Below are positions 1-26,556 of a DNA stretch of 26,556 nt, in pieces. The notes beneath the pieces were generated by a model. It searched no databases. It was given only the letters and a program-made list of their open reading frames with translations, and had not been told where the DNA came from. The stretch's first letter is position 1. Each line of letters begins with the position of its first letter. A program made the position numbers and the translations under genes. The DNA lies in the IMG/VR virus record IMGVR_UViG_3300025896_000165, positions 1 through 26,556 of that record; one strand, written 5' to 3'. The stretch comes from a virus.

Positions 1-117
1 CCTGTAAGATCGATTAAGTGTTGCTAAACACGTCTTTTTGAAGCCTAAAGCCTCTAAATCCTCATATTTTACTGTTTCCTTCTCATCATAATTACATCTT
101 AGAGAATGTTTTTTCAT
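1..117 (-). CDS. Partial leftward reading frame of unknown function (5' part only)
   Basis: An ATG at 117-115 opens a leftward frame that stays open for 39 codons to the window edge. It begins MKKHSLRCNYDEKE and continues with a charged segment ending in DLEALGFKKT. No ribosome site is visible upstream, where the sequence is almost only A and T. The frame is divergent from the early operon and shares its control region, the usual place for a phage repressor or regulator. The visible residues do not show a recognisable helix-turn-helix. It may be a real gene start or chance coding; the fragment is too short to decide. Confidence 0.35.
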   Translation of the reverse strand, partial: MKKHSLRCNYDEKETVKYEDLEALGFKKTCLATLNRSYR

Positions 118-155
118 ATTTTTTATTTTTTTTGCAAAATAATCAATTTACCCTA

Positions 156-228
156 TTGACTAATACATTAATACATGATAATTGTTATATCAAGAGACGA
201 TGATAAGCGATAACTTAATACATTATCG
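156..228 (+). promoter_or_regulatory. Candidate early promoter and operator region with repeated TAATACAT and GATAA boxes
   Basis: The gap 118-273 is very AT-rich. It holds TTGACT at 156-161, a good -35 match, and GATAAT at 177-182 as a possible -10, although the 15-base spacing is short. TAATACAT occurs three times (161-168 and 169-176 in tandem, then 216-223). TGATAA occurs at 176-181 and 201-206. CGATAA at 208-213 faces TTATCG at 223-228 across 9 bases, an inverted repeat. TGATA and TATCA also face each other at 176-192. Repeated and inverted boxes ahead of the first early gene suggest regulator binding; iterons of an origin are an alternative. Exact promoter positions are inferred. Confidence 0.4.
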
Positions 229-273
229 AAACAAATAAAACACTAAATAACATTTTACAGGAGATTACACAAT

Positions 274-522
274 ATGGATTTTGGAAATTATGCAAAAGCT
301 AAATTAATTCTTTATAGCATCTTAGATAAGCTAATAAAAAAAGAAGGTACTTGTAGTGATGCCTACAGGGCGGTTAGTGGTGCTATAGCTGAAATAAGTG
401 ATGCAGAAACAGCAGAAAGAGAAAAGTACGAAGCAGACACAGAAAGACTAAAAGGTGTCATTGAGAAGTTCGCATCTAACATTAAAATAGATGGAGGTAT
501 CGACGATGAGCAACTCAACTAA
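274..522 (+). CDS. Small early protein of unknown function (82 aa)
   Basis: First gene of the rightward early operon. ATG at 274 follows a CAGGAG ribosome site about nine bases upstream, so the start is well supported. The product is an 82-residue, charged, probably helical protein with no signal peptide, membrane segment or cysteine cluster. The C-terminal half (about residues 45-70) is rich in Glu and Lys and could form a short coiled coil. Its last codons carry the ribosome site (GGAGGT, 494-499) of the next gene and overlap that gene by 17 bases. Function is not recognisable; position alone suggests an early regulatory or host-takeover role. Confidence 0.75.
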   Translation: MDFGNYAKAKLILYSILDKLIKKEGTCSDAYRAVSGAIAEISDAETAEREKYEADTERLKGVIEKFASNIKIDGGIDDEQLN

Positions 523-1495
523 TGATAATCAAAACTTGCCAGAAGTAATTACAAATAATCAACTAGCAGACATGTCAAGGATTCAATCCGTATCTGATCA
601 GATAGCGGTTATCAGAACACTTCTAACAGAACAGATGAAAGAAGGTGAGGATTACGGTAAAATTCCAGGAGTTGATAAAGTTTGCTTATTAAAACCAGGC
701 GGTGAAAAGATAATGTTATTATTTAACTCATATGCAGACTATGAAGAACAAATAACAGACTTAGAGAACGGACACAGAGAATACAGAATTAAAGCTAAAA
801 TCATTAGTAGAGACACTGGAAAGATTTTAGCTGTTGGTGTTGGTAGTTGCTCTACAATGGAAAAGAAGTATCGTTATCGTAATGCCAAGATAGCTACAAA
901 TATTCCAGTACCAAAAGACTACTGGGATAAGTCAAAGAGTTCTGACCAAAAAAAAGATATATTAAGAAAAGCTTATACTGGTACTGCTGAAAAGCTTGGC
1001 ACTCTCAAACTAGATAAGGGTTGGTTTATTTGCGAGTTGATGGACGGTGAAAATCCTGATATAGCAGATTCTTATAATGTTTGTTATAAGATTGCTAAGA
1101 AAAGGGCAATGATAGATGGTGTTATTAGCACAGGGACTTGTAGTCATTTATTTACACAAGACTTAGACGACATGCAACCAACTAATCCAGAAGTTATAAC
1201 ACCAAAAGTTGAACCAGTAAAACCAAAATTAATTTATAGTTACTATGTCGATGAATTAGATGATGTTGATAAGAAAGCTATATGGGCGGAAGCTAAAACA
1301 TTATGCGGTGAATATAAAGATGGGTTACTCTGGACTAGTGTTGGATTATCGAATAAATGGAAGTCAATATTACAAACTAGCAAGCCTGTAGCTAGCAAAA
1401 AAGCTGATGTAGTAGATGCTGAATTTATAAATCCGTTTAAAGTTGAAAAGACTTTTGCTGATGATGAATTACCAGAGAATTTCAATAGTAAATAA
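506..1495 (+). CDS. Conserved phage DNA-metabolism protein with LLKPGGEK motif, possible recombination factor
   Basis: A 329-residue protein. The start at 506 (MSNSTND) is chosen because GGAGGT lies seven bases upstream; an in-frame ATG at 491 has no ribosome site. Visible signatures are GEDYGKIPG (about residues 47-55) followed by LLKPGGEKIMLLF, then in the middle KKRAMIDGVI and SHLFTQDLDD. From memory, this signature set (EGxDYGxIPG, LKPGxEK, KKRAxxDAV, FTQD) marks an uncharacterised protein family common in phages and integrated elements, usually beside SSB, Gp157 or nuclease genes. That matches the neighbourhood here and suggests a role in recombination or replication, perhaps single-strand annealing. 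The biochemical role is inference; family resemblance is moderately sure. The C-terminal third is less conserved-looking and ends acidic. Confidence 0.8.
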   Translation: MSNSTNDNQNLPEVITNNQLADMSRIQSVSDQIAVIRTLLTEQMKEGEDYGKIPGVDKVCLLKPGGEKIMLLFNSYADYEEQITDLENGHREYRIKAKIISRDTGKILAVGVGSCSTMEKKYRYRNAKIATNIPVPKDYWDKSKSSDQKKDILRKAYTGTAEKLGTLKLDKGWFICELMDGENPDIADSYNVCYKIAKKRAMIDGVISTGTCSHLFTQDLDDMQPTNPEVITPKVEPVKPKLIYSYYVDELDDVDKKAIWAEAKTLCGEYKDGLLWTSVGLSNKWKSILQTSKPVASKKADVVDAEFINPFKVEKTFADDELPENFNSK

Positions 1496-1522
1496 ATTTT
1501 AATAAACATTTTAGGAGCAATT

Positions 1523-1777
1523 ATGAAAACAAAAAAATATGACAAAGTGAAACAAATGAACATTATTAGAGCAGATAATGGGTTTCGGGTAACTACAGGC
1601 AGACCCTTAATTGAAGAGGATGGAAAGCCATGTTCTTACTATTCTTGTGAGGAATTAAAAATAGATAGGCTTGTGTTAGACTTTGATGATTTAATCGAGT
1701 TAATAACACCATTGTTAAATCAGACTGTCACTAAGAAAACAAAAACAGAAGGCGATTCATTGGAGGATATAATATGA
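1523..1777 (+). CDS. Small early protein of unknown function (84 aa)
   Basis: ATG at 1523 follows TTAGGAGCAATT, a good ribosome site. The 84-residue product has a basic N-terminus (MKTKKYDKVK), a central predicted strand region and an acidic tail. Two cysteines near residues 36 and 42 do not form a clear metal site. The end overlaps the next start by ATGA (1774-1777), and the ribosome site of that gene (GGAGG) lies inside this one, so the two are probably translated together. No family is recognised. Coupling to a Gp157-like gene and an SSB suggests a helper role in DNA metabolism, but this is only context. Confidence 0.72.
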   Translation: MKTKKYDKVKQMNIIRADNGFRVTTGRPLIEEDGKPCSYYSCEELKIDRLVLDFDDLIELITPLLNQTVTKKTKTEGDSLEDII

Positions 1778-2265
1778 AATTATATGAGATAGATGCAAAA
1801 TTAAACCAATTACTAGAGCAGGCTCTCACTCTCAAAGAAGAGGGTGGAGCTGTTGAGGATTTATTTCCTGACATTGAAGCCCTAGTTCTTGCCAAAGATG
1901 ATAAGATAGCTAACTGTATTGGATACCTAAAAAATTTACGTGCATTGCAAAATGCGGTAGATGAAGAGGTTAAAATACAAAAGGCAAAATCTGCATCATT
2001 AGAGAATAAGATTGAGTCACTGGAAAAGTATATAGGATACTTTGTTGGTGATGACAAATGGACTAACGGAGTTCATTCTGTGAGTTGGCGTAAATCTGAA
2101 TCGGTTGAAATAATCGATGAGGAAAAAATACCAGATACTTTCAAGGAAGTAGTAATAAGTAAGAAGGTATCTAAAACTCATATTAAGAACTTCTTAAAAG
2201 AAAGTCCTGATAATGTAGTTGAAGGTGCAGTTTTAAACATTAACAATAATATTCAAATTAAATAA
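1774..2265 (+). CDS. Siphovirus Gp157-like protein
   Basis: A 163-residue protein with the layout of the Gp157 family (Pfam Siphovirus Gp157). It begins MKLYEIDAKLNQLLEQA, has a long charged central coiled coil (about residues 45-95, including SLENKIESLEKYIGYFV), and ends in a region where WRKSESVEI leads to IPDTFKEVV and a lysine-rich KKVSKTHIKNFLKE segment. The family is common in phage early regions next to SSB and recombination genes. A link to phage resistance has been proposed for the founder protein, but its molecular role is unclear. GGAGG before ATG 1774 fixes the start. Family call is fairly sure; function unknown. Confidence 0.85.
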   Translation: MKLYEIDAKLNQLLEQALTLKEEGGAVEDLFPDIEALVLAKDDKIANCIGYLKNLRALQNAVDEEVKIQKAKSASLENKIESLEKYIGYFVGDDKWTNGVHSVSWRKSESVEIIDEEKIPDTFKEVVISKKVSKTHIKNFLKESPDNVVEGAVLNINNNIQIK

Positions 2266-2266
2266 T

Positions 2267-2671
2267 ATGACAAACTTAGTAATACTAAAAGGCTTAGTTG
2301 GGAAAAGCCCAGAGATAAGAACTTCAAAAGATAATCTATCTATTGCAAGCTTTTCTATGGCTACTTCTAAGGGCTACAAAGACAAAGAAGGACAATGGCA
2401 AAACAAAACTGAATGGCACAATTGTGTTGCGTTTGGTTCTATTGCCGAAGCTATAGGCAAAAAACTATCCAAAGGTGATAAGGTTTTTGTTGAAGGAGAT
2501 ATTAGAACTAGAAAGTGGCAGGATAAAGAGGGTAAAGATAGGTATACAACAGAAATTGTAATAGATAAAATTGACTTTCTAACTAATAAAGAAACTCATC
2601 CACAAGTGGAGCAGAACGCAATACTAGATCCAGAAAAAGGATTAGTAATAAGTGACGATCCACCATTTTAA
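2267..2671 (+). CDS. ssb: Single-stranded DNA-binding protein (SSB)
   Basis: A 134-residue SSB that coats single-stranded DNA during phage replication and recombination. The OB-fold covers about residues 1-105, with typical motifs: LVGKSPEIR near the start, SFSMATSKGYKDKEG, TEWHNCVAFG, KGDKVFVEGDIRTRKWQDKEG and the closing TTEIVIDKIDFL. A short linker leads to the acidic tip DDPPF, which in this family recruits partner proteins. It lacks the long Gly/Gln linker of many host SSBs, as is common in phages. ATG 2267 lies one base after the Gp157 stop with no clear ribosome site, so translation probably depends on the upstream gene. Very confident. Confidence 0.96.
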   Translation: MTNLVILKGLVGKSPEIRTSKDNLSIASFSMATSKGYKDKEGQWQNKTEWHNCVAFGSIAEAIGKKLSKGDKVFVEGDIRTRKWQDKEGKDRYTTEIVIDKIDFLTNKETHPQVEQNAILDPEKGLVISDDPPF

Positions 2672-2698
2672 TTTTTAATTAACTTTATAAGGAAAAAA

Positions 2699-3064
2699 AT
2701 GAGAACAGAAATAACAAAAATAACAGAAGCGATTGAAAGCTTGGTTGCAGGAGTTCAATCTAAGCCAGCAGTTGAAAATGGACTTGAGTATGTAATTATT
2801 CGAGGTAAGTATTCAGGAGCAACGGCAGGCTTTCTAAAAAGCCAAGAGGGAAGCGAAGTAATCTTACTACAAGCTAGAAAACTTTGGTATTGGTCTGGGG
2901 CAGCTTCTCTTTATGAACTAGCAGACAGGGGCGTCTCAAAACCTGAAAATTGCAAATTCCCAAAAATAATATCAGAGGTAAAAATCTTAGATTGTGTTGA
3001 GGTAATCAAAGTAAGTGAAAGCGGTAGAAAATCTATTGAAGGAGTAAAAATATGGACAGCATAA
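2699..3064 (+). CDS. DUF6948-like protein
   Basis: A 121-residue protein with an AAGGA ribosome site before ATG 2699. The conserved-looking core lies at residues 59-87 and contains ARKLWYWSGA, LYELADRGV and KPENCKF. Before it comes a strand-rich stretch (YVIIRGKYSGATAGFL), and it closes with SIEGVKIW at residues 112-119. This pattern matches my memory of the small uncharacterised family DUF6948, found in phages and plasmids. The last codons overlap the next gene by 13 bases and carry its strong ribosome site AAGGAG, so this gene and the Gly-X repeat gene form a tight pair. Molecular function is unknown. Family assignment is from memory and moderately confident. Confidence 0.78.
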   Translation: MRTEITKITEAIESLVAGVQSKPAVENGLEYVIIRGKYSGATAGFLKSQEGSEVILLQARKLWYWSGAASLYELADRGVSKPENCKFPKIISEVKILDCVEVIKVSESGRKSIEGVKIWTA

Positions 3065-3393
3065 CTAACGGAAACGGATACGGAGACGGATACGGAAACG
3101 GATACGGAAACGGAAACGGATACGGATACGGAAACGGAAGCGGAGACGGATACGGATACGGATACGGAAACGGAAACGGAAGCGGATACGGATACGGAGA
3201 CGGATACGGAAACGGAAACGGAAGCGGAGACGGAGACGGAGACGGATACGGAGACGGAAACGGAGACGGATACGGAGACGGAGACGGAGACGGAAACGGA
3301 TACGGATACGGAAACGGAAGCGGATACGGAGACGGAGACGGATACGGAGACGGAGACGGATACGGATACGGACTTATTATTTTGCGTGCATAA
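3052..3393 (+). CDS. Gly-Tyr/Asn/Asp/Ser dipeptide-repeat protein (113 aa)
   Basis: ATG 3052 sits seven bases after AAGGAG, so expression is likely despite the low complexity. After MDSITN come 50 Gly-X dipeptides, then GLIILRA. X is Tyr 19 times, Asp 15, Asn 12 and Ser 4. The repeat has no basic residue, and Asp rises from 3 in the first 25 units to 12 in the last 25. Such a chain should be disordered, sticky through Tyr and Gly, and acidic; a DNA-mimic, condensate-forming or adhesive role are all possible, none shown. The gene overlaps the DUF6948-like gene upstream. Its TAA overlaps the primase-helicase ATG as TAATG (3391-3395). It could instead act mainly as a translated leader for the primase. 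Confidence 0.75.
   Translation: MDSITNGNGYGDGYGNGYGNGNGYGYGNGSGDGYGYGYGNGNGSGYGYGDGYGNGNGSGDGDGDGYGDGNGDGYGDGDGDGNGYGYGNGSGYGDGDGYGDGDGYGYGLIILRA
3070..3369 (+). repeat. Tandem array of fifty GGA-NNC hexamers
   Basis: Fifty uninterrupted 6-base units, each GGA followed by TAC, GAC, AAC or AGC. By count the array is 56% GC, well above the AT-rich flanks. Every Gly codon is GGA and every partner codon ends in C, although neighbouring genes favour codons ending in A or T. All differences between units change the amino acid; none is silent. Serine units (12, 19, 26, 42) always follow an Asn unit, and the five-unit block N-Y-Y-N-S occurs twice (units 8-12 and 38-42). Gain or loss of units would keep the frame, so length could vary without breaking the protein. 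Confidence 0.97.
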
Positions 3394-4925
3394 TGATAAA
3401 TGAAGAGGTATTAAGACTACTAGAAGCTAAGCAATGCGGTAGTATGAAGTACCAAGCAAAATGTCCTTCACATGAGGACAAAAGAGAGAGCCTATTTGTA
3501 TCATGGCATGACAATGGAGAGTTGTTTTTCCACTGTCATGCAGGGTGCAGTTGGCAAGATATTAAAGCTACACTTAATTACACTAAAGAAATGCAAGACG
3601 ACAACACAAAATGGGAGCTAGAAAAAAGATATGTTTATAGAGATGAAGAAAAAAATGCGTTATATAGAAAAAACAGATTTAAACCTAAGACTTTCTCTAT
3701 AGAACACTACAAAGACGGTAAGTGGGTAAAAGGAATCGGAGAAAGTAGAAAGGTGTTATATAACTTGCCAACAGTCATTGAAGCAGTCGATAAAGGAACA
3801 GGTATTTTTTTTGTTGAAGGAGAAAAGGACGCAGATACCCTATCAGAACGCCTACAAATTAGTTCTACGACGATATTTGATGGAGCAGGCGGAAACATAG
3901 GGGCTGATATTCTAGCACCGCTAAGTGGCGGTTCTGTGATTCTCTGTGGCGATAATGACGAACCTGGAAAGGCTTTTATGAAGAGACTAGAGGAATCTCT
4001 AGTTCCAATAGTTAAAAAGCTTGCAAGGGTTGTTGTACCAGAGAACTTTAAAGACGTTACTGATTGGATAAACGCAGGTGCTACCAAAGATGACATAAGA
4101 AAGGCGGTCAGCGGGATAGCTCTTGCAAAAGTTAGAAGTTACAGTTTGGATGAGCTTTTAACCATGAATATTGCTCGGCGGGAAAGGTTGGTAGGTGGTT
4201 GGTTATTAGAGGGTAGCAGTGTTTTGTTAGCTGGTGGTGCAGGAAGTGGAAAGAGTTTCTTTCTGCATTACTTAACATCTTGTATAGCTAGTGGAGTTAG
4301 ATGTTTGAACTATTGGGACACTAAAAGAACTCCAGTGACAATATTAGATGGTGAAATGGCAATTGAAGAGATACAAACAAGGTTATTAGAGATAAATAGC
4401 ACGTTGCCTCACCAACAAGGAATTGCACCAAGATTAAATATTATTTGCAAAGATAATTTCTTACAGAAGAAAAGAGCATTGCCAAATTTAAGAAACGCTA
4501 TAGAAAGAATGGAAATGTTTTCCATGTTAGAGCCTGATACAAAAGTTCTAGTAGTAGATAATTTGAACGTGTTTTTTGTAGGAAAAGATGAGAATACTCC
4601 TGATTTTTGGGTTGATGTAGAAAAGTTAGTTAGTGAATGTTACGAGAGAGGAATAACACCAATACTTGTACATCACAGCCCTAAAAGTAATCCAGATGCA
4701 CCATCAGGGTCTAGCAAAAATGAAAGGGTTGCAGAAGTAATTATTATGGTTAGTAGAGTTAAGCATGATGATGAGGATACTGGTATTTGGTCTAATATTT
4801 GGTTTAGGAAGGTTAGGCATTTCAGTAGAGATACTCAACAGTTTAGTTTTAAAGTTAAAAATTTTCAGAACGCCTCTTATTTTGAGAGACATTCTTTTAT
4901 TGAGCAAAAAAAGGAGATTAAATAA
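3393..4925 (+). CDS. Phage primase-helicase (CHC2-type zinc finger, TOPRIM, RepA/AAA_25-like ATPase)
   Basis: A 510-residue replication protein expected to prime and unwind DNA at the phage fork. An N-terminal zinc finger has C24 and H27 (CPSHEDK) with C48 and C52 (FHCHAGC). A TOPRIM domain follows, with FVEGEKDAD (140-148, E142) and CGDNDEPG (185-192, D187 and D189). The C-terminal RecA-fold ATPase carries Walker A GGAGSGKS (281-288), Walker B KVLVVDN (384-390) and an ILVHHSPKS sensor-like motif (424-432). This resembles RepA/AAA_25 phage helicases fused to a primase half. It starts directly in the stop codon of the repeat gene (TAATG) and lacks a ribosome site, so translation is probably coupled. 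No DNA polymerase gene is in the window. Confidence 0.93.
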   Translation: MINEEVLRLLEAKQCGSMKYQAKCPSHEDKRESLFVSWHDNGELFFHCHAGCSWQDIKATLNYTKEMQDDNTKWELEKRYVYRDEEKNALYRKNRFKPKTFSIEHYKDGKWVKGIGESRKVLYNLPTVIEAVDKGTGIFFVEGEKDADTLSERLQISSTTIFDGAGGNIGADILAPLSGGSVILCGDNDEPGKAFMKRLEESLVPIVKKLARVVVPENFKDVTDWINAGATKDDIRKAVSGIALAKVRSYSLDELLTMNIARRERLVGGWLLEGSSVLLAGGAGSGKSFFLHYLTSCIASGVRCLNYWDTKRTPVTILDGEMAIEEIQTRLLEINSTLPHQQGIAPRLNIICKDNFLQKKRALPNLRNAIERMEMFSMLEPDTKVLVVDNLNVFFVGKDENTPDFWVDVEKLVSECYERGITPILVHHSPKSNPDAPSGSSKNERVAEVIIMVSRVKHDDEDTGIWSNIWFRKVRHFSRDTQQFSFKVKNFQNASYFERHSFIEQKKEIK

Positions 4926-4927
4926 TT

Positions 4928-5119
4928 ATGGACTTAGAAAAACAACATCATGTTATTATATTAGCAGAAAAAATATTTGTTTTACTTGCTGGCGATCCAG
5001 AGTGTACCACTCCTGACATTGAATTTTGTTTTGCTACGGCATCAGACTTTGTGAACAGAGCAGAAAAGTTTCTAGCAGATAATAAAAAACTAAACAAAAT
5101 AAGAGAGGAGTTAAAATGA
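4928..5119 (+). CDS. Small protein of unknown function (63 aa)
   Basis: ATG 4928 begins two bases after the primase stop, with AGGAG about eleven bases upstream inside the primase end. The 63-residue product has a hydrophobic helical N-terminal half (HVIILAEKIFVLLAGD) and a charged C-terminal helix rich in Lys and Glu. The hydrophobic stretch is short and contains Glu and Lys, so it is more likely an amphipathic helix than a membrane span. The gene ends in ATGA overlap with the next one. No family recognised. It opens a run of nine small unknown genes that follow the replication genes. Confidence 0.68.
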   Translation: MDLEKQHHVIILAEKIFVLLAGDPECTTPDIEFCFATASDFVNRAEKFLADNKKLNKIREELK

Positions 5120-5376
5120 AAGGAATATTTGCCAAAGGTGTTATAACGGAAACTTTTACTCCTTTAACTTTAGCTGAATTTTTAGAGAGAAGAGTTACGG
5201 CTAGGCTTTCTTCGCACCTCAACCTGATTGATTTGAGCTACAAAGATTCCTTAATGGTAAAAGACATTACAGAGAGGGTCACGCATCATGTATGCGATAT
5301 TCTTGCCAGTATTAATCCACAGGATATGGGAATAAATTTAGAGGAGGACAAAAAAGATGAAGCTACTAACCGATAA
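5116..5376 (+). CDS. Small protein of unknown function (86 aa)
   Basis: GAGGAG five bases before ATG 5116 and an ATGA overlap with the previous stop support the start. The 86-residue product is mixed helical, with TLAEFLERRVTARLSSHL near residues 18-35 and ITERVTHHVCDILASI near 51-66, and ends in a charged tail that overlaps the next gene by 20 bases. His58, His59 and Cys61 lie close together but no metal-binding pattern is complete. No membrane segment. Function unknown; by position it belongs to the early accessory cluster. Confidence 0.7.
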   Translation: MKGIFAKGVITETFTPLTLAEFLERRVTARLSSHLNLIDLSYKDSLMVKDITERVTHHVCDILASINPQDMGINLEEDKKDEATNR

Positions 5377-5842
5377 AGAAATAGAAAAACTATGCAAGGG
5401 TAAAAGGTTTGATTTTCTTAATGAAGATAATATCCCTAGAGATTGTGCGGTCAAGGTAGCTAAGCTCATTCGTGACGAGTGCGGAAAGAAATTAGAAGAC
5501 TATTTGGACAAGCTAGACGAACAGGAATCGGAAGAAAAGGCAGAACGAGAAACTTACGTGTTCAAAGTTGAGGGATGGGAATCAGAAGACCCTGAAGTGT
5601 TTAAAAATAACATTATTTCTGAATCCCTATATTCTGCAATTACCGATTATTGGGGGAATTGTGCAGAGCTTACTTGGGATGGTTTGTGGTATTTTTTGAG
5701 AGGAGCGAGCTATTTTGAAGAAGAATTCATTAATGGATTAGAAGCTTTGCAGGACGCAGTTTTAGATAAGATTATAGAAGGGAAGAGAGATGAGGTTCTT
5801 AGAACGGACGTGTTAAAATTTTACAAGGAGCAAAAACTATGA
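5357..5842 (+). CDS. Acidic helical protein of unknown function (161 aa)
   Basis: GGAGGA eight bases before ATG 5357 supports the start. The 161-residue product is largely helical and acidic. Residues about 30-65 contain an AVKVAKLIRDECGKKLEDYL helix followed by a Glu-rich run (DEQESEEKAERE). An aromatic stretch (AELTWDGLWYFLRGASYFEE) lies near residues 103-122. The C-terminal FYKEQKL codes for the ribosome site AAGGAG of the next gene. A weak local likeness to the 131-residue protein at 6248 (RDEC followed by a long helix) may reflect distant duplication. No family recognised; the acidity would fit a protein-protein or DNA-mimic role, but that is speculation. Confidence 0.72.
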   Translation: MKLLTDKEIEKLCKGKRFDFLNEDNIPRDCAVKVAKLIRDECGKKLEDYLDKLDEQESEEKAERETYVFKVEGWESEDPEVFKNNIISESLYSAITDYWGNCAELTWDGLWYFLRGASYFEEEFINGLEALQDAVLDKIIEGKRDEVLRTDVLKFYKEQKL

Positions 5843-6006
5843 AAGATAACCACGATGAATTTATGGAGTTACTAAATAAGCTACAGGCACAATTCTCGGT
5901 ACTAACACCTAAAGATGAAGCTATAGTTATTAAAGGACTAAAAGCTATAACTGATAAGATTGCAGAGATAGTGCAGAAAATGGATTATAACGGAGAATTA
6001 GATTAA
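5839..6006 (+). CDS. Small helical protein of unknown function (55 aa)
   Basis: A 55-codon gene that fills what would otherwise be a 166-base gap. ATG 5839 overlaps the previous stop as ATGA and follows AAGGAG by eight bases. The product begins MKDNHDEFMELLNKLQAQF and ends KMDYNGELD. It looks like two amphipathic helices joined by LTPKDEA, with no Cys or membrane segment. The spacing, ribosome site and uninterrupted frame make it a probable gene despite its size. Function unknown. Confidence 0.68.
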   Translation: MKDNHDEFMELLNKLQAQFSVLTPKDEAIVIKGLKAITDKIAEIVQKMDYNGELD

Positions 6007-6008
6007 TT

Positions 6009-6251
6009 ATGAAAAAACCACTAGAGCAACGAATTAAGGAGCTACAAAAACAAAGGCGAGAGTTTTATAAAACAACAACTAAATGCGATTGTGACGATTG
6101 CGAATTGATTGAGCTACTAGAAAAAGCCCTACAAGCCGAGAAGCGGAAGGTCGCAGTATTAGAGAATGTTATCAAGGAACGTGCAACGGAAGAACTAGAG
6201 ATGAATATGTTTAAATTGGTTTATCACGATGGAAAAGGAGTATTAAAATGA
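6009..6251 (+). CDS. Coiled-coil protein with a Cys cluster, unknown function (80 aa)
   Basis: ATG 6009 begins two bases after the previous stop; the nearest ribosome-like GGAG is about thirteen bases away, so the signal is weak. The 80-residue product has a basic N-terminal helix (KELQKQRREFYK), then a tight cysteine cluster C26, C28 and C31 (KCDCDDCE), and a long heptad-like helix (about residues 33-63, ending near VIKERATEELE). The cysteines could bind a metal, perhaps in a dimer, because one chain offers only three. The end overlaps the next gene by ATGA. No family recognised. Confidence 0.68.
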   Translation: MKKPLEQRIKELQKQRREFYKTTTKCDCDDCELIELLEKALQAEKRKVAVLENVIKERATEELEMNMFKLVYHDGKGVLK

Positions 6252-6643
6252 CGGACAAAATTAAATTAATGAGTGATGAAGAGGTAGAAGAGGCATCAGA
6301 AAGAATCTTAACGGAAGAAACTAACTCTCTTTGGGAGGAAGTAGAATCTAGATTGCTTGGATCGCTAAGATCGCATGAGAAATTGGGCGATATGTGGACT
6401 AATATAAGCAGAGACCAGTTTATCATGTTAATATCAATTGGTGCGTCTTGGGCAAGAGACGAGTGCGAGAAGCGAGCGTTTGAGGTGTTTAAAGAGCTAC
6501 TAGATAAAGCTTGCGTTAAAGTTTTTTATGAAAACGAAGGATCTCCTATCGTTGTCTCGGCTATGCAAGTGGTAGAGATACAGGATTTATTATTTCAACA
6601 ATTTTTAGAGGAGCAAGAATCTAGTGAAGAAAAAACTAGTTGA
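6248..6643 (+). CDS. Acidic helical protein of unknown function (131 aa)
   Basis: AAGGAG six bases before ATG 6248 and an ATGA overlap support the start. The 131-residue protein is helical: an acidic N-terminal third (SDEEVEEASERILTEETNS), a central WARDECEKRAFEVFKELL helix (about residues 73-91), and a C-terminal region with VVEIQDLLFQQFLEEQ. Its last 20 bases overlap the next gene and supply that gene's ribosome site. No catalytic motif or membrane segment is visible. A weak resemblance to the 161-residue protein at 5357 is noted. Function unknown. Confidence 0.7.
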   Translation: MTDKIKLMSDEEVEEASERILTEETNSLWEEVESRLLGSLRSHEKLGDMWTNISRDQFIMLISIGASWARDECEKRAFEVFKELLDKACVKVFYENEGSPIVVSAMQVVEIQDLLFQQFLEEQESSEEKTS

Positions 6644-6866
6644 ATGTGATCATTGCGGAGAGGTAAGTTTTTGGACTTGCAAAGAAGCTGACAAGTTTCA
6701 TGGCTACCGATGTTTTGAATGTCAAGAATCTGATTGGGAAGATTTTGTATATTCGGTGGCTGGTGCTGGCATGACTGTTCAAAAACTAACAATAAAAGAT
6801 TGGCGTTATTTAGACAGACGACTTAAGAAACAAGTTATTTATAAGGAGCAAGCAGATGGAGAGTAA
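6624..6866 (+). CDS. Small zinc-ribbon-like protein, GTG start (80 aa)
   Basis: The gene starts with GTG at 6624, nine bases after AGAGGAG; no ATG is available before the cysteines. The N-terminus has two CxxC knuckles, C8/C11 (CDHCGE) and C30/C33 (CFECQE), with C19 and H26 between them, the layout of a small zinc ribbon. The C-terminal half contains LTIKDWRYLDRRLKKQVIYKEQ, a basic helix that could contact nucleic acid. It lies between two unknown genes and overlaps both. A metal site is well supported by spacing; the role (regulator, nuclease inhibitor or assembly factor) is unknown. Confidence 0.74.
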   Translation: MKKKLVECDHCGEVSFWTCKEADKFHGYRCFECQESDWEDFVYSVAGAGMTVQKLTIKDWRYLDRRLKKQVIYKEQADGE

Positions 6867-7080
6867 GTTTAGAGCTGGTGACATGGTTTGGCTAATAAAA
6901 TATTACCAATCACAACATCAATTTAACGTAACGGAAAGAAAGGAAATTATGAGAGTTGATAGAAGCGTTCTTCACATAAAGAATGAGAAAGCTTTTAACA
7001 TTAGACTTGCTTTTTTTGATTATGCTGAAGCTTGTAACAAATGTAACTTAATAAATATCGAATTAAACAAGAGCTTTTAA
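6856..7080 (+). CDS. Small protein of unknown function (74 aa)
   Basis: AAGGAGC six bases before ATG 6856, inside the end of the previous gene, supports this start. The 74-residue product begins MESKFRAGDMVWLIKYYQSQ and has a strand-rich middle, a pattern that can occur in small SH3-like barrels. Two cysteines near residues 61 and 64 form a lone CxxC (CNKC). No family recognised. The gene ends 16 bases before the next, with only a five-codon frame between them. Confidence 0.65.
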   Translation: MESKFRAGDMVWLIKYYQSQHQFNVTERKEIMRVDRSVLHIKNEKAFNIRLAFFDYAEACNKCNLINIELNKSF

Positions 7081-7096
7081 AAATGATTGAGGAATT

Positions 7097-7336
7097 ATGA
7101 AAACAACAATACCTGCTAAGACGATAATAGAGTGTGACAGATGTAGTAAAGAGATCTGTCACATAAATAAAAACAATCTACTCGGTGGTTTTTTGAATTA
7201 TGGATCTCAGAACAGCTTAGATTGGCAAGGCGTTCCTATAGCAAAAGGTTCTGAGTATGAATTTGACTTGTGCGATAATTGCTACAGAGATCTCTATGAT
7301 TGTTTAGATGAGTGGCGGAACGGTACAAGATGTTAA
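7097..7336 (+). CDS. Small CxxC zinc-binding protein (79 aa)
   Basis: Last gene of the rightward operon. TTGAGGAATT precedes ATG 7097. The 79-residue protein has two knuckles, C13/C16 (CDRCSK) and C59/C62 (LCDNCY), about 42 residues apart, with C21, H22 and C79 as further candidates. Between them is a strand-rich insert (WQGVPIAKGSEYEFD). The order CxxC, beta insert, DLCDxCY recalls small phage proteins with a treble-clef or ribbon fold, but no named family can be given. It ends 35 bases from the convergent virion operon. Confidence 0.72.
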   Translation: MKTTIPAKTIIECDRCSKEICHINKNNLLGGFLNYGSQNSLDWQGVPIAKGSEYEFDLCDNCYRDLYDCLDEWRNGTRC

Positions 7337-7371
7337 AGATTCTGAATTTGAGTGTCCTTTACCTAAATATA

Positions 7372-9504
7372 TTACTGAGCAGTCATAGGATCGTACTCTT
7401 CCTTAAAGCTTAATGCCTCACTTAACCTTCTTAGCATGTCGCCAGTTTGTTCAGTACCAGAATAAGGAACTTCTACAGCATCTTCATAAGGGATAGCAGA
7501 GTTAAATACCTCTAAAGGATTAAAGAATCCTCCATTAAATTCTGGGTCTAGTTCTTTTACTGGTCCTTGAGGCTGTGAAGGATTAATAGGAGAATACTTC
7601 TTCTTAGATAACATTCCACCAATAACCTCAGCTTGCTCTCTCGGTGACAAATCTTTATCTAGTGCTTTATTAATATGGATACTTTGCTCCATAGGGTCTA
7701 AGAGCTTGCCATCTAGGAAAGATTGATACCCTTCTGGAGCTGGTTCAAACGCATCAGGGAATTGTTGCACCAACCCTCTAATAACCTCATCTTGAACAGC
7801 TTTATTCCCATTGATAGCAATCTCTTTTATTTCATCTGATATTGATTTAGCCAATTGAGGATTGCCAGTTTTACTTTGCAAATAAAATCCAATCTCATTG
7901 GCAAATCCTTCTGGATCTTCTGCTAGAGCATCACTACTTCTTGGCAAGAGAGTAGACCCAAGAATTGCAAGCTTAGTAGCATCACTGTTTAGTAAAGCAG
8001 ATCCAGAGCTAACAGCAGAATTGAGTCTATATAAAGAGCGAGCTAACATTGGGGATCTCGAAACGCTATTCATAGCTCCAGCTCCCAAAGATAAGGCAGC
8101 AATTCCAGTGCCCAACGCAGGACTTCCCATTAATCCAATAGCTCCACCAGAAGCTAAAATAGGATAGTTTGGTCTTATTCCACCAATCGCTCCAGTAATA
8201 GACGTAAGAAGTCCAGATTCATCTAGTTTTGCCTTTGATGATGCCTCATCTGCGTTCTTAGATAATTTAGCAAGTGCAGAGTATTCTTTGTTAAGTGGTT
8301 TTAAAATATCTCCACCTTGAGTATTTTCTACATACTCTCTTAACCCTTCTGCAATCTTTTGCTTAAAAGTATCTGTATAACTAGATTTTCTTTGAGGGCT
8401 AGTTGGAGACTTTGTGAAACTTGTTTCTGCTTCTAAATTCTTAGCAATTTCCCAAGCGTCTTTTGCCGACAACTTTCCTCTATTGCCAATTGTTTGTGCA
8501 AAGTCATCTAATGCTTCCATTGCCCCTAGTTGCATATCAGGAGTAGAATTTGGATCGTATAAAATATTCAACAGCTCATCTGTTGGGTTAGACTTGAAAA
8601 TTGGAACAGAAACTCCTTGTGCAATATTTACATTTTGAAGTGGTATGTCATTAGCTGGATTAGTTGATAAGTTGTCATAAACAGAATCTAGCTTAGTGCC
8701 AATAGTAGATTTTCTTGCCTTTAATTCTTGCCAAGCTTTTTGAGGTTTATTCCCAAAGATGCTTGTTGCAGTTTGGGGATTAACCTCTTCTAAGTTAGAG
8801 ACAGATTTAACTAGACTCTTTGGATCGGTTTCTGAAATTTGTTTATTGCTAGCATTAAAGTTTCTATCTAATATTTTCTCTGGAGTATTTCTTGATGCAC
8901 TCTTTGCGTTAATAAACCTTTCAGCACCTTTTAGCCCTCCGTAAACAGTTCCCCCAGTGACAGCTCCATATAAGCCCCCAGTACCAGCATTAGATACTCT
9001 CTCTTCTAAGCCACCTTCTCCTTCGCCAAAGCCATAAGCTCCACCAAGTACAGCCCCACTTAAAGCAGCATTTTTTAATGAATTAATTTTAACAGCAGAA
9101 TTTATAGGATTAGCAAATCCAGCAGCGATATTTGAAACAGTTGATGTTACAGGATTTTCTTCACCGTACCTTTTTTGAATATCTCTCATCTGTAAGAGTC
9201 TTTCGTCATAAGCATCACCAAAAGAACTATCACCAAACAAGGAATCAAGAGCTGCACTTCCACCAGCAGTTATTTCGTCTCCATACCCAAACGTACCAGC
9301 ATCTAGTAAGTTGCCCATACCACCAACTATGTTTTCTGTAGGAGTTAATGGTTGCTTTTGTTGTGCATCACTTAGATTTATCTGCAACACTCCATCTTCA
9401 CTATAGGTTGGTGCTTGATATGAATCTTGAGAAAGAGCATCCAACTCCTCATCTGTCATTGAATCAATTTCTTCTGCTGAAAATTGTGAAAATCTATCTG
9501 CCAT
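7372..9504 (-). CDS. Probable internal virion / DNA-ejection protein (710 aa)
   Basis: Last gene of the leftward virion operon. The N-terminus is acidic (MADRFSQFSAEEIDSMTDEE). Two long Gly/Ala-rich, weakly hydrophobic regions lie at about 145-195 and 430-480, separated by helical, Lys/Glu-rich sequence. The C-terminus is Pro- and Glu-rich. Such segments are typical of podovirus internal proteins that leave the capsid and line a channel across the host envelope. No lysozyme or transglycosylase motif is seen, unlike T7 gp16. ATG 9504 overlaps the upstream stop as TAATG. The ejection role is inferred from composition, size and position next to two similar proteins; no specific homologue is recognised. 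Confidence 0.78.
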   Translation of the reverse strand: MADRFSQFSAEEIDSMTDEELDALSQDSYQAPTYSEDGVLQINLSDAQQKQPLTPTENIVGGMGNLLDAGTFGYGDEITAGGSAALDSLFGDSSFGDAYDERLLQMRDIQKRYGEENPVTSTVSNIAAGFANPINSAVKINSLKNAALSGAVLGGAYGFGEGEGGLEERVSNAGTGGLYGAVTGGTVYGGLKGAERFINAKSASRNTPEKILDRNFNASNKQISETDPKSLVKSVSNLEEVNPQTATSIFGNKPQKAWQELKARKSTIGTKLDSVYDNLSTNPANDIPLQNVNIAQGVSVPIFKSNPTDELLNILYDPNSTPDMQLGAMEALDDFAQTIGNRGKLSAKDAWEIAKNLEAETSFTKSPTSPQRKSSYTDTFKQKIAEGLREYVENTQGGDILKPLNKEYSALAKLSKNADEASSKAKLDESGLLTSITGAIGGIRPNYPILASGGAIGLMGSPALGTGIAALSLGAGAMNSVSRSPMLARSLYRLNSAVSSGSALLNSDATKLAILGSTLLPRSSDALAEDPEGFANEIGFYLQSKTGNPQLAKSISDEIKEIAINGNKAVQDEVIRGLVQQFPDAFEPAPEGYQSFLDGKLLDPMEQSIHINKALDKDLSPREQAEVIGGMLSKKKYSPINPSQPQGPVKELDPEFNGGFFNPLEVFNSAIPYEDAVEVPYSGTEQTGDMLRRLSEALSFKEEYDPMTAQ

Positions 9505-10805
9505 TATTTAGACCCTTTCTTCTGTTGTAAATAAATATCAGTAGCCTTTAAGAAAGCTTCTCTATCTCCACCAAAATCTGCAAGTCTTGGTCTATTGATT
9601 TTTTCAGTAAAATCAGCCCCATTAACTTTATCAGGATTTTCAATTACTCCAAAGCCCTCATCCTTGTTAGGAACTTCCATGAATGGTTTCATATTTCTTC
9701 CTCCCCTTTGAGAAACATCAACAGCCGAAGATATAACTCTATTGCCAATTCTCTCAACCTCTTCTAATACTGCCCTTGCTTGAGAAGGAGAACCAATAAC
9801 CAGAGAAGGATCGCCAAGCTTCTTCATTGCAGCTCTATCAGCATTAGATAATCCTTGACCACTTCCTTGAGCTATTTTTGCTAACTGAAAAGTCAACTCT
9901 TCTGCTATTCCAGAGTATATATTTTCAGGGCTTCCAACATCGAACGCTTCAGAATAGCCTCTTTTGATCTTATCCAACATTCCACCTTCTGGCATCTTGC
10001 TAAGAAGCTCCTTCATTGCAACTAAGTTTTGCTCCACTGTTTTTTGAGCTTTAAGAACGTCTAAGTCTCCTTTCTCTGGTCTTATAATGTTTAGTCCTGA
10101 ATTTCTTAGGATAGTTGCTCCACTATAAGCTCCAACTTCCGAATAAAGCTTTCCTATTAATTCAGGTGATGCCTCTCCCTTGACTATCGCATCTTGCAAT
10201 TCTAAGTTGGTCTCTGGTGATAGGGTTGGTCTTTGTGTTGATTGACTAGGATCGTTGTAGTCCCTCCTAATTCCCTGACTCTGCTCCCAGCTCTTTAATC
10301 CTTTTTGTGCCTCAATATATTCTTTAGCCCTCTCTCTTTGTAAGCCATCTTGATAATCAGTTCTACTCTTCCATTGATTTTCATTGATCTGATCTCTTAC
10401 TAATTCTCTTTCAGTTTGAGCCTGTTGCAAATTATTCTTTTGAATATTATCAGTGTACCCACCAACAACCTTAGAGCCAATATTAAATCCTTCTGCAGCT
10501 CCTTGATTGCCGTCAATTGCATAACCTAAAAGTCCAGGAACTAATCCCATTAATCCAGTTGCCCAAGCTTGAGAAGGTGATAACTCCCCACTTTGTAAAC
10601 TTCTAATTTTGTTTAATGAGTTCTCAATATCAAAACTATGCAACCCTTCATTCTTAGGTGCTATCTCTCCTAATTCGGGACTCCCTTGATATAAGGGTTT
10701 TGGAGTGTCAAAACTTGGGACAAGAGAATCTATTCTATTTGTATCATAGGTATTATAAGTATCATCAATTGCCCAAGCATTTTTTAATCTATTTAACTCA
10801 TCCAT
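9504..10805 (-). CDS. Probable internal virion / DNA-ejection protein (433 aa)
   Basis: The start is placed at 10805 (MDELNRLKNAW) because GGAGGTG lies just upstream; the frame is open for 35 more codons but that stretch overlaps the previous gene and has no ribosome site. A hydrophobic Gly-rich segment (LMGLVPGLLGYAIDGNQGAA, about residues 83-102) is followed by a long Gln/Glu/Arg coiled coil (QQAQTERELVRDQ onward, to about residue 175). The C-terminal half has a helical region with KLGDPSLVIGS and VISSAVDVSQRGG. This pairing of a glycine-zipper-like segment with a coiled coil recurs in podovirus ejection proteins. Role inferred. Confidence 0.77.
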   Translation of the reverse strand: MDELNRLKNAWAIDDTYNTYDTNRIDSLVPSFDTPKPLYQGSPELGEIAPKNEGLHSFDIENSLNKIRSLQSGELSPSQAWATGLMGLVPGLLGYAIDGNQGAAEGFNIGSKVVGGYTDNIQKNNLQQAQTERELVRDQINENQWKSRTDYQDGLQRERAKEYIEAQKGLKSWEQSQGIRRDYNDPSQSTQRPTLSPETNLELQDAIVKGEASPELIGKLYSEVGAYSGATILRNSGLNIIRPEKGDLDVLKAQKTVEQNLVAMKELLSKMPEGGMLDKIKRGYSEAFDVGSPENIYSGIAEELTFQLAKIAQGSGQGLSNADRAAMKKLGDPSLVIGSPSQARAVLEEVERIGNRVISSAVDVSQRGGRNMKPFMEVPNKDEGFGVIENPDKVNGADFTEKINRPRLADFGGDREAFLKATDIYLQQKKGSK

Positions 10806-10806
10806 C

Positions 10807-11760
10807 CTATTGCCCACCTCCAACAATGCCCTTAACTTTATCGAAGTAAGTATTGTAATCAAAACTACCACTAGGAGTCGTTTGACTGGTTGTCGATCTA
10901 TCTCTACCACGCCTAGTTAGTCCGTAAATATCCCTTGATAGTTCTTCATTTCTTCTGTTGGCATCTCTAGTTTCTCCAAGATTAATAGCTCCAAAATAAG
11001 TTCCAACTTGTCCTGCTTTTTCAGCTCCAACTTGTCCAAGATTAATTAACCTTCTCTTCAACTCATCGTCTCGAGCCCTTTCTAATCTATCAGCATAATC
11101 CGAACTAGTCTCTCTCATTCTGTTATATTCAGTATCCTCAACGCCTCTAAGGGTACTTCCATACTCTCCAGTTCTTCTATACTTTTCATCAGCACCACGA
11201 ATCATTAAATCCTGCTCGTTTCTTCCCTGTGCTTCTGCCCTATCTCTTTGTGCCTTATCTTTCATTAAAGCAGCCTGTGAGCCTGTAAGTCTATTTCTCA
11301 CTATAGATCTATTAACAGCTGCATTTTGCGTGTTGTAAGCTGATTCAGTGCCACGTCTTTGTTGCTCTCTTAATCCCTGATACTCTTCCGAAGTATAGCC
11401 TTCTGACTGGGATTTTAAAGAGTTTAAATTAGCAGATAATTCTGCGGATCTGTTTTTACCTGGAATACCATAAGTATCTCTGACCGCCGATAGTTGATCT
11501 AGGATTCCAGTTATTTCACCAGAACGAGATTCATCAACTCTGCCCATAGATCCTGGAGCGTAAAGCTTGTCAACTAGTCCGCTAGCTCCAGCTGCATATT
11601 TCCCAACTAAGTCACCAACAGCTCTATCTTTATCAGCTTGAATGGCTTCTGGTGTATTTGCAGCAGCTTTGTTCTTAGCACGATTTTCGGCTTCAAGCCT
11701 TCGACGAGCTTGTGCTGCTGCATTACTTGTTCCTCTTTTTGGTTTAGTTCTATCTGACAT
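10807..11760 (-). CDS. Arg-rich helical virion protein, probable ejection protein (317 aa)
   Basis: ATG 11760 follows AAGGA about twelve bases upstream. The 317-residue product starts with a basic low-complexity tail (SDRTKPKRGTSNAAAQARRR), then is almost wholly helical with many Arg, Glu, Gln and Ala residues and few hydrophobics, like T7 gp14 or P22 gp7 class internal proteins in composition. A Gly-containing LGQVGAEKAGQVGTYFGAI stretch near residues 242-260 could insert in a membrane. It ends in VGGGQ, where the codons supply the next gene's ribosome site. It is the first of three consecutive probable ejection proteins. Exact homology not established. Confidence 0.75.
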   Translation of the reverse strand: MSDRTKPKRGTSNAAAQARRRLEAENRAKNKAAANTPEAIQADKDRAVGDLVGKYAAGASGLVDKLYAPGSMGRVDESRSGEITGILDQLSAVRDTYGIPGKNRSAELSANLNSLKSQSEGYTSEEYQGLREQQRRGTESAYNTQNAAVNRSIVRNRLTGSQAALMKDKAQRDRAEAQGRNEQDLMIRGADEKYRRTGEYGSTLRGVEDTEYNRMRETSSDYADRLERARDDELKRRLINLGQVGAEKAGQVGTYFGAINLGETRDANRRNEELSRDIYGLTRRGRDRSTTSQTTPSGSFDYNTYFDKVKGIVGGGQ

Positions 11761-11774
11761 AATTTATTAATTCC

Positions 11775-12290
11775 TTACACAATATTATTTTCAGGTAAAT
11801 CTGCACATTCGTAAATACCAACACATCTAATAGTTACTCCAGCAGCCAATGCGTAATTTGACACGTCATACTTTCTTACTACCAAATCAGTTCTGGTATT
11901 TCTTAAATTACTAAACCCCATTAAAATTGCACCATCATTTATTACCGCAACTCCAACGCCATTGCTCTCTCTAAACCCCTCATTGGGCAAAAACGGTAAA
12001 TTAATATAAACCTCATTACTGGCAACTCCACCAGTTGTCCCAGTGATAAAAAAAGAATAAATAATTGTATTGCCAACCTTTAAATACTTTCCTCCAATAT
12101 CTGCTGTCTTAGTAAACGTCATTGTTCCTGATGCTGAAAATTCAGTAGGAGTCCAGTCTCTCCACTCTGAAAAACAAAATGCAATGACAGCTTTTATAAT
12201 TTTATCCATTCTACGCAAAACTACCGCCCACTTCATTAATGTGGTTTTAATATTAGGTACAACATCAAATGCCCAATTCAAATTACTCAT
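11775..12290 (-). CDS. Fibre-tip-like tail protein (171 aa)
   Basis: A 171-residue protein whose N-terminal 40 residues are helical (LMKWAVVLRRMDKIIKAVI). The rest is a beta-rich domain typical of the C-terminal ends of phage fibre proteins: WRDWTPTEFSASGTMTF, YLKVGNTIIYSFFITGTTGG and EVYINLPFLP. This pattern is often seen where fibres contact the host surface, so a receptor-binding or tail-tip role is likely. It lies directly after the nozzle gene, overlapping by ATGA (12287-12290), which fits a piece attached to the tail. No chaperone or spike enzyme motif is visible. Domain call moderately sure; receptor unknown. Confidence 0.75.
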   Translation of the reverse strand: MSNLNWAFDVVPNIKTTLMKWAVVLRRMDKIIKAVIAFCFSEWRDWTPTEFSASGTMTFTKTADIGGKYLKVGNTIIYSFFITGTTGGVASNEVYINLPFLPNEGFRESNGVGVAVINDGAILMGFSNLRNTRTDLVVRKYDVSNYALAAGVTIRCVGIYECADLPENNIV

Positions 12291-14944
12291 TTATGTTCTA
12301 AGCTCTCCTTTTTAGCATCAGACTCAACTTCTATTTCAAATCCAGACATCATAGGGACTTGGTGAATGGTATTTGCTGTAAATCTAAAATTCATAGTTCT
12401 GGACATTGCTTTTTTAATTTCCTTAGTAGCCTCAACTACAGTTGTAGGAAACGAGAAGCTAGCAGTAGAATGAGCTGTGGTCTTATTAAAGTTTCTGTAT
12501 GTAGTTAAAGAAAGAGTAAAGTCTCTAATGGCAGTAGCTAACTGATAAACCTTGCAAGATATAAATTGCTTTAATACAGACGGCTCTCCTAATGAGATTG
12601 CAGAAGTTTCATAAACATTAGTAATTGGATATACTCCATTAGCATAATCATATTGACGTGCATCCACATAAAGCCCCCCTGCTTGAAGATTGCTACAAGC
12701 AGCTCTATTTTCCTTATATAAATAAGTCGCATCATTTGCCCCAGAGCCATAAGTATATAGAGCAACACAGTTTAGCGTCATTAACAAATCTTTATACATA
12801 ACCATCCCAGAAGAAGGGACTCCCTCTGTGTAGGTATATTCTCCCCACTTTCTATATCGATAATCATAAACAAATATTTTGTTAGCAGAGGTCTCGGCAC
12901 AAGAAACAAGCTGACCACCCCAAGTCCCCTGAAAAGCTGGTATGCAACAAATATATTTACCATCAATATTGTGATTAACGGACACGGCTTTAAATGGTAT
13001 AATCTTGGTTTCGTTTACTGGAGAAATTGCTATGTTATCAGAAAGAGATCCAGTACCTCTTGGATAATTAATATTATCAAACGCTGCCCTAGTCCTCTCT
13101 CCTATCGTCTCATCAATAATTCCATTAACCAACAAAGCAAATCCACGATTAGAACAAAATAAACTACCGTTTAAGGCATTAATCTTTTGAATACTATGAG
13201 GGGAAGGACAACCAATATCACCATCTGATACTGTTACAACTTGATAGTTCCCATCGGTATCTATTTCTCCTATGACATTAAAATAAGAAGTCTCTTTAAA
13301 AACCGCTAACATATTTTCACTACTAGAATGTAAGCACGTAATGGCAGATCTTGTAGTCGAAGGGATTCTTACTGTTGCCAAGCTAGAAAAGGCTTCTGGA
13401 AAATCAGGATCGAACTCGTAATAAACATCAGTAGATGGATACACCCCTTCATACGGACTCACTCCTGCAACTGTAAAGATTTTACCTTGATGCTCGCAAA
13501 GAGTTGAACAGAAAGAAGGTTCTTGAATTGGTATTCCAGATGAAGGAAAGTTCATTAGAGCGTTAGATATTAATGTTGCATCAGGTAGTGCATCAACGTA
13601 TGTCACCCCTGCCGAATCATAAGCTGGCTCAACACTTAGCACATAAAAATCAACGCCATTTGAAGCTGTCCTCCCAATCTCTATCCTCATATTGCATGAG
13701 ATTGGAGCATTGTCTGCAACCGATATGGCCGCTCCAGTTATAGTAATAGTTGTAGCCGTAACAACTGTTATGTATCTTTCTACATAAGCAAGAGTAGCTA
13801 TGTTATAAAGATAAACAGGATCTCCAACTTCCAAAGTAAATCCTGCGTCCACAGTTATAGTAGTCACTCCTGCTTGGAGACCGTTAGCTCTTGCAAACTT
13901 GGTATTCCAGCCATTTGCAAGATTGCCGTTTCCAATTCCAAGAGTGGCTTGCAAGTTTCCAGCAGAAACCGCAACGCTAGCCTCTTTGTAATCGCTGTAA
14001 ATATCGTTTTGTTGAAAGTCCTTATAATGCCATCTAATTCTATACTTATAAGTTCCTGCCGTTAGTCCTGCCCCTGCTGACGCTGCAATTGTGTTAAATG
14101 CAATAGATGGCAATCCTGCATCATAGAAATTCATTCCATCCCACTTCATTAACCTTCTACCGCTTGCTATATATAGAACATTATTCTTATTTAAAGTGCT
14201 AACAACTTGTCCGTATCCATTAATATAAGTGTAATTTTTATATGTAGATCCAGAAGTAAGTTTATCTTGAAGTGCGTTCTTAACTCCCATGTACTCAAAC
14301 GCAATAGCAGTTCCACCACCACCAGAGACAGGCAAGTTATCCATTAAGTCCAGTGCTTCAACAGCATAAGGACTAGTAGTTCCTGCTCCCACCGTTGGGA
14401 ACGCTCCCGCAGTTGGAGAAATGAATGTACAATTCCAATTTGCAAGTGCATTAATAGTTGAAACAAGACTAGCTAAAGTAGTGGAAGAAGTGCTAACACC
14501 GTTACCAATATCAATGGTCGTTGTGATTGTGCCGTTTTCCCTTAAGTAGACTTTATAGGTAGCTGTCCCAGTATCTAGTAGAAGCGAAATATCAGCTGGA
14601 GCAGAAGCTCCCACATAGGTTAAATTAATACTTCCAGAAGTTTGAAAAAGAATCGTTTTTGTTGAATAAGGAATAACTAGCTGCTCTCCAACTCTAACTG
14701 TTGTTTCGTTTTGAGCTAGATACCTATACACAGCAAGACCATGAGGAACAGGATCGAAGGTGACGCTACCTCCATAAGAATGATACAAGTTTCTCTTTTC
14801 TCCACGTCTACCAACGATAGATTTTAACCCTCGAAAATCCCAGTTTTCAAATCTGTTTGCAAAGTTATCATTAGATGATAAATCTGATGAGGTTAGATCT
14901 AACCCTTCAAACTCTTCAAAATTCTTAACGAAACTTCTACTCAT
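12287..14944 (-). CDS. Tail nozzle-like protein (885 aa)
   Basis: An 885-residue protein with start at 14944 (MSRSFVKNFEEFEGLDL), chosen because GGAG lies six bases before and TAATG links it to the adaptor stop; an ATG twelve bases upstream lacks a site. The opening, in which an F-x-GLDL motif precedes RFENWDFRGLKSIVGRRGEKR, resembles nozzle or tail-stabilisation proteins of short-tailed phages (T7 gp12-like). Later parts show propeller-like repeats such as VLYIASGRRLMKWDG, HQGKIFTVAGVSPYEG and SLFCSNRGFALLVNG. It probably closes the tail below the adaptor. Length and place after the adaptor agree. Family inferred by pattern, not by search. Confidence 0.85.
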   Translation of the reverse strand: MSRSFVKNFEEFEGLDLTSSDLSSNDNFANRFENWDFRGLKSIVGRRGEKRNLYHSYGGSVTFDPVPHGLAVYRYLAQNETTVRVGEQLVIPYSTKTILFQTSGSINLTYVGASAPADISLLLDTGTATYKVYLRENGTITTTIDIGNGVSTSSTTLASLVSTINALANWNCTFISPTAGAFPTVGAGTTSPYAVEALDLMDNLPVSGGGGTAIAFEYMGVKNALQDKLTSGSTYKNYTYINGYGQVVSTLNKNNVLYIASGRRLMKWDGMNFYDAGLPSIAFNTIAASAGAGLTAGTYKYRIRWHYKDFQQNDIYSDYKEASVAVSAGNLQATLGIGNGNLANGWNTKFARANGLQAGVTTITVDAGFTLEVGDPVYLYNIATLAYVERYITVVTATTITITGAAISVADNAPISCNMRIEIGRTASNGVDFYVLSVEPAYDSAGVTYVDALPDATLISNALMNFPSSGIPIQEPSFCSTLCEHQGKIFTVAGVSPYEGVYPSTDVYYEFDPDFPEAFSSLATVRIPSTTRSAITCLHSSSENMLAVFKETSYFNVIGEIDTDGNYQVVTVSDGDIGCPSPHSIQKINALNGSLFCSNRGFALLVNGIIDETIGERTRAAFDNINYPRGTGSLSDNIAISPVNETKIIPFKAVSVNHNIDGKYICCIPAFQGTWGGQLVSCAETSANKIFVYDYRYRKWGEYTYTEGVPSSGMVMYKDLLMTLNCVALYTYGSGANDATYLYKENRAACSNLQAGGLYVDARQYDYANGVYPITNVYETSAISLGEPSVLKQFISCKVYQLATAIRDFTLSLTTYRNFNKTTAHSTASFSFPTTVVEATKEIKKAMSRTMNFRFTANTIHQVPMMSGFEIEVESDAKKESLEHK

Positions 14945-15894
14945 TAGTAGCTCCAAAAATCTTGTTGTGGGATTCTGTCCATCTCCTGTGATTGTTGTTT
15001 GTAAATCCTAACAATTGCATCTTCTTGAGAATCCAACATCATTAATAACTTTGAATAAGCTCCAGTAACATCTTTAGGCCCTAATATCATTGCAGCAGCA
15101 TAATAGATAAGATAGTTTTCACATTCATCAGGCAAATCAGAATGAGTTGTCGTATATTTACCTATCGTAAGATAATCACCAACAGCAACCGTTTCTCCAG
15201 TAGCAAACGTAAAAGGATCTAGAGTAAACACCCCAGTGCCAGAATTATAAGAAGTAAAAGCTATGTTCCTCATCTTCACTACGCCATCCTTATCGCAGAT
15301 ACAAAGATACTTATCGGAAGCATTATTTATTGCGTTTGCATCATCGGATGCAGTATTAATAGTTAATGCTGTGAGTTGAGTCGATGATAGAGTTCTTGCT
15401 GTAACAGTCCCAACCCTTAAAGCTAAATCATCTAAGCTTCTTTCGTATTTAACTTCAAATTTAGCACCACTACGATTGACAATTGGAATAGGATAAAAGT
15501 TTCCACTCTGTCTATAATATCCATAAGGATATTCAGCAGTGTCACTATTATCGTTCATTGGGTGAAGCTTATCTAGTGGCTTGCCATAATCAGACAGGTT
15601 CCCACTATGGCTATACCTGATAGTAATAAGTTCCTTGTTGAAAAATACTCTATCACTAACTGAATATGCTCTTTGATCGGCAACGGTGGTGATTTCCTGA
15701 CTGGAAGCAAAAGGAGACACGCTGCTATGAGCATTAGAAATTTTAGACTGTAGTAAATCTTGTCCATCGTTTATATATTGTAATATTTCAGCATTGCCAA
15801 TTCCTCCAGTCACATTACCAGAAGAATCTTCAGAGAAGTCCTCATTCTTTGAGAGCCTTCTCGCTGCTGTGATAACATCTTGTATGTATCTCAT
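14944..15894 (-). CDS. Head-tail adaptor protein (316 aa)
   Basis: A 316-residue protein that probably forms the ring under the portal. The N-terminus MRYIQDVITAARRLSKNEDF leads to IGNAEILQYINDGQDLLQSK, the helical start common in podovirus adaptors (SU10/T7 gp11 type). The middle is beta-rich (EITTVADQRAYSVSDRVFF, YPYGYYRQSGNFYPIP). A late helical segment (DECENYLIYYAAAMILG, about 255-271) is followed by a C-terminal helix. TAATG overlaps with genes on both sides, upstream at 15894 and downstream at 14944. Adjacency to the nozzle gene strengthens the call. Confidence 0.87.
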   Translation of the reverse strand: MRYIQDVITAARRLSKNEDFSEDSSGNVTGGIGNAEILQYINDGQDLLQSKISNAHSSVSPFASSQEITTVADQRAYSVSDRVFFNKELITIRYSHSGNLSDYGKPLDKLHPMNDNSDTAEYPYGYYRQSGNFYPIPIVNRSGAKFEVKYERSLDDLALRVGTVTARTLSSTQLTALTINTASDDANAINNASDKYLCICDKDGVVKMRNIAFTSYNSGTGVFTLDPFTFATGETVAVGDYLTIGKYTTTHSDLPDECENYLIYYAAAMILGPKDVTGAYSKLLMMLDSQEDAIVRIYKQQSQEMDRIPQQDFWSY

Positions 15895-16121
15895 TATTTA
15901 ACATTCATTTTCTTTTTAATTATCGCAGCTAAAGTAGCTTTCTTAGCTTTTCCAAGACTGTCACCCTCACTAGGTTCGTCGTCCTTAAAAAGCTCTTCTT
16001 CTACTTCGCCACCTTGTCCTGACGTATTGTTGGATTCACTTTTAAGAAGTTTATCAGGTGCAATCTCATCACCTTTCTTCTCTTCTTCCTCATGTTCATA
16101 TCCGCATTTTTTACATTTCAT
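15894..16121 (-). CDS. Small acidic protein with a CxxC knuckle (75 aa)
   Basis: ATG 16121 follows AAGGG by about nine bases. The product begins MKCKKCGYEHEEEEKKGDE, with a single C3/C6 knuckle and H10, then a disordered acidic middle (SNNTSGQGGEVEEELFKDDE) and a basic C-terminal helix (KAKKATLAAIIKKKMNVK). One CxxC could bind zinc only together with another chain. Its place between a virion protein and the adaptor suggests an assembly factor or minor virion part. No family recognised. Confidence 0.7.
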   Translation of the reverse strand: MKCKKCGYEHEEEEKKGDEIAPDKLLKSESNNTSGQGGEVEEELFKDDEPSEGDSLGKAKKATLAAIIKKKMNVK

Positions 16122-16124
16122 AGT

Positions 16125-17150
16125 TTATACCCTTGACATTAATTGTGCTAAAATTGCATCTTTATATCTGTTTCTATTTGTAGTCTCCTCTTGTGTTGGT
16201 TCGTTGTCATAGTTAGCAAATGGCTCTGGCTGTGATATTCTTGGTAATATGGCATCAAGATTAACTGGCGGTGCAGGCTTCCTTGAAACGACCCTCCTTT
16301 CTTTTGGATTTTCTTTTCTCGGTGATATACCTCTAGTTTCTCTTCTTTGTCCTTGCGTTGACTTTGCCTCTGGCGTATCAAGCAGTGATGATGCAAAACT
16401 ATTAAACTCATCGTTTGAATTAACATCTAAAGTTCCATGATGCTCTCTTAGTAATCCTCTTTTAACCGCTTCGTCTCCAATCTTATATCTTATATCATCA
16501 GATGCTTTATTCCACTTATCACCAAACATCTCTGACCATACAGCATATTTATCAATATCTCTTCCTGTTAGTGCTGACTCATCCCTAGTAGAAGCAAACT
16601 TATTATTTACCCAATTACCTTTATCATCAGTTCCTACAAAATCTTTTGCAAAGTTAGGATTAATTACAGCATTATACTTCTCTTCCCATCCTTTATCACC
16701 GTTATATAAACTAATACCTTGCTTGGCTAAATTATCTCTTCTTTTATCTTCTTTTTCCGTCCTACTGCGTTGTGATATTGCACCATATGCTCCTCCCAAC
16801 ACGCCTCCAGCAGCCCCTCCTATTACCGTTCCTACTACTGGGATGACGGAGCCTATACTAGCTCCAGCAGCGGCTCCACTTGCTGCTCCTTGCAATATAC
16901 CCTTCCCCGTACCCCCTCTATTACTTTTGTTTAGATTATGTATCCCTGCCGCTCCTGCGGCTAGTCCAAGAACTGGCAAGGCATAGCTTGTGCCGCCAAC
17001 AATAGAACCGTCCGACATTAAAGTTCCGCCATTGGTTGCAGTGCCAACTTCATACGCACCACTTCCGCCACTACTTCCAACATTAGATAATACATTTGCT
17101 AGGGTAGATACCCCTGATGTTGGTGGTGGTGATTTTTTCTTTTCAGCCAT
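16125..17150 (-). CDS. Virion protein with glycine-zipper membrane segments (341 aa)
   Basis: GGGAGGTG five bases before ATG 17150, plus TAATG overlap, fixes the start. After a Pro/Gly/Ser-rich head, the protein has two hydrophobic Gly/Ala segments, ALPVLGLAAGAAG (about 57-69) and a longer zipper (about 84-126, including VIPVVGTVIGGAAGGVLGG). A globular part follows with KYAVWSEMFGDKWNKASDDI and KRGLLREHHGTLDVN (about 203-245), a motif I recall from uncharacterised phage virion proteins. The tail is Pro/Arg-rich. Glycine zippers suggest membrane insertion during DNA delivery. Function inferred. Confidence 0.77.
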   Translation of the reverse strand: MAEKKKSPPPTSGVSTLANVLSNVGSSGGSGAYEVGTATNGGTLMSDGSIVGGTSYALPVLGLAAGAAGIHNLNKSNRGGTGKGILQGAASGAAAGASIGSVIPVVGTVIGGAAGGVLGGAYGAISQRSRTEKEDKRRDNLAKQGISLYNGDKGWEEKYNAVINPNFAKDFVGTDDKGNWVNNKFASTRDESALTGRDIDKYAVWSEMFGDKWNKASDDIRYKIGDEAVKRGLLREHHGTLDVNSNDEFNSFASSLLDTPEAKSTQGQRRETRGISPRKENPKERRVVSRKPAPPVNLDAILPRISQPEPFANYDNEPTQEETTNRNRYKDAILAQLMSRV

Positions 17151-17509
17151 TAAGCACCTCCCAAATATCCACGTTGCATTAACGTGGCAAGATTAGTTAA
17201 AGCACTAGATAATCTTTCTTGGTTATTATCATTAGTTCCCATTAAATTTTGTATTCCTTCTATCTGTAGTTTGCGAGGGTCAACTCCACCACCACCAGAG
17301 CCACCACCTCTACCTCCACCGCCTTTAGAAGCACCCTTTAGACCAAACTCATATTTAAGCCTTTCTAGCTCTATTTCCTGTAAACTTTTTTCTCTCTCTG
17401 CCTGAATCTGCTTATCTTGAGCGTCCTCTTGTGCTTTTCTATCAAAGACACCACCCAAAAGAGATGTGCCAACTTGTATTACAGGGCCTAACCAATCAAA
17501 ATCTCCCAT
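17150..17509 (-). CDS. Small virion protein with Gly-rich linker (119 aa)
   Basis: ATG 17509 follows AAGGAG. The 119-residue product has an amphipathic N-terminus (WLGPVIQVGTSLLGGVF), a Gln/Glu/Lys coiled coil (about residues 23-55, EREKSLQEIELERLKYEFG), a glycine-rich linker (about 59-76) and a helical C-terminus with RLSSALTNLATLMQRGY. It is coupled by TAATG to the glycine-zipper protein and probably works with it, perhaps as a minor injection or tail component. No named family. Confidence 0.72.
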   Translation of the reverse strand: MGDFDWLGPVIQVGTSLLGGVFDRKAQEDAQDKQIQAEREKSLQEIELERLKYEFGLKGASKGGGGRGGGSGGGGVDPRKLQIEGIQNLMGTNDNNQERLSSALTNLATLMQRGYLGGA

Positions 17510-17518
17510 AATTACTCC

Positions 17519-18295
17519 TTACTTATATTGTGCATCAAACCAAACATTTGCAGCTCCAATCGTTTTGGTTGGGCCAGTTGTACTATTGCAAACAGTAATT
17601 CCAGTAGAAAAAGCTCTCCCCTTTGGTGGATAATACTGGAATGAAGATGTTGCTGGTACGTATATAATCACAGAAGGGACAGCCGTATCTGCTGGAACAC
17701 TAGTTGTATTATGAATCTGTATCCATTGTGGAGAAGCTAGGGAATTATATCCTGTCAAAGAAAAGAGCGTGCCAGCAGAAGCTTTTACAACTCTCGATGC
17801 TTCATAAGCAACAGAAGTAGCATTTGTCGGATAATAAACAGTGGCAACATCTAACTTTAAAGCATTATCAATACTTTGCAACGTGTTAGCAACAGTTCCG
17901 TCTGCAACGTTAGCGACACCCGTACTAGATACCCTAACAAAGCCATCTGTATACACATAGAAACTGTCACCATTTGCTGGAGCTTGACTAAAAGGAGAGC
18001 TAACAGTAAATGAATTTGTAGTAATGCTAGCAACCCTTCTAGATTGTCTATTTAGATTTCCAGCATAAAACCAAATCCAATCCCCAACTTTTACAGAGTG
18101 AGCAGTGGCAATAATAGTAGAAGCAGTAGATGCCGTTTCTGCTGTATCTGATATATCTTGCCTAGCAAAAAGAGGAGCAGAAATATTTAAGGCAGCTTCT
18201 CCAACTTCGTTATGCGGAGATGTCGGCACTCTTTGTGCATAAACATCAGAGACAAAGAGAGAGAGACTAAATAAAATTATAAATAACTTTTTCAT
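17519..18295 (-). CDS. Phage structural-type protein with Sec signal peptide (258 aa)
   Basis: The N-terminus is a textbook Sec signal: MKK, hydrophobic [12 protein letters not shown], then SDVYA followed by Gln, with cleavage expected after A20. The first Met is the only Met in the frame, so an ATG start without the signal is impossible; a GTG at V23 is the nearest alternative. The rest is beta-rich: [13 protein letters not shown], a middle linker, and a C-terminal domain with [33 protein letters not shown] and [15 protein letters not shown], a pattern I recall from virion or decoration proteins of many phages. The start has no ribosome site and lies three bases after the previous stop. Export of a virion-operon product is odd. 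Confidence 0.8.
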
Positions 18296-18298
18296 AAA

Positions 18299-19357
18299 TT
18301 AACTAGCAGAAAAATATTCAGTTGAATCATCAGATCCAACCACGATAGCATCAAAGCCACTATCAAAAGCTAGACCTCCAAAATCAGCAGATTTAAGACT
18401 AATTTGAGAAGCACTAGAAATACCATTGCCTCTTCTTAGAAACCGCAAAATAGTGCTATCTCCATTGGCTACAACAACACTAGACCTAGCAAAAGTATCA
18501 GTGATATTAAATGTAGCGTTAGCAGAAGCAGTTGATTGTGATGTAAAATCCTTTCCAGTAGTTGGGCCACCAACAGTAAAGGTTGCAGAGTTTAAAGAAA
18601 GCCCACAAAGTCCAGCGATTCTACAATTTCTTTGGGTTGTTAAGACAGTTCTAAATGACTCATGCCCACACTCTCCAACAGCCTGACTTCCTAATACGAA
18701 AATAGAGAAAGCTCCATCAACTAGTGCGTTTGCATTTTGGTCATAGACTTCAATCTCACAAGTGGAAGCGGTTTTAGTTTTAACGCTGACAGTTGTTGCA
18801 GTAGCATCGTCATAGCCCATTACAACGATTACTGGAGTTTGACCAAATTCCTTTCTAAAACTAATAGAATACGTTCCAGTTGCAGTTTTAGAAGAGATAA
18901 AATCTCCACTACCAATTGTACTTGCCCCAGCAGAAGAAATTTGCCCAAACAAGAATCTTGGTGCAAGCATCGGGGCATGAACTTCAAATAACTTTCCAGA
19001 ATACTTATCCGCTTCTGCCGTTCTGTAACCTAGCAATATGCCATCAATACCAGCTGGCTCTAAATTTGCTCCACCATTTCCTTTGGTAACAATATTTAAA
19101 GTATTAAGAGAAGCACCACTTGCATTGCCTCCTAGTGCGTAGCCACCATTGCCAGGATTTAATACTAAACTTGAAACATTTATAAACCTTCTATTTAAAG
19201 GCGATTTCAAAGTTAAAGTATAATTAGCAGCAGAGTTTCTGACGGCTGTTGAAAATAAAGATTTTCCATAATTGAAAGCTACTCCAGACGCAGTACAACT
19301 TAATGAATATGGTAAGAGAATGGTTTCTCTATGAACAGATTCTAATGATCTTAACAT
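18299..19357 (-). CDS. Surface or fibre-like virion protein with three related beta domains (352 aa)
   Basis: ATG 19357 follows AGGGAG seven bases upstream. The 352-residue product seems to contain three copies of an about 90-100 residue beta domain: 25-115, 138-229 and 245-347. Matching landmarks are a strand (ANYTLTLKSP, GTYSISFRKE, ATFNITDTFA) and a closing motif (IDGILLGYRTAE, DGAFSIFVLGSQA, DSGFDAIVVGSDD). Cys-rich CRIAGLCG near 245-252 opens the third copy. Triplicated beta domains are common in capsid-decorating and fibre proteins, so a surface role is likely. It lies after a terminator-like hairpin downstream of the decoration gene. Alignment was by eye. Confidence 0.8.
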   Translation of the reverse strand: MLRSLESVHRETILLPYSLSCTASGVAFNYGKSLFSTAVRNSAANYTLTLKSPLNRRFINVSSLVLNPGNGGYALGGNASGASLNTLNIVTKGNGGANLEPAGIDGILLGYRTAEADKYSGKLFEVHAPMLAPRFLFGQISSAGASTIGSGDFISSKTATGTYSISFRKEFGQTPVIVVMGYDDATATTVSVKTKTASTCEIEVYDQNANALVDGAFSIFVLGSQAVGECGHESFRTVLTTQRNCRIAGLCGLSLNSATFTVGGPTTGKDFTSQSTASANATFNITDTFARSSVVVANGDSTILRFLRRGNGISSASQISLKSADFGGLAFDSGFDAIVVGSDDSTEYFSAS

Positions 19358-19375
19358 TTCTTCTCCCTAGAAGAT

Positions 19376-19405
19376 AAATAAAATAAAAGGGAGATTTTAC
19401 CTCCC
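19376..19405 (-). terminator. Intrinsic terminator after the decoration gene
   Basis: Read on the minus strand, GGGAG, a seven-base loop and CTCCC (19405-19389) are followed by TTTTATTTTATTT (19388-19376). It lies between the stop at 19413 and the next ribosome site, the only gap of this size in the block, and should reduce transcription into the 352-residue gene. Confidence 0.7.
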
Positions 19406-19412
19406 CTAGTTA

Positions 19413-19877
19413 TTAAGCAGCTCTAACTTGATACCATCTTGAATCAAGAGCGTTCCAAGTTAGCGAAACAGCAGCCAGTGCAGAGATTATGCATCCTGTA
19501 CCGTTAGCCACGTTTGATGTCCCAGCAGCAGCCATTGTTAAAGTATTTGCAGCAGTAGTATTAATAATAGTCAATTTCTGACCATGCTTAGTACCAGCTT
19601 GAACAATAACACCAGTTTTATTTGCAGCACTTGAACAAGCCACAATTGCAACTCCGCAACCATTGTGAGAAATAGTTCCACTATCTGCAATTGAAGTTGA
19701 AGCTCCGCTTGTAACAGTTGGCGTTTGAAATAATGCACCGCCCATATTTGCAGCAGCTCCCTCAACAAAACCTGCTTGCCCACCGATTGCAACACCACCA
19801 GGATAACTATTGGTAGGTGTCGGCTCTGGTGTAATGGCAAAAGTACCAGGTTTACTTTGTAATCTATCTAATGACAT
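19413..19877 (-). CDS. Probable head decoration protein (154 aa)
   Basis: ATG 19877 follows AGGAG six bases upstream. The 154-residue protein has a Pro-rich N-terminal arm (TPEPTPTNSYPGG), a Gly/Ala-rich connector and a C-terminal beta domain: HNGCGVAIVACSSAA, HGQKLTIINTTAANTLTM and VSLTWNALDSRWYQVRAA. The last part follows a pattern often seen in phage head-fibre and decoration proteins (strand, AAGTSNV, then WDAxxSRW). Its place directly after the major capsid gene, between two hairpins, supports abundant expression and capsid association. An alternative is a head fibre. Confidence 0.78.
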   Translation of the reverse strand: MSLDRLQSKPGTFAITPEPTPTNSYPGGVAIGGQAGFVEGAAANMGGALFQTPTVTSGASTSIADSGTISHNGCGVAIVACSSAANKTGVIVQAGTKHGQKLTIINTTAANTLTMAAAGTSNVANGTGCIISALAAVSLTWNALDSRWYQVRAA

Positions 19878-19890
19878 TTCATTCTCCTAT

Positions 19891-19922
19891 AAAAATTAAA
19901 CAGGGGACTCCAAAGAATCCCC
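19891..19922 (-). terminator. Terminator-like hairpin between capsid and decoration genes
   Basis: On the minus strand GGGGATTC, a TTTG loop and GAGTCCCC (19922-19903) form an eight-pair stem with one G-T pair, then TGTTTAATTTTT (19902-19891). It lies between the capsid stop and the decoration ribosome site. It may end most capsid transcripts or protect their 3' ends. Confidence 0.75.
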
Positions 19923-19929
19923 ATTGTTA

Positions 19930-21165
19930 CTAAGTTGTTGTCAACCCAGTGATAATTCCATGAGCAGTTGGAACAATACCAAACTCTGGATACGTACAGT
20001 ATCTAGCTTGCCAAGCATCACTTGTTTGTGATCTTTGGAAGATAGAGCCACCTGTAGCATCTGGAGTTTCCTGCCAACCAGCATTGGGTCTAGCGTGCAT
20101 CTCAATAAAGTCAGAATTTAAGAAGTAGAAAGTATCATCTTCTACAAATCTTTCTGCCACTACTGGGATTGGGCCAGTATCACTCATGAACTCAAGAGCT
20201 TGGAAAGAGAACTTACCTTTAGGCCCTGAATTACGAGACTCAACAATCATGTAACGTTTCTGATCTTCTAATTGGTTCAATAGTTTTCTGTACTGAACAA
20301 AAGAAGTAACTAACATATCAGGAGCTTCGCCGAAGTTGTATTTAATCTGCAAATTACCTTTGTTAAGATAATCAGAAGTTAAACCAACGCCAACAGAAGT
20401 ATCTTGATATGGAGATTGCCATCTATAGCCAACATTTATTCCATATAGCGAACCAGAAGTAGCTAATAGAACGCCTCTTAGACCAGTACAATCGTTATCC
20501 TTAGAATTTTGCATGTAGACACTATGAGTACCTGCACCAATATTTGCTAAGTCAAACGCAGCACCTTGTCTTTGAGTAAGTTGAACAACTCTAGTTGAAG
20601 GAGTTACGGCAGTGATTTCAAATTCTGCGGAGTTAGTATTAACATTCACAAAATCTTTAGTCTCAAAGTTAGCTTGCTTCCAAGTTGTAGTTTCAATAGT
20701 TACGTTATAGACACCAGCAGACGCTAGAGATTGGTTACCTGAAAAAGTTCCTAATCTGCCGTTACCGTTTGAAGTTATTGAATCATTGAATAGCTGACGT
20801 GACATGTTGCCTTGAAATGCCTGAACGCCTCTTTTAACTGGCTCTTTAGACAATCTAACAAATGCACCTTCATCTGTTCCTGATGCTTCGATTGCTTCGT
20901 TATCAATTTCAATGACTACATATTGCTTCTTAGCATATATATCCATTCTTTGATATGAAGCCACGTTTGGTCTAGGAAGTGATCCAGAACCTCTACCACC
21001 ACCAAAAGATGTTGGAACAGAAATTCTAGCGAACTCACCTACAAACGCATCGTTTCTTTTTATTTTTGCTAATATTACGTTTTCAGAATTAAACATGTCA
21101 CGAGTCATTCGCACATATTTAGTCTTAAACACACCACTAGCTGTGGTTAAGTTATAATTTGACAT
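19930..21165 (-). CDS. Major capsid protein (411 aa)
   Basis: A 411-residue protein placed after portal and scaffold, the standard position of the major capsid gene, and flanked by hairpins. AGAGAGG lies just before ATG 21165. It has an N-terminal arm followed by NDAFVGEFARISVPTSFGGG, a helical spine-like part (QYVVIEIDNEAIEASG with KRGVQAFQGNMSRQLFNDS), an inserted beta region around residues 145-235, and a C-terminal part with APDMLVTSFVQYRKLLNQL and WQARYCTYPEFGIVPTAHG. This agrees with the HK97-type fold of dsDNA phage capsids, though the exact subfamily is not clear by eye. No delta-domain protease is seen; the separate scaffold gene serves instead. Confidence 0.9.
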   Translation of the reverse strand: MSNYNLTTASGVFKTKYVRMTRDMFNSENVILAKIKRNDAFVGEFARISVPTSFGGGRGSGSLPRPNVASYQRMDIYAKKQYVVIEIDNEAIEASGTDEGAFVRLSKEPVKRGVQAFQGNMSRQLFNDSITSNGNGRLGTFSGNQSLASAGVYNVTIETTTWKQANFETKDFVNVNTNSAEFEITAVTPSTRVVQLTQRQGAAFDLANIGAGTHSVYMQNSKDNDCTGLRGVLLATSGSLYGINVGYRWQSPYQDTSVGVGLTSDYLNKGNLQIKYNFGEAPDMLVTSFVQYRKLLNQLEDQKRYMIVESRNSGPKGKFSFQALEFMSDTGPIPVVAERFVEDDTFYFLNSDFIEMHARPNAGWQETPDATGGSIFQRSQTSDAWQARYCTYPEFGIVPTAHGIITGLTTT

Positions 21166-21180
21166 AGTCCTCTCTAATCA

Positions 21181-21219
21181 AAAAAATTAAACATTAAAAG
21201 TTCTTTTTATCGAACTTTT
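21181..21219 (-). terminator. Terminator-like hairpin at the end of the scaffold gene
   Basis: AAAAGTTC (21196-21203) faces GAACTTTT (21212-21219) across eight bases. On the minus strand the stem includes the scaffold stop codon and is followed by AATGTTTAATTTTTT. The stem is AT-rich, so termination is probably partial. It separates scaffold from capsid messages. Confidence 0.5.
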
Positions 21220-22412
21220 CTGTTGCCAAAAAAATATTCCCACATTTCTTCGTCAACCTCTTCGTTTTGTTTTTTGGTAGAGCTGACCGCACTAGACTGG
21301 GTTCCAAAGCCTGCCTTAGCAGCTTTTTGAACTTTCCGATTTAGGTTCTCATCCCCTTTTGTTGGTTGCTTTAAAACATCCATAACGATTTCTTTAATTC
21401 CATCTGCATCTAAACCATGACCATGAGTCGTAGTATAAATAAGATCTATTAAATTATCGTCGGAAGCTTTATTTGGGGCAACCGATTTTACCGCTTCAAT
21501 AACATTGGCTTCGTGCCTTTTGTTCTGAATATAACCTACTATATCTGAAACTTGCACTTCGTCAACGGTTTCTACAACAGAATTTTCATGGTTGCCAACA
21601 TATTTTTTTACAAAATCTTTATAAAAATCTGAGAACTCTGCTCTCTTCATTCCAAGCGTAGAACAAGCATCATCAATCTGCGTCAATAATACCGTCTCAC
21701 TTTCTTTGACTTGGGTTTTAGTTTGGAGTTGTTTTATCTCTTCTTCTGCGTACTTAGCTCTTTGTTGAGCCTTCCAAATCTCTCGTTGCTCTGGAGTTGC
21801 CTTTCCCCAGTCATTAACGATAGCTCTTATTTTGTCTAACCAAACACTTTTTAATTCAACAGGGTCTAAGGTTGACTGACCAACAGCCATTTTAACAATA
21901 CCATCTAAAAGCTTATCAACATCCCCTTGTCCTGATAGCCTAACAATGGAAGCAGCCTTAGATGCCAGAGTATCGTATTCTTCTGTTAATGCTCTTTCTT
22001 TTTTTGTAATAGTTTTTTCTTTGGAATCAACAAATCTAAGTCTTTGGTCAATCCCTCTATTAAACTCTTCTTGCTCTTTAAAAGCTTTAATAGCATCACC
22101 AACTTTAAACTCAACTTCTTTTCCAGCAATAGTATCTTTGATGAGAGCAGATTCATCGATGTCAATTTCAGAATCATTTAGCTTGGCTTTTCTAAGAGTT
22201 GATTTTACCTCTTCTTTTACTTCTCCTTCCTTAGTCTCTCCAGTAGTAGCTTCCTCTTTGGATTCTACTACTGGAGATTCTTCTGGAATATCGTCGTACA
22301 TATCTAACAAATCATCAGCAGTTACTTTTTGTCCTTGCGTTGGATTGTTATTAGATTGTTGTGGTTGAATAACAGGCGTAGTTATCTCTAAGTTTGCATC
22401 TATATCTGACAT
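21207..22412 (-). CDS. Capsid scaffold protein (401 aa)
   Basis: A 401-residue acidic, helical protein between portal and capsid, the usual scaffold position. AAGGAAAT precedes ATG 22412. The N-terminal 70 residues are disordered and rich in Gln, Asn, Glu and Pro; TADDLLDMYDDIPEE is typical of scaffold-like openings. Long charged helices follow (KAFKEQEEFNRGIDQRLRF, KTQVKESETVLLTQIDDA). The C-terminus is basic and amphipathic (NRKVQKAAKAGFG, then MWEYFFGNRKVR), as expected for a capsid-binding helix in P22-type scaffolds. It would be released or degraded before packaging ends. No protease motif is visible. Confidence 0.87.
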   Translation of the reverse strand: MSDIDANLEITTPVIQPQQSNNNPTQGQKVTADDLLDMYDDIPEESPVVESKEEATTGETKEGEVKEEVKSTLRKAKLNDSEIDIDESALIKDTIAGKEVEFKVGDAIKAFKEQEEFNRGIDQRLRFVDSKEKTITKKERALTEEYDTLASKAASIVRLSGQGDVDKLLDGIVKMAVGQSTLDPVELKSVWLDKIRAIVNDWGKATPEQREIWKAQQRAKYAEEEIKQLQTKTQVKESETVLLTQIDDACSTLGMKRAEFSDFYKDFVKKYVGNHENSVVETVDEVQVSDIVGYIQNKRHEANVIEAVKSVAPNKASDDNLIDLIYTTTHGHGLDADGIKEIVMDVLKQPTKGDENLNRKVQKAAKAGFGTQSSAVSSTKKQNEEVDEEMWEYFFGNRKVR

Positions 22413-22428
22413 ATTTCCTTACATTAAA

Positions 22429-24633
22429 TTATGGTTCTAATGTTGGTTGCTGCGGCTGTTCGCTTTGTATTACTGGAGCTGCATTAAAACCACCACCCAT
22501 ACTTGGAGACATTCCATTAACACCACCACCAGCTTGCATAGGCGGAGCTGCGAAAGGATTAACTGGTTGTCTAAAGTATGCAGGGAAAGTTTCTAGCATC
22601 ATTAGTTTTTGTTGAAATACTACATTTGGCATTACTAATTGAACACCAGTTGCAGGATCAGTAATACCGTAAGCTTTAACGTATGCAAGGTATTCTGTAA
22701 TCTCCACATGTTTTTGAAATATTTGTTTTCTATCAGGAGGCGTTAATTCCTTAAAGTCTCTGCTTTGAGCTTCTTGATAGTGAGTCTTTAAGTGAGTAAT
22801 TAAATCCTCATCAGGTGTTGGGTCTGCTACTGGATTGCCTGATAAGAAGTCCTCATTTTCTGACTGAGCACATCTATAAGCTCTAGTTTCTACATCTTCA
22901 AATTCTTTATTATCTGCTAATCCTGAAAGCTCTAAGAATTGACCTTTTGTAAATGGCGAATCTGCATTAACTCTAACATTTGCAATCTCAGCAACTTCAT
23001 CAATTCTGGCACTCGGTGATTGCGACAATGCTGGGGTAGCTTCCGCTCTTACCACAAACGGTGATTGTAATGATTTTGACTTAAAGGAAAGCAATTTATA
23101 TTTATTATCTTTTCCAAGAATATGAATTAATCTTCCGTCACTGTCGTCATAGTAATCTCCAGCAACGCCAACTTGTCCTTTTGCCAATCCAGTTATAGCC
23201 TCTGACATCTTAACGCCAAAGTAAGCATTTTTCTTATCTTCTTGATCTTCTAAAACTCTTAATGCCTTAGCAGCTCTAACGCCACTTGGTGCTTGACCAT
23301 GAGACAATGAGAATACTCCTGACATTCTATCAAACGCCTTAACTAAGACATCTAATGCTTGAAATAGTTCTTGATGCACAATGGAAGAACTTAACATGTG
23401 AGGCTGAAAACTAGCACTTGGATCTACTGCTACTAAAGTTGATTCAGCAGATAGTTGTGTCATTTGAACAGTTCCACCCTCGTAAACAATCTTAGGATGA
23501 GCACATAATACCAGTGATTTATAGATTAAAGATGCGTAAGCATTAATCTGGTGTTGAATTGGGAATAGTTGTTGAATAATACTTGAACATCTTGGATGAT
23601 CTGGATGCTCCATATCTCCTAAATACTCATAAGGAAGCTTACCATCAGAATACGGTAAAATTGTATTCTCTAAAACACAATCTCTTGTAAACTTAACAAA
23701 TCTTCCATCTTCTAAAAATTCATGGTGTTTATGATATAAAGTATAAACTACAACTTGACTTTGAAGCTTGCCAATATCTACTCTGTAGTTAGAAAATATC
23801 TGAACAGTATCATCAGATTTTATATCGTTGGCTTTATCTGGATATTTAGCTTTTAAATAATCAATATCTTTTAAATCCCAACGAATACACCAATCAATAT
23901 TATCTCGATTAGTTGTTGGCATTTCAAAGACTTGATAAGGTGGAATAACCTCTAAATCAACATCTCCAATACGAATACACCTTTGAAGATTCATTGGCTC
24001 ACCATCGGTATTATTGATTGCATTTCCATCAATATCTAAAATTGGAACAGTTCTGCCTTGCTCTTTTGCTGCTAAATAATCTGGATGTACAACTCCCTTA
24101 TTAGGATTCCAAGTTCTAAAAAGAAAAGATTCTCCACAAACTAAAGCTTGTCTAATCCATCTAGCTTTAAGTTTCTCAAAGTTATTAACATACCAAATAT
24201 AATCTGATACTTGTTGTGCAATCTTAGCATCATCTCTATCTGATTGTTCTTGATTAGCTGGATAAAAAGCTACCGCATCTTTGTTTCTTGTATATCTTGA
24301 TACTTTTGATTCAATAAAATCATAGGTGTAGTTAAGAACTATTCTTGGACTTCTTCTTGAAGCCATTGACATTGGGCCACCGTTATCTGTAAACCTATTG
24401 TTATTTGTTGATTGAGAAGCCCATTGAACACCCTTGTAAATCCAAAGATTATCTAATTGAGTACTAAAATGCCAACGATAATAATCTTCACAAAATTCTA
24501 AAGTTTTAACACACCAGTCTAAAACCTTTTTCTCGTCCTCAATATCTGACAATGCCCAAAATGGAGTAAGTTGTTTTTGGCTATGCTCATAGCTGTCAAA
24601 TGGTGATGCTTGTAATGCTCCGATATATGTCAT
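22429..24633 (-). CDS. Portal protein, P22-like (734 aa)
   Basis: A 734-residue portal, long like P22 gp1. The N-terminal part is helical with WHFSTQLDNLWIYKGVQWAS and the early RSPRIVLNYTYDFIESKVSR segment. The wing and stem parts follow with RCIRIGDVDLEVIPPYQVFE (about 215-234) and DNIDWCIRWDLKDIDYLKAK. MSGVFSLSHGQAPSGVRAAK (about 440-460) is a conserved element in many portals of this kind. The C-terminus is Gln/Pro/Gly-rich and probably disordered. The start overlaps the upstream stop as ATGA. It forms the ring at the packaging vertex that meets the terminase. High confidence. Confidence 0.93.
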   Translation of the reverse strand: MTYIGALQASPFDSYEHSQKQLTPFWALSDIEDEKKVLDWCVKTLEFCEDYYRWHFSTQLDNLWIYKGVQWASQSTNNNRFTDNGGPMSMASRRSPRIVLNYTYDFIESKVSRYTRNKDAVAFYPANQEQSDRDDAKIAQQVSDYIWYVNNFEKLKARWIRQALVCGESFLFRTWNPNKGVVHPDYLAAKEQGRTVPILDIDGNAINNTDGEPMNLQRCIRIGDVDLEVIPPYQVFEMPTTNRDNIDWCIRWDLKDIDYLKAKYPDKANDIKSDDTVQIFSNYRVDIGKLQSQVVVYTLYHKHHEFLEDGRFVKFTRDCVLENTILPYSDGKLPYEYLGDMEHPDHPRCSSIIQQLFPIQHQINAYASLIYKSLVLCAHPKIVYEGGTVQMTQLSAESTLVAVDPSASFQPHMLSSSIVHQELFQALDVLVKAFDRMSGVFSLSHGQAPSGVRAAKALRVLEDQEDKKNAYFGVKMSEAITGLAKGQVGVAGDYYDDSDGRLIHILGKDNKYKLLSFKSKSLQSPFVVRAEATPALSQSPSARIDEVAEIANVRVNADSPFTKGQFLELSGLADNKEFEDVETRAYRCAQSENEDFLSGNPVADPTPDEDLITHLKTHYQEAQSRDFKELTPPDRKQIFQKHVEITEYLAYVKAYGITDPATGVQLVMPNVVFQQKLMMLETFPAYFRQPVNPFAAPPMQAGGGVNGMSPSMGGGFNAAPVIQSEQPQQPTLEP

Positions 24634-25088
24634 ATTCCTGCGTTAAAATATTTTCTTGTTTTTTCAATCTTCTCTCTTTCCTCGTCCGTCATAACAGCAT
24701 AGAGAAAATCATTTATACCTTCACCGCCTAATTCTTCACTAATCTTTTTACTAGCAACAGATTCCTTCACTTCCGCTTGATACCCTCTTGGTTTTTTCGC
24801 TATTGCCGTTTGCAAGGTAGCAACACAAACCTGTGAAGATGAAGCCATATTAAAAGCTCTGCTAGCTATCTCTTTAGATACTTTTGCCTCGATTGTAAGT
24901 TTCGTCAAGAGTCCAGACATTTTATCCCGCTTACGGTGATTAGAGGCTAGTACCTCATGGTGAATATTTAATATCTTACTGTGTAGCTCGACTAATTGCC
25001 AAAGTTGTCTAATCTCGATTTTTAAATAAATCACAAGACATGTTAATAAAATGCCTCCCAGTGAGAAACATGCAGTTGTAATATCCAT
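24630..25088 (-). CDS. Membrane-anchored coiled-coil protein, possible spanin or holin-like (152 aa)
   Basis: The start is set at 25088 (MDITTACFSLGG): GGGAGG lies just upstream and TAATG couples it to the terminase stop. A longer in-frame ATG at 25103 starts inside that ribosome site. Residues about 5-22 (TACFSLGGILLTCLVIYL) form one transmembrane segment, followed by heptad-like helices (IEIRQLWQLVELHSKILNIH) and a charged C-terminal part. One N-terminal anchor and a coiled coil resemble inner-membrane spanins, but holin or packaging accessory protein are also possible. No endolysin or lipoprotein partner is beside it. The topology is the firm observation; the lysis role is a guess. Confidence 0.75.
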   Translation of the reverse strand: MDITTACFSLGGILLTCLVIYLKIEIRQLWQLVELHSKILNIHHEVLASNHRKRDKMSGLLTKLTIEAKVSKEIASRAFNMASSSQVCVATLQTAIAKKPRGYQAEVKESVASKKISEELGGEGINDFLYAVMTDEEREKIEKTRKYFNAGI

Positions 25089-26556
25089 TACCAATCCTCC
25101 CATGAAACGTGAGTATCAATATCGGAAAGCTCGACTGCTTCCATAGCCTTGCTTGCCCAATTAGCCTCAACGGAAACTAATGTTTGAGCTGGCTTATTTG
25201 TATCTTGATACTCTATTGTTAAACTTTTATTTTTGTAGTCATTTCCCTTTTCTGATGACCTTACATCTAGTGCGTCTACTAAATACCTTTGAACGTCCAT
25301 TAAATCGTCGTTATTTTTAGGTAGGTATCCTTCTTCGTCGGTGACATAGTTCTCTGTTTCCCAGATAAACTTTACGCACTCGCTTGCTACAAAATAGGAA
25401 TTTTCAGTATTTTGTAATTGCTTGATTTTTGATATTCCGTCCTCTACTTTGTCTTTTCTTTTTTTAGTAGGTCTCCAATTAGGGCTTTCATGCTTAAAGT
25501 TGTTAGAAACCTCATTAGCAAACCATACAGCTGATTCATCATAAACTCTAATCCATTTGCCATTGTATAAAGCTTTTTCTTTTTCTCTGATTCGTTTCCA
25601 CATGGTATGAGAATCAGTTAATCGTCTGTCGTTCTCCCATATCTCATCTAAAATAAATAACTGATTGGTGTTTGGATTATAGGCTGCAAACAAAACAGCA
25701 AATACTCCTGTGGTAGCTGGATCTGCAACCGTTATCCACTTTAATTTATCAATGTCTCCCTCAATTAATCCTTTAAGAAAGATTCTTGGCTTAACATGAG
25801 TTTCTAAGCTAAAAGTTGGGAACACCGAATCTCTACCAACAAAACAATCTTTACCTAGATATTCTCTGTTCCAAATTGAAATATCCCCTGACTTAATTAA
25901 TCTAAGCCTCATTTTTTCTAATTCATTCTTATCGATAATTGGATTTAGTTCAGTAGGAAATTCAAAGTAAGCAACAGAAGTATCTCTAGCTTCTAAGTCT
26001 CCTAATACCTGTGATTTAAACTCATAATAAAAACAATCTTTAATCTTAGGAGGAGTTCCAGTTAGAATTAATGCCGAATTTTTACCTAACAAATTAGGAG
26101 CCATGACTTCTTTGTGAAATTCTGAAACATGCCCTTGCGACTCATCGTAAAACACTAGATTAGGTTTTGTTCCCCTTAGTGAGTCAATATTCTTAGCCCC
26201 ATGCAAAGTAATAGTTGAGCCAGTGTCAAAAGTAAGGGTCATGTTAGTTTCTGATATGTTGGTGATGTATTCTGGTGGGGCAAAAGTTTGAAGTCTTTTA
26301 GGTTGCCAATAAATATCTTCTGCTTGTTCTTTCTGAGGAAGGATTATGTAGATCTCGAAATTAGATCTTGTCATTGCAGCTCTGCAAGCTATATACAAAT
26401 CACAAGCTGACTTTCCACAGTTTCTACCCCATTGAGACATTATAATCTTCTTGCCTTCAACGAAGTAAGCACGAGCCATTTGTATTTGCCCAGCATGGAG
26501 AGTAATGTTTAAAACATCTCTCATTCTAGTATGAAGTGCATTTAGTCTTACTGCTT
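25088..26556 (-). CDS. terL: Terminase large subunit, 5' end cut by the window
   Basis: The packaging motor ATPase and nuclease. Counting from the Met at 26524: Walker A-like QWGRNCGKS (31-39), Walker B LVFYDE (123-128), coupling motif LTGTPP (154-159). The nuclease domain has acids D268 (VADPATTG), D329 (RVYDES) and the D406/D407/D410 cluster (NNDDLMDVQ). The Met at 26524 has no ribosome site, and the frame stays open upstream to the edge through AVRLNALHTR, so the true start is probably outside the window. LTLHAGQ (8-13 region) looks like the adenine-sensing Q motif. A small terminase would be expected further right. Function is very secure; the start is not. Confidence 0.96.
   Translation of the reverse strand, partial: AVRLNALHTRMRDVLNITLHAGQIQMARAYFVEGKKIIMSQWGRNCGKSACDLYIACRAAMTRSNFEIYIILPQKEQAEDIYWQPKRLQTFAPPEYITNISETNMTLTFDTGSTITLHGAKNIDSLRGTKPNLVFYDESQGHVSEFHKEVMAPNLLGKNSALILTGTPPKIKDCFYYEFKSQVLGDLEARDTSVAYFEFPTELNPIIDKNELEKMRLRLIKSGDISIWNREYLGKDCFVGRDSVFPTFSLETHVKPRIFLKGLIEGDIDKLKWITVADPATTGVFAVLFAAYNPNTNQLFILDEIWENDRRLTDSHTMWKRIREKEKALYNGKWIRVYDESAVWFANEVSNNFKHESPNWRPTKKRKDKVEDGISKIKQLQNTENSYFVASECVKFIWETENYVTDEEGYLPKNNDDLMDVQRYLVDALDVRSSEKGNDYKNKSLTIEYQDTNKPAQTLVSVEANWASKAMEAVELSDIDTHVSWEDW

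Follow-up and report, generated by a model that had tools for sequence, protein, structure and literature searches.

Virion fibres are held to stay in the cytosol until lysis. The absence of signal peptides has even been used to argue that variable binding proteins come from phages (PMC6199706), and a search of the open-access literature did not find a class of signal-bearing phage fibres in print. The MAT fibres of Bdellovibrio bacteriovorus are phage-fibre-like and exported, and PMC10769870 gives all 21 of them a beta-rich domain behind a signal peptide; they are long trimeric fibres encoded by the bacterium. Phage T5 encodes Llp, a small lipoprotein of the periplasmic envelope that blocks the phage's own receptor, and lambda encodes, among its tail genes, the signal-peptide protein Lom, an outer-membrane beta-barrel expressed in lysogens (PMC9586334 and PMC12309495, respectively). 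In phi1422 (NC_019525), a cultured, lytic phage of Bdellovibrio, the signal-bearing gp68 (614 aa) is encoded directly after the signal-less tail fibre gp67.

The gene described here lies in IMG/VR virus record IMGVR_UViG_3300025896_000165, and the whole stretch of 26,556 bases that was analysed (GC = 37%) is called the window. Its product, the target, is predicted from its structure model to have a signal peptide and then a beta-rich domain, the order described for MATs, but it is short, and no MAT tip was detectable in it. It differs from Llp in lacking a lipobox and in being made from a virion-type domain; unlike the target, Lom is not fibre-derived. The closest relatives are the KGYPSQEK fibre/decoration proteins (family F1; 43 metagenomic homologues from P22-portal podophages), which share the beta domain of residues 29-130 and the late, post-capsid position but have a leader of their own and no signal peptide, and are mostly longer with other C-termini. 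On balance, and at little better than even chances, we favour the reading that the target is an exported, fibre-derived envelope protein, serving in receptor shielding or as an adhesin, rather than a virion part assembled in the cytosol.

The late operon and the start of the target gene

The plus strand of the window carries a replication half, with profile matches to Gp157, SSB and primase-helicase, and the minus strand a late half with terminase, a P22-like portal, the major capsid protein and virion genes. Between two of the replication genes, a 113-aa ORF (3052-3393, plus strand) consists almost entirely of low-complexity G[YND]G-type repeats. The features around the target are as follows.

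22429..24633, minus strand: P22-like portal (PF16510, 59.9 bits)
19930..21165, minus strand: major capsid protein (phrog_14242, E=2.7e-14), used as bait for relatives
19413-19877: member of family F3, first gene after the capsid gene, without signal peptide
18299..19357, minus strand: gene upstream of the target in the virion operon, 352 aa, stop codon coupled to the target start
18296..18301, minus strand: TTT spacer and TAA stop of the upstream gene; target start without Shine-Dalgarno site
17519..18295, minus strand: target gene, ORF with ATG start that follows the capsid gene; predicted exported protein of fibre type, 258 aa
18236..18295, minus strand: Sec signal peptide, residues 1-20, predicted SPase I cleavage before Q21
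17942..18166, minus strand: virion-type beta domain, residues 44-118 (family match 29-130), pLDDT 85-98 in blocks 41-120
17519..17848, minus strand: C-terminal region, residues 150-258, low pLDDT
17150-17509: gene after the target, weak T7_gp14 match (E=0.018, below cut-off)

In the late operon the target comes third after the capsid gene, and no homologues of the 352-aa product encoded before it were found in a scan of viral contigs. Beyond the gene that follows the target, 16125-17150 (minus strand) encodes a glycine-zipper protein that resembles portions of the tail lysin and tape-measure families, a possible ejection protein. Another contig (L002, 1-5466) has a portal 100% identical (rounded) to that of the window and extends about 5.4 kb past the right end. 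The window is therefore a fragment, and no integrase was found in it.

The original prediction described an ORF with only one methionine and no ribosome site, and both points hold. The reading frame occupies 17519-18295 on the minus strand and encodes 258 residues with a single Met; the in-frame inner starts are the GTG codons 23, 114 and 209 and the TTG codons 139 and 180, and the frame is closed upstream, the codons ahead of the ATG being TAA TTT. The context ATATTTTTCTGCTAGTTAATTT-ATG has no AGGAG-like site, unlike most of the neighbouring genes, which have strong Shine-Dalgarno sites. This absence is accounted for by translational coupling, since the ATG lies 3 nt from the stop codon of 18299-19357 and could be used by coupled re-initiation.

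Signal peptide, beta domain and replaced leader

All the features of a Sec/SPase I signal (positive n-region, uncharged h-region, A-x-A site) are present in the target. Lys2 and Lys3 are followed by an uncharged hydrophobic stretch and an A-x-A-type site after A20, where the peptide ends in VYA and continues as QRV, and residues 2-16 form a helix in the AlphaFold model. The lipobox test, which looks for Cys at +1, is negative, because this residue is Gln and the sole Cys lies near residue 236. The score of the target was reached by 38 of 100,000 shuffles of its own residues (1,851 passing at any score) and by 25 of 68,352 random 22-codon leaders drawn at the composition of the window and free of stops (867 at any score). 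It is worth stating that this score comes from a home-made heuristic rather than from SignalP. The heuristic misses some obvious signal peptides (L118, L030 10881) and lets spurious ones through, including a presumed false call on the over-extended GTG ORF 9504-10910. That long minus-strand ORF has a hydrophobic N-terminus and a GTG start that overlaps 10807-11760; its start is probably over-extended, the real one lying further in (MDELNRL).

The confident part of the AlphaFold model is the beta domain of residues 44-118, and the C-terminal half is poor (mean pLDDT 64.9). The C-terminal region has hardly any relatives, except that residues 169-250 resemble a protein of the huge phage LR745208 (tblastn E=6e-4, 33.7%). 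Direct scans of viral contigs with the whole protein and with its C-terminal part gave no homologues, nor an orthologue bearing a signal peptide. Pfam and PHROG matches were sub-threshold or weak, and no Ail/Lom domain was among the Pfam matches at E<=0.1. The best match of the PDB sequence search (E=0.14) was taken as chance; no MAT chain appeared in that search. In the fold search, the top matches of the domain were a gene-transfer-agent virion chain, a tail tube (as 9n71) and a tailspike (Z 9.2, 8.8 and 8.3). Unrelated E1 enzymes came next at about Z 7, and a specific fold family is not claimed; the absence of a MAT chain among these matches was not counted as exclusion.

Relatives were collected through the capsid protein, which gave 32 viral contigs and then 80 by alignment (overlapping sets), together with three contigs from bacterial or archaeal bins; 94 loci were examined. 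An iterated profile over their ORFs recovered 45 relatives of the N-terminal domain of the target at E<=1e-3, from which one partial sequence was dropped; the remaining 44 members of family F1 include some that are near-identical to each other. The target matches the family profile with 94.4 bits over approximately residues 29-130, and the profile itself finds the chain of a phage tail tube (9n71, E=4.5e-5) as well as an endosialidase (4hiz, E=0.0035). By descent, as judged from this homology, the target is a virion-type protein.

Within the family, the signal peptide is found in the window member only. The others start with a leader of their own, usually MS-x-x-KG[YFW]PSQEK, which is as conserved as the domain, and in the window member the first approximately 25 family positions are swapped for a signal peptide and a short linker. 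In locus L041, whose capsid protein is 66% identical to that of the window, the F1 member, syntenic with the target and in matching gene order, has no signal peptide.

These results bear on the remaining claims of the original prediction. A full Sec signal peptide is confirmed by the two lysines, the hydrophobic stretch, the cleavage site and the shuffle controls, and the structural type is supported by the homology of residues 29-130 to a virion-type family. Export to the periplasm or the cell surface would be the best reading of the sequence. It had further been proposed that homologues without the N-terminal 20 residues, together with virion peptides starting at V23, would imply a GTG start. 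Signal peptides are indeed missing from 43 of 43 homologues, but these have a conserved leader of about 25 residues that a start at V23 would not bring back, and thus they do not point to V23.

Signal peptides on fibre-type proteins of related phages

In the same phage clade, signal peptides also precede other virion-type families in which the relatives have none. Judged by eye, such signal-bearing genes were present in eight of the 94 loci (seven distinct). In family F2 ('VKALK' fibres), a signal peptide was found in L037, L038 and L067 (3 of 30 matches), where it precedes an otherwise kept family N-terminus and where, in these podophages, the signal-bearing fibre is the sole F2 match in the locus. 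In the post-capsid family F3, it was found in L072 and L073, which share one sequence (2 of 13 matches); the L072 protein (11200-11718) is a homologue of window 19413-19877 in which the signal peptide replaces the family N-terminus. In L027, L028 and L030, signal-bearing fibres occupy the gene slot after the F1 gene. L027 and L028 have capsid proteins that are 84% identical, and at the DNA level indels separate their fibre signal peptides, whereas the mature start AGLPPTTSKVSGDSTDL is the same in both, a pattern that would have the look of selection for a working signal. L030 encodes two more signal-bearing fibre-like proteins (8665-10881 and 10881-12266) beside the fibre at 6654-8024, which belongs to the LPPT family.

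Several calls were discarded. The signal-peptide rows of L085/L097, L074 and L036 were judged by eye to be chance, a script call on the F2 member of L074 was dropped for its over-extended TTG start, and the Cys-containing calls L027 6750, L028 15486 and L030 13925 were left out because they are likely lipoproteins. Signal-bearing genes (score >=4.3) are not enriched downstream of the capsid gene (8 of 540, vs 7 of 485 upstream), and hence the argument rests on homologues with and without a signal. Signal-like starts at the same score were absent from 95 capsid-region ORFs and 310 nested antisense ORFs.

The LPPT family, defined by a GLPPTTSK module, bears a signal peptide in 18 of 18 viral contigs (17 by script and L118 by eye); five of these contigs were already known, and the set has 16 distinct N-termini. 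The signal peptides vary in sequence and length (pairwise identity 0.39), whereas the mature start GLPPTTSK is largely preserved (0.59), with Ala in 14 of 16 and Ser in 2 of 16 at the assumed -1 position; a mild bias is to be allowed for here, because the search pattern reached back to this residue and the signal peptide was part of the query. One match of the module per phage record was obtained in 19 of the 23 records searched, that of L030 included. In 11 of these 19 the P22 portal profile was matched (E<=1e-3), six being over the cut-off, and in two Baseplate_J was matched, one of them also with a weak portal match. In the myovirus contigs L122 and L123, the gene order is baseplate J, tail fibre, F1-like protein and LPPT fibre. 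Here the tail fibre has a glycine-rich tip and no signal peptide, and the F1-like protein and the LPPT fibre are both signal-bearing (the former in L122 by eye only). At least in L122 and L123 the exported fibre is therefore an extra, because a signal-less tail fibre is also present.

The signal-bearing fibres differ in cysteine content. Those in L037 and L067 contain 14 and 10 Cys, respectively, vs 0-6 in the 15 signal-less F2 members counted; the fibre of L028 and two fibres of L030 have none. A need for disulfides as the cause of export would suit some relatives only, and this explanation was not adopted. Taken together, the export-tagged, target-like fibre proteins of related viruses suggest that such viruses send fibre-like proteins to the host cell surface.

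Possible role, host and competing readings

The signal peptide, the family domain, the replaced leader and the recurrence of the pattern can be read directly from the sequences, and from here on we infer export in vivo, loss of virion attachment, function and host. The target would descend from a beta-structured protein, a fibre or a decoration, that was attached to the virion in P22-portal podophages, and the swap of the F1 leader, probably the attachment part, for a Sec signal peptide would have turned it into an exported protein. Since an export signal has replaced the leader, the target should leave the cytosol before particles are built. It would be made late, with its translation coupled to the upstream gene, threaded through Sec and cut after A20 by signal peptidase I; the mature protein of 238 residues (Q21-K258) would then fold in the periplasm and act at the host envelope. 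Its likeliest task may be to bind the surface receptor that the phage itself uses, either from within or at the cell surface, and thereby to keep progeny and sister phages from adsorbing again to the infected cell or to its debris. By analogy with T5 Llp, such receptor shielding would be the simplest benefit; the next-best task would be that of a surface adhesin like the Bdellovibrio MAT fibres.

An alternative is that the target is a true virion part that takes a route through the periplasm, where it would be exported and folded, with disulfides in some relatives, and join particles at or after lysis. Its place in the late structural operon agrees with this, as do the fibres of L037, L038 and L067, which keep the family N-terminus behind the signal as the only F2 match, and the Cys-rich members among them (L037 and L067); moreover, P22 heads accept tailspikes in vitro. 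However, the target has one Cys and has lost the family leader, the L028 and two L030 fibres are free of Cys, the L122/L123 myophages already possess a signal-less tail fibre, and no tailed-phage precedent was found in the open-access literature. We regard this route as unlikely. The thought that the hydrophobic N-terminus is an uncleaved membrane anchor for assembly or DNA ejection draws on the weak T7_gp14 match of the next gene, but the A-x-A site of the target is canonical, the LPPT relatives keep Ala or Ser at the assumed -1 position, and the F1 domain homologues have no such anchor, which makes it very improbable.

More doubtful than the periplasmic route, though less so than the anchor, is an adhesin by which the phage arms a predatory, Bdellovibrionota-like host with a MAT-like surface fibre that would serve the host or help it to bind prey. 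The Bd2734-type tip in the L037 fibre, the layout of signal peptide and beta-rich domain in all 21 MATs (PMC10769870), the infection of Bdellovibrio by phi1422 and the integrases in the L028 and L067 records, the two phage records with integrases, all speak for it; against it, the target has no recognisable MAT shaft or tip and the window, a fragment, has no integrase. The least probable reading of all is that there is no real signal peptide and that translation starts at GTG codon 23, leaving the leader untranslated. The codon is present at V23 and the homologues are signal-less, but no spaced Shine-Dalgarno site precedes it, just six residues would be left ahead of the family match, and the chance of such a leader is about 0.04%. 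The preferred reading remains that of an exported, fibre-derived envelope protein.

Regarding the host, Bacteroidetes genes seldom use strong Shine-Dalgarno sites. A Bacteroidetes host, considered under the Q-rule from the +1 Gln, was rejected, because such sites are strong in the window and most signal-bearing relatives have no +1 Gln. The bins of L036-L038 were not used, since they disagree (Bacteroidetes, Woesearchaeota and Epsilonproteobacteria). The L037 fibre (15552-17723), which has a signal peptide, a VKALK N-terminus, 14 Cys in the mature part and a MAT-tip-homologous domain, matches the crystal structure PDB 8OKW over residues 246-400 (155 residues, E=4.1e-11); according to PMC10769870, this entry represents the tip of Bd2734, a MAT fibre from Bdellovibrio. 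In L119, an L037-type fibre body is joined to the LPPT module (E=5.6e-79). We tentatively propose, as a possibility that we would not call probable, that tailed phages, podoviral and myoviral and probably with Bdellovibrionota-like diderm hosts, encode in the tail-fibre slot a dedicated class of Sec-exported fibres, separate from the virion fibres, which is the phage counterpart and perhaps the source of the MAT adhesins used by predatory bacteria in prey recognition, and that the window gene represents the step from virion fibre to exported fibre by leader swap. If this class is real, fibre domains would also be sent by phages to the infected cell's envelope, either to block re-adsorption or to alter host binding, and bacteria may have had a route to phage-like surface fibres such as MATs.

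Among Bdellovibrio phages, phi1402 showed no signal peptide in its fibre and collar genes, in a scan that covered 38 of its 42 coding sequences. In phi1422 (L126), three of 53 scanned coding sequences pass the heuristic (76 annotated), and sequence searches with gp68 gave no similarity to the target, the LPPT fibres or PDB chains. Being cultured, phi1422 makes the question testable through gp68. Both gp68 (40429-42273) and gp75 (44298-44810) are annotated as hypothetical, have signal peptides and lie near the tail fibre gene.
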